Assembly: GCA_945787445.1 (NCBI GenBank)
Contig: CALZHT010000032.1
Coordinates: 1 to 45,403 of the forward strand
Length of the DNA: 45,403 nucleotides
Source of the DNA: an uncultured Desulfobulbaceae bacterium
GTDB taxonomy: Bacteria; Desulfobacterota; Desulfobulbia; Desulfobulbales; CALZHT01
Direction of reading: 5' to 3'
Below, one piece after another: positions 1-45,403 of the stretch (positions are counted from its first letter, which is position 1; each line of letters begins with the position of its first letter). The translations under genes and the position numbers were made by a program. The notes beneath the pieces were generated by a model. The model did not search any database. It was not told where the DNA came from and worked only from the letters and a program-made list of their open reading frames with translations.

Positions 1-384
1 TTTGGCGGAATAGGGGGCTGTTTTGGGAAATGCTTCTGGCTTTTCTCTCTATTTTATATTATAAGATGATATTTTGATGATATTTCGCTTGTTATGTCCG
101 TTTTTTTGTTTCACCTCGGGGAGGCATGAGATTTTTGATGTCCGGCCCCCAAGGGAACCTTTTGTGGTAAGGAACGTTTCCTCTCCTGTCTCTCTCCCGT
201 GACAATCGATAAAACATCTGTCGGGATGATTTTGTCTCCCGCTGTCTGTTGCAAAGCAGGTTTTCCCTCTCGGGAATCGGTTCGTGGCCGAACGAATTCT
301 ATAAATCCTTCCGCTATCAATCATCTTGTGCGTTTGATGAGGCGGCGCAATAGTAACGAACGTACAATGGAGAAAGAGTGTCGA
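1..384. other. Leader region upstream of the RRM gene, no gene recognised
   Basis: No convincing gene was found here. Open frames exist on both strands but they lack a ribosome binding site and resemble no family I know. The last part may be the 5' untranslated leader of the RRM protein gene, and long leaders are common for cold-responsive RNA-binding protein genes, but I see no clear riboswitch or terminator fold. Confidence 0.4.
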
Positions 385-666
385 ATGAATATATATGTTG
401 GGAATTTGCCGCACAGTGTAAGCGAGGAAGAGCTTCGAGAAATTTTTTCCGAATATGGCGCGGTCGCGAGCGTCAAGTTGGTCAAGGATCGGTTTTCCGG
501 GCAGTCAAAAGGGTTTGGCTTTGTCGAGATGCCAAGCAACTCTGAGGCGGATCAAGTGATCAAAGCCCTGAACAAAAGTATTATGCACGGCCGGGCCATT
601 AAGGTGAATCAGGTTCAACCACAAAAAAAAGGCAGAAAAAACGCCCGCAGGCCGAGAAGATACTGA
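385..666 (+). CDS. RRM-domain RNA-binding protein (RNP-1 family)
   Basis: A 93-residue protein made almost entirely of one RNA recognition motif. The RNP2 strand reads IYVGNLP at residues 3-9 and the RNP1 strand reads KGFGFVEM near residue 43, with the aromatic residues that stack on RNA in place. A short basic tail rich in Lys and Arg follows. The size and architecture match the small single-RRM proteins of cyanobacteria and delta-type proteobacteria, often linked to cold or stress adaptation of RNA structure. I chose the ATG at 385 because GGAGAAAGAG lies just upstream; the open frame runs further 5' to 199, but the extra residues do not belong to the fold. It is apparently monocistronic, with the convergent DUF72 gene downstream. 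Confidence 0.92.
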   Translation: MNIYVGNLPHSVSEEELREIFSEYGAVASVKLVKDRFSGQSKGFGFVEMPSNSEADQVIKALNKSIMHGRAIKVNQVQPQKKGRKNARRPRRY

Positions 667-855
667 TTTTTTTAAGCGCGGAGGTGTGTGAAAATATGCG
701 CATCACGGGTAAGATCGTGGTTACGTTTTTTTATTTGCCCGCAAAGGGATGGATCTCAATTGTTCACGATTCTGTCGGATGGGCTTTGTCTGGTCGTCTT
801 TAAGAATCGGCTTCATGATATACGCCTCAACAACCAGGGGCATCCACGTGTCTTT

Positions 856-1584
856 TTATCTAATAAGTTCCAGCAGAAGCAGGGCATCATACGGGGCAGC
901 GCCTTCGGCGTCGTTGTCAAAATAGACATGCACATCATATCCTGCCCGCAGCCATTCACGGGTGCGGGAGGCCCAGTAGTGCAATTCTTCCTCGGTATAT
1001 TTCGAGGCATAGGTCTTTGTGTGGCCATGCAGCCTTACATAGACAAGATCGGTTGAAACCGCATCCCACAGAGGCCAGTCCGCTCCATCGGAGATACAGA
1101 CCGCCACCCGGTGCTGTTGCAGGATATTTTCAACTTCCCGCGCAAACCAGGATTTGTGCCGAAATTCAATGGTGTGACGGGTTTCGGGCCAGGTATCAAG
1201 TGCCTTTAGAAAAACCGTCAAACGGTCCATTTCTTTTTGAAACCGTTGAGGCAGTTGCCAAATCACAACGGCAAGTTTTTTACCAAGCCCGGATGCCCGA
1301 TCTTTCTCCCGCTCAATCGGCTCTAAAGGTTCAAGGAGTTTTTTATTATGGGTGAGGAACTTGTTGCCTTTGATGGCAAACTTGAAATCATCCGGTGTCT
1401 GGGTATGCCAGCGTTCAAAGGTCGACCTTTTTTGCAGGCCGTAGAAAGTGGCGTTAACCTCGATCCCGGTAAATTGCCGGGCGCAATGTATGAGCCAGTT
1501 TTTTCGGGGCACCCCGGCATAAAAGGAATCCTTCCACCCCTGATAGCTCCAACCGCTGGTGCCGATATATGGTTTTGCCGTCAT
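856..1584 (-). CDS. DUF72 family protein (YecE-like)
   Basis: A 242-residue protein of the DUF72/YecE family, which adopts a TIM-barrel-like fold of unknown biochemical function. The N-terminus carries the family signature GTSGWSYQGW (residues 9-18), and further conserved stretches include EVNATFY, FKFAIKGNKFLTH and VYVRLHGH. Length agrees with the family. It lies 39 bp after the rtcB stop on the same strand, so it may be the last gene of the RNA-repair cluster. The start ATG at 1584 has only a poor ribosome binding site, which would fit translation following from rtcB. No catalytic role can be claimed from sequence. Confidence 0.88.
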   Translation of the reverse strand: MTAKPYIGTSGWSYQGWKDSFYAGVPRKNWLIHCARQFTGIEVNATFYGLQKRSTFERWHTQTPDDFKFAIKGNKFLTHNKKLLEPLEPIEREKDRASGLGKKLAVVIWQLPQRFQKEMDRLTVFLKALDTWPETRHTIEFRHKSWFAREVENILQQHRVAVCISDGADWPLWDAVSTDLVYVRLHGHTKTYASKYTEEELHYWASRTREWLRAGYDVHVYFDNDAEGAAPYDALLLLELIR

Positions 1585-1623
1585 GATACGTTACTGGACC
1601 GCTATGTATAAAAAGGCTTAGAT

Positions 1624-3054
1624 CTATCCCTTGATGCAGACAAGAGGTTCAACCCTTGCCACTTTTCTGGTCAGACCTGCTGCGTCTGCCGCTTCAACCA
1701 CGGCACTCACATCCTTATAGGCGTCGGGCGCTTCTTCTGCCACACCCCGCGATGAGGGGCTCCGGATCAGAATGCCCCGGTTGGCCAGCATGTCGACTAT
1801 TTGCCGCCCTTTGTGTCGTTTCAAAGCCGCTCTGCGGCTCATACTGCGGCCGGCCCCGTGGCAAGCAGAGCTGAATGCCTTGGTCTCGCTTTCTTTGGTA
1901 CCAACCAGGATATAGGATTCCGTACCCATGGTGCCGCCGATGAGAACCGGCTGCCCGACATCACGCAGTTCAAAGGGAATATCATGATGGCCCGGGCCAA
2001 AGGCGCGGGTGGCGCCTTTGCGGTGGATATATAAATGTTTTTTCTTACCATTCACCTTATGTTCTTCAACTTTGCAGGTGTTGTGCGACACATCATAGAG
2101 CAGATCAAGCCCGGCCTTGGGGAGAATATGCTCAAAAGCCTGCCTGGTCAGGTGGGTGAGGATTTGCCGGTTGGCCAGGGCGCAGTTGATCGCCGCCCGC
2201 ATGGCGCCGATATATGACTGGCCGTGCGGCGAATTTATCGGGGAGCAGGCAAGCTCCCGGTCAGGCAGCACAATGCCGTATTTGCCGGCAGCAATGGCCA
2301 TGCTTTTGAGAAACTCGGTGCCGATCTGATGGCCAAGACCCCTGGAGCCGCAATGGATGCTGATTACAATATCACCTTGATAGAGGCCAAAGGCATCGGC
2401 AGTATCCCTGTCGTAGATATCAATGACATGTTGGATCTCCAGATAGTGGTTGCCGGACCCCAAGGTGCCCATTTCATCGCGCTGTCTTTTCTTGGCTCGG
2501 TCTGAAACCTCTTCCGGTTTGGCGCCCTTCATCTGGCCTTGTTCTTCGGTGCGGATCAGGTCTTTATTGCTCCCATACCCCCTGCTTACCGCCCATTTGG
2601 CGCCTCCTGCCAGCATGTCATCCAGTTCCTTCTTGTTCAGACGCAGTTTGCCGGTGCTGCCCATGCCGGCAGGAATGACATGGTAGAGGATTTCGGCCAG
2701 GTCCTTCTGGACTGGCAGAATATCGTCAAGGGTGAGGCCGGTCAGCAAGGTGCGGACTCCGCACGAGATGTCAAAACCAACGCCGCCGGCGGAAATCACC
2801 CCGCCTTTGTCCGGGTCAAAGGCCGCGACACCGCCGATGGGAAAACCGTATCCCCAATGGGCATCGGGCATGGCAAAGGATGCCTTGACAATGCCGGGCA
2901 GAGTGGCGACATTGGTGACCTGCTCATATACTTTGTGGTCCATATCCCTGATCAGCTGCTCGCTGGCATAGATCCGGGCCGGAACGCTCATATTACCGCG
3001 AGGTCCGATCTCCCATTCATACTCACTGTGGCGCGTGAAAAGATTCAGTTCCAT
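1624..3054 (-). CDS. rtcB: RtcB-type RNA ligase (tRNA-splicing ligase)
   Basis: RtcB joins RNA 2',3'-cyclic phosphate or 3'-phosphate ends to 5'-OH ends using GTP and Mn2+, in RNA repair and tRNA splicing. In this 476-residue reading the metal-binding motif GVGFDISCGV holds Asp95 and Cys98. Further motifs are GSGNHYLEIQ (His203), SIHCGSRGLGHQ (His234) and DVSHNTC (His324). The CHGAGRSMSRR motif has His399, corresponding to the guanylylated histidine of characterised RtcB proteins. All key residues look intact. An ATG lies at 3066, but GGAGG overlaps it and stands six bases before the ATG at 3054, so 3054 is the likely start. The archease gene lies directly upstream, supporting a functional pair. 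RtcA, the RNA cyclase often found with rtcB in enterobacteria, is absent. Confidence 0.97.
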   Translation of the reverse strand: MELNLFTRHSEYEWEIGPRGNMSVPARIYASEQLIRDMDHKVYEQVTNVATLPGIVKASFAMPDAHWGYGFPIGGVAAFDPDKGGVISAGGVGFDISCGVRTLLTGLTLDDILPVQKDLAEILYHVIPAGMGSTGKLRLNKKELDDMLAGGAKWAVSRGYGSNKDLIRTEEQGQMKGAKPEEVSDRAKKRQRDEMGTLGSGNHYLEIQHVIDIYDRDTADAFGLYQGDIVISIHCGSRGLGHQIGTEFLKSMAIAAGKYGIVLPDRELACSPINSPHGQSYIGAMRAAINCALANRQILTHLTRQAFEHILPKAGLDLLYDVSHNTCKVEEHKVNGKKKHLYIHRKGATRAFGPGHHDIPFELRDVGQPVLIGGTMGTESYILVGTKESETKAFSSACHGAGRSMSRRAALKRHKGRQIVDMLANRGILIRSPSSRGVAEEAPDAYKDVSAVVEAADAAGLTRKVARVEPLVCIKG

Positions 3055-3113
3055 GGCGTCCTCCATTAATGATCTGATTGTACCGATGCTTATCCATAAA
3101 CTCTAATAATACT

Positions 3114-3563
3114 TTATACATCCACCACGCATTGTGCTATCCAGAGTCCGTTTCCCTGCTGTTCGACTTTGAGGGCGGTGAGGGTTGCGCCTTTTACTTC
3201 AACGGCGGGAGTGTGTTTTTGCATATCCACCTGTTCGCCCCAGGCCTTTCCTGCAAGGGTATGATCCATGATGGTCACCTGGAAGCGGCTGAAGAGCATT
3301 TTCCGGGTATCCATTTCATAAACTATGGCATTAAGCCAGTCATTGAATAAGTACTCGTCATCCGGTGCTTCAGGGCAGGCAATGTTCACGGTTTGTTTCT
3401 GTTTGATGCAGGCCGGATCGGTAATCACCGCGGTCATGGCCAGCGCTGCCTGCTCAAAAGCGTTTGCCATGGTTTTGCCGATGCCGCGCACGCCGATGTC
3501 GGCAACATGATGAAAATGCTCCCAACCCGGTTGCCCTGTTTCTGCTTGTGTTTGTACTGTCAT
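3114..3563 (-). CDS. Archease, RtcB activator protein
   Basis: A 149-residue archease-family protein. Archease accelerates guanylylation of RtcB and allows multiple turnovers of ligation. The N-terminal signature HVADIGVRGIG (about residues 22-32), the central LFNDWLNAIVYEMDT segment and the GEQVDMQKHTPAVEVKGAT region are typical; the conserved acidic residues that bind metal near the RtcB active site appear present (Asp24, and Asp near the C-terminus). Length is normal. The gene is followed 59 bp later by rtcB in the same direction and is preceded by the phosphoribosyltransferase gene with a 31-bp gap, so co-transcription is likely. Confidence 0.93.
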   Translation of the reverse strand: MTVQTQAETGQPGWEHFHHVADIGVRGIGKTMANAFEQAALAMTAVITDPACIKQKQTVNIACPEAPDDEYLFNDWLNAIVYEMDTRKMLFSRFQVTIMDHTLAGKAWGEQVDMQKHTPAVEVKGATLTALKVEQQGNGLWIAQCVVDV

Positions 3564-3594
3564 GGTTAGAATTTTTAGTATGTTTTGTTGTTAA

Positions 3595-4203
3595 TTAACC
3601 CATTAGCTTGTTTGCTGGCAGGACATCCTGCAGCACCTGCTTCGGTGCCCTGATCGCATATTTTTCCAATAGAATTCGTGCTGCTTCCTCTATATTTTTG
3701 GGCGGTTTTTCCATTTGTGCCACAAAACCGCTGATATCTTCCATCAGGGCCCAGGGATAAATGATCCAGCGCCATTTGACGATTTTATGGCCGTAATAAT
3801 CGGGTGTTACGGTGGATGTCGTTTTGTGGTGCAGTACGGCGGTCTTGACCGTCAAGGGAGCGTGGCTCTGTAAATGTTTTATGGCAAGCGCAAAGGTGTC
3901 GCCCGAGTCGCTGACATCATCCACCAGCAGGATATGTTTGTTTCTGACAGTGATGTTCAACGGTTCAACAAGTAAGGCCTGTGGTTTTTTCCGGGCGCCG
4001 GTGTAATGCTCAATCCTTATGCTGCTTAGGATAGCGATATCGAGAAAGTCGCACAGGAGCCTGGCCGGCACGTAGCCCCCTCTGGCAATGGTGACAATGG
4101 CATCAGGATGGTAGCCATCCTTGCGGATGGATAAGGCAAGAGCCCTGCAGAGCCGCTGCACTTGGTTCCAGGAGATTATTTCGCAACGCATCCCCTCTTC
4201 CAT
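3595..4203 (-). CDS. Phosphoribosyltransferase (PRTase type I fold)
   Basis: A 202-residue type I phosphoribosyltransferase. The PRPP-binding loop is clear in HILLVDDVSDSGDTF (about residues 89-103), and the upstream VTIARGGYVPARLL segment matches the PPi loop of the purine PRTase group (COG2236/Gpt-like). Such enzymes transfer 5-phosphoribose from PRPP to a nucleobase; the exact base cannot be read from sequence. The gene sits 15 bp after the CheR-like gene and 31 bp before the archease gene, so it looks like part of the same transcript. Two in-frame ATGs (4203 and 4191) are possible starts; neither has an ideal ribosome binding site. Its link to RNA repair is unexplained. Confidence 0.85.
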   Translation of the reverse strand: MEEGMRCEIISWNQVQRLCRALALSIRKDGYHPDAIVTIARGGYVPARLLCDFLDIAILSSIRIEHYTGARKKPQALLVEPLNITVRNKHILLVDDVSDSGDTFALAIKHLQSHAPLTVKTAVLHHKTTSTVTPDYYGHKIVKWRWIIYPWALMEDISGFVAQMEKPPKNIEEAARILLEKYAIRAPKQVLQDVLPANKLMG

Positions 4204-4218
4204 GTTCTCATCATAACC

Positions 4219-5034
4219 TTATATTTTTCTATAAAAAGGCATTCCCGATTTCCACTGCATAAAACACCTGCTTATATCAGAAGAGGGGAGGGTTTCATGC
4301 CCGCCGATTGCGAGAACCCCACCCTCATCCAGGACATTATGAAGTTTTTCCAGGATCACTGTTTGCAGATCCATATTAAAGTAAGTGAAGACAAGATTGC
4401 GGCAGAATACCGCCTGATAAGTCCCTTTGGGCGGCGCCTCTCTGATATCGTGCTGGATAAAACGGATTTTTTCCTTGATAAAAGGCTTGAGATAAAACGT
4501 ATTTCCTTTTTTTGTAAACACCTTATGAAGCCATGCTTTCGGGAGATTCTTGATGTTGCCTTCTTCATAACAACCCAATCGGGCCCGCTCGAGCATATGC
4601 GGATCAATTTCACTGGCCAGGATGTCGCATTCTGTCTTGGGAAAAAGTTTTTTGACCTGCAGGTGCCACAATATGGCCAGACTGTATGGCTCCTCCCCGG
4701 ATGCGGCGCCGATGCACCACAGAGATAGCGCCCGTTTATTCCCCATTGAGTGGATCAAGGCGGGCAGCACTTCTTTGCCGAAGAAGGCAAACACTTCCTT
4801 GTCACGGTAGAAACGGGATATGGTGATTCGGCACAGACCATCCAAATGCTGCCACTCACTGTGGTTGCTTTGTAGAAGAGTTTGGTAGGCTGGAAGATCA
4901 GGCAGGTCAAGCTCATTGATCCTTCGTTTGATGCGTTTGCAGACCTGGCCCCGCACTTTGCGGAACCCCGGCCATCTCATATTGAGCTGCGGCAAGGCCC
5001 ATTGCAAAAACGTCACACATGCATCTTCTGCCAT
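4219..5034 (-). CDS. CheR-like SAM-dependent methyltransferase
   Basis: A 271-residue protein with the CheR architecture: an N-terminal all-helical substrate-binding domain containing KRIKRRINELDL and ITISRFYRDKEVF, then the methyltransferase domain with the SAM-binding motif IGAASGEEPYSLAI (about residues 106-119). Later come SEIDPHMLERARLG and the AVFCRNLVFTYFN segment typical of CheR. CheR enzymes methylate glutamates of chemoreceptors. No receptor, CheB, CheA or CheW gene is nearby, and the gene heads a cluster with RNA-ligase genes, so its substrate may be something else. The helical domain departs from textbook CheR, notably in retaining only part of the receptor-pentapeptide region as far as I can tell. 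It is probably the first gene of the minus-strand cluster. Confidence 0.85.
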   Translation of the reverse strand: MAEDACVTFLQWALPQLNMRWPGFRKVRGQVCKRIKRRINELDLPDLPAYQTLLQSNHSEWQHLDGLCRITISRFYRDKEVFAFFGKEVLPALIHSMGNKRALSLWCIGAASGEEPYSLAILWHLQVKKLFPKTECDILASEIDPHMLERARLGCYEEGNIKNLPKAWLHKVFTKKGNTFYLKPFIKEKIRFIQHDIREAPPKGTYQAVFCRNLVFTYFNMDLQTVILEKLHNVLDEGGVLAIGGHETLPSSDISRCFMQWKSGMPFYRKI

Positions 5035-5397
5035 ACCATGTCACCTAAAAAAGTTTTTCACCTCATTCTTTAACGGACTTGTAAAAACTTTCACCACAGA
5101 GAGCACAGAGGTAACTTATCAACAAAAATAGATTTTACTCTGTGCCCTCTGTGGTGCTGATTGTATATGAACCCCTCCTAATTTTTGTATACCGTACCTT
5201 TTTTAGACTTTTCAAATATTTTCAAATTAAATTTTGACTTATCAATAGATTAAAGATTATAAAATCTTCATATTTGGATTTTATTTCATTTTTAGTTCCA
5301 TTCCAGCGGGTTGATTTATTTTTAGTATAGATTATCAATAACAAATTATTGGGTAGTGTTCCTATGTCATAGCAATTTTACTAAAAGGAGGATTTAC
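5035..5397. other. Divergent intergenic region with a CACAGAG hairpin
   Basis: This gap separates the divergently read CheR-like gene and mscS-type gene. It holds one CACAGAG hairpin element (5074-5158), followed by an AT-rich stretch that presumably carries promoters for one or both directions. I could not pick out a convincing -35/-10 pair. Confidence 0.5.
5074..5158. repeat. CACAGAG hairpin element, copy 1
   Basis: Long imperfect inverted repeat: CACCACAGAG-AGCACAGAG on the left arm pairs with CTCTGTG-CCCTCTGTGGTG on the right arm around an AT-rich loop. It shares arm sequence and the upstream GTAAAAACTTTCACCACAGAG context with copies at 14428-14559 and 34056-34191. It has no T-tract directly after the stem, so it is not an obvious terminator. 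Confidence 0.85.
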
Positions 5398-6228
5398 ATG
5401 GAATTTGCACAGATTTTGGACAAGGCTAAGGAATTGGTGACACTTTATGGAGTGAATGTTATTGCAGCGATTGTCATATTTATTGTCGGTCGCTGGATTG
5501 CCAAGGCAATGAAGGGAGTAACCAAAAGAATCCTTGAAAAAAACGATGTTGATGCGACCCTGGTTGGTTTCGTCAGCAATCTTACCTATTTTGCCTTGCT
5601 TACCTTTGTTGTTATTGCCGCTTTGTCTAAACTGGGAATCCAAACAGCATCATTCATTGCTGTAATCGGTGCCGCCGGCCTGGCAATAGGTCTGGCGCTG
5701 CAAGGTTCCCTTTCCAATTTTGCCGCCGGCGTGTTAATGCTGATCTTTCGCCCTTTCAAGGCAGGCGATTATATTGAAGGCGGCGGAACTGCCGGGGTCG
5801 TTGAAGAGATTCATATATTTACCACCCAACTCAGATCCCCTGATAATAAAACAATTATTATTCCCAATTCTAAAATCACCAGTGACAACATTGTCAATTA
5901 TGCAACAAAGGATACCAGAAGGATTGATCTCATATTCGGAGTAGGGTATAGCGATAACCTGGACAAGGTCAGGCAGGTAATTTCCGACGTGCTGAGCCAG
6001 GAAAGTCGTATTCTAAATGAGCCGGAAACGCAGATTGTCGTTGCCGCGCTTGCCGACAGCAGTGTGAATTTTGCGGTCCGGCCCTGGGTGAAATCCGAGG
6101 ACTATTGGCCGGTTTATTTCGACCTTACCGAAAAAATGAAGAAACGTTTTGACGAGGAAGGCATTTCCATACCGTTCCCGCAGCGGGATGTGCATCTCTT
6201 TAATGAACAGGCAGCATCTGCTGCATAA
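5398..6228 (+). CDS. mscS: Small-conductance mechanosensitive channel, MscS family
   Basis: A 276-residue MscS homologue, close to the E. coli length of 286. Three membrane segments are visible near residues 20-40, 58-80 and 87-115. The third is the Gly/Ala-rich pore helix with IAVIGAAGLAIGLALQGSLSNFAAGVL, the hallmark that lets TM3 helices pack and gate. The cytoplasmic beta domain follows with RPFKAGDYI and VVEEIHIFTTQLRSPDNKTIIIPN. The channel opens under membrane tension during hypo-osmotic shock. I chose the ATG at 5398 because AAAGGAGG stands just upstream; the frame is open to 5356, but that extension lacks support. The DUF481 gene follows after 54 bp, suggesting a two-gene transcript ending at the terminator near 7062. 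Confidence 0.95.
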   Translation: MEFAQILDKAKELVTLYGVNVIAAIVIFIVGRWIAKAMKGVTKRILEKNDVDATLVGFVSNLTYFALLTFVVIAALSKLGIQTASFIAVIGAAGLAIGLALQGSLSNFAAGVLMLIFRPFKAGDYIEGGGTAGVVEEIHIFTTQLRSPDNKTIIIPNSKITSDNIVNYATKDTRRIDLIFGVGYSDNLDKVRQVISDVLSQESRILNEPETQIVVAALADSSVNFAVRPWVKSEDYWPVYFDLTEKMKKRFDEEGISIPFPQRDVHLFNEQAASAA

Positions 6229-6282
6229 TAATGGGCAAAAATAAGGAGTGAATTTTTATAGGAAGCAGAATGGAGGATATGA

Positions 6283-7014
6283 ATGAAAAATAAATTTTTT
6301 TTTGCTGTTTTTACACTTAGTATCTTTGTTGTTCCAAATGTTTGGGCTGAAGAAAAAACCAGATGGAGTGATGAAGCAGAGTTGTCTTATGTTGATACCA
6401 GTGGTAATTCCGAAGTCACCACCTTTTCGGCAAAAAACAGCATGAAATACAAGTTTACCGATAAACTTGACGGCCTTTGGAAAATAACCGCTTTAAACGG
6501 GAAAAGTGACGGTATACGGAGTGCGGAAAACTATTCCACCGAAGTGCGATTGGATTATGCACTTACGGAGAGGTTTTATACCGCGCTTGTCGCCGGCTGG
6601 CTCAAAGATACCTTTGCCGGTATTGATCCGCGCTATTATGTGGGCCCTGCGGCGGGCTATAAAATCCTGCTCGGCCCCAAGCATTTTCTGAACAGTGAAG
6701 TTGGCCTGGATTATGTTACGGAAGATTATACCGATGGCACGGATAATGAGTATCTACGCGGACGGATTTTTACCAAATATGAATATGCCATTACCGAGAA
6801 AAACAAATTCAGTCAATCTCTGGAATATCTTTATGATTTTGACGATGGCGACAATTACAATGTAATCTCAGTCAGCGCCCTGACTGCAGCGGTGAGCGAT
6901 GTTTTGTCCATGAAAACAAGCTATGAAGTGAAATATGATAACAGCCCCGTGCCTGCCACTTTGGAGCGCACAGATACCATCCTTTCAGTGGCACTTGTTT
7001 TTAACTTCAAATAA
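6283..7014 (+). CDS. DUF481 outer-membrane beta-barrel protein (YdiY-like)
   Basis: A 243-residue protein with a signal peptide (residues 1-22, ending VPNVWA) followed by a repetitive pattern of alternating polar and aromatic residues expected of outer-membrane beta strands, and a C-terminal ALVFNFK ending in a hydrophobic/aromatic pattern. It resembles the DUF481 family, which includes YdiY and proteins annotated as salt-induced outer membrane proteins; the molecular role is unknown. A strong ribosome binding site (GGAGG, followed by ATATGA and the ATG) supports the start. Adjacency to mscS suggests a shared connection with osmotic stress, which is inference only. Confidence 0.88.
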   Translation: MKNKFFFAVFTLSIFVVPNVWAEEKTRWSDEAELSYVDTSGNSEVTTFSAKNSMKYKFTDKLDGLWKITALNGKSDGIRSAENYSTEVRLDYALTERFYTALVAGWLKDTFAGIDPRYYVGPAAGYKILLGPKHFLNSEVGLDYVTEDYTDGTDNEYLRGRIFTKYEYAITEKNKFSQSLEYLYDFDDGDNYNVISVSALTAAVSDVLSMKTSYEVKYDNSPVPATLERTDTILSVALVFNFK

Positions 7015-7061
7015 GGTTTTGAGCCGCTGTAAAATACGTTAAGAAAATAAAGAGTAGTTGT

Positions 7062-7107
7062 GATGGTGTTTCCTAATGTAATACTATGGAAACACCATCT
7101 TTTTTTG
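7062..7107 (+). terminator. Rho-independent terminator after the mscS/DUF481 pair
   Basis: A perfect 12-bp stem GATGGTGTTTCC (7062-7073) pairs with GGAAACACCATC (7088-7099) across a 14-base loop, followed by a run of eight T. It is placed 48 bp after the DUF481 stop codon. Confidence 0.93.
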
Positions 7108-7188
7108 GTGGAAGGCAAAAATGGAGAATGTAATTCCTCTATTATTCATGGGGAAGGACTACGGTAAACTCAGCATGTACGGTGGCAT

Positions 7189-8754
7189 ATGAAACTTGTT
7201 ACAGCAGAGCAGATGCGGGGGCTTGATGCCAAAGCCATAAACGATTACGGTATTCCCGGCATAGTGTTGATGGAAAATGCCGGCCGCGGCACCGTAGAAA
7301 TAATGGCCCGGAAATTTGGCGACCTGGCCGGCAAGATGGTTTCTATTTTTGTCGGGCCTGGAAATAATGGGGGCGATGGTCTGGTTATCGCCCGGCATCT
7401 CCATCAACTGGGCAGTGTCCCGATTGTTTTCACACTCCTTAATCCACAAAAGTTCCAAGGTGATGCCGCCACAAATTTCGCCATTATCCAGCAACTGCCT
7501 GTTCCGGTTCATACCATTTTACAGAGTGCTGATTTCAGGGTTGCGGATGAGCATCTGGCAGAGAGTTCGATTGTGGTGGACGCCTTGTTCGGAACAGGCC
7601 TTAAACGCGAGGTAAGCGGACTTTTTGCCGAGGCGATTGAAAGGATTAATCGATTTGAGGGCACGGTGCTTGCGGTGGATATTCCGTCAGGGTTGGACAG
7701 CGATTCGGGGCAGCCCCTGGGTGTCTGTGTTGATGCCGATATGACGGCAACCTTTGGTCTGGCCAAGCCTGGCCAGTTTACCTATCCTGGCGCTGGTTTA
7801 ACCGGCATATTGAAAGTAGTGGATATCGGCATCCCGCCTGATGCGATATACGCGGCTGAAATTCGCCTTGAACTGCTGGAATCCGAAATCGTGGGCCAGT
7901 GGCTTCCTGCACGAAAACCAGCGGACCACAAGGGCACTTACGGCCATTTATTGGTCATCGCCGGTTCCCCGGGGAAAACCGGCGCTGCCTTGCTTTGCGG
8001 TCAGGGCGGGTTGCGATCGGGTGCCGGCCTTGTTTCCCTGTGCGCGCCTGATGTGCTGAGTCCTATTTTTGAGACAGCTCTGCCTGAGGCCATGACCATC
8101 CCTTTGCAGGGCTCTGATGACGGCCTTTTCTCAATAGATCATTATGAGGCAATTGTTACGGCCATGAGTAACAAAGAAGCTTTGGTGATCGGACCGGGTC
8201 TTGGCACAGCTTCCTGCACCGCTGAACTGGTGGTGAAGCTTTATCGGGAAGCTGCCATGCCAATGGTCATCGATGCCGATGCACTCAACATACTGGCAGC
8301 ACACCCTTCTGAAATAAAAGATCCTCCAGCAGTACGGATCCTTACCCCGCATCCTGGCGAAATGGCGCGCTTGACAGGACAATCCACCGGAATCATCCAA
8401 AGGAACAGGCTGCAGGTTTCTGAAGCCTTTGCCAGGGAAAATAATGTGATATTGCTACTCAAAGGTGCCGGCACGGTGATTGCCGCTCCAGATGGCTGGA
8501 CCGCGGTCAATCCCACCGGCAATCCGGGGATGGCAACAGGGGGCATGGGCGATGTTCTGGCTGGTCTGATCGCCAGTTTACTTGCCCAGGATGTTCCGCC
8601 ATGGCAGGCATCCTGCCTTGGCGCCTATGCCCATGGCCTTGCCGGTGACCGGCTGGCCCATGACCTAGATATAGAATTAGGTTTTACTGCCTCGGAAGTG
8701 GCCGTGGAAATACCTTTAGCTCTTCAGGAAATTCATGAGCAGGCCTTTGATTAG
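7189..8754 (+). CDS. nnr: Bifunctional NAD(P)H-hydrate epimerase / ADP-dependent dehydratase
   Basis: A 521-residue fusion that repairs damaged NADHX and NADPHX. The N-terminal YjeF_N domain (about 1-215) is the epimerase, with GPGNNGGDGLVIARHL as its nucleotide-binding signature and VDALFGTGL further on. The C-terminal carbohydrate-kinase-like domain (about 225-510) is the ADP-dependent dehydratase, with the motifs VIGPGLG, MVIDADALN, LTPHPGEMARL and GNPGMATGGMGDVLAG, whose Asp is catalytic. Length is standard for the fused form. The ATG at 7189 begins the family's conserved MKLVTAEQMR start. The gene follows the terminator of the upstream pair and seems transcribed separately, perhaps with the CBS gene 98 bp downstream. 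Confidence 0.95.
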   Translation: MKLVTAEQMRGLDAKAINDYGIPGIVLMENAGRGTVEIMARKFGDLAGKMVSIFVGPGNNGGDGLVIARHLHQLGSVPIVFTLLNPQKFQGDAATNFAIIQQLPVPVHTILQSADFRVADEHLAESSIVVDALFGTGLKREVSGLFAEAIERINRFEGTVLAVDIPSGLDSDSGQPLGVCVDADMTATFGLAKPGQFTYPGAGLTGILKVVDIGIPPDAIYAAEIRLELLESEIVGQWLPARKPADHKGTYGHLLVIAGSPGKTGAALLCGQGGLRSGAGLVSLCAPDVLSPIFETALPEAMTIPLQGSDDGLFSIDHYEAIVTAMSNKEALVIGPGLGTASCTAELVVKLYREAAMPMVIDADALNILAAHPSEIKDPPAVRILTPHPGEMARLTGQSTGIIQRNRLQVSEAFARENNVILLLKGAGTVIAAPDGWTAVNPTGNPGMATGGMGDVLAGLIASLLAQDVPPWQASCLGAYAHGLAGDRLAHDLDIELGFTASEVAVEIPLALQEIHEQAFD

Positions 8755-8852
8755 AAGGCTCGGTTTGATATGATCTTTATAGGGAGCTCTAGACAGAATC
8801 AAAAACATTACGTTCGGATTAAGCATTTTCTGAAGAGTGGAGAAGAGAATTC

Positions 8853-9308
8853 ATGAAAACAGCAAAAGAAATTATGACTCAGGAAGTGATAACAGTTACG
8901 CCGGATACGCCAGTCGCTGAGCTTGCCGCCCTCCTCTGGGAAAAGAGGATCAGCGGGGTGCCGGTTGTTGACCAGGAAGGTGAACTGGTCGGAGTTGTAA
9001 CGGAAAGTGACCTGATTGATCAGACTAAAAGAGTTCATATCCCAACCGTGATCGGTATACTTGACTCTTTTTTATTTCTCGAGAGTCCCCAAAAGGTTGA
9101 AAAGGAAATTAAAAAAATGGCCGGCATCACCGTGGACGATATTTGTTCGAAAGATCCGGTAACCGTTTCAGAAGATACTTCTCTGGAGGATATTGCCACT
9201 ATCTTATCGGAAAGGAAGGTTCACACCCTGCCGGTTGTTGCCGGCAAGAGAATCGTTGGAGTGGTGGGGAAATCCGACATCATCAAGACGCTGATGCCGG
9301 GCGCATGA
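8853..9308 (+). CDS. Tandem CBS-domain protein
   Basis: A 151-residue protein consisting of two CBS domains (about 1-60 and 85-150), each with the usual pattern: MTQEVITVTPDTPVAEL...VPVVDQEGELVGVVTESDL, then CSKDPVTVSEDTSLED...LPVVAGKRIVGVVGKSDI. CBS pairs bind adenine nucleotides and regulate partner proteins. A linker of about 25 residues between the domains, as seen here, is common in stand-alone bacterial members. The start follows GGAGAAGAGAATTC. No partner domain is fused, so the regulated target is unknown. A second CBS protein lies at 11660. Confidence 0.92.
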   Translation: MKTAKEIMTQEVITVTPDTPVAELAALLWEKRISGVPVVDQEGELVGVVTESDLIDQTKRVHIPTVIGILDSFLFLESPQKVEKEIKKMAGITVDDICSKDPVTVSEDTSLEDIATILSERKVHTLPVVAGKRIVGVVGKSDIIKTLMPGA

Positions 9309-9349
9309 AAATCGTTTTGGTGCACTCTTTATCCATACCGTTAATTTTT

Positions 9350-9384
9350 TTCTGCCTTCTGCCTTCTGCCTTCTGCCTTCTGCC
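9350..9384. repeat. TTCTGCC heptamer tandem array
   Basis: Five exact tandem copies of TTCTGCC, followed by a degenerate sixth. It lies between the convergent CBS gene and the pabBC gene. The same heptamer, in either orientation, occurs near 41078-41101 and 41957-41987. Confidence 0.95.
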
Positions 9385-9457
9385 TGCTGGCACCTGATTT
9401 CTCGTGGTCCCGTTTTAAGTGGAATTTTTCTTTTACTATTAGAAGTCACCGGGTAAT

Positions 9458-11371
9458 TCATTGTAAAGCAACCTGGACAATTCCCCGCACTGAGTTGGCA
9501 ATGTATACAGCATCGGCGTTTTCAAGATCTTCTCGATATATGACCGCTTCCTGAACATGGCCCGCAAATGTATCCAGAAAATAGCTGCGGAAAATTCCCG
9601 GCAGCAGCCCACATGCAACCGGAGGTGTAATCAATGAATCACCTCTCCGAATGAAGACATTGGTAATGCTGCCTTCAGTTACTTCATCTTTGTTGTTACA
9701 GAAAATGACCTCCAGACAACCTTTAGCCAAGGCGTGTTGCCGTTCCATGTCATATATTTCCCGGTTGGTTGTCTTGTGATAAAGGAAAGGAGATTCCGGG
9801 TCGGTTTTTATAGAAGAGAAGGTGATTTTGGGAAGACCATTTACCGGCCGAGGAATGCCGGGAAAAATCATTTCCTCCGGCTGTCCGCACTCCGTTGTAG
9901 TGATTGAGATTTTGCCGTACCGGTCAAGAGTGAGCCGCGACCGTTGCGGGGAATTATTCTGGAAATACTTTTCTTCCGCCTGCAAGCTCTTGAGAATGTT
10001 CCTACGGGTCATGGGATAGGCAAAGTAGCGGGCGGATTTTTCTAGCCTGCTCACATGCAAATCAAGCAACCAGTACCCTGTATCCGGCATCCAGAGCATG
10101 GTTTCCAGGAGCTTGAAATCTGAGAGCGGATCGGTAAGAAATTTGCCCTTGAGGCTGCACTCGTCCCACTCACTTTCAGGGTTTGAGTCATAAACAATAC
10201 CTGAACCTACTCCCATTTCTCCATGATTTTCATTGAGAACAACGGTACGGATCGGAACGTTGAAAAAGGCGTCACCAGTGGGAGTGAAATATCCGATAGC
10301 GCCTGTATACACACCACGGGCTTCCAGTTCCAGTTCGTGAATGATTTCCATTGTCCGGATTTTTGGGGCGCCGGTGACCGAACCACATGGGAAAATGGCT
10401 CTGAAAAGCTCTTCCCAGCTTACCTCGGATCGCAGCTCACCCTGAATAGTTGAGGTCATCTGGTGCAGGGTCTCAAAGGTTTCCACATCAAACAGCGATT
10501 GTACCGTGACAGATCCCATGGTGCAAAGTCGCCCTAGATCGTTGCGCAGCAGGTCAACGATCATGACGTTTTCGCTTCTGTTTTTAGGGTCGGTGCGCAG
10601 GTAGTCGGCAAGCTCCTGATCCTGTCGAGAGGTGGGGCCCCTTTTTACAGTGCCTTTCATGGGCCTGACCGTACAGATGTTGTCCTGTTTTTTGAAAAAG
10701 AGTTCGGGTGAGAACGACAGCACAGTTACATCACCTGTATTCATGAGAGCCCCATATGAAACGGACTGGTTTCGGCGTAGGGTTTTGTATAGAGTTTCTG
10801 CGGATCCTTCAAAATCGAAAAGGAACTTAAGAGTATAGTTGACCTGGTATGTATCTCCTGCAGCAATATAGGATTTAATGGCCTTTATTCTGTCAATGTA
10901 TTGATCCTTCGGTTGATTGAGCCGTAGATTGGTGATTTCGTATGTATCACGCTTAATATCAGGCCTGAAACTTGGAATTGGCAGGGCAACAGAGGGATTT
11001 TCTCCCATGAAATGACCAGTCTTGTGGTTGAATATTATTGGGCTTTTAAAAACAAGGAGTTCAGCGAGCGTCCCGGGGTGGTCATGCCTCAGGCATTCCT
11101 TCAGGCGAGGTTCGAGTACATATCCCAATTCATAGGCAATCCAGCCGGCAACGTAATATCCCTTATCTAAAAAGGATTGAACCTGATGAAAAAAATGAGC
11201 AGGATTTTCTCCGGCTTGAAAGCAAAGTTTGGTGACAGGATTGAGAAAAAGAAATGAAAGATGATTTTCCTCGGTTGTCTTGGTGGTTTCGAGAAAGACA
11301 AACTGCTCCTCATGCCCTAGAATGGAGAGCACCTCATTTAGTGCTTTACTTGATAGTGGAAGGACGTCCAT
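9458..11371 (-). CDS. pabB: Fused aminodeoxychorismate synthase (PabB) / aminodeoxychorismate lyase (PabC)
   Basis: A fusion of two p-aminobenzoate enzymes for folate synthesis. The first 400 or so residues form the chorismate-binding PabB part: VRPMKGTVKRG contains the lysine used to form the covalent intermediate, and IFPCGSVTGAPKIRTME and GAIGYFTPTGDAFFNVPIRT are core family motifs. The C-terminal 200 residues form the PLP-dependent PabC lyase, with FLYHKTTNREIYD (probable PLP lysine) and DEVTEGSITNVFIR. The glutaminase PabA is not in this window. An upstream TTG at 11398 is an alternative start (646 residues), but the ATG at 11371 has a weak GGA and looks more likely; neither has a strong ribosome binding site. 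Confidence 0.92.
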   Translation of the reverse strand: MDVLPLSSKALNEVLSILGHEEQFVFLETTKTTEENHLSFLFLNPVTKLCFQAGENPAHFFHQVQSFLDKGYYVAGWIAYELGYVLEPRLKECLRHDHPGTLAELLVFKSPIIFNHKTGHFMGENPSVALPIPSFRPDIKRDTYEITNLRLNQPKDQYIDRIKAIKSYIAAGDTYQVNYTLKFLFDFEGSAETLYKTLRRNQSVSYGALMNTGDVTVLSFSPELFFKKQDNICTVRPMKGTVKRGPTSRQDQELADYLRTDPKNRSENVMIVDLLRNDLGRLCTMGSVTVQSLFDVETFETLHQMTSTIQGELRSEVSWEELFRAIFPCGSVTGAPKIRTMEIIHELELEARGVYTGAIGYFTPTGDAFFNVPIRTVVLNENHGEMGVGSGIVYDSNPESEWDECSLKGKFLTDPLSDFKLLETMLWMPDTGYWLLDLHVSRLEKSARYFAYPMTRRNILKSLQAEEKYFQNNSPQRSRLTLDRYGKISITTTECGQPEEMIFPGIPRPVNGLPKITFSSIKTDPESPFLYHKTTNREIYDMERQHALAKGCLEVIFCNNKDEVTEGSITNVFIRRGDSLITPPVACGLLPGIFRSYFLDTFAGHVQEAVIYREDLENADAVYIANSVRGIVQVALQ

Positions 11372-11659
11372 AGTATTCCAGTATGAAAACCGCAGCAAAA
11401 TAATAGGCGAAGTGTCTTTTACCTTATTATCTTATGCTGACAAAGGTTTTTTTCATCTGATTTACAGGCCCTGACAAAATAGTACACATAAATTTCATTG
11501 TCTGTTGAGACCGCTGAAAAAATTTTTAATACGTGTTGACAACAACTTGCCATAAGCGGGGGAATATTTTATAAGATATGTTGAAATTGCTGAAGTAATA
11601 TTCATTCCGAAATCTGCAGGATGTGATTGATTATTTAGACCTCAAGGAGGAAATAGAAC
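11372..11659. other. Divergent intergenic region between pabBC and the CBS-ACT gene
   Basis: AT-rich, no gene seen. A TTGACA at 11536-11541 on the plus strand could be a -35 element, but no well-spaced -10 follows. CAAGGAGG just before 11660 is the ribosome binding site of the CBS-ACT gene. Confidence 0.4.
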
Positions 11660-12322
11660 ATGCTGATTAAAGACTGGATGGCCAAGGATGTTTTGACAGT
11701 GGATGAAAACACTTCTCTCATGCGTGCCACTCGGGTGATGAAAGAAAATACCATAAGGCGCCTTCCCGTCTTGTCCCATGGCAAACTGATCGGCATCATT
11801 ACCGACCGGGATGTCAAAGATGCCTCTCCCTCCAAGACCACCTCCCTTGATATCCATGAATTGTATTACCTACTTTCTGAAATGAAGGTTAAGGATGTAA
11901 TGACGCCGGAGCCTTTGACCATCTTAGGTGATGACACTCTGGAAAAGGCCGCCATGACCATGCTGGACAATAAGATATCCGGTATCCCCGTAGTGGATAA
12001 AGAGGGGCACTTAACAGGCCTGTTGAGCGAAACCGATATCATGAAGGGTTTCATTCACGCCACCGGCATCAAGGAAGGATCCGTCCAGTTTGTTGTCGAC
12101 GTGGCTGATGCCCCCGGCGCAGTGACAAAGGTTATAAAAATCATGCGCGACAACAACGCGCGAATTGTCAGCATCCTTACCTCGTTTGAAGATACCGGGG
12201 AGGGCATGAAGAGAGTATCGATCCGCATTCTTGCCAATGAGGAGGATATCCAGAAAATCTTACGATATCTGCAGGAAAATACCGAACTCATCCACCATGC
12301 CAAAGATATCTTTGATAAGTAG
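11660..12322 (+). CDS. CBS-pair and ACT-domain protein (AcuB-like)
   Basis: A 220-residue protein with two CBS domains (about 1-60 and 75-135) and a C-terminal ACT-like domain beginning near residue 140 (QFVVDVADAPGAVTKVIKIM) and containing NNARIVSILTS. This CBS-CBS-ACT order is that of AcuB-like regulators. CBS domains sense adenine nucleotides, and ACT domains usually sense amino acids or related small molecules, so it probably integrates energy and metabolite signals; the target is unknown. AAGGAGGAAATAGAAC before the ATG fixes the start. The gene converges on the penicillin-binding protein gene, whose last codons double as its terminator. Confidence 0.92.
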   Translation: MLIKDWMAKDVLTVDENTSLMRATRVMKENTIRRLPVLSHGKLIGIITDRDVKDASPSKTTSLDIHELYYLLSEMKVKDVMTPEPLTILGDDTLEKAAMTMLDNKISGIPVVDKEGHLTGLLSETDIMKGFIHATGIKEGSVQFVVDVADAPGAVTKVIKIMRDNNARIVSILTSFEDTGEGMKRVSIRILANEEDIQKILRYLQENTELIHHAKDIFDK

Positions 12323-12338
12323 GCGCAGGGTAAAGAAC

Positions 12339-14408
12339 TCATTCCAAGCCATTCCCACCATTGGTGGGAATGGCTTTTTCATTTTCTACCCCAACATGCA
12401 AGGGGAGGTTTTCTTCCTTAAAGGCTTCCACGGATATTTTGTCGCTTTCGTCAGAGTCCAGAACACCCGTCATTAAATCCATACTTTTCAGGACAATGCC
12501 TTCCGGTATGGTGAAGTCCCCGGCAGGGATGCGTTTTTTCGCGGCCAACATGAAATCGAGCCAGACGGGCGCCGCCGCGATACCGCCTGTCTCCCTTTTG
12601 CCCAAAGAGACTTGTTGATCGAATCCCATCCACACTCCGGCAGCGAGCTTTGCAGTATAGCCTATGAACCAGGCGTCCATATTCCTGTCGGTGGTGCCGG
12701 TTTTTCCTGCCGCTGGGATTCCAAGGCCGGAGGCCTTTTTTCCCGTGCCTTCTCTGATGACTCCTTCCAGTAGACGGGTGATCTGATAGGCGGTTCGAGA
12801 ATCCAGAACCTGCACTCTTTCCGGGGTGTTTTCTTCAATGATATTGCCGTGCCGGTCAATGATTTTCGTTATGAATATCGGTACGCCGAAAAGGCCTTTA
12901 TTGGCAAAGATAGAATAGGCCGAAGTCAATTCAAGGAGGGAAATCCCCGACGAACCAAGCGCCAGGGAAAGGTCTTCAGTTAGGGGTGATGTGATGCCAA
13001 AATGTCTGGCCAACTGAATCGCACGAGAAATGCCGATCTGCTGCAATACTTTAATAGTCACAATGTTGCGGGAATACACAATGCCATCTCGTAATGTGGT
13101 TGGGCCGTAAAATTTATTGGAGAAATTACGCGGCTTCCAGGTTTTGCCGGGAAAGTTTCCGCGCAGTGCAATGGGTTCGTCAACAATAAGGCTTGCCGGG
13201 GTGAATCCTTGCAATAATGCTGCGGCATAGATGAGAGGTTTAAAAGCCGAGCCTGGTTGACGCCGTGCCTGTATGGCCCGATTGAATTGCGTTTTTGAAA
13301 AGTCCGTACCGCCGGTAACCGCCTTTACCTGGCCGCTTTGGGTATCAAGAGCTATCAGAGCAGCTTCGGGAGTTGCCGGTTCTGTAATAGATTTGTGTCG
13401 TTTCTGCCACGCCTTGATGCCTCTATTTGCTGCGCGGTCCGCTGCTTTCTGCAAAGCCTGGTTCATGGTGGTATGGATGGTAAGTCCGCCGGATGTGAGT
13501 AGTTGTGCTCCGTATTTTTGCTCCACGTAATTCCGGACATGCTGGATAAAATAAGCGAAGGCTTTGGGGTCCGCTTGGGATTTCGGCCCCCAGAGCAGGA
13601 TCTGTTTGAAGGCCTTTTGGGCGGCAGTGGCGGAAATATATCCGTCTTCAGCCATACGGTTGAGCACATATGCCTGTCTTTTTTTGGTCAGCTTTAAGTT
13701 GTTGAAAGGGGAATACCGGCTGGGGGCTTGCGGAAGGCCTGCAAGCAAGGCAATCTCGGCGAGATTGAGTTCCTTGACATGTTTGCCGAAAAAGGTTTGC
13801 GCCGCAGCTTCAACACCGTAGGCGCCGGCCCCGAGATAAATCTGGTTCAAATATATATGGAGGATTTCATTTTTTCGTAACACCTTGTCAATGCGGTACG
13901 CAAGGATTGCCTCCTTTATTTTTCTGGAGTAGGTTTTTTCAGGGGTGAGGAGGAGAGAACGGGCCACCTGCTGGGTGATGGTGCTTCCCCCTTGGGAACG
14001 CTCGCCTTTTATAATGTTATGAATAAGGGCACGCAAGATTGACCAGCCGTCCAAACCCTTATGATTATAAAAGCGGGCGTCTTCCGCTGCGATAAAGGCA
14101 CGGGGCAGCAAATCGGGCATTTCGTCCAGCCCGATTACCGTCCTGTTTTGGGTATAGATCGTATCGATGGGATCTCCATGGTCGTCAAGAATCACGGTGC
14201 TGACCGGTGGTTTATAGGCAGCAAGTGAATTGACATCCGGGATATCGAGCGATATAAAAGCAAACAACAGTACGCCGATAAACAGCGTCAAAAAAAAGGA
14301 CATGGCGACCAGCAGGGCTATGAGGTGAAGATGGTTCCAGATCCTTTTTTTCGGCGGCCGGGTTGTTTTTTGTTTTGCAGGTTTGGATTTTCGCGGGGGT
14401 TTAGGCAT
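12339..14408 (-). CDS. mrcA: Class A penicillin-binding protein 1A (transglycosylase/transpeptidase)
   Basis: A 689-residue bifunctional peptidoglycan synthase. A basic cytoplasmic tail (1-27) precedes a membrane anchor (about 28-53). The GT51 glycosyltransferase domain has the catalytic glutamate in AAEDARFYNHKG (Glu109), then GGSTITQQVARSLLL and RKIKEAILAYRID. The transpeptidase domain has the active serine in GSAFKPL (Ser387, Lys390), the SRN motif in IVYSRNIVTIK, and KTG in AAGKTGTTDRNMDAW. All catalytic motifs are intact. It polymerises and crosslinks the cell wall from the periplasmic face. The final residues, from about PTNGGNG onward, are encoded by the hairpin that terminates the convergent gene. 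The start ATG at 14408 has a weak ribosome binding site. Confidence 0.95.
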   Translation of the reverse strand: MPKPPRKSKPAKQKTTRPPKKRIWNHLHLIALLVAMSFFLTLFIGVLLFAFISLDIPDVNSLAAYKPPVSTVILDDHGDPIDTIYTQNRTVIGLDEMPDLLPRAFIAAEDARFYNHKGLDGWSILRALIHNIIKGERSQGGSTITQQVARSLLLTPEKTYSRKIKEAILAYRIDKVLRKNEILHIYLNQIYLGAGAYGVEAAAQTFFGKHVKELNLAEIALLAGLPQAPSRYSPFNNLKLTKKRQAYVLNRMAEDGYISATAAQKAFKQILLWGPKSQADPKAFAYFIQHVRNYVEQKYGAQLLTSGGLTIHTTMNQALQKAADRAANRGIKAWQKRHKSITEPATPEAALIALDTQSGQVKAVTGGTDFSKTQFNRAIQARRQPGSAFKPLIYAAALLQGFTPASLIVDEPIALRGNFPGKTWKPRNFSNKFYGPTTLRDGIVYSRNIVTIKVLQQIGISRAIQLARHFGITSPLTEDLSLALGSSGISLLELTSAYSIFANKGLFGVPIFITKIIDRHGNIIEENTPERVQVLDSRTAYQITRLLEGVIREGTGKKASGLGIPAAGKTGTTDRNMDAWFIGYTAKLAAGVWMGFDQQVSLGKRETGGIAAAPVWLDFMLAAKKRIPAGDFTIPEGIVLKSMDLMTGVLDSDESDKISVEAFKEENLPLHVGVENEKAIPTNGGNGLE
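12347..12379 (+). terminator. Rho-independent terminator inside the 3' end of the convergent gene
   Basis: AGCCATTCCCACCA (12347-12360) pairs with TGGTGGGAATGGCT (12362-12375) followed by T residues. It lies 24 bp after the CBS-ACT stop and within the last codons of the minus-strand penicillin-binding protein gene, so the stem also encodes the end of that protein. Confidence 0.88.
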
Positions 14409-14427
14409 GATTTTGTCTTTTATAAAT

Positions 14428-14559
14428 TTGACAGACTCGCAAAAACTATAAATTCACCACAGAGGACACAGAGTGCACAGAGTAAAAACTTATTATTTCA
14501 GTCAGTTACCTCTGTGAACTCTGTGTCCTCTGTTATAAAAAGACTTTTACGATTTCATC
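14428..14559. repeat. CACAGAG hairpin element, copy 2
   Basis: The left arm has CACCACAGAGGACACAGAG and then TGCACAGAGTAA; the right arm has TTACCTCTGTG and then AACTCTGTGTCCTCTG. The outer sequence matches copy 3 on both sides: GCAAAAACTATAAATTC on the left and TTTTACGATTTCATCA on the right, so the element is larger than its stem. Confidence 0.9.
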
Positions 14560-14588
14560 AAATTTGAAACGTTCAATTCAGGTCTTTC
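14560..14588. repeat. Fragment of the TIR element (family A)
   Basis: AAATTTGAAACGTTCAATT followed by CAGGTCTTTC matches the right end of the full element at 21841-22048 with one mismatch. It directly abuts the right edge of the CACAGAG element, suggesting nested or adjacent insertion. Confidence 0.7.
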
Positions 14589-14869
14589 CTACTTACCACG
14601 ATTTGGTAATCCGGCAAGAAAAATAATGGGTTCGTATACTCAATGGGAACCTAATGGAACAGAAATCCGCAACACAAACTCAGTAGGGAATAGTTATAAA
14701 TAATAGTTGTACATTAAATCAGCATTTTTTCTAGCGTGTCGATGCATCATTAAGAGTTGATTCCAACAGAACAGGCCTGTTTTATAAAGAAGTATAGGGG
14801 AGTTGTAAGTCCTATCCATTATCAATGACTTCTTTAAATATAATCGTAAGAAATTAGTGAAAAATTATC

Positions 14870-14897
14870 TTGACATAAATTATTGTCAAATTAAAAT
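14870..14897 (+). promoter_or_regulatory. Sigma70-type promoter with an overlapping inverted repeat
   Basis: TTGACA (14870-14875), a 16-bp spacer and TAAAAT (14892-14897) form a near-consensus promoter about 130 bp upstream of the ferredoxin gene. The -35 is also the left arm of the inverted repeat TTGACA-N8-TGTCAA (14870-14889), which resembles the dyads bound by CRP/FNR-type regulators, though the spacer is longer than in a canonical FNR box. Confidence 0.6.
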
Positions 14898-15025
14898 AGT
14901 CCGGATTTAAATTCCATTAATTGCTAGTTTTTCCTGAAAAAGTACTTTACTCTGGTCTTTTTTTTTTCAATAGACTATAGAGCAAAACCTGCCTTGCAAG
15001 AGAATAATTTAGGGAGATTATAACA

Positions 15026-15778
15026 ATGAAAATCAGCGATTTTGAAAAACTTAAAAACGAGGGGACCGAGAAGCTGCCCTCAGAAGAGCGCAGGCGCTTT
15101 TTACGGTTCGGCCTTGCTGTTACAGGTGTCTTTTTGGGTGGATCGGTTCTTTCACTAACATCGGCCCGCAATGCCTCGGGTGTGCAAGAGAAAAAATCGG
15201 CTGCCGGTAAATTTCCTTACAAGCCTCACTATACCATGGTTTTACGCCAGAACCGCTGCATTGACTGCGAACGATGCATGGAGGCCTGCGTTAGAACAAA
15301 TCATGTGCCGTCGTATGGTTACCGAACAACAATTATGGAACAGAACAGGGCTGCCGGGGATGATAGAGATCCCCTGTTTATGCCGGTGCTCTGTAATCAT
15401 TGCAATCGTCCGCCTTGCGTGCGTGTGTGCCCCACCACTGCAACCTATAAGGATAAAGAAACCGGCATCGTAATGATGGATTACAAGAGGTGCATAGGAT
15501 GTAAGACATGCATGGCTGCCTGTCCTTACAACGCGAGATATTTTAACGAAGAAACCCGCGCGGTTGACAAGTGCAACTTTTGTTTTGATACCCGCCTTTC
15601 AAAAGGTAAGAAACTGACGGCATGCGCAGAAGCGTGCCCTGCAGACGTCCGTATCTTCGGTGAACTGACCGATGAAAACAGTGAGGCATACCAACTGATC
15701 CATAAACCGGACAGAAAGGTATGGGTTCTAAGACCGGAAACAGGGGCCATGCCCAATGTATTTTACATTAACGATTGA
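15026..15778 (+). CDS. Tat-exported ferredoxin-like iron-sulfur protein (DsrO/NrfC type)
   Basis: A 250-residue electron-transfer subunit. The N-terminus has a twin-arginine signal, RRRFLRFGLAVTG (about residues 23-35), so the folded protein is exported. Four cysteine groups follow that together should bind four [4Fe-4S] clusters: CIDCERCMEAC, CNHCNRPPCVRVCP, CIGCKTCMAACP and CNFC with CAEACP later. This is the layout of DsrO, NrfC and related FeS subunits that pair with NrfD-like membrane proteins. Downstream are a triheme cytochrome and an NrfD homologue, so together they probably form a periplasm-facing quinone-linked complex. The stop codon TGA lies inside the left edge of a family C repeat. 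Confidence 0.92.
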   Translation: MKISDFEKLKNEGTEKLPSEERRRFLRFGLAVTGVFLGGSVLSLTSARNASGVQEKKSAAGKFPYKPHYTMVLRQNRCIDCERCMEACVRTNHVPSYGYRTTIMEQNRAAGDDRDPLFMPVLCNHCNRPPCVRVCPTTATYKDKETGIVMMDYKRCIGCKTCMAACPYNARYFNEETRAVDKCNFCFDTRLSKGKKLTACAEACPADVRIFGELTDENSEAYQLIHKPDRKVWVLRPETGAMPNVFYIND

Positions 15779-15885
15779 TAAAATCGTAAAAAATACGATT
15801 TTATCGATGTGTTACGGTGTAAATCCTTGAAATTACATGGCACATTACCCGCTTTCCAGCCTTTTTGCAGGTGTGTCAACGATTA
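15774..15885. repeat. Family C dispersed repeat, copy 1
   Basis: Begins ATTGATAAAATCGTAAAAAA, where TACGAT completes a small stem with ATCGTA, and later holds TTGAAATTACATGGCAC, GCTTTCC and CTTTTTGCAGG, all shared with 24285-24432. It fills the gap between the ferredoxin and cytochrome genes, and its left edge contains the ferredoxin gene's TGA. Confidence 0.85.
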
Positions 15886-15912
15886 ATGAGCTTTAGAGAT
15901 AGAGGGATAACG

Positions 15913-16317
15913 ATGAAAATTGGCAATACAAAAGCAAGGAAATTTTTCAACCTGCTACTTTTCTCCTTGGTGCTCCTTGTGTTCTGCAGCCAGGCGAGTG
16001 GTCAAGACGAAGAAGATGGCGGCTCCATAATTTTTACCAAGCCTGTCAAAGCCGTTATTTTTGAGCATTCAATCCACACCGAGCAAGGGCTTGAATGCGA
16101 TAGCTGTCACGATGGCATGTTTGAGATGGAGGCAGGAGTTGCTGAACAAAATGATGATTTTACCATGGCTTCCCTGTATGAGGGAAATTATTGCGGAGGC
16201 TGCCATGACGGTGACACGGCCTTTGCTTCCAATACCCGCTGCACGGCCTGCCATATCGGTGTGAAAGGCTATGAACGTCTGACAGGCGGCACGAAGGATT
16301 CCGGCGGGGGGCATTGA
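15913..16317 (+). CDS. Triheme c-type cytochrome (c7-like / DsrJ-like)
   Basis: A 134-residue exported cytochrome. A basic N-terminus and hydrophobic stretch (about 9-28) form a signal peptide or anchor. Three CXXCH haem sites are at residues 62-66 (CDSCH), 94-98 (CGGCH) and 110-114 (CTACH). The FEHSIHTEQGLECDSCH segment, with two histidines placed before the first haem site, is typical of c7-type triheme domains, where these histidines serve as distal ligands. The ATG at 15913 follows AGAGGGATAACG, so I prefer it to upstream starts in the same frame. Placed between the ferredoxin and NrfD genes, it likely passes electrons between the complex and periplasmic carriers such as cytochrome c3. 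Confidence 0.9.
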   Translation: MKIGNTKARKFFNLLLFSLVLLVFCSQASGQDEEDGGSIIFTKPVKAVIFEHSIHTEQGLECDSCHDGMFEMEAGVAEQNDDFTMASLYEGNYCGGCHDGDTAFASNTRCTACHIGVKGYERLTGGTKDSGGGH

Positions 16318-16395
16318 TTTTTTTCAGAATGATCACGATGTAAAAGCAGAATGTCGTATTCCATTCTGTTTCCATAAATTTGAGGAGGAGTAAAG

Positions 16396-17580
16396 ATGTC
16401 TAATATGATATCCATTGAAGATTTCAGTGATCCCAAGGCAGCGACGCCGGGGGTCAGCAAAACCACCATGCTGCTCATGCTACTTGTCGCGATCGGCATA
16501 GGGTGCGGGCTCTATGCATTTGTCATTGGTCATCACCATGCCTATAACAATACCAGGGAAATGCCCTGGGGTATCCTGATCGCGGGGTATGCGTTTTTTG
16601 CCATTGTTTCCACCGGTCTTTGTGTGCTGGCAACGGTGAGCCATTTCATGGGAGGCAATCCCATGTCATCATTGGCAAACCGTATGGTTTTTCTTTCCAT
16701 AGTTACTATCATCGGCGGCTTCTCCATAATCGGGGTGGAGATTGAAAATCCCCACCGCATGCTGCTTTACAACATGCTTTCTCCTAATTTCACTTCCAAT
16801 ATCTGGTGGATGGGCACTCTTTACGGCATGGCGGTCGGTTTTATGTTTGTGGAATTTTTCTCCATATTGACGGCGCGATACAAGCTGGCTATCGGCCTTG
16901 GTATTTTGGGTGCCTTGGCTGAAATAATGGCCAATACCAATTTAGGCGCCGTTTTTGCCACCCTTTCGGCACGGCCCTTTTGGTATGGTGCACAACTGCC
17001 CATTTATTTTCTGGCTTCAGCAGTACTTTCCGGAGCCGCCGCCATCATCATGTTCACTCATTTTGCTTACAGGATCCGGGGAGAAAACATGAACTCGGCG
17101 GTATCCGAAGGTATACGGAGCGCCGGCAAAGTAGCGACTTTGACCCTTATTCTCATAATTGTGGCGACAAGCTGGCGTTTTATTTCCTTTTTCGTCGGTG
17201 GTACGGAATTAGGCCGAGTTGCTGCGGAAAGCTTTTTAAGCGGCCCAATGGCCGTTAATTTCTGGGTGTTCGAGATTACGGTGGGTCTGATAGTGCCGCT
17301 GGCTTTGCTCCTGGCCAGCAAGATGAAAAATCCAGGCCTTATGACGGTGGCAGCAATAATGATCCTTATCGGCCAGTTTTTTCAGCGTTATGATCTTGTT
17401 GTTGCCGGTCAGATGGTACCCCAGTACTCTGGCTGGGACAACCTGCCCACCTATTTCAGCTATATTCCGTCCTTTGCCGAATTCATGGTAACATTTGGCG
17501 GTTTTGGCATTGCCGGTGCCGGTTTCCTCTTAGGGGAACGGTTCTTTGGCCGGGTTTTTATGCAGAGTGGCCACCACTAA
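16396..17580 (+). CDS. NrfD-family membrane subunit (DsrP/HmcC-like), quinone-reacting
   Basis: A 394-residue integral membrane protein with about ten hydrophobic helices, starting at residues 25-47 (TTMLLMLLVAIGIGCGLYAF). Conserved NrfD-like points include the GVEIENPHRMLLYNML segment after the third helix and the large loop carrying a conserved Glu/Arg pattern. NrfD proteins exchange electrons with menaquinone on behalf of a periplasmic FeS partner, here the ferredoxin two genes upstream. Ribosome binding site GAGGAGGAG precedes the start. No molybdopterin or other catalytic subunit accompanies the three genes, so the complex may only link the quinone pool to periplasmic cytochromes. The similarity to DsrJOP is in composition, without DsrM or DsrK. 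Confidence 0.9.
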   Translation: MSNMISIEDFSDPKAATPGVSKTTMLLMLLVAIGIGCGLYAFVIGHHHAYNNTREMPWGILIAGYAFFAIVSTGLCVLATVSHFMGGNPMSSLANRMVFLSIVTIIGGFSIIGVEIENPHRMLLYNMLSPNFTSNIWWMGTLYGMAVGFMFVEFFSILTARYKLAIGLGILGALAEIMANTNLGAVFATLSARPFWYGAQLPIYFLASAVLSGAAAIIMFTHFAYRIRGENMNSAVSEGIRSAGKVATLTLILIIVATSWRFISFFVGGTELGRVAAESFLSGPMAVNFWVFEITVGLIVPLALLLASKMKNPGLMTVAAIMILIGQFFQRYDLVVAGQMVPQYSGWDNLPTYFSYIPSFAEFMVTFGGFGIAGAGFLLGERFFGRVFMQSGHH

Positions 17581-17981
17581 AAATATTGTGATGATGGAAT
17601 CGTAAAAATATGATTTGTCTGCTACGCGGACGCGTTGACCGTTATGACACCCTTTAATGAAACGGGCGATAAGTACAGCAGAGGTTTTTTAGTAAGCTAT
17701 TGCCAGTTGATCGATGTATTGTCCCCCAAGAGGATTTCTTCGCTTGCGCTCAGGGCACGTTGTAACTAGTTGAAATTGCATGGCACCTTAACCGCTTTCC
17801 CGATTTTTTGCGGGAGCATCAATATTGAGAAACAAAAATTTTTAAAAAAAAGCGAAATTATTTCTGGCTTTTTTTCTAATTTTGAGATTAACCTGTCAAT
17901 ATATAGGAGGGCGACAGGCAGCAGGGTGATGAAGTGCTGTCTGTCATCACTATTAATTCCGTCCCCAAAAAAGTGAGAGTT
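17581..17981. other. Intergenic region with family C repeat copy 2
   Basis: About 400 bp between the NrfD and MerR genes, mostly occupied by the family C element (17591-17826). Beyond it, CCTGTC-N15-GACAGG (17892-17918) forms a dyad close to the regulator start and could be an operator. A GTG at 17934 offers an alternative regulator start. Confidence 0.5.
17591..17826. repeat. Family C dispersed repeat, copy 2
   Basis: Contains GGAATCGTAAAAATATGAT at its left, then CCCCCAAGAGGATTTCTTCG and GCTCAGGGCAC, then TTGAAATTGCATGGCAC and TTTTTGCGGGAGCATCAA at its right. The same blocks occur in order at 24285-24432; copy 1 lacks the central block. Confidence 0.85.
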
Positions 17982-18344
17982 ATGCTTCCAGAAAACAAAG
18001 CCCTATTTACTATCGGTGTTGCAGCGGCCATGCTTGAGGTTCATCCGAGGACCTTGAGGATCTACGAACAGGAAGGGCTTATCAAGCCCGTACGAAAAGG
18101 CAAATGGCGTTATTACAGTGTAGGCGATATTGAGTGGGTGCAATGCATGAGGAAAATGATCCACGAATACAGTATCAGTATCGCGGCAATCAAAAAGCTT
18201 CTACAGTTTACACCCTGCTGGAAAATTATAAACTGTCCTCCTGAAAAAAGGCAGAAGTGCGCGGCATTGAGTGCCGGAAGTTTGACTGAGGACATGATGA
18301 ACCTGGAGGCGTTTCAAACGCAGGAATATAAAAAGAATAACTGA
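17982..18344 (+). CDS. MerR-family-like transcriptional regulator with a cysteine-rich tail
   Basis: A 120-residue protein. The N-terminal winged helix-turn-helix reads YTIGV-like FTIGVAAAMLEVHPRTLRIYE (split here: FTIGVAAAMLEV, then HPRTLRIYEQEGL), closest to the HspR/MerR group. A helix follows, and then a compact tail holds CWKIINC and KC: cysteines at 79, 85 and 93 (CX5CX7C), with another at 55. Such CW-x4-C tails suggest binding of a metal or a FeS cluster and thus a redox- or metal-responsive regulator, but this is inference. I chose the ATG at 17982 because it begins close to the fold; a GTG at 17934 is possible. It sits between the NrfD operon and cytochrome c3, both plausible targets. 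Confidence 0.82.
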   Translation: MLPENKALFTIGVAAAMLEVHPRTLRIYEQEGLIKPVRKGKWRYYSVGDIEWVQCMRKMIHEYSISIAAIKKLLQFTPCWKIINCPPEKRQKCAALSAGSLTEDMMNLEAFQTQEYKKNN

Positions 18345-18362
18345 TAGAATTTATTTGGTAAT

Positions 18363-18406
18363 AAAAAAAAGAGGCTGCCTCGCTTTTGAGGCAGCCTCTT
18401 TTTTTT
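18363..18406. terminator. Bidirectional Rho-independent terminator
   Basis: A perfect 11-bp stem GAGGCTGCCTC (18371-18381) / GAGGCAGCCTC (18388-18398) with a 6-base loop, a run of eight T on the right and eight A on the left. It serves both convergent genes, the regulator and cytochrome c3. Confidence 0.95.
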
Positions 18407-18431
18407 GTTTATTTTTATAAGCTATAAGAAC

Positions 18432-18854
18432 TTATTTTGTGCCTTTTTTTTCGCCTTCTTTCTTGGGATGGCAGCCGGCGCATTTTGTGGGAGCTTTTTT
18501 GCCTTCTTTGCTCAATTTCTTATGGCAGGTTTTGCAGTTGGCATGGGCGGCTTTCATGTAGCTGTTGAGCTTTGCATTTGCCAGGCTTTCATTGTGGCAG
18601 GATTCGCATTTTCCAATGGCTTGGCCTTCGGCATAGGCAACCTGTTTGCCGTCAGCGTCCATACCATGGTGGCAGTCGCCGCATTTTATAGTTTCTTGAT
18701 GTTTTTTATGCGGAAATAAAGATGGTTTTTTTGCTTTCTGGGTCGTCAAGGTCATGTCTGCCGGACCGGGATCCGCTGCGATGCTGAGGCCGGCAATGGC
18801 CATGCTGAACACCAAAGAAACAGCGGCGGCACATACTACTAGTTTTTTTCTCAT
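18432..18854 (-). CDS. Tetraheme cytochrome c3 (class III)
   Basis: A 140-residue periplasmic cytochrome. The signal peptide spans roughly residues 1-27 and ends in LSIAA. Four CXXCH haem sites are at residues 58-62 (CGDCH), 83-87 (CESCH), 107-111 (CKTCH) and 125-129 (CAGCH). The FPHKKHQETIKCGDCHH segment supplies the distal histidine pair typical of class III cytochromes. A lysine-rich C-terminus, as found in type I c3, suits docking with hydrogenases or other redox partners. AAGGAGG precedes the ATG at 18854. A strong promoter-like site lies upstream. Likely role: a soluble electron shuttle for periplasmic oxidation of hydrogen or formate, by analogy with sulfate reducers. Confidence 0.95.
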   Translation of the reverse strand: MRKKLVVCAAAVSLVFSMAIAGLSIAADPGPADMTLTTQKAKKPSLFPHKKHQETIKCGDCHHGMDADGKQVAYAEGQAIGKCESCHNESLANAKLNSYMKAAHANCKTCHKKLSKEGKKAPTKCAGCHPKKEGEKKGTK

Positions 18855-19185
18855 GTTATCGTTCCTCCTTAGTAAAATGGTTATAACTGAATGACAGTTC
18901 ATTTTATCTCGGCTATATATACTTTGCTGGTCAGGGATGTCAAGAAAGAATGCAAAGTATTTTGATAAAATGTTTCAATTCAGCACGTTGGATGATCCAG
19001 GTAATATGCTCAGCGGTGACTGATCATGGAGAAAACAACCATGGATGGCGTGTATTTCCACGTCGTTAAGCGGTGTTATAGGGTGCCGGAGATCTACGAA
19101 AAAGAGGACCGTCCGCTATCCGCCTCAGGTGGATGCGGACCGGCCAATGACAAGGAGATGCAATGCCGCGTGTTCGCTTATACGA
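18855..19185. other. Upstream region of cytochrome c3
   Basis: About 330 bp with the promoter and dyad for cytochrome c3 (18916-18960) in its left part. A 66-codon open frame at 19026-19226 lacks a ribosome binding site and overlaps the resC 3' end; I do not consider it a gene. Confidence 0.5.
18916..18943 (-). promoter_or_regulatory. Sigma70-type promoter of the cytochrome c3 gene
   Basis: Read on the minus strand: TTGACA (18943-18938), a 16-bp spacer, TATATA (18921-18916), about 60 bp upstream of the ATG at 18854. An inverted repeat, ATACTTTGC (18919-18927) and GCAAAGTAT (18952-18960), brackets the -35 and overlaps the -10, a natural position for a repressor or activator. Confidence 0.75.
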
Positions 19186-20040
19186 TTAGCCAGCGTAACT
19201 ATGGAGGCCTGAAAGGAGATAGTTGACGCCGTAGTAGGTGAAAATAACCGAGAGAAAACCGATTATGGCAAGCCAGGCGATACGGGAGCCGCCCCAGCCT
19301 CTTACAAAACGGGCATGCAGGGCTACAGCGTACACAAACCAGGTGATGAGAGACCAGGTCTCTTTCGGGTCCCAGCTCCAGTATGTACCCCAGGCGGAGT
19401 TCGCCCAGATGGCGCCGGTTATGATACCGGTGGAGAGCCAGATAAAACCGAACACTATGGTTTTATAAATAACATCATCAATAATTTTAAGATCCGGTAA
19501 GGTGCTGATCAGGTTGCCCGCTGCTTCTTTGCCGTGTTTTATTTCATTTTTTTTCTTGAGCAGATACATAATTCCCATGCCGCAAGCCACTGCAAAGGCG
19601 GCATAGCCGATAAAACAGGCGACAACATGGGCGATAAGCCAATTGCTTTGCAAAGCAGGCACCAATGGTTTTATCTCTTGTTGAATATTGGTGCCGAAGG
19701 AGGCATAGGCCATGCTCAGGAAGGAGAACGGCACGGCAAAAGTGCCGATCAATCGATTTTTAAATTTGTATTCCAGAAAGAGATAGAGAATAATTATGGT
19801 CCATGAAAAGAACACAAGTGATTCGTACATATTAGATAAGGGCGCATGACCGATTCCCATTTGGTATGATTCTACCCAGCGCAAGCCAAGGCCTGCCGTT
19901 TGCACCAGAAATGCTGTGCAGGCAACCACCGTTGCCAGGAGGCCGAGCTTTTCCGCCCGGAAAACAAATATCGCAATATAGAGTGCCGATGCCAGAAGGT
20001 AGGCAAAGGTTGTAAAGCCTAAAAGTTGAGAGCTGTCCAT
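19186..20040 (-). CDS. resC: Cytochrome c maturation protein ResC/CcsA-type haem exporter
   Basis: A 284-residue polytopic membrane protein of System II cytochrome c biogenesis. About eight hydrophobic segments are visible. The WWD signature reads WGTYWSWDPKETWSLITW (about residues 217-234), the haem-handling periplasmic loop, and conserved histidines occur nearby (AHVVACF, LHARFVRGWGG). With ResB it exports haem and attaches it to CXXCH sites. It lies 9 bp after the resB stop, so the two form an operon. Its presence is consistent with the adjacent cytochromes, though System II serves all c-type cytochromes of the cell. Confidence 0.94.
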   Translation of the reverse strand: MDSSQLLGFTTFAYLLASALYIAIFVFRAEKLGLLATVVACTAFLVQTAGLGLRWVESYQMGIGHAPLSNMYESLVFFSWTIIILYLFLEYKFKNRLIGTFAVPFSFLSMAYASFGTNIQQEIKPLVPALQSNWLIAHVVACFIGYAAFAVACGMGIMYLLKKKNEIKHGKEAAGNLISTLPDLKIIDDVIYKTIVFGFIWLSTGIITGAIWANSAWGTYWSWDPKETWSLITWFVYAVALHARFVRGWGGSRIAWLAIIGFLSVIFTYYGVNYLLSGLHSYAG

Positions 20041-20049
20041 GATATAACC

Positions 20050-21390
20050 TTAACCTTGTTGTTTGCTTTCATCTTGGTCGAATTGTAACTTGCTGACAAG
20101 TTTTTCAAAATCTCTTTCAAAGCCAATTTTATTTTTATTACTGAGTCCGCCGAGTACTATTTTTGATCCCTTTGCATCCTCTGACACAAAAGCCCAAACG
20201 CGACGGTGCGACATGAAAAAGGCGACATAGAGGCCTAATATCATCAGCGTACAGCCAGTATAGACATACCAGACTCCCGGATCTTTGGCTACTTGTAATC
20301 CGGTGGCATAAAGCTGGCCCGCTGTAAAGGAATAATCGTTTTCCGGTCTCTTGATAACAACGGTTTTTTCATCATCCATCCAGAATTGTGATGGGGGACC
20401 GTTGCCGTCTGAAAACCAGATTTTATAACGTAGTTTGCCGAACTGGGCCGGGCTAATGTTAAGGATGCCAAAGGTAACATTGGCGGCGCCCCAGGTGTAT
20501 TGCCTGCCGGGCGTAATGCGGAACACTTGCTGTTGGTTCGTTTTATCCTGTTTGATGGTTACAAGAAATTCTTCATAATTCTGGTAGCTTGACTGGTAAA
20601 ATGTTATGCCTTTATAGTCCAGCGGATCGTTTACCAGAATTGACTTGGTAAGGACTTCATTACCCCCGTCCAAAACAGTGAGATCTGAGCGGTATTCCTT
20701 GGGAGCGCCATTGGGATAAAAAGAAAGGGAAAAATCATCAACCCGCAAATCAAAGCCCAAGGGAATAACCTTATTGGTGCCGAATTCGTATATAACGTTG
20801 GTGGTGGTTTTTTCCTTGAGCATTATGCTGCCCTTAAAGCCGAGCAGAGATCCGATAATGGCGCCGGCAAAAATTATGAGAATGCTCACATGGACAATAT
20901 AGGCGCCGAGGCGGGTCCAACTTCCTTTTTGAGCAAAGAGCATGATCCCGTTATGGATTTGCGCCTCCTCGGCCTTCCAGCCATCTTTAGCCATGATGTC
21001 CTTCATCGCTCGAGCAGAATCGGTTACGGAATCTTTCGTATTGATGGCCCGGCCCTGCTTCATCTTTTCAAGACGGGCCGGGTCCGTATCCAGGTTGTTC
21101 ATGACAATGAGGCGCCAGACGTTTGGAATGCGATCAATTGAGCAGACAATAAGGTTAAGGCTCAAAAGAACGAGCATGGTGAGAAACCACCAGGAATTAT
21201 ACATGTCGACAAAGTCGAGAATCTCAAAAAATTTGGCAACGCTTGCACCATAGATCTCGATGTATCTTCCCGCCGGTTCCTTTTGGGGAATCAAAGTTCC
21301 GGCGATGGAGGCTACTGCTAAGATAATGAGGTTGAACAGAGCGAGTTTAACAGATGCGAAGAAATTCCAAAAAGCATTCTTGTTTTTCAT
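20050..21390 (-). CDS. resB: Cytochrome c maturation protein ResB (CcsB-like)
   Basis: A 446-residue ResB homologue. It begins with a membrane segment (KLALFNLIILAVASIAGTLI), has further ones near residues 60-85 and 160-185, then a large periplasmic domain and a last membrane segment near 385-405. Family motifs include LIPQKEP and SWTRLGAYIVHVSILIIF with its conserved histidine, and DPGVWYVYTGCTLMILGLYV near the end. ResB with ResC forms the System II haem lyase complex. It is the first gene of the two-gene minus-strand operon; ATG at 21390 precedes a lysine-rich start. Homologues in many Desulfobacterota have this size. Confidence 0.93.
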   Translation of the reverse strand: MKNKNAFWNFFASVKLALFNLIILAVASIAGTLIPQKEPAGRYIEIYGASVAKFFEILDFVDMYNSWWFLTMLVLLSLNLIVCSIDRIPNVWRLIVMNNLDTDPARLEKMKQGRAINTKDSVTDSARAMKDIMAKDGWKAEEAQIHNGIMLFAQKGSWTRLGAYIVHVSILIIFAGAIIGSLLGFKGSIMLKEKTTTNVIYEFGTNKVIPLGFDLRVDDFSLSFYPNGAPKEYRSDLTVLDGGNEVLTKSILVNDPLDYKGITFYQSSYQNYEEFLVTIKQDKTNQQQVFRITPGRQYTWGAANVTFGILNISPAQFGKLRYKIWFSDGNGPPSQFWMDDEKTVVIKRPENDYSFTAGQLYATGLQVAKDPGVWYVYTGCTLMILGLYVAFFMSHRRVWAFVSEDAKGSKIVLGGLSNKNKIGFERDFEKLVSKLQFDQDESKQQG

Positions 21391-21619
21391 ATAGCGGTGG
21401 ACTTTGATTAGGGGTTAATCAGAAAAACTGTGTAGTACAATTGTCAAGTTTATGCTGTCGCACAAAGATAGAGAATATACATTTAGTTATGGGTAAAAGT
21501 CAAACAAAATACGCACTGAGCGGCACGATATCGTATGCTGGCTTAAGAAAAAGACTTGCCATTGATACGAATACGATGTATAAATTGCGGTCCCAAAATA
21601 CGAGAAAAGGAGTTTTGTC

Positions 21620-21814
21620 ATGGCAAAAGTTTGTGCGATATGCGGAAAGAAACCAGTAACCGGCAATAATGTCAGCCACGCGCATAACAAAACCAGGCGG
21701 CGCTGGATCCCCAATCTGCAAAGGGTAAGAATGGCCACCAGTGGCGGGAATACCAAGCAGATGCGGGTGTGTACCAGATGCATCCGTTCCGGTGCAGTGA
21801 TCAAGTCTGCCTGA
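21620..21814 (+). CDS. rpmB: 50S ribosomal protein L28
   Basis: A 64-residue L28 with the zinc-type cysteine pattern: CAIC near the start and CTRC near the end. The core [18 protein letters not shown] is typical. It binds 23S rRNA on the large subunit. The start follows AAAAGGAG. The gene is alone, as is common in delta-type proteobacteria. A family A element begins 27 bp after its stop. Confidence 0.97.
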
Positions 21815-21840
21815 TTAACCTCTTCACCTCCTAATTCTTT

Positions 21841-22048
21841 CCTAAATTGAGCGATTTTTGAGTTCGCCGAAGATACGCGAAAGAGGACATTTCGCTATAG
21901 TAGGCTATGCGGGATGTTCTCTGACAAAGTAGATTCGGTGAAATCGAAAATCCCACAGGGTTTCAAATTTTGAAAACCCAAATCAGTATAAGTACATTAT
22001 AAAAAACAAAATACATTCCTTTTCAAAATTTGAAACGTTCAATTTAGG
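21841..22048. mobile_element. MITE-like element with terminal inverted repeats (family A, copy 1)
   Basis: A 208-bp non-coding element. The left end CCTAAATTGAGCG (21841-21853) and right end CGTTCAATTTAGG (22036-22048) are inverted repeats with one mismatch. TCTTT flanks both ends, which could be a 5-bp target duplication, though the fragment at 14560 shares the right-flank TCTTT, so the boundary is uncertain. Its right end supplies the TAA stop codon of rel. Copy 2 at 27486-27708 is in opposite orientation. Confidence 0.8.
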
Positions 22049-24266
22049 TCTTTCTTTTCGCCTCGATCACCCCATCAAGTTGTTGGATATGTTGCAGTAG
22101 CCTGACCAGATGGTCCAGGTCGGCAATCTCGATTGTGAAGTTAAAGGTTGCCAGGTTGGATTTGTTGGTCCGCGCCTCCAGGTTCAGGATATTGGAGTCG
22201 TCCGAGGCAATCGCCTGACTGAGAGATGCAAGCAGTCCTTTTTTATCCTGGGCAACAACCTGGATTTTTGCCTTATGTGGAACTGTGGATACTGCGGACC
22301 AACTTGCTTCGATGCGCCTTTTAGGATCAGTTGCAAGCAGGCTGGCGCAATTTTTCTTATGCACTGAAATTCCCCGGCCCGCGGTTATGAATCCGATGAT
22401 TTCATCGCCGGGCACGGGTAAACAGCATTTACTGATATTGGTTAGCACTCCTTCGGCGCCCTGGATTTTGATAATTTCTCCATGTGCCGCTTTTCGATCG
22501 CGTTTCTTGGGGGGTGCTTCAATAATTTCTACTTTTTCCTCTACGATTTCAGGCGGCTGCAGTTTGTTGGCAATAGTCTGTACGCTTATCTTGCCTGCGC
22601 CGACCTGTCTCAGCAGCTCATCAAGAGAATTTGCGGAAAACATTTTGAGTATTTCTTTTATGTGGCCGGTTTTGATGAGCTTTTTGAGGCTTATATTGTG
22701 GCGGCGCAGTTCGCGCTCACAAATTTCCTTGCCTAAACGGTGTAATTTCTCCTGCTCTTCCTGTTTGAGCCAAGAGCGGATTCGGCTTTTTGCCCGGTTT
22801 GTCCGGACTATCGAAAGCCATCCCCGGTTTGGGTGCTGGTTAGGTGAAGTAATTATTTCAACAACATCACCGTTTTTAAGTTGATAACGCAAGGGTACCA
22901 TTCGGTTGTTGACTTTCGCTCCAACACAATGGCTGCCGACTTCGGTGTGGATGCTGAAAGCGAAATCAAGCGGTGTGCTGCCATGGGGAAATTCTTTGAC
23001 ATCACCATTAGGTGTGAGAGCGTATACGTCGATGGCATGGAGTTCCCCTTTTACTGCATCGAGAAATTCCTTCGGGTCTTTCAGATCCTGCAACCTTTGA
23101 ATAAGCTGCTTCAGCCATTGGAAGAGATTGGCATCCTTTTTTGAAACTGATTTGCCTTCTTTATATGCCCAGTGGGCGGCAATGCCGTCATTGGCGATTT
23201 TGTCCATTTCCTCGGTGCGGATCTGCACTTCCATAAACTCGCCGTGCGGTCCTACAACCGAGGTATGGAGGGATTGATACATGTTACTTTTGGGGGTGCT
23301 GATAAAATCCTTGAATCTGCCGCTGATCGGGCTCCATTGCGCATGGACAACCCCAAGTGCCTCATAGCATTCCTTAATGGTTTTGACAATGATGCGGAAT
23401 GCTACTTTATCGTATACCTTTTCCAGCGGGATTTTTTGTTTGATGAGTTTTTTATAAATGGAGTAAAGATGTTTGGGGCGGCCAAGGATTGTAAAATTCT
23501 CAAGGCCATATTCAGTAAGCTTGGCGGAAAGGATATCCTTTACCTCTTCCACATATTTTTCACGGTCTTCAAGGGAGGTCGCTAAGCTACCGGCAAGCTC
23601 AGCATACTCTTTGGGATGGATATAGGTAAAGGACAGATCCTCCAGTTCGCGTTTCATCCAGTCAATTCCCAGGCGACTGGCCAAAGGGGCGTACAGGTCC
23701 CTTGTTTCACGGGAGATTTCTTTCTGTCTTCCTTTGGTGAAATCGATGGTCCGCATGTCGTGCAGTCTGTCCGCCAGTTTCAACAGGAGGACTCGGATGT
23801 CAGCCGCCATGGCCAGGAACATTTTTCTAACGTTTTCAGCCTGGTAAGCCACCTTGCTGTTAAATTCAACATCGGTGATTTTGGTTGCGCCGCTCACAAT
23901 ATTTGCTATATCCTTGCCGAATAACTTTTGCAGCTCTTCTTCTGATGCGGGAGTATCCGTCTCTTTGAGCACCCCGTGCAGAAGACCGGCAGCAAGGGTA
24001 GCTTTATCAAGCCGCATGGTGGAAAGGATATGTGAAACAGCCAAGGGGTGAGTTATGTAAGGCTCGCCAGACCTGCGGTATTTTCCTTCATGGATTTTTT
24101 CCGCGTACACATAAGCCTTGTCGAGTATGGACAAGTCCTCGCCCGGCATATATTCCCTGGCTCGGCTGATCAGATCATCTAGGCGGTGTGGAGCAGAGAT
24201 TGGCGGCAGGACAGGCAGATTACCGGTTTCTGCGGTATTATCTTTTTTGAACTGAAGCTGGGTCAT
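22044..24266 (-). CDS. relA: RelA/SpoT family (p)ppGpp synthetase with a degenerate hydrolase site
   Basis: A 740-residue long RSH protein: HD-type hydrolase domain (about 45-200), synthetase (about 240-370), TGS (about 405-465), helical and zinc-finger regions (NISKCCLPVPGDEI), and ACT domain (about 665-735). The synthetase looks complete, with RPKHLYSIYKK, RFKDFISTPKSN, YQSLHTSV and EVQIRTEEMD. The hydrolase is not: the family motif HDVVEDT reads HGVLKET at residues 97-103, so the metal-binding Asp is Gly and the catalytic Glu-Asp pair is Lys-Glu, although His72-region HP and the later KLADRLHDMRT remain. I infer a synthetase-biased enzyme. The stop codon lies in the end of a family A element. 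Confidence 0.93.
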   Translation of the reverse strand: MTQLQFKKDNTAETGNLPVLPPISAPHRLDDLISRAREYMPGEDLSILDKAYVYAEKIHEGKYRRSGEPYITHPLAVSHILSTMRLDKATLAAGLLHGVLKETDTPASEEELQKLFGKDIANIVSGATKITDVEFNSKVAYQAENVRKMFLAMAADIRVLLLKLADRLHDMRTIDFTKGRQKEISRETRDLYAPLASRLGIDWMKRELEDLSFTYIHPKEYAELAGSLATSLEDREKYVEEVKDILSAKLTEYGLENFTILGRPKHLYSIYKKLIKQKIPLEKVYDKVAFRIIVKTIKECYEALGVVHAQWSPISGRFKDFISTPKSNMYQSLHTSVVGPHGEFMEVQIRTEEMDKIANDGIAAHWAYKEGKSVSKKDANLFQWLKQLIQRLQDLKDPKEFLDAVKGELHAIDVYALTPNGDVKEFPHGSTPLDFAFSIHTEVGSHCVGAKVNNRMVPLRYQLKNGDVVEIITSPNQHPNRGWLSIVRTNRAKSRIRSWLKQEEQEKLHRLGKEICERELRRHNISLKKLIKTGHIKEILKMFSANSLDELLRQVGAGKISVQTIANKLQPPEIVEEKVEIIEAPPKKRDRKAAHGEIIKIQGAEGVLTNISKCCLPVPGDEIIGFITAGRGISVHKKNCASLLATDPKRRIEASWSAVSTVPHKAKIQVVAQDKKGLLASLSQAIASDDSNILNLEARTNKSNLATFNFTIEIADLDHLVRLLQHIQQLDGVIEAKRKT

Positions 24267-24284
24267 GGAGTTCTATTGGTAAAA

Positions 24285-24432
24285 ATTGATAAAATCGTAA
24301 AAAATACGATATCATCGTTGTGTTATCCCCCAAGAGGATTTCTTCGCTTGTGCTCAGGGCACCCTGTGCCTAGTTGAAATTACATGGCACGTTAACCGAT
24401 TTCCCGACTTTTTGCGGGATCATCAAGAATTA
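24285..24432. repeat. Family C dispersed repeat, copy 3
   Basis: Runs from ATTGATAAAATCGTAAAAAA through CCCCCAAGAGGATTTCTTCG and TTGAAATTACATGGCAC to TTTTTGCGGGATCATCAA. It fills the gap between the rel start and the proS stop almost completely, and its right edge overlaps the proS TAA. Confidence 0.88.
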
Positions 24433-26145
24433 ACGTACCATTTTTTGCCTGATTATTTCAAGGAGCCTGTCCACCGTTTCATGAAGCTCCACAGAAATTG
24501 TCTGGCCGTTTGCTCTTTCTTTAATCTCGATTGTGCCGTTCTTTTCAAAACTTTTCCCCACCGTAACACGGTATGGAATGCCTATGAGGTCAGCATCCTT
24601 GAATTTGATCCCTGGCCGCTCATCACGGTCGTCTAGCAATACATCGATGGAATTCTTCCCTAATCCATCATATATGGTTTCGGCAGCTTCGGTAAATTTT
24701 TTCGCACTGGGAGATAAATTTAAAACAATTACCTGAAATGGAGCGATCGGCAGTGGAAATATTATGCCGTCCTTGTCATAGTTCTGTTCGATAGCTGCTG
24801 CGACGGTACGGCTTACCCCGATGCCATAACAACCCATGATATATGAGTTTTCCATGCCCTGATTGTCAAGAAAGGTGGCTTTCAGCGCTTCGCTGTAGTT
24901 TGTGCCGAGCTTGAAAATGTGACCTACTTCGATGCCCTTTGTGAGTTCAAGATTACTTCCGCAGTGCGGGCAGCGATCTTCTTCCGTCACCATGCGTAAA
25001 TCTCCGATGGTGGCAACCTCAAAGTCCCGGCCAAGATTGGCATTGATGTAATGGTATTTTTTTTCATTGGCGCCGATGGCAAAATTATGCATGGCAGTAA
25101 TCTCGCGGTCAGCCACAACCGGAATCTTCAGGCCCATGGGGCCGAGGTAGCCGCTGGGCACTCCGGTGGCATCGAACACTTGCTTGTCATCGGCAAGCTC
25201 TGCTTCCACTCCATTCAAAAGGTTTTTGAGTTTGACCGGCTGCACTTCATGGTCACCTCGAAGTAATACGGCTAGAGGCTTTGAATCAACCAGATACACC
25301 ATTGTTTTAATAAGATTTTTCGGGGAAATAGAGAGAAATTCCGTGACCGCTTGTACCTTCCTCTTGCCCGGGGTTTCAATTTTCTCCAAGGGCAAAAGTT
25401 CCGGTTTTTCATCCGGAGACTCCTGCTCCATGGCTCGGGCTTTTTCCATATTGGCGGCGTAAGAACATTCCTTGCAAATCACCAGGGTATCTTCTCCGGT
25501 TTCGGCAAGCACCATGAACTCATGGGAAAAGCTGCCGCCAATGGTGCCGGTGTCGGCTTCCACCGCCCTGAAGGCCAGGCCGCAACGGCTGAAAATTCTA
25601 TTGTACGCCTCATACATTTTCTCATAGGTGATTTCAACATCCTTTTCCGACGCATCAAAACTGTAGCCGTCTTTCATGATGAATTCACGGCCGCGCATCA
25701 GGCCGAAACGGGGTCGGATTTCATCCCTGAATTTGGTCTGGATCTGATAGAGGTTTAAAGGAAGGTTGCGGTATGAGTGAATATTTTTACGGACCAGATC
25801 GGTGATTACTTCTTCATGGGTGGGGCCGAGGCAGCTTTGTCTGCCGTTCCGGTCTGTAAAACGAAGGAGTTCGGGGCCATATTTTTCCCATCGCCCGGAT
25901 TCGATCCAGAGATCGGCCGGTTGCACCATGGGCATGAGGAGTTCCTGGGCACCGGCCCGGTTCATTTCCTCGCGGATAATATTTTCAACCCTTCGGATGG
26001 CGGCAAGTCCCAGGGGGAGGTAGGAGTAAACGCCGCTGGTGAGTTTTCTGATAAAACCGGCCCGCAGCATAAGTTTGTGACTTACCACTTCTGCCTCTGC
26101 AGGCGTCTCTTTTAATGTCGGAAGAAGTAATTGTGAAAAACGCAT
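24430..26145 (-). CDS. proS: Prolyl-tRNA synthetase (bacterial type with editing domain)
   Basis: A 571-residue class II aminoacyl-tRNA synthetase. Motif 1 lies in the first 100 residues (SGVYSYLPLGLAAIRRVE), motif 2 in FRDEIRPRFGLMRGREFIMKD (split: FRDEIRPRFGLM, GREFIMKD) and motif 3 in GIGVSRTVAAAIEQ. The long insertion between motifs 2 and 3 (about 220-400) is the INS domain that removes mischarged alanine; FLSISPKNLIKT and VLLRGDHEVQ fit it. The C-terminal anticodon-binding domain begins near 470 (PFQVIVLNLSP). I chose the ATG at 26145; an upstream TTG at 26166 is unlikely. The stop codon touches the family C repeat. Confidence 0.97.
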   Translation of the reverse strand: MRFSQLLLPTLKETPAEAEVVSHKLMLRAGFIRKLTSGVYSYLPLGLAAIRRVENIIREEMNRAGAQELLMPMVQPADLWIESGRWEKYGPELLRFTDRNGRQSCLGPTHEEVITDLVRKNIHSYRNLPLNLYQIQTKFRDEIRPRFGLMRGREFIMKDGYSFDASEKDVEITYEKMYEAYNRIFSRCGLAFRAVEADTGTIGGSFSHEFMVLAETGEDTLVICKECSYAANMEKARAMEQESPDEKPELLPLEKIETPGKRKVQAVTEFLSISPKNLIKTMVYLVDSKPLAVLLRGDHEVQPVKLKNLLNGVEAELADDKQVFDATGVPSGYLGPMGLKIPVVADREITAMHNFAIGANEKKYHYINANLGRDFEVATIGDLRMVTEEDRCPHCGSNLELTKGIEVGHIFKLGTNYSEALKATFLDNQGMENSYIMGCYGIGVSRTVAAAIEQNYDKDGIIFPLPIAPFQVIVLNLSPSAKKFTEAAETIYDGLGKNSIDVLLDDRDERPGIKFKDADLIGIPYRVTVGKSFEKNGTIEIKERANGQTISVELHETVDRLLEIIRQKMVR

Positions 26146-26234
26146 AATTAATTGAAACCTTAGCAAAATTTATTGGATTTATCCTCAGTGTTGCTTGTTA
26201 AGTCGTTATCGAATATGAAATATGATGATCCCTG

Positions 26235-26341
26235 TAAAGTGCCTAAAGTGCCTAAAGTTTGAAGTGCCTAAAGTTAAAGGAATTATCTGATCGAAAAGTA
26301 CCATAACTTTAGGCACTTCAAACTTTAGGCACTTCTTTTAA
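26235..26341. repeat. GTGCCTAAAGT repeat, family B, copy 1
   Basis: Direct copies of AAGTGCCTAAAGT on the left face inverted copies ACTTTAGGCACTT on the right around a central AAAGTACCATAA segment, so the whole can fold into a long hairpin. The right end encodes the last residues and the stop codon of ispG. Confidence 0.92.
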
Positions 26342-27436
26342 GCTGGTATTTTTATCTTCTTCCTGCTGTAAAGCTTTTTCCCGGGCCACTTTATCCAGTT
26401 CGGAAAGAAAAACAGTGAGCAGATTCTTTTCCGGTATTTTTTTATAGAGCGTTCCTTTTTTAAAAATTATCCCGGTTCCTTTGCCGCCGGCAACACCGAT
26501 ATCCGCTTCCTTTGCCTCTCCCGGTCCATTGACGATACAACCCATTACCGCGACTTTTAAAGGGGAAGTCATGTTCTGTATGTGCTTTTCAACTTCCTCG
26601 GCAAGGCTGAACAGATTAATCCCGCATCTTCCGCAGGTCGGGCAGGATATGAGTTCAGGTCCCCGTTCCCTGATATGAAGAGCGCGTAGAAGCTCGTAGG
26701 CCACCCTGATTTCTTCTACAGGATCCCTGGTAAGGGAAATGCGGATCGTATCGCCGATGCCTTCTGAAAGCAATATGCCCAGGGCCACGCTGGACTTGAC
26801 CGTTCCGGCGATAAGTCCGCCTGCTTCGGTAACTCCTAGATGCAAAGGGTATTCTGTAGCTTCAGCCAGTTGGCGATAGGCAGCAACCGTAGCCATGGCG
26901 TCTGATGATTTTATGGAAATCTTTATCTCAAAAAATCCCTGTTTTTCGAGGAGGGATACATTGCGCAATGCGCTTTCAACAAGGGCTTCAGGGACAGGTT
27001 TGCCGTATTTGGCAAGGATATCTTTTTCCACCGAACCTGAATTAACCCCAACCCTGATTGGTAAATTATGGGCCTTGGCTGCGTCAACCACATGACGGAG
27101 TTTGTTTTCCCCGCCGATGTTGCCTGGATTGATGCGGATAGCCTGGGCGCCGTTTTCAATACTGGCAACGGCCAACCGATGGTCGAAATGAATATCTGCA
27201 ATCAGAGGTATGTGGATCTGGTTTCTGATGTGTTTGATGGCGCGGGCTGCTTCCAGGTCGAGAACTGCGACACGGATGACTTCACAACCCGCTTCCTCCA
27301 AACGGTTGACCTGGGCAACGGTGGTTTCAATATCTCTGGTGTCCGTGTTGGTCATGGACTGCACCACAATGGGCGCGTTCCCGCCGACAGCCACACCGCC
27401 AATATGTATCTCTTTGGTTATTTTTCTTTGCATCAT
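26318..27436 (-). CDS. ispG: 4-hydroxy-3-methylbut-2-enyl diphosphate synthase
   Basis: A 372-residue GcpE/IspG, the FeS enzyme of the MEP isoprenoid pathway that converts MEcPP to HMBPP. The N-terminal TIM barrel begins with GGVAVGGNAPIVVQSMTNTD and includes LIADIHFDHRLA and AIRINPGNIG. The C-terminal domain carries the cluster cysteines in ISCPTCGRCGINLF and VMGCIVNGPGEA. Length is typical. The final residues KEVPKV and the stop codon are encoded by the edge of a family B repeat, so the original C-terminus may have been slightly altered. Start ATG at 27436 or the next ATG; no clear ribosome binding site. Confidence 0.96.
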   Translation of the reverse strand: MMQRKITKEIHIGGVAVGGNAPIVVQSMTNTDTRDIETTVAQVNRLEEAGCEVIRVAVLDLEAARAIKHIRNQIHIPLIADIHFDHRLAVASIENGAQAIRINPGNIGGENKLRHVVDAAKAHNLPIRVGVNSGSVEKDILAKYGKPVPEALVESALRNVSLLEKQGFFEIKISIKSSDAMATVAAYRQLAEATEYPLHLGVTEAGGLIAGTVKSSVALGILLSEGIGDTIRISLTRDPVEEIRVAYELLRALHIRERGPELISCPTCGRCGINLFSLAEEVEKHIQNMTSPLKVAVMGCIVNGPGEAKEADIGVAGGKGTGIIFKKGTLYKKIPEKNLLTVFLSELDKVAREKALQQEEDKNTSLKEVPKV

Positions 27437-27485
27437 AAAAATAAAACACTATTACAATTGATGAAGCCTGGTCGAAACAGCAACA

Positions 27486-27708
27486 CCTAAATTGAGCGTT
27501 TCAAATTTTGAAAAGGAATGTATTTTGTTTTTTATTAATGTTCTTATACTGATTTGAGTTTTCAAAAATTGAAACCCTCCGGGATTTTCGATTTCATCCC
27601 GCTACAGCGGGACTTTGTCAGAGAACATCCCGCATCACGCCATGGCGTGATAGCGAAATGTCCTCTTTCGCTCATCTTCGGCAAACTCGAAAATAGCTCA
27701 AATATAGG
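27486..27708. mobile_element. MITE-like element, family A, copy 2 (inverted)
   Basis: Begins CCTAAATTGAGCG and continues TTTCAAATTTTGAAAAGGA, the reverse complement of the right half of copy 1, and ends with CTCAAATATAGG. It carries an extra internal stretch with the perfect palindrome TCACGCCATGGCGTGA (27635-27650). No flanking target duplication is visible. Confidence 0.8.
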
Positions 27709-27795
27709 TAATAGTCAGTAAATAGCAGTTGTTTCTTTGGCGAAAAAGGGCTTGATTATACCCGTTCGCCGGTTATCTTGCATCCTTCTTTTTTC

Positions 27796-27910
27796 GTAAG
27801 CGGTCACAGGGCACCGCATCTTCTTTGTCATCGGCGCGTCCGCATAGGTCAACTATAGCGGACACGCCTCTATCGCGAATCTGTCACGCCTTGGCGTGAT
27901 AACCGCATAC
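27796..27910. repeat. GTAAGCG palindromic element, copy 1
   Basis: Starts GTAAGCGGTCACAGGGCACC and TTTGTCATCGGC follows, matching the left half of 30190-30317. Ends ATAACCGCATAC, an imperfect inverse of the start. Internal dyads include GCGTCCGC / GCGGACACGC. Confidence 0.7.
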
Positions 27911-28054
27911 AGTAGGATTTGCTAAGACTATACTTAGTTTTCTTGCCCCGTGATCAGGTACCTTGTTTTCTTGTGTGTCCTGGTAAATTGATCGGATCAG
28001 AAATTCACATACCGTTCATTGCCAAAGGTAACATGTCTTGGTAAGTTGGACGAC

Positions 28055-28255
28055 ATGAAGCTTTTGATTACCCTAATAGGCCTTGTTCTCATCCTTGAAG
28101 GTATTCCATATGTCGCGTTTCCTGAGGCAATGCGACGCTGGATGCTCCAGATTGCTCAGATGCGTCCTGGTTTTTTGCGTGGCATGGGCCTGATTGCCAT
28201 GGCCTGTGGTCTGCTGCTTTGTTACATCACCCAGCGTACCGATTTGCTACCCTGA
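28055..28255 (+). CDS. DUF2065 family small membrane protein (YjeT-like)
   Basis: A 66-residue protein with two hydrophobic helices (about 3-20 and 43-60), connected by the conserved amphipathic stretch PEAMRRWMLQIAQM. This is the DUF2065/YjeT pattern, including the EG near residue 16 and the RGMGLIAMACGLLLCY second helix. Function unknown; in many proteobacteria the gene lies near hflC. The start at 28055 is chosen for the family pattern; the frame is open to 28019. Confidence 0.82.
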   Translation: MKLLITLIGLVLILEGIPYVAFPEAMRRWMLQIAQMRPGFLRGMGLIAMACGLLLCYITQRTDLLP

Positions 28256-28330
28256 AGATTTTATGCAAAATTATGTAATTTTAGATATCCTGATCGCGGC
28301 AGATTTTTAGTTGATACCAAAAATACGAGC

Positions 28331-28440
28331 TTAAAAGAAGTGCCTAAAGTTTGAAGTGCCTAAAGTTATGGTACTTTTCTGATCAAATAAATCCTTTAAC
28401 TTTAGGCACTTCAAACTTTAGCTCACTTTAGGCACTTTAT
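28331..28440. repeat. GTGCCTAAAGT repeat, family B, copy 2
   Basis: TTAAAAGAAGTGCCTAAAGT on the left, two inverted ACTTTAGGCACTT segments on the right. In the reverse orientation relative to copy 1 it matches it nearly base for base, including the TTATGGTACTTTTC centre. It lies between the DUF2065 gene and queA. Confidence 0.92.
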
Positions 28441-28531
28441 AGGTATCATTGCAAAATCCGAGAACGTTTAGTAACTCCTTGAAATTACGTTTCGGGTTCA
28501 GGAGTTCTGAATTTAGAGGAAATTTCCCCAT

Positions 28532-29626
28532 ATGGATTCATCATATGATATTGAGGATTTTGATTATTTTCTTCCTGAAGAAAAAATAGCCCAGGAGCCT
28601 TCCCAGAAACGTGATGCATCAAAACTCCTTGTCCTGGACTGCAAAAACGATACTTTCATTGACAGACGCTTTGAGGACCTTGTCAGCCTACTAAATCCCA
28701 AAGATCTCTTGGTGGTAAATGATACCAAAGTTTTCCCTGCCAGGTTGCTTGGAAAGAAAGACACGGGCGGCAAAGTTGAAGTACTGGTTTTGCAATATCC
28801 TCACTTTTTATATGACAAAACCAGGGGCGTCACCGGCGCCGACGACTGGGAGGAAATTCCCGTGCTTGCTCTTATAAGGAGTTCAAAACGTCCAGGATCT
28901 GGAAGAAGGCTTATATTCGGCCCTGAGCTGGAAGGAATTGTCGAAGAGCATTATCCTGACGGAAAAGTAAAAATTCTTCTGCGGTACAAAGGAAACCTTG
29001 ACCAACTACTGGCGGAACACGGCAGCATGCCGCTGCCTCCTTATATACGAAGGGTAGGTGGCGAAAAGCCTGAGGATCGAAAACGCTACCAGACAGTATA
29101 TGCAAAAAAAAATGGTGCCGTTGCTGCTCCAACCGCTGGATTGCATTTCACCGAGGAACTCCTGAAAAGGATCCGTGATAAAGGCGTAGGAGTGACTTCC
29201 ATTACCTTACATGTGGGATATGGCACCTTTGCGCCGGTGCGGGTCGATGATATCCGCAAGCACAATATCCATGCTGAATATGTAACCGTTACAAAGGAAA
29301 CCGCTAAACAGATCAATGGAGTAAGGAGTTCAGGCGGATCCATCTGGGCTGTGGGTACAACAACAGCTCGAGCCCTTGAATTTGCAGCAAGCGAAGATGG
29401 CGAGGTCAGGGATGTTGAAGATTGGTGCGATCTGTATATCTTTCCAGGATACCGGTTTAAAGTGGTAAAAAACCTGATAACGAATTTTCATCTGCCCCGC
29501 TCTTCACTTCTTTTTCTGGTGAGTGCTCTTGCCGGACAGGATCGCATAAAAATGGCATACCAGCATGCTGTGAATCACGATTATCGATTCTACAGCTATG
29601 GTGACGCCATGGCTATCGTGAGATAA
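28532..29626 (+). CDS. queA: S-adenosylmethionine:tRNA ribosyltransferase-isomerase
   Basis: A 364-residue QueA, which adds the epoxycyclopentane ring of queuosine to preQ1 in tRNA. Recognisable blocks are DFDYFLPEEKIAQEP at the start, VVNDTKVFPARLLGKK, GSMPLPPYIRR, RYQTVYAKKNGAVAAPTAGLHF (split: RYQTVYAKKNGAVA, APTAGLHF) and THLHVGYGTF-like TLHVGYGTFAPV, then FITNFHLPRSSLL-like NLITNFHLPRSSLLFLV. Length is near the family norm. No tgt gene is adjacent in this window. The convergent fmdB-like gene ends 57 bp downstream. Confidence 0.96.
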   Translation: MDSSYDIEDFDYFLPEEKIAQEPSQKRDASKLLVLDCKNDTFIDRRFEDLVSLLNPKDLLVVNDTKVFPARLLGKKDTGGKVEVLVLQYPHFLYDKTRGVTGADDWEEIPVLALIRSSKRPGSGRRLIFGPELEGIVEEHYPDGKVKILLRYKGNLDQLLAEHGSMPLPPYIRRVGGEKPEDRKRYQTVYAKKNGAVAAPTAGLHFTEELLKRIRDKGVGVTSITLHVGYGTFAPVRVDDIRKHNIHAEYVTVTKETAKQINGVRSSGGSIWAVGTTTARALEFAASEDGEVRDVEDWCDLYIFPGYRFKVVKNLITNFHLPRSSLLFLVSALAGQDRIKMAYQHAVNHDYRFYSYGDAMAIVR

Positions 29627-29683
29627 GAAGCTCTAAAGAGCTATTGATACGATGAAATGAGGTAATGGGATTATCGAGATTTC

Positions 29684-29983
29684 TCAGCAGCTTTTACACG
29701 AACTCGCCGAATCTGCGCAAGCAGGTTTTTTGTCAGATTCTTTGGTTGACGAACAATTTGCTGTACAGGAACCGGTGCTGCAGGGCTTGTTATTTTTGGA
29801 AGAGCTGCTTGAGTAGCCGTCGGCATACCAGCCTCCTCCCTTGAGCTGAAAGGAACTCTGGGAAATAAGTTTTTTCAGGGAGCCGGAACAGGAAGGGCAG
29901 GTGGTCTTGGGCTCATCAGATAAGCTTTGCCATTCCTCGATCACAATCCGGCATTCTTCACATTCATATTCATAAATGGGCAT
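29684..29983 (-). CDS. FmdB-type zinc-ribbon protein
   Basis: A 99-residue protein with an N-terminal zinc ribbon: MPIYEYECEECRIV and then CPSCSGSLKKLISQSSF. This matches the FmdB putative regulatory family. Behind it is a Gly- and Ser-rich linker and a cysteine-rich tail (CSTGSC, NCSS, CADSASSCKSC), as seen in many delta-type members. Function unknown; small zinc ribbons of this kind are suspected regulators. The ATG at 29983 is preferred over 29992 because AGAGG lies 10 bases before it but only one base before the upstream ATG. Confidence 0.88.
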   Translation of the reverse strand: MPIYEYECEECRIVIEEWQSLSDEPKTTCPSCSGSLKKLISQSSFQLKGGGWYADGYSSSSSKNNKPCSTGSCTANCSSTKESDKKPACADSASSCKSC

Positions 29984-30505
29984 TGTCTGCATACCTCTAA
30001 AAGTGAGTACGGAAGTGTTTTTTATTTGCCTTTAACGTAAAAACAAGCCCTGTTTCCTTGTATCAGAGCGCGTGTATTATGATTACAAGGGAGGACTTGT
30101 TGTCATCTCTACCATGAAACAATTAACTTTTAATCAGGAGCTAATTTAATGCAGTATGCTCTCTCTGTCAACGGGGCATTGCTTTTTTTGTAAGCGATCA
30201 CAGGGGCCTCATCTCCTTTGTCATCGGCCTGTTCACGTAACACCAGTACAGTTCACAGGCGTCCCTGTCCCGACAAAGGCGGGATTTCGAGGATATGAGG
30301 CCCTTGTAATCGCTTACGGAACAGGGATTTCAAGTTTCCAGGGCCCGTCGCACCCCATGCTGATTTACGTTTTTTTAGACGGAATATCAAAAGATTACCT
30401 TTGCTTGCTTGATGATTAACTATATAATGTCACTAAGTAAACTTACTTCTGTTATTGTTTTTGAAAATTGCAGGAATTGTGGGATCATCTTAAGGGAGAA
30501 AAGTT
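29984..30505. other. Intergenic region with GTAAGCG element
   Basis: About 520 bp between divergent genes. It contains the palindromic element at 30190-30317. The frame at 30156-30419 runs through the repeat and is not considered a gene. GGGAGA before 30506 serves the next gene. Confidence 0.5.
30190..30317. mobile_element. GTAAGCG palindromic element, copy 2 (MITE-like)
   Basis: A 128-bp element whose ends are long inverted repeats: GTAAGCGATCACAGGGGCCT at the left and AGGCCCTTGTAATCGCTTAC at the right, mismatched at a few positions. The whole could form a cruciform or, in RNA, a long hairpin. No open frame of note. Confidence 0.8.
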
Positions 30506-30814
30506 TTGCAGGAAATCATCACAGCATTGGCAGCTGAAGGTATGATTCTGGCCCGGGATGTACTCACCCCGGAAGGAAGAATCCTCTGCGGCAAAGGCAC
30601 AGAATTAAGTTCCGGTCTCATTGAGCGCCTCAAAAGGATGGAAATCAGCCATATTGCAGTAGAAGGCCATCCTGTTCAAATTGAAGGTGAAAAAACTGTT
30701 GAAGAACAATTGCAAGACATTGTTGAACGGTTCAGCAAGGTTGAAGATATCCCTCCTCTGATGTATTTGAAGAAGCGTTTGATGGAACGATTGCTTATGA
30801 GCAGGAGTAAGTAA
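30506..30814 (+). CDS. Small protein upstream of the HDOD gene, unknown function
   Basis: A 102-residue protein that I do not recognise firmly. Residues 8-55 (LAAEGMILARDVLTPEGRILCGKGTEL...) resemble a module often found near the N-terminus of HD-GYP and HDOD signalling proteins, where it precedes a helix. The C-terminal 40 residues are charged and helical. It starts with TTG at 30506 behind GGGAGAAAAGTT; an ATG at 30542 would trim the conserved part. Its stop overlaps the start of the HDOD gene (TAATG), so the two are translationally coupled and probably act together. Confidence 0.75.
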   Translation: MQEIITALAAEGMILARDVLTPEGRILCGKGTELSSGLIERLKRMEISHIAVEGHPVQIEGEKTVEEQLQDIVERFSKVEDIPPLMYLKKRLMERLLMSRSK

Positions 30815-31701
30815 TGCCAACAATTGATGAGGATAAACGCGACCATTTCAAAAAGAGGTTGAGGGAGATAAAGAGCCTGCCGACCCTTCCCGGTGTCGTT
30901 TCCAAGCTTACCAAGATGGCAGAAGACCCGGAAACTACCTCCGAGCAAATGGGAAAAGTTATTAGTAAGGATCATATCCTGGCTACTAAACTCCTTAAGC
31001 TGGTCAATTCCGCTTTTTATGGTTTTCCTCAAAGGATCAGCTCCCTGGCAAGTGCCATTATTCTCCTTGGTTTCAATGTAATTAAAAGCCTGATTATAAG
31101 TGCCTCTATTTTTGAGGTTATGGAAAAGGAGGATGTTGAGCTCTGGGAGCATTCCCTTGGCTGTGCCGTTGTAAGCAGTGTTTTGGCCAAGCGTCTGGGA
31201 TTAAGCGAACCGGAGGAGATCAGCACAGCCGGGCTTATTCATGATATAGGCAAGGTGGCCATTAAAATGGAACTGCCTGAAGAGTATGAGGCTATCCAGC
31301 AGATGGTCCAAGACCGCAAGATCTCAGTGCGTGAAGCTGAACTGCAAGTGCTTGGTTTGGAGCATGCTGAAGTGGGAGGCTGGCTGGCCAAAAAATGGAA
31401 TCTTCCCCAAAAACTTATCGAACCGGTTGCCTGTCATCATGATCCCCGCCTGGCAAAGACTGAGATGCTGTCAAGTTCCATTGTCCATTTCGGCGATATC
31501 ATGATCCGGGGGTTGGGATACGGCCATTTCCATGATATCTGGATTCCGGTGCTGAACAACAGAGCCTGGCGGGTCCTGGAACTCACCCCTGAAGATCTTG
31601 ACCAGGTGCTTGAAGAAGTTGAGGATAAGTTGTGGGATGTCAAGGGATTCAGCCTTGAGATTCAGGCTGAGCAAGAACCGGTAGAGCCCGGCAACGAATG
31701 A
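30814..31701 (+). CDS. HDOD-domain signalling protein
   Basis: A 295-residue protein with an HDOD domain over about residues 15-215: LPTLPGVVSKLTKMAEDPET, then VISKDHILATKLLKLVNSAFYG, and SLASAIILLGFNVIKSL are classic. Unlike many HDOD proteins, an intact HD motif remains in AGLIHDIGKVAI (His142-Asp143 by my count), and HHDP follows later, so metal binding is possible. HDOD proteins act in bacterial signalling, often with c-di-GMP or chemotaxis-type pathways. Coupled to the upstream small gene by TAATG and followed 57 bp later by a GGDEF protein on the same strand. Confidence 0.93.
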   Translation: MPTIDEDKRDHFKKRLREIKSLPTLPGVVSKLTKMAEDPETTSEQMGKVISKDHILATKLLKLVNSAFYGFPQRISSLASAIILLGFNVIKSLIISASIFEVMEKEDVELWEHSLGCAVVSSVLAKRLGLSEPEEISTAGLIHDIGKVAIKMELPEEYEAIQQMVQDRKISVREAELQVLGLEHAEVGGWLAKKWNLPQKLIEPVACHHDPRLAKTEMLSSSIVHFGDIMIRGLGYGHFHDIWIPVLNNRAWRVLELTPEDLDQVLEEVEDKLWDVKGFSLEIQAEQEPVEPGNE

Positions 31702-31758
31702 TATGGTCTGGCAGTAAGTTCAGAACTCCTGACCTCGAAACTTAATTTCAATCTGAAA

Positions 31759-32682
31759 ATGGCTCGAATACTTGTTGCCGGTCCGCAAGAATTTGTCACC
31801 TCCAACAGGGATCTCCTGAAAGAAAATGACTTTCACCTGTTTCAAGGTAAAAGCATATCTGAAGCAATAGGCCTTGTTTTCGACGACCCACCTGATTTTC
31901 TTATCCTTGAGAAAGGTTTCGGCGGTAATCGTGATATCGAGCTCATTAAGGCCGCAAAGGCCTGCCTTCAGAAAGCGCATATGCCTATAATTCTTTTGTT
32001 GCCCGGATCAAATGTCGGGGACATGAGCTGGCAGGCATACCATGTTGATGACTTCCTGATCCAGCCGTCCACTCCGGAGCTTCTTCTTGCCAGAATTAAA
32101 CTTGCTGAAGCGAGGATGAACAGAGTTTTTGACAATAATCCTTTAAGCAAACTCCCGGGAAATACTTCTATTATCAAGGAGATACAAAAAATTCTTCCGT
32201 TTGAAGAAAGTTATGCTGTCTGTTATGCTGATATTGATAATTTTAAACCTTACAATGACCGGTATGGTTTTTCACGGGGAGATGAAGTGATTATCATGAC
32301 TGCCAGAATAATCGTTAATGTTGTAGATGAAATAGCGAGACATAAAAGCTTTGTAGGGCACGTAGGGGGAGATGACTTTGTTTTTGTTGTATTGGCGGAA
32401 AAAGCAAAGGATGTATGTGAAAAGATTTTGACACATTTTGAATTGGTAAAGAACATGTTCTTAAGCCCGGCAGATGTTAAGGCTGGTAATTATAGTGGTA
32501 TTGACCGACAGGGCACAGAAAAACGATTTGATCTTCTCAGCCTCTCTATTGCAGCAGTTATAACCGGTAAGAATAAGTTTAAACATTATGGACAGGTCTC
32601 CGAAGCTGCGTCCCAACTCAAAAGTTATGTGAAAAAACAGGGGGGAAGTAATTTTATGATTGACCGGCGCCAAGAGCCCTAG
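31759..32682 (+). CDS. Pseudo-receiver and GGDEF-like signalling protein
   Basis: A 307-residue protein with an N-terminal receiver-like domain (about 1-118) and a C-terminal GGDEF-like domain (about 130-305). In the receiver, the usual phospho-acceptor Asp is Glu51 (LILEKGF) and the N-terminal acidic pair is missing, so it probably is not phosphorylated. The GGDEF loop reads GGDDF (203-207) instead of GG[D/E]EF; CYADIDNFKPYNDRYGF is well preserved, so the nucleotide site may still bind GTP. Activity as a diguanylate cyclase is uncertain. It is transcribed with the HDOD pair by position. The start has no clear ribosome binding site. Confidence 0.85.
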   Translation: MARILVAGPQEFVTSNRDLLKENDFHLFQGKSISEAIGLVFDDPPDFLILEKGFGGNRDIELIKAAKACLQKAHMPIILLLPGSNVGDMSWQAYHVDDFLIQPSTPELLLARIKLAEARMNRVFDNNPLSKLPGNTSIIKEIQKILPFEESYAVCYADIDNFKPYNDRYGFSRGDEVIIMTARIIVNVVDEIARHKSFVGHVGGDDFVFVVLAEKAKDVCEKILTHFELVKNMFLSPADVKAGNYSGIDRQGTEKRFDLLSLSIAAVITGKNKFKHYGQVSEAASQLKSYVKKQGGSNFMIDRRQEP

Positions 32683-32772
32683 GCCGAACAACGCACTCCT
32701 GAGAAAAAATTAAAAACTGCCCGTACTATCAAGATATTAATTCAGTAAATCTTCAAATCACTAGGAGCAACG

Positions 32773-32838
32773 ATCTCATTTCAATATTCCAATCTGTTTT
32801 TCATTAAAACAGATTGGAACAGTCCCTGTAAATGAGAT
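32773..32838. repeat. Nested inverted repeat
   Basis: Outer arms ATCTCATTT (32773-32781) and AAATGAGAT (32830-32838) enclose a perfect inner stem TTCCAATCTGTTTT (32787-32800) / AAAACAGATTGGAA (32806-32819). It may terminate the signalling operon, although no T-tract follows, or be the remnant of an element. Confidence 0.8.
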
Positions 32839-33122
32839 ACAATCAAATATTCGAATAGGGGCATTTGGTTCAATCTGATTATTCGTTTGTTGATATACTG
32901 ATATTTTGCTTTGTAACATGTTAAACAATGCTACATATTTGTTTGATTGTACTTGTTGAATTAATTTTGAAAAAAGACAGCACTTTAGCTGAAATTGTGT
33001 TGTTTGTTTTATTTTTAGCAAAACCGGTGGTTTATAGGGAATATCAACCCGCTTTTCTGGTGAATTGTGCACTATGAAATTCAAAAAAATGTTTTTTTAA
33101 GGCAGTTATTTGTCAAAAAAAC

Positions 33123-33151
33123 TTGATATGTATTTTTTTTTACGATATCAA
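33123..33151 (+). promoter_or_regulatory. Inverted repeat upstream of the MucR-type gene
   Basis: TTGATAT (33123-33129) and ATATCAA (33145-33151) flank an AT-rich spacer including a T-run, 50 bp before the regulator start. MucR/Ros proteins bind AT-rich sites and often repress themselves, so autoregulation is plausible but unproven. Confidence 0.4.
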
Positions 33152-33200
33152 CTAAAAGCAGGGCATTGTTTGAATTTTTGTTTTGATCAGGAGGAATATG

Positions 33201-33689
33201 ATGACTAAGAGTTTGGTTGAGATGGCTGCAGATTTAGTTCAGTCACAATGTACAACAAAAGGTATGACAACAGAAGAAATCACCTTTTCTTTGCAGAGCA
33301 CATTTAAAGCACTTCAAGAATTGCAATTGCATGAGGCAAGAATTGCCGCAGGAGCCCAAGAAGGCATGCTGCCTGGAGACGAGATGGCAATGTCAGGTGC
33401 AGGCAGAAGTCCGGAAAAATCAATTCAGAAGAATAAGATTGTTTGTCTTGAATGCGGTCAGGAATTCAGGATGCTTTCACCCAAGCATCTCAAGTCACAT
33501 GGATTGAATGGCCGACAATACAGGGAAAAATGGGGTTTTTCCTTGAGGCAGCCGTTGTGCGCAAAGTCGCTCTCCGACCGCCGCAAGAAGGCTGGGAAAG
33601 CAAGAGGTCTACCGGAAAATTTAAAGAAAGCAATAGCACGTCGAAAAAAGGGCAGCAAAACCAAGAAAAAAGGAGCTGCAGCCCGTTAG
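33201..33689 (+). CDS. MucR/Ros family zinc-finger transcriptional regulator
   Basis: A 162-residue MucR-like regulator. The N-terminal part (MTKSLVEMAADLVQSQ) is helical and likely mediates oligomerisation. The prokaryotic zinc finger reads CLECGQEFRMLSPKHLKSH (about residues 87-105), with the C2H2 ligands in place, followed by NGRQYREKWGF typical of the family. A basic tail rich in Lys, Arg and Ala ends the protein. The ATG at 33201 stands six bases after AGGAGG; the ATG at 33198 is also possible. MucR proteins are H-NS-like silencers or regulators of surface polysaccharide and cell-cycle genes in alphaproteobacteria. Its targets here are unknown. Confidence 0.92.
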   Translation: MTKSLVEMAADLVQSQCTTKGMTTEEITFSLQSTFKALQELQLHEARIAAGAQEGMLPGDEMAMSGAGRSPEKSIQKNKIVCLECGQEFRMLSPKHLKSHGLNGRQYREKWGFSLRQPLCAKSLSDRRKKAGKARGLPENLKKAIARRKKGSKTKKKGAAAR

Positions 33690-33774
33690 TCCGGTTGCAT
33701 GGGTATTCATATACCTTCAGACAATCTGGCCTCGAGAAGTTTTGGCATGATCCCGAATGCGTGTACGTTGTTCA

Positions 33775-33818
33775 TTAAAGTGCCTAAAGTTAGAAGTGCA
33801 CTAAAGTGCCTAAAGTTG
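33775..33818. repeat. GTGCCTAAAGT repeat, family B, partial copy 3
   Basis: Two direct copies of AAAGTGCCTAAAGTT separated by AGAAGTGCAC. Only the left half of the family B hairpin is present. Confidence 0.85.
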
Positions 33819-33870
33819 CGGGCGGATCGTATGCAATAAAACTCTTTTCAACCAAGCGCGCTTTTTGGAA

Positions 33871-33907
33871 AATGGAATCAGCCTGTGCAGGCCGATTCCA
33901 TTTTTTG
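33871..33907 (+). terminator. Rho-independent terminator after the MucR-type gene
   Basis: AATGGAATC (33871-33879) pairs with GATTCCATT (33894-33902); inside, GCCTG and CAGGC (33881-33892) extend the stem, and six T follow. It is about 180 bp after the MucR-type stop codon. Confidence 0.88.
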
Positions 33908-34055
33908 TTTTATGCGCAGGTGGTTAACAATGTATCGCGTTCTTATCCTTAGGGAGTTGCGGGTAACGGTGGTGCAAATGAATTGATTAAAAAGCTTTCT
34001 CCTTGTAGTATTCCCATTCCTGATGAAATGAGCAGGTGGCACCTTAAATAAACCC

Positions 34056-34191
34056 TGACAGACTTGCAAAAACTATAAATTCACCACAGAGAACACGGAG
34101 AGCACAGAGGTAACTGACTAAAATAATAAGGTTTTGCTCTGTGCACTCTGTGTCCTCTGTGGTATAAAAGGACTTTTTACGATTTCATCAA
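34056..34191. repeat. CACAGAG hairpin element, copy 3
   Basis: Left flank GACAGACTTGCAAAAACTAT, stem CACCACAGAGAACACGGAG with AGCACAGAGG, right arm CTCTGTGCACTCTGTGTCC and CTCTGTGG, right flank TTTTTACGATTTCATCA. Flanks and arms match copy 2 closely. It ends about 25 bp before murI. Confidence 0.9.
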
Positions 34192-34215
34192 CCTTAATTC
34201 AAAGAAAACATTTAC

Positions 34216-35007
34216 ATGATCGGCATATTTGATTCCGGGGTGGGCGGTATGACTGTGGCCCGCGCCATAGAAAAAAAGCTTCCTTCGTATAATATTATTT
34301 ATTTTGGGGACTTAGCGAGGACGCCGTATGGTTCGAAGAGTGCTGAAACAATTATCAGGTATTCCCTCCAGAATACTGAGTTTCTGATTTCCAAAGGCGC
34401 AAAACTCATTGTCATTGCCTGTAATTCAGCGGCCAGTGTGGCTTCCAATGTGTTACAGAATAGCTTTGATATTCCAGTATTTGAAGTGATCACCCCGGCG
34501 GTTTCAGAAGCAGTTGTTGCATCGCAGAATGGCAAAGTTGGTGTTGTCGGCACAAGGGCAACGATTTCAAGCAATATTTATGAAACAGAAATAAAGGCTA
34601 TTGACTCTTCTTTTCAGGTTTTTTCAAAGGACTGCCCCCTTTTTGTGCCCTTGGTAGAGGAGGGCTGGATCAACAAACCGGAAACGAAAATGATTATACG
34701 GCGATACCTTACTCCCCTTAAACAGAAAGCGGTAGATACTCTTGTCCTTGGCTGCACACATTATCCTTTACTCCTCCATTTAATAAAACCTCGCATTGGG
34801 AAAAGGGTCAAAGTCATAGATTCCTCTGAAGCCATGGCGGAAAATTTGAAAAATTTTTTGGAAAATAATCCTGGAATTGCTGACACTCTTTCACAGAATG
34901 TTGAAAGCCGGTATTATGTCTCTGATGTGACGGAAGCGGCAATGGCGACAGCCAAAAAAATCTTTGGCAGGCAAGTAGATCTTAACCGTGTCGCCTTCGG
35001 TTCATAA
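34216..35007 (+). CDS. murI: Glutamate racemase
   Basis: A 263-residue MurI, which interconverts L- and D-glutamate for peptidoglycan. The N-terminal signature MIGIFDSGVGGMTVARAI and GDLARTPYG are typical. The two catalytic cysteines lie in VIACNSAAS (about residue 74) and LVLGCTHYPLLL (about residue 184). Length fits. It is the first gene of a plus-strand run that continues into lolA after 27 bp. Confidence 0.96.
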   Translation: MIGIFDSGVGGMTVARAIEKKLPSYNIIYFGDLARTPYGSKSAETIIRYSLQNTEFLISKGAKLIVIACNSAASVASNVLQNSFDIPVFEVITPAVSEAVVASQNGKVGVVGTRATISSNIYETEIKAIDSSFQVFSKDCPLFVPLVEEGWINKPETKMIIRRYLTPLKQKAVDTLVLGCTHYPLLLHLIKPRIGKRVKVIDSSEAMAENLKNFLENNPGIADTLSQNVESRYYVSDVTEAAMATAKKIFGRQVDLNRVAFGS

Positions 35008-35034
35008 CCATATCTTTTTGGGAATTAACCTCTC

Positions 35035-35751
35035 ATGTTACATAAAACAGCATCATTTTATACAGTGTTATTAAGCATCTTTTTTTTGACATGTATACCA
35101 CCTGTTCATGCCAAAATCTTGTCTCCTATGGAAGTGGCTGAACGGCTGCAGCATACGTATGAGAACACCAAAAGCATTACCGCCGTTTTCAGCCAGGTGA
35201 CTACCATTGCCATGAGCAGAAGGGTGCGCAAAGGTGCGGGAAATATGACTCTGTTAAAACCGGGGAAATTGCGATGGGATTATCATACGCCCGATAAGCA
35301 GGTCATAGTGTGTGATGGGAAGAAATTTTTCATGTATTTCGCCAAAAATAAACAGATGCTTATTGCCAAGGCAACAGACTACATCAAATCTGATGTAACG
35401 TATTCTTTTTTCACCGGGGCGGGCAATATTACCAGGGATTTTGAAGTCATGCCGCCGGACCAGGACATCCCTTTCCCGCAGAATGGAAGTTCAACCACCA
35501 TTCAGGAAGAAGATCTGGCTTTAGAGGATTCCCATGTCATCAAGCTGGTGCCGAAACAGCCACATCCGCAAGTCGATTATCTTCATCTCTGGGTAGATAC
35601 AACATCTTTTCTCATAAGACGGTTGTTGATAGTTGATCAGTTCGGCAGCATCACAGATCTTCAGTTTAGGGACATCAGCATCAATCCAACCATTTCGGAA
35701 AAGTTGTTTTCATATACACCTCCGCCTGACACGGAAATAATCGAAAACTAA
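35035..35751 (+). CDS. lolA: Outer-membrane lipoprotein carrier protein LolA
   Basis: A 238-residue periplasmic protein with a signal peptide (about 1-26, ending PPVHA) and the LolA fold: VAERLQHTYENTKSITAVFSQ (split: VAERLQHTYENTK, SITAVFSQVT), KGAGNMTLLKPGKLRWDY and QVIVCDGKKFFMY. LolA ferries lipoproteins from the LolCDE complex to the outer membrane. Its stop codon is directly followed by the ATG of the next gene, so the two are probably co-translated. Confidence 0.93.
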   Translation: MLHKTASFYTVLLSIFFLTCIPPVHAKILSPMEVAERLQHTYENTKSITAVFSQVTTIAMSRRVRKGAGNMTLLKPGKLRWDYHTPDKQVIVCDGKKFFMYFAKNKQMLIAKATDYIKSDVTYSFFTGAGNITRDFEVMPPDQDIPFPQNGSSTTIQEEDLALEDSHVIKLVPKQPHPQVDYLHLWVDTTSFLIRRLLIVDQFGSITDLQFRDISINPTISEKLFSYTPPPDTEIIEN

Positions 35752-37584
35752 ATGGAATCAGTACATACCTCTAAGGCGCAGGCATCCATGCGGATGGCCT
35801 TGATCGCCATGCCGTGGCATATTTTCAACCGACCGTCCGTCCAGCTCGGCACTCTGAAGGGTTTTCTTGAAAAAAGTGACAGCCGCATTGCTGTGCAGGC
35901 TTTTCATCCGTATCTCCATGCTGCCAAAATTTTAGGGGGAGATGTATACCACTGGATATCACAGGATGTCTGGGGCTGTGAGGCATTATACAGCCCGCTT
36001 CTTTTTCCGGGGCGGTACGACCAGGCCAAAAGTATTGTCAAAGAGGCACATAAGAAGTCTCAAGAGTCAATGGCCATTGATTTCGATACCACCCATGCGG
36101 TTCTGGCAGAGTCGCTCACTCGTTTTATTGAAGGTGAGCAGTGGAACAATTTTAACCTTGTCGGTTTTTCCGTCTGCTTTAATCAGCTTTTTGCCTCGCT
36201 GGCCGCCGCCCGCATGCTAAAAGAAAGCCGTCCGGATTTGCCCATAGTTTTTGGCGGATCCACCTGTGTTTCCCAGAGTGCGGTTTCCTTGCTGACCAAT
36301 TTTCCACAGATCGATTATATCATTCAAGGGGAGGGGGAAAAGCCCCTTTTGGAGTTGTGTAGATATATAAGGCATGAGCAGGTCACATTGCCGTCTTCCA
36401 TAATGAGCAGAACTCAGAATGTTTCCGACAAGGAAATGGTCTCATTTTGTCAGTTTGACGACCTTTCCGAGCTGCCGATCCCTGATTTCAGCGATTATTT
36501 TACAGAGATGCAACAGTGGTTCGGCAAAGAGCCGTTTATTCCTGAATTACCGATCGAATTCTCCAGAGGGTGCTGGTGGGGGAAATGCGCTTTCTGCAAT
36601 CTTAATACCCAATGGCGCGGCTACCGTGCTAAAAAGACGGATCAGATGATAAATGAAGTCATCACCTTGTCTGAAAAATATGAGTGCCTTGATTTTTCAT
36701 TTACGGATAACTCACTTCCGGTTAAGGAATCGCATCGTTTTTTTGAAAAGCTTGCACCCTTAAAGCATGATTTCAGGTTTTTTGGAGAGATCCGGGTAGG
36801 ACACAGTAATGATGACCTGAAGGTCATGCAGAGAGGAGGCCTTGTAACCGTGCAGGCGGGGATAGAAGCATTGAGCGAAAGCCTGCTCAAAAAGCTCAAA
36901 AAAGGTGTGTCTGTAATCGAAAATATTGCCCTCATGAAAGACGCTCTTGCCCGGAATATAGAGTTGGATGGAAATTTAATCATTGAGTTTCCAGGCAGCA
37001 CTCAGGATGAGGTGGATGACACCATGAAAAATCTCGATTTTGTCTGGCCTTTTCGCCCCCTTGCCCCAGCTTCTTTTTTTCTGGGTCTTGGAAGCCCGGT
37101 TGACAGGGAACCGGCAAACTATGGTATTCGAGCTATAGTTCACCACAGGCATGTTGCCAAACTGTTTCCCCGTGAGATGCTGCCCAACCTGACCTTTCTC
37201 ATAAAAGAATACCGGGGAGACCGCACGCTGCAGAGAGGGCTCTGGAAACCGGTGGTGCAAAAGATGTCAGCATGGAAAGCCTTTCACCGCAAGCGGGCAA
37301 GGTCATCATCAGGGAGAGGCCCGGCGCTTTCCTATCGAAACGGAGGTGATTTTCTCATTATCCGTCAGGAATTGCCGAACAAACCGACCCTCCATCATCG
37401 CCTCCGTGGACTTTCCCGGGATGTATATTTATTCTGTACCGAGATGAGAGACATGGATGACCTGCTTGACCACTTTCCGCGATTAAACCGGGACAAACTC
37501 TTGCAGTTTATTGATTCCATGGTAATGAAACGGTTGATGTTTTCACAGGACGAGAAATATCTCTCCCTTGCGGTGCGGAGATAA
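35752..37584 (+). CDS. B12-binding radical SAM protein (RiPP-maturation type 1-like)
   Basis: A 610-residue protein with an N-terminal cobalamin-binding-like region (about 15-220; LVGFSVCFNQLFASL, PIVFGGSTCV and YIIQGEGEKPLLEL are typical) and a radical SAM core. The cluster motif lies in SRGCWWGKCAFCN, Cys274, 279 and 282, spaced CX4CX2C, not the usual CX3CX2C. SRGCWWG and RGYRAKKTDQMINEV recall the rSAM family annotated as RiPP maturation radical SAM protein 1, whose cluster spacing is also unusual. I see no precursor peptide gene. Downstream cobU and a cobD-like gene fit a need for cobalamin, but substrate and reaction are unknown. A second ATG at 35788 is possible. Confidence 0.85.
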   Translation: MESVHTSKAQASMRMALIAMPWHIFNRPSVQLGTLKGFLEKSDSRIAVQAFHPYLHAAKILGGDVYHWISQDVWGCEALYSPLLFPGRYDQAKSIVKEAHKKSQESMAIDFDTTHAVLAESLTRFIEGEQWNNFNLVGFSVCFNQLFASLAAARMLKESRPDLPIVFGGSTCVSQSAVSLLTNFPQIDYIIQGEGEKPLLELCRYIRHEQVTLPSSIMSRTQNVSDKEMVSFCQFDDLSELPIPDFSDYFTEMQQWFGKEPFIPELPIEFSRGCWWGKCAFCNLNTQWRGYRAKKTDQMINEVITLSEKYECLDFSFTDNSLPVKESHRFFEKLAPLKHDFRFFGEIRVGHSNDDLKVMQRGGLVTVQAGIEALSESLLKKLKKGVSVIENIALMKDALARNIELDGNLIIEFPGSTQDEVDDTMKNLDFVWPFRPLAPASFFLGLGSPVDREPANYGIRAIVHHRHVAKLFPREMLPNLTFLIKEYRGDRTLQRGLWKPVVQKMSAWKAFHRKRARSSSGRGPALSYRNGGDFLIIRQELPNKPTLHHRLRGLSRDVYLFCTEMRDMDDLLDHFPRLNRDKLLQFIDSMVMKRLMFSQDEKYLSLAVRR

Positions 37585-37601
37585 CATTAGGAAAACAGTA
37601 T

Positions 37602-38159
37602 ATGACATGCGAAAAAATTGATAAACCGCTTACAATGTTTGTCCTCGGTGGTTGTAGGAGCGGGAAAAGTAAGCATGCTGAGCAATGGGTGAGCGGGCAT
37701 TTCGCAGAGCGCAAAACATTTATCGCAACTCTGGAAACTCGAGATGATCCGGAAATGGCTCATCGGGTTGCCTTGCACCGGCAAGCAAGGGGCATGGCAT
37801 GGCGCACTGTTGAGGAGCCGATTGCTCTCGCCGCGGTGCTCAAGGAACATCAACAGGCAACCGATGTCTTTTTGATTGATTGCCTCACCTTGTGGATCAC
37901 AAATTTGATGTTAAGGAATTTTTCTGACGAGCAAATTGAGGATGAGATTAAGAATGTACTCAATGTTATTGCCGGGCTTAACGCAACGGTTGTTCTGGTA
38001 GCAAATGAGGTCGGACTTGGTATAGTACCGGAAAATGGTATGGCCCGCAGGTTCCGCGATCTGGCAGGATGGACCAACCAGCAGGTAGCCAAGGATTGTT
38101 CCAAGGTGATTTTTATGGTTGCTGGTCAGGCTTTGGTTGTCAAAGATGAAGGGGATTAA
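37602..38159 (+). CDS. cobU: Adenosylcobinamide kinase / adenosylcobinamide-phosphate guanylyltransferase
   Basis: A 185-residue CobU/CobP that phosphorylates adenosylcobinamide and then transfers GMP from GTP, in the nucleotide-loop assembly of cobalamin. The P-loop reads GGCRSGKS (about residues 16-23), followed by FIATLETRDDPEM and HRQARGMAWRTVEEP, where the histidine used for guanylylation lies, and VVLVANEVGLGIVPENGMAR. The gene begins 17 bp after the radical SAM gene and ends 1 bp before the cobD-like gene. The window itself lacks cobS and cobC. Confidence 0.95.
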   Translation: MTCEKIDKPLTMFVLGGCRSGKSKHAEQWVSGHFAERKTFIATLETRDDPEMAHRVALHRQARGMAWRTVEEPIALAAVLKEHQQATDVFLIDCLTLWITNLMLRNFSDEQIEDEIKNVLNVIAGLNATVVLVANEVGLGIVPENGMARRFRDLAGWTNQQVAKDCSKVIFMVAGQALVVKDEGD

Positions 38160-38160
38160 C

Positions 38161-39258
38161 ATGGCAGAGCATTATTCAAAGAGCAGAAGTCCTGCTAGTC
38201 ATGGCGGAAATATTCTTGCCACAGCAAAAGAGTTGGGTTGTCCTATATCAGAGCTTATTGATATGAGCAGCAACCTGACTCCGCTGGGGATAATCCCCGG
38301 CTTGCAGGAAGTGCTTACCGGCAGGCTTGATGAAATAGGGTATTTGCCTGAGACCGGCAGTGATACCCTGTCAAACATGTTTGCTGCCAAGTACGACCTC
38401 TCGGCCTCGCAGGTCCTGGTGGGAAACGGCACCACCGAGTATATTTATGCAATTCCTGCTGCGACGCAACCTGAAAGGGCAATTATTATCAATCCGACAT
38501 ATTCCGACTATCATTTGGCCTGCCAATGGGCAGGAATTCAGGTGGATAATTTTGCTCTTCAGGAAGATGACGATTTTAATCTGGATCTCGGTACGTTAGG
38601 GTCGGTACTTCATGGCAGGGAACTTGTTTTTTTGTGCAATCCGAACAATCCCACCGGATTTGTCACCCCGAGTGCGGAGCTTTATCAGTTTATTCAAGAT
38701 CATCCCGAGACCATGTTTTTGGTTGACGAATCATATCTTCCTTTTGTAAGGGAGTCGTCACTGTTACGATTTCCAATACCGGACAATCTGTTTGTGCTTG
38801 CCTCCTTTTCAAAGATTTTCTGCATACCAGGACTGCGGTTAGGGTTTCTGGTTTCAGCTGAAAAAAACATGCGGGTTATGGCGAAGCGCCGCAAACCCTG
38901 GGGGGTAAACCGCATGGCCCAAATTGCCGGCGAATATGTGTTGAGTAAAGGTGACCAATACATCGAAGAAGTGATGCAGTTTCTCGAAAGGGAGAGGCCA
39001 AGATTTATAAATTGTCTGCTGGAACTGCCACACGTAGAAGTCATTCAAGGCAGGGCGAATTTTATTCTTTGCTGTCTTACAGGACCAATCAGGGCGCCGC
39101 AACTGCGGCAAGAACTTTTAGAACACCGGGTGATGATCAGAAACTGTGACAACTTTTTTGGACTTGATGACAGATATTTCCGCATGTCACTCAAAGAACG
39201 GCCGGACAATGATGTCTGTCTTAATGCCCTGAGAAATATTCTGGAGGGGGCGCCATGA
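38161..39258 (+). CDS. cobD: PLP-dependent threonine-phosphate decarboxylase (CobD) or HisC-like aminotransferase
   Basis: A 365-residue class I/II aminotransferase-fold enzyme. SPASHGGNILATAKELG with DMSSNLTPLG at the start is typical of CobD, which produces aminopropanol phosphate for the cobalamin linker. PLP-binding features include VGNGTTEYIYAIP, FLCNPNNPTG, LVDESYLPF and the lysine in LASFSKIFCIPGLRLGF. Histidinol-phosphate aminotransferases share these motifs; placement right after cobU favours CobD. The ATG at 38161 follows AAGGGGATTAAC, and the frame's longer upstream extension overlaps cobU and is rejected. Confidence 0.88.
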   Translation: MAEHYSKSRSPASHGGNILATAKELGCPISELIDMSSNLTPLGIIPGLQEVLTGRLDEIGYLPETGSDTLSNMFAAKYDLSASQVLVGNGTTEYIYAIPAATQPERAIIINPTYSDYHLACQWAGIQVDNFALQEDDDFNLDLGTLGSVLHGRELVFLCNPNNPTGFVTPSAELYQFIQDHPETMFLVDESYLPFVRESSLLRFPIPDNLFVLASFSKIFCIPGLRLGFLVSAEKNMRVMAKRRKPWGVNRMAQIAGEYVLSKGDQYIEEVMQFLERERPRFINCLLELPHVEVIQGRANFILCCLTGPIRAPQLRQELLEHRVMIRNCDNFFGLDDRYFRMSLKERPDNDVCLNALRNILEGAP

Positions 39259-39761
39259 AAATCGCCATACTCTCCGACACCCACGACCATATTCTTAATC
39301 TGCGGTCCGCAATCACATATTGTAATTCTTACGGAGTGCAAGTGATAATACATTGCGGCGATTTGATATCGCCGTTTATGCTCGACGAACTCGCCAAATT
39401 CGGCGGACCGGTCCATTTGATATACGGCAATAACGCGGGGGACCAGCACCTTATATCACAATGGTGCGGCACCAAATTCCCATCCATAACCCATCACGGT
39501 GTCTTGGGAGCAATCGAGGCAGGCGGTAGAAAGATCGCTTTTACCCATTATCCGGAGATGGCAAGGGGGCTGGCAAGCCAAGGAATTTTTAATGTTGTGT
39601 GTTGCGGTCACAACCATGCCTACAGAGTGGAAAAGCACGGTGAAACGCTTATGGTGAATCCCGGCGAACTCCTGGGCAAGGACGGGCAACCCAGTTTCGT
39701 TATTCTGGAGACCTCCATGCTGGAGGAGGAGAGGGTGGATATCGGCGCTCCAATTAAGTAA
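39255..39761 (+). CDS. Metallophosphoesterase, YfcE/MJ0936-like
   Basis: A 168-residue phosphodiesterase of the calcineurin-like fold. All metal motifs are visible: SDTHDH (residues 7-12), HCGDLI (35-40), GNNAGD (57-62), CGHNHAY and VNPGELLG. Small enzymes of this group cleave phosphodiesters in vitro; the natural substrate is unknown. Its ATG overlaps the cobD-like stop by ATGA, indicating translational coupling. It might belong to cobalamin synthesis by position, though this family is not a known step of it. Confidence 0.9.
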   Translation: MKIAILSDTHDHILNLRSAITYCNSYGVQVIIHCGDLISPFMLDELAKFGGPVHLIYGNNAGDQHLISQWCGTKFPSITHHGVLGAIEAGGRKIAFTHYPEMARGLASQGIFNVVCCGHNHAYRVEKHGETLMVNPGELLGKDGQPSFVILETSMLEEERVDIGAPIK

Positions 39762-39837
39762 GAAAGATTATTTGATAAGTACGTCAAAGAAGGTATTAAA
39801 AAGCTTTAAAAATATTTTTAATTCGGGATGGAAAAAG

Positions 39838-41076
39838 ATGCAGGATGATTTTGAAAAAAAAATGGAATCAACTCAAGAACAGATGAGAAACGAAAAAAGT
39901 TTTGCCGAATTGTTCGATGAAAAGTCAGTTCAACAAGTCAGCCTGGAGCCGGGACAAAAGGTCAAGGCCAACATTGTCCGGATTACCAGAGATGGTGTTT
40001 TTATTAACCTGGGCGGCAAGAGTGAAGGGTACCTTGACCGCAAAGAATTTGAAGATCGGGATTCCTCCCTCACGGTACAGGAAGGCGATGAAATCGAGGT
40101 ATATTTTGTCTCGGCGCGGCATAACGAACAGCTCTTCACTACCAAGATGAGCGGCTCCGCAATTAAGGACAATCTTGATGAAATTTACCGAAGCTCCATT
40201 CCACTTGAAGGATATGTTGATGAGGAAGTGAAGGGAGGATTCCAAGTAAAAATTACCGGTGATACCCGGGCATTTTGTCCCTATTCTCAGATGGATCTGC
40301 GCAGGGTTGAAAATGCCGAGGAATATGTGGGACAGCATCTGACCTTCAAAATAACGGAATACAAGGAAGGAGGAAGGAATATTATTCTTTCCCGCAGAAT
40401 CCTTCTGGAGGAAGAGCGCGATAAACAGAAGGAGGGACTGAAGGAAACACTACAGGAAGGGAGCACTGTCACCGGGACGATTACATCTGTCCGGGATTTT
40501 GGCGCCTTTATTGATATCGGCGGTCTTGAAGGGCTTATTCCGGTCTCTGAATTAGGCTGGGGCCAGATTGATGATATTCACGAGATTGTCCACCCCGACC
40601 AGGAAGTTGAAGTAACGGTCCTAAAACTTGATTGGCAGAATGATCGTTTCGCATTCAGTCTGAAAGGTACATCGCTTGACCCATGGACCATGGCGGAAGA
40701 AAAATACCGGGAGGGCACCATCCATTCGGGCCGGGTGTCCCGCTTGGTAAATTTTGGGGCCTTTGTTACACTGGAGCCCGGCATTGACGGTCTGTTACAT
40801 ATTTCGCAACTGGGAATGGGGAGAAGAATCAATCATCCCAGGGAGGTGGCCGAGCAAGGTCAGGAAATAGAAGTGCGCATAGGCTCTGTGGATATGGAGA
40901 ACAGGCGGATCAGTCTCTCCCTCGCCCATCCGGAACAACATGTTGAAGAAGGAGAGCTTTCCGAGGAATCGGAACAGGAAATGTTTGAGCAATATACTGC
41001 TGAAAAAAAGAAAACAAAAACTTCGTCCATGGGAACACTTGGTGATCTATTGAAGAATAAAATAGAGAAAAAATGA
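39838..41076 (+). CDS. S1 RNA-binding domain protein (four S1 repeats)
   Basis: A 412-residue protein with an N-terminal charged coiled stretch (DDFEKKMESTQEQMRNEKSF), followed by four S1 domains: about residues 36-105 (VKANIVRITRDGVFINLGGK), 120-190, 205-275 (GTITSVRDFGAFIDIGGLEGL) and 290-360 (GRVSRLVNFGAFVTLEPGIDG). Domains 3 and 4 match the sequence pattern of ribosomal S1 well. It may be an S1-like protein that helps RNA binding at the ribosome or in RNA decay, but the four-domain form is not the canonical six-domain S1. A TTG at 39772 is an alternative start. Its TGA is directly followed by a GGCAGAA repeat array. Confidence 0.88.
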   Translation: MQDDFEKKMESTQEQMRNEKSFAELFDEKSVQQVSLEPGQKVKANIVRITRDGVFINLGGKSEGYLDRKEFEDRDSSLTVQEGDEIEVYFVSARHNEQLFTTKMSGSAIKDNLDEIYRSSIPLEGYVDEEVKGGFQVKITGDTRAFCPYSQMDLRRVENAEEYVGQHLTFKITEYKEGGRNIILSRRILLEEERDKQKEGLKETLQEGSTVTGTITSVRDFGAFIDIGGLEGLIPVSELGWGQIDDIHEIVHPDQEVEVTVLKLDWQNDRFAFSLKGTSLDPWTMAEEKYREGTIHSGRVSRLVNFGAFVTLEPGIDGLLHISQLGMGRRINHPREVAEQGQEIEVRIGSVDMENRRISLSLAHPEQHVEEGELSEESEQEMFEQYTAEKKKTKTSSMGTLGDLLKNKIEKK

Positions 41077-41077
41077 G

Positions 41078-41162
41078 GCAGAAAGGCAGAAGGCAGAAAG
41101 GTTTAAACGACTAAGGACTGAGGACTGAGGATTAGAAGGTAAGGAGTGAGGAGTGAGGAGTG
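41078..41162. repeat. Heptamer-type repeats (GGCAGAA, GGACTGA, GGAGTGA)
   Basis: Degenerate GGCAGAA copies (41078-41101), then GGACTGAGGACTGAGG, then three GGAGTGA units (41142-41162). The array starts right at the S1 gene's stop codon. The reverse complement of both heptamers recurs at 41911-41990. Confidence 0.9.
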
Positions 41163-41202
41163 AAAATTATTAGATTATCCCCCAGTGTACTTTATGCCCT
41201 TT

Positions 41203-41264
41203 TCTGATAAATCCTTTAACTTTAGGCATGTTAGCTCACTTTAGCACTTTAGGCACTTCCTTTA
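41203..41264. repeat. GTGCCTAAAGT repeat, family B, partial copy 4
   Basis: ATCCTTTAACTTTAGGCA, then GCTCACTTTAGCACTTTAGG and CACTTCCTTTAGTG, matching the right half of copy 2. Its right edge overlaps the TAA stop codon of the membrane protein gene at 41262. Confidence 0.85.
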
Positions 41265-41705
41265 GTGGGCCAGTCCCAGGACATAGTAACGGTAAATGCC
41301 GATGCCGCTGACTACTTGGTAGAGGGCCAGTAATACGATCATCAGATTATTGATGCCGTGAATGGCCGGCAGGTATTTTCTTTTCTTTTTCCTTTTATCC
41401 ATAAAGTGTCCCGATACAAAACCAAATAGAGCCAGGACAACTATAACCATGGCTATTTTCCCGTGCAGACCGGTTATAAATATTCTGTGCCAGCGCAGGA
41501 AGACGGCGGTCATGCCGATCAAAGCCCCGGCCATGATTACTCCCAAGGCGATTTTCCCCAGAAATACATGGTGCTTCCATTTGAAAACCACTTTCGAATG
41601 CTTGAGGTGCAGCACCCGAACCCTCTGGATGCCAAGGAATAAGACATAAATGGCCAGCAGGATGGCGAAAAACTGGATAACGGGATGAATGGAGAGCAAG
41701 AGCAT
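41262..41705 (-). CDS. Four-helix membrane protein, cytochrome b561-like (DUF4079-like)
   Basis: A 147-residue protein with four hydrophobic helices near residues 5-27, 50-70, 82-102 and 120-140. Histidines in or near the helices (HPVIQFF, FKWKHHVFLGK, LHGKIAMVIV, AIHGINNLMIV) could coordinate haem, which resembles the DUF4079 or cytochrome b561-type layout. I cannot establish haem binding. GAGGTAATTT precedes the ATG at 41705. It is flanked by inverted heptamer arrays on both sides. Confidence 0.7.
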   Translation of the reverse strand: MLLLSIHPVIQFFAILLAIYVLFLGIQRVRVLHLKHSKVVFKWKHHVFLGKIALGVIMAGALIGMTAVFLRWHRIFITGLHGKIAMVIVVLALFGFVSGHFMDKRKKKRKYLPAIHGINNLMIVLLALYQVVSGIGIYRYYVLGLAH

Positions 41706-41994
41706 AAATTACCTCATTTATTTTTTAAGGCACAAAGGCAGAAGGCACAAAGTTTTTTTTAGGAAATGTTTGAGGTTTCTCAATATCCAGAGTCCTTAAA
41801 AAATATGCAACAATAAAATAATACCAAGTAATCGCTTTTGTTTTTCACAGCGCATTTAGCCGTTGTTAAAAAATATTTTGTTGACTACAAAGGGAAATCG
41901 GAATAATTTTCACTCCTCACTCCTCACTCCTCACTCCTCACTCCTCACTCTTTAATCTTCTGCCTTCTGCCTTTGTGCCTTCTGCCTCTAATTA
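41706..41994. other. Gap upstream of the membrane protein gene
   Basis: About 290 bp, AT-rich on the left and filled with heptamer repeats on the right (41911-41990). No gene seen. Confidence 0.5.
41911..41990. repeat. CACTCCT and TTCTGCC heptamer arrays
   Basis: Five tandem CACTCCT units plus a partial one (41911-41950), then TTCTGCC-type units up to 41990. The order is the inverse of the array at 41078-41162, so the membrane protein gene lies between inverted arrays. The array starts a few bases past the kynA stop (minus strand). Confidence 0.93.
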
Positions 41995-42777
41995 TCAAAA
42001 TTCCGTGCGAATTGCCCACAAATCGGGAAAAGCCGGCTTAAACAAGGTTGAGGTCAGATAGGCAACGCCGGTCGATCCACCGGTTCCCGATTTACTGCCG
42101 ATCATCCGTTCCACCATTTTGACATGCCGATAGCGCCATTCCTGAAAACCTTCATCAAGATCAAGCAGCCGTTCGCAAACCTGGGTGATTGCAGGGTTAT
42201 GACGATAGATATCGATGAGGATTGCCTGCAATTCTCTTGAGGATTGGACGGCCTGAGTGGTGTCTCGGTTGAGCAGCTCTTGGGGTACATCATATCCTTC
42301 TCTAACCAGATAATGCAAAAATTTGTCCCAGAGTACGGGTTTATGAAAACGTTCTTCCATGTGTCGGCGGGCATCACTGCCTTCAGGGAAACGTAATATT
42401 GTTGCGTGATTTTTATAGCCGAGGGTGAATTCAAGTTGACGGAACTGGAATGATTGAAAACCGCTGGCAGTGCCGAGATCATTACGAAAGCCGAGAAATT
42501 CAAGGGGCGCCAGAGTTTTCAGGGTATCGATTTGCAGAAGCAGTATTTTATTAATGGCACAGATCCTCCCTAGGGTATGCACGGCAGCCGGAGTATCGTT
42601 TCGGTCAAAGAGTTTCTCCAGAAAGTCGATTTCATAAAGTATTCCTTTAAACCAGAGTTCATAAGCCTGATGAATGAGGATGAAAAACATTTCATCATGG
42701 TGCGGTCCTTTGGAAAGTGGCTGTTGGAGAGAAAGCAGTTTTTCCAATTGCAGATAATTTGAATAGGTTACCTCCAC
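41995..42777 (-). CDS. kynA: Tryptophan 2,3-dioxygenase
   Basis: A 260-residue haem dioxygenase that opens the indole ring of tryptophan to give N-formylkynurenine. Family blocks include YLQLEKLLSLQQPLS, DEMFFILIHQAYELWFK, the haem-pocket FQSFQFRQLEF, EWRYRHVKMVERMIG (proximal histidine) and the substrate loop GTGGSTGVAYL. All are intact. It starts with GTG behind AGGAGG, spaced five bases. No other kynurenine pathway gene is nearby. An O2-dependent enzyme is unexpected in an anaerobe; see findings. Confidence 0.95.
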   Translation of the reverse strand: MEVTYSNYLQLEKLLSLQQPLSKGPHHDEMFFILIHQAYELWFKGILYEIDFLEKLFDRNDTPAAVHTLGRICAINKILLLQIDTLKTLAPLEFLGFRNDLGTASGFQSFQFRQLEFTLGYKNHATILRFPEGSDARRHMEERFHKPVLWDKFLHYLVREGYDVPQELLNRDTTQAVQSSRELQAILIDIYRHNPAITQVCERLLDLDEGFQEWRYRHVKMVERMIGSKSGTGGSTGVAYLTSTLFKPAFPDLWAIRTEF

Positions 42778-42807
42778 TTCAACCTCCTATGTTAAGTCAT
42801 TTTTAGT

Positions 42808-42896
42808 GAAGAGTGAGGAGTAAAGAATGAAGAGAAGACCTTAAAAAAATGTTTTTACCTCTCAGCCCTCACACCTCACACTTTACTCCTCACTAA
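42808..42896. repeat. Inverted GTGAGGAGT repeats
   Basis: AGTGAGGAGTAAAG at the left faces CTTTACTCCTCACT at the right, with further TCAGCCCTCACACCTCACAC units between them. The right edge supplies the TAG stop codon of the LVIVD gene on the minus strand. Confidence 0.85.
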
Positions 42897-44233
42897 ACCT
42901 GCGGATCAAATGCCCAGAGCCCCGTATTCATATCAGTAATAAAGATCAGGCCGTTATGCAGTTGCGGCGCCCAAGTGCAGGTTCCGTTCGCTGACTGGCA
43001 GCCGCTGTCGGTTCCGTAATCAATGGCTGCTATTTCGCGGCCCTGTTTTTCAAGTTCGCCTAAAAGCTCGCCGTTCACATCGATGGCATGCAGGCCGGCG
43101 GAATACCAGGCAGCGTAAAGAATACCCCGCTCCTCATCGAGCCAGAAATTATGGGGCGTGGTTTCAGGGACGGCAAAGGTGGCAACCTCCCGTGGGGCAA
43201 ACAGGTCTTGCACATCGATCACATGCATTTTACCGGGCGCTTCAAAATCCTCTTCACCGACAAAGACATAGCCGCCTGCCGGCCAGTACCAGGCATTATG
43301 GGTCTGGTCCCCTGCGGTGCGAATGCGGCTCACTTCCACCGGATTTTCCGGGGAGCCGCCCACAATGCCGTGGCCCACGTCCAGGATGATAAGGCCGTCG
43401 TCCCAGTGGGAAAGGATGGCCAGTCCATCGCGCACCTGCACATCGTGTAGAAAACTGGTTTCCGCCACAAAGGTCGCTGTCACAAAAGGAGTAAAAGGGT
43501 CGGATATATCAATGATCCGCAATCCGTTTCCTGGCCCGTCCGCCACGGCGTAGACATAATTACCTTCGATCCAGACATTGTGAACGCCGGGTTCCAGGCC
43601 ATCGGTGAAGCGGGTGATGACAGTGGGGTTCAGCGGATCGGTGAGATCAAGCAAGGTGATGCCGTTTAATTCATCAACCGAGCCTTCATGGGTTATCACT
43701 GCCAGGGTACCGTCAGCCCGGATTTTAACGTCATTTACGGTTTGGGCGTCAACAATCACAGTATCCGACAACAGCGGCAGAACGGGATTGGTAATGTCCC
43801 AGACAAACATCCGGTCGCCAGGCAATTGCGTTACCGGATCTTCACCGCGGAGCCGCCAGGTTCCTGTATACGCGAAGTTGTTAAAGAGCCAGAGGTCGGA
43901 GTTGAAACGATCAATTTGGTTGTCGCCGGCGACTACTTCGAATGCACCCTGCAGCCCGTTCCGAGGGCCAACAGTGACAGCCTTGCTTTCAATAAAATTG
44001 GCAACAGCGGCAACGATTTGGGCCGGACCGGGACGGTACCCGACAAAATCACCCTCTGCAGTAATAAAGCCGGCCTCTGCCGGCTGCACGGACCAGGATA
44101 CGGTTGCCCCATCCTCCGGTTCAAGATCCGGCGGGATATTGATCAAAATCCTGAAACGTGTTTTTTCCCCCTGGCGCACCGAATCCAGAGCAATGGCGGT
44201 GTATACAAACACCAATCTGAAGTTTACCTGCAT
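42893..44233 (-). CDS. LVIVD-repeat beta-propeller protein with an Ig-like domain
   Basis: A 446-residue protein. Residues about 15-95 look like a bacterial Ig-like (BIG2) domain (SVRQGEKTRFRILI, VSWSVQPAEAGFITA). The rest consists of repeats of the LVIVD type, each including a D[IVL][TSQ][ND]P-like turn: VWDITNPVLPLL, LLDLTDPLNPTV, IIDISDPFTPFV and VIDVQDLFAPRE. They should form a propeller, as in secreted or surface proteins of this class. No signal peptide is apparent after the chosen ATG, which has AAGAAAGGA before it, so the N-terminus may be incomplete. Its binding partner is unknown. Confidence 0.8.
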   Translation of the reverse strand: MQVNFRLVFVYTAIALDSVRQGEKTRFRILINIPPDLEPEDGATVSWSVQPAEAGFITAEGDFVGYRPGPAQIVAAVANFIESKAVTVGPRNGLQGAFEVVAGDNQIDRFNSDLWLFNNFAYTGTWRLRGEDPVTQLPGDRMFVWDITNPVLPLLSDTVIVDAQTVNDVKIRADGTLAVITHEGSVDELNGITLLDLTDPLNPTVITRFTDGLEPGVHNVWIEGNYVYAVADGPGNGLRIIDISDPFTPFVTATFVAETSFLHDVQVRDGLAILSHWDDGLIILDVGHGIVGGSPENPVEVSRIRTAGDQTHNAWYWPAGGYVFVGEEDFEAPGKMHVIDVQDLFAPREVATFAVPETTPHNFWLDEERGILYAAWYSAGLHAIDVNGELLGELEKQGREIAAIDYGTDSGCQSANGTCTWAPQLHNGLIFITDMNTGLWAFDPQV

Positions 44234-44614
44234 TCCTTTCTTCCAAAAGATTGCCAGGGCAAAATCGGTCGTCTTCCATTATTTTTTGCGTAAGGACTGA
44301 ACAACGCTTGCCTGTTATATGGTTTCTCTAAGAAACGTAATCATATTCGAAATTTCTTAAAATCAGGCTAAAACGGCGGCTTTATGCTTGTCAAGCTTTA
44401 CAGGTACAGGAACACCAACTCCTTCTGCCTTTGTGCCTCAGGACCTAGTGTCGTGTCAAGAGGCGAAATGTCGCAGGGTTGTGAAGTAATTTGACGTGCC
44501 AACAAGGCGTGGCTGAAGGAGCATAGCAGCGCTATGTGACTGAAGTCGCAACGCCGTTTGCGCGCCAAAGGACGAGCAAGATGCGTCAGTTGGCGCTGGA
44601 CATGACACTAATTT
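44234..44614. other. Intergenic region with a TIR element
   Basis: About 380 bp between the LVIVD gene and the Arg-rich gene. It holds the 165-bp element at 44446-44610 and a short TTCTGCC-like patch near 44422. A TTGACA on the minus strand near 44392 could belong to a promoter of the LVIVD gene, but its -10 is poor. Confidence 0.45.
44446..44610. mobile_element. TAGTGTCGTGTC element with terminal inverted repeats (MITE-like)
   Basis: A 165-bp element with ends TAGTGTCGTGTC (44446-44457) and GACATGACACTA (44599-44610), inverted with one mismatch. The interior contains AGCATAGCAGCGCTATGTG, itself a small stem. No transposase. No target duplication is visible. Its right edge is 4 bp from the stop codon of the Arg-rich gene. 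Confidence 0.75.
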
Positions 44615-45403
44615 TTACTCTTCATCTTGAGATTGTTGCCTCCCTTTTCTGCCTCTGGAAGAATCTCTGTCATCTCTTCCTTTTCCGGAGCCAGACCGTT
44701 CTCTATTCAATTCCGGCGTCCGGCGTGAGCGGCCTCTTTTATCAATTCTAGTTGACTCTCGATTGGATGGTTGTTGGTCTATCTCGGCCGGTCTGCGTGA
44801 GGGACCCCGCCGTTCTATTCGCTGCGGTTGTCGTGTCGGTGGCTGCCGTTCAACTCTTGGTTGTCTGGGGGTGGATCGCTGTCTTTGCATCTCGGTCGGC
44901 CTGCGGGAAGGACCTCGTCGTTCTACCTTCGGCTGTTCCCGGGTCGACCGCTGCCGTTCGACCCTTGGTTGTCTGGGAGAACTACGCTCTCTTTTTATTT
45001 CGGTTGGACGACGTGAAGGTCCTCGTCGTTCTATACGCGGCTGCTCACGTGTCGATCTTTGCCGATCTATTCTTGGCTGTTCCGGAACAGTGCGTTGTCT
45101 TTCTATCTCAGTTGTCCTGCGGGAAGGTCCGCGCCGCTCAATTTTTTGCCGCTCTTTTACCGTTGGTGTATGTTCGATTTTAAAATCTCTCCGGTCCTTA
45201 CCTTTCCGTTTAATCCCTGGTTGCCGGGATTCCTTCTTGGACCGTATTTCGGCCGGACCGCGGCGCTCAACCTCTCGCAGCTCTCGTGGTCCTCTTCTTT
45301 CCGACCGAAGTTCATGCTTTTTGAATTCTATTTGCCGGATCGGTTTATCAATATCCTCGGCCCGGACAAATCTGTTTGTTATAGTGCGCTTTCCGCCTCT
45401 ACG
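44615..45403 (-). CDS. C-terminal part of an Arg-rich repeat protein (partial, runs off the window)
   Basis: The frame is open from the window edge for 262 codons, so the start lies outside. The visible part is dominated by Arg, Pro, Glu, Gln and Ser. Three 36-residue units are encoded by exact 108-bp periods at 44813-44920, 44921-45028 and 45029-45136; each starts RRGPSRR, then TEI or TEM, and contains RQP/EQP and IER or VER near its end. A fourth, degenerate unit follows, and the protein ends in a charged GRQQSQDEE tail. No fold is recognisable; the tail is probably disordered and highly basic. Function unknown. Such tails occur on secreted or nucleic-acid-binding proteins, which I cannot decide here. 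Confidence 0.75.
   Translation of the reverse strand, partial: RRGGKRTITNRFVRAEDIDKPIRQIEFKKHELRSERRGPRELREVERRGPAEIRSKKESRQPGIKRKGKDRRDFKIEHTPTVKERQKIERRGPSRRTTEIERQRTVPEQPRIDRQRSTREQPRIERRGPSRRPTEIKRERSSPRQPRVERQRSTREQPKVERRGPSRRPTEMQRQRSTPRQPRVERQPPTRQPQRIERRGPSRRPAEIDQQPSNRESTRIDKRGRSRRTPELNRERSGSGKGRDDRDSSRGRKGRQQSQDEE
44813..45136 (-). repeat. Three tandem 108-bp coding repeats
   Basis: Three units of 108 bp, each encoding 36 residues of the Arg-rich protein. The units are similar at both DNA and protein level, so expansion by unequal recombination or slippage is likely. Confidence 0.85.

Follow-up and report, generated by a model that had tools for sequence, protein, structure and literature searches.

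Organisation of the locus

The window, the whole 45,403-nucleotide stretch of DNA that was analysed, comes from an uncultured Desulfobulbaceae bacterium. It encodes a B12-type radical SAM (rSAM) protein within a run of genes on the forward strand, which are listed below with the domains and motifs of the rSAM protein.

33183-33689, + strand: ROS/MUCR-type transcriptional regulator
34216..35007, + strand: murI (glutamate racemase), the upstream neighbour conserved in the taxonomic order
35035..35751, + strand: lolA (outer-membrane lipoprotein carrier), abutting the rSAM gene, with one match in its own genome
35752..37584, + strand: B12-type radical SAM protein, 610 aa, of a divergent clade of TIGR03975 (ORF call, profile and tree)
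35788..36369, + strand: predicted Rossmann-type cobalamin-binding domain, N-terminal, about residues 13-206 (Pfam match below cut-off, and fold)
36553..37029, + strand: radical SAM core, residues 268-426
36571..36597, + strand: [4Fe-4S] motif, C274-X4-C279-X2-C282
36598..36633, + strand: clade signature NLNTQWRGYRAK, directly past the third Cys (consensus NLNxQWxGYRxK)
37306..37581, + strand: C-terminal winged-helix domain, residues 519-610, with a fold like that of the RRE leader-peptide binder TbiB1
37602..38159, + strand: cobU, a variable neighbour
38161..39258, + strand: cobD-like threonine-phosphate decarboxylase, a variable neighbour (268 bits, just below the cut-off of 290.55)
39255..39761, + strand: YfcE-family phosphodiesterase
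39772..41076, + strand: S1-domain RNA-binding protein of the ribosomal S1 type, with four S1 matches

A previous sequence-only reading had described the rSAM gene as directly attached to lolA and cobU. This holds on both sides: the rSAM ATG, at 35752, directly follows the lolA stop codon, whose last base is 35751, and cobU starts at 37602, 17 nt after the rSAM stop codon. The range that it singled out, 35752-39258, comprises the rSAM gene plus cobU and cobD. In the G017 copy of the rSAM gene, an in-frame TGA lies upstream of the true start.

Family assignment and phylogenetic position

Profile searches against rSAM families confirmed a B12-type enzyme related to RiPP-maturation type 1 (TIGR03975). 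The NCBIfam model TIGR03975 (RiPP-maturation radical SAM C-methyltransferase) matched residues 16-608 at 352.5 bits (E 4.3e-105; curated cut-off 281.85 bits), and the match spans model positions 2-606, its full length. The next best models, Sden_1168, BchE, ApyD and HpnJ, scored far under their own cut-offs, and no other protein in the genome of the window passed the TIGR03975 cut-off. The radical SAM core was matched by the Pfam Radical_SAM model (E 4.4e-11). The Pfam B12-binding match covers residues 126-202 only, at 26.0 bits against a gathering cut-off of 32.1, so the assignment of a cobalamin domain rests on TIGR03975 and the predicted fold.

Full-length TIGR03975 proteins in a scan of the phylum fell into two score classes, of about 576-662 and 284-403 bits, the lower being the clade of the window's rSAM protein. 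A tree separated this clade from the RiPP-type, precursor-linked TIGR03975 proteins with an SH-aLRT of 100 and long branches, and did not place the window's protein among the high-scoring RiPP-type members. The clade gene is present in single copy and its tree groups broadly by family. In the papers covered by full-text searches for TIGR03975, no protein of this branch has been characterised.

Spacing of the cluster motif

The CX4CX2C arrangement proposed for Cys274, Cys279 and Cys282 was borne out in its sequence context, SRGCWWGKCAFC, where the cluster region reads SRGC-WWGK-C-AF-C. It is invariant in 29/29 same-order orthologues and in 80/80 best relatives from named genomes. Among 40 clade members outside the order, the first cluster loop has 4 residues in 18, 9 residues in two and 12-17 residues in 20, giving the clade an overall range of CX4 to CX17. 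A CxFCNLNxQWxGYR-like signature is present in all 40, whatever the loop length, and just three changes of loop class are needed on the tree. The residues past the third Cys read NLNxQWxGYRxK in the clade and typically GLNGxxxxYRSK in the RiPP-type relatives.

Of 11 RiPP-type TIGR03975 proteins, nine have a first loop of 7 residues and two a loop of 4, which makes CX7CX2C a weak criterion for TIGR03975. The two with CX4CX2C (L153, L154; L222, L223) come from two genomes of family f29, both of which also carry Nif11 and NHLP leaders. The departure from CX3CX2C noted earlier is present, but the spacing is neither diagnostic nor a special signature. Because the loop runs from CX4 to CX17 within the clade, with precedents in OxsB (CX4) and QueE (CX14), CX4CX2C is no sign of new chemistry. 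More generally, one orthologous family with a loop of 4 to 17 residues shows that spacing is unfit for claims of this kind.

Predicted structure

An AlphaFold model of the rSAM protein was built with 39 sequences (mean pLDDT 89) and compared with solved structures by Foldseek and VIA-align. The nearest was OxsB (Z 26, 405 residues), and the other close matches included MgmA (Z 22.7), TsrM (Z 22.4), CysS, TokK and AprD4; these are mostly cobalamin-dependent methylases. The match to OxsB, TsrM, TokK, CysS and MgmA covers residues 11-523. In the predicted fold, a cobalamin-type Rossmann domain is fused N-terminally to the radical SAM core, the arrangement that defines class B. Homology and the modelled fold together place the window protein among the class B radical SAM C-methylases; cobalamin binding, methylation and a peptide substrate are inferred.

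The C-terminal 92 residues form a separate domain of strands, helices and a wing (pLDDT 94.6). Its best fold match was TbiB1, a lasso-peptide RRE protein bound to its leader (Z 9.0 and 8.7, with an rmsd of 2.2 Å at Z 9.0 and 75/88 residues aligned). The three strands and winged three-helix fold of an RRE are present; the likeness is by fold alone, winged helices are common, and generic ones scored Z 7-8, about 1 Z unit under TbiB1. By sequence, the domain matched only TIGR03975 positions 520-606 among NCBIfam models and none of the Pfam RRE profiles; one relative weakly matched Lant_dehydr_N 149-194 (E 0.04). Sequence searches of the PDB returned weak matches only for the protein, and no credible one for the C-terminal domain. 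The domain is kept in the aligned orthologues, and a peptide or protein bound by it is probably the substrate of the enzyme. The substrates proposed earlier, a small molecule, a lipoprotein or a cobamide precursor, are thus not those that this RRE-like domain and the relatives favour.

Genomic neighbourhood

The neighbourhood within the order was examined for the 80 best relatives from named genomes, with the lolA, murI and cobU ratios calculated over loci with enough flanking sequence. In the order, the genes form a block, murI-lolA-rSAM-S1, of which the S1 gene is the usual downstream end (present at 64/80 rSAM loci). lolA precedes the rSAM gene at 74/77 informative loci and murI lies upstream at 70/72, while cobU follows at 22/74. 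The ROS/MUCR-type regulator accompanies murI-lolA across much of the order. At 40 rSAM loci outside the order, lolA was adjacent in 1/38, cobU in 0/36 and murI in none. Conversely, nine order members (families f5 and f11) lack an rSAM gene beside lolA and keep murI-lolA intact, and yfcE or S1 is close to murI-lolA in several of these relatives. In other families, the rSAM gene has different neighbours: fbp-htpX with a TPR protein, a pyruvate/indolepyruvate-type oxidoreductase, or a CDF transporter. Thus, of the proposed lolA-rSAM-cobU linkage, the lolA part is conserved within the order and the cobU part is not, and neither is conserved beyond it. Since the neighbours elsewhere are unrelated and murI-lolA is kept without the rSAM gene, these contexts represent local synteny that is uninformative on the substrate, and the suggested functional link to lolA or cobU is not supported.

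This bears on two alternatives. The first is that the enzyme modifies LolA or a lipoprotein carried by LolA, for which the abutting gene in the order is the argument. We consider this very improbable and rejected it, given that the adjacency disappears outside the order, that lolA persists in the nine members without an adjacent rSAM gene, and that lolA, having a single match in the genome of the window, is the housekeeping copy. The second is that the enzyme acts on a small molecule, namely a cobamide, a precursor of one, a lipid or a tetrapyrrole. The cobU and cobD genes downstream here and in some relatives are compatible with this, and so is the fact that the closest folds include OxsB, CysS and AprD4, enzymes whose substrates are small or carrier-bound. 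However, cobU adjacency is unconserved, on which ground a cobamide role was rejected, the BchE and BzaD models fell far short of their cut-offs, and the aligned orthologues have kept their RRE-like domain. A small-molecule substrate is therefore fairly unlikely.

Several other families encode a TPR protein downstream of the rSAM gene (L213:9922-10752); this protein was also considered as a partner and was rejected, as it was not found in the genome of the window. It and its homologues are uncharacterised proteins of about 270 aa with a C-terminal TPR and a conserved core, DWMVGAIFHEAMKLKENAYM. Since homologues in other genomes instead adjoin a gene that reads, from its sequence, as glycogen-synthase-like, this protein is no universal partner of the rSAM enzyme. 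A weak match to this TPR protein lies beside dsrA in two f54 genomes.

Search for RiPP precursors

The absence of a RiPP precursor near the rSAM gene, remarked on in the sequence-only reading, was upheld: the genome of the window has no NHLP or Nif11 leader, and no recurrent small ORF adjoins the gene. Across 121 loci, no recurrent precursor-like ORF was found beside the rSAM gene, in a small-ORF search of limited sensitivity that recovered one known control precursor while others lay beyond its range. The ORFs that this search did pick up looked like antisense shadows of the murI, lolA and S1 genes, the rest resembling FmdB-like and MarR-like ORFs upstream of murI. No RiPP-type gene set recurred beside the clade gene at the loci examined. 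Nif11 leaders over the cut-off occurred in 4/11 RiPP-type genomes versus 1/40 clade genomes (p 0.006), on the rSAM contig in the former and on a different contig in the single positive clade genome. NHLP leaders over the cut-off were found in 3/11 versus 0/40. The leader searches covered NHLP and Nif11, and unrecognised leader families could escape them. A RiPP cluster is seen in genome G156, where three tandem Nif11-leader precursor genes (L218:5186-6385) are followed, with one gene between, by two RiPP-type TIGR03975 enzymes (L218:7944-11944).

The window protein could still be a true RiPP maturase, its precursor lying elsewhere in the genome or belonging to an unrecognised leader family and its product being a conserved methylated peptide. 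TIGR03975 membership by score and the RRE-like domain are in keeping with this; a precursor need not be linked to its maturase, just one control precursor was caught by the small-ORF search, and 7/11 RiPP-type genomes likewise have no Nif11 match. Against this, leaders are missing from the genome of the window and nearly so from the 40 clade genomes, no recurrent RiPP-type gene set adjoins the gene, and the gene is single-copy with a tree broadly by family. We regard this explanation as possible but doubtful. The label 'RiPP maturation' is earned by score and not by precursor, motif or clade. Databases give this label to the clade proteins, yet the branch has no visible RiPP.

Distribution and association with dsrA

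Among 395 genomes, all within the phylum Desulfobacterota, the clade gene was found over the cut-off in 56. dsrA was present in 54/56 clade-bearing genomes versus 136/339 others (Fisher p 4e-17) and, counted by family, in 27/27 versus 28/78 (p 4e-10), an association that is confounded by shared ancestry, with p-values inflated by kinship. The genome lists behind these counts were transcribed by hand from the two tables. Of the two clade-bearing genomes without dsrA, one is G098, which is 67% complete, and the other is G355; 136 genomes carry dsrA without the clade gene. Carriers include the cultured species Desulfoprunum benzoelyticum and Desulfosediminicola flagellatus (loci L146 and L130), and a single genus can hold both carriers (G207, G296) and non-carriers (G254, G407). 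The genome of the window carries dsrA and also encodes, at 41998-42777 on the minus strand, a homologue of tryptophan 2,3-dioxygenase (E 4.7e-62), an O2-using enzyme family. Mostly inherited vertically and present in single copy, the clade gene belongs to Desulfobacterota-type bacteria that have dissimilatory sulfite reductase. The best reading of the sequence data is that the clade represents an orphan TIGR03975 branch of dsr-bearing bacteria in this phylum.

DsrA and DsrB were considered as substrates. No alignment column separates rSAM-bearing from rSAM-lacking genomes, so the subunits are not implicated, in a test that a universally conserved target residue would escape. A recurrent gene set adjoins dsrAB, encoding a TPR protein, a zinc-ribbon/HEAT-repeat protein and a CxxCxxCC-domain protein (L241:2233-5232, L242:10547-13412, L243:3626-6726 and L244:3778-6710; Pfam on the L241 set). 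The HEAT-repeat protein (alignment A5) is widespread among dsrA genomes and was rejected as a partner, as it occurs in rSAM-bearing and rSAM-lacking dsrA genomes alike.

Proposed function

We propose that the protein belongs to the cobalamin-dependent class B of radical SAM enzymes and C-methylates a ribosomally made peptide or protein, most likely a protein whose gene lies elsewhere in the genome, a reading to which we give about even weight. The RRE-like C-terminal domain would hold a segment of the substrate, and the [4Fe-4S] cluster on Cys274/279/282 would cleave SAM, and the resulting 5'-deoxyadenosyl radical would take a hydrogen from the substrate. Methylcobalamin in the N-terminal Rossmann domain would then methylate the sp3 carbon, and a second SAM would recharge the cobalamin. 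Unlike in the RiPP-making relatives, no precursor is linked, and the substrate protein would be encoded away from the rSAM gene.

By analogy with MgmA and methyl-coenzyme M reductase (MCR) (PMC11796369), the sulfate-respiration machinery is a speculative candidate target. It seems distinctly unlikely that the enzyme is a bacterial counterpart of MgmA/Mmp10 that C-methylates one of the core proteins in dissimilatory sulfate/sulfite respiration. If a housekeeping protein is methylated, sulfite-respiring bacteria would bear a protein modification of a kind so far unreported, and the link to dsrA shows where to look.

Comparison with known systems

The window protein resembles the TIGR03975 (rSAM_ocin_1, PoyB/PoyC-type) enzymes by homology over the N-terminal domain, the radical SAM core and the C-terminal domain. 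PoyB and PoyC, judging by their motif, are presumably members of this family. Their cluster motif is CX7CX2C (PMC5682303, PMC11285071). The window protein differs in having CX4CX2C, NLNxQW rather than GLNG past the third Cys, and no linked precursor; it also lies in a long-branched clade separate from the RiPP-type relatives, of which 9/11 have CX7CX2C.

OxsB is a B12 radical SAM enzyme whose substrate is a nucleotide. It is the best structural match (PDB 5UL2-5UL4) and shares CX4CX2C in the alignment, but has about 17% identity to the window protein and no matching RRE-like C-terminal domain. MgmA and Mmp10/MamA are methanogen B12 radical SAM methylases that modify MCR, and they set a precedent for genome-encoded enzymes of this type that methylate a core respiratory enzyme with no RiPP cluster involved (PMC11796369, PMC8828468). 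MgmA matches the window protein in fold (Z 22.7), yet belongs to another sequence family (TIGR04014, 39 bits against a cut-off of 360). QueE, with CX14CX2C, shows that a canonical cluster site tolerates a longer first loop (PMC4389238); in the present case, a single orthologous clade covers the range from CX4 to CX17.
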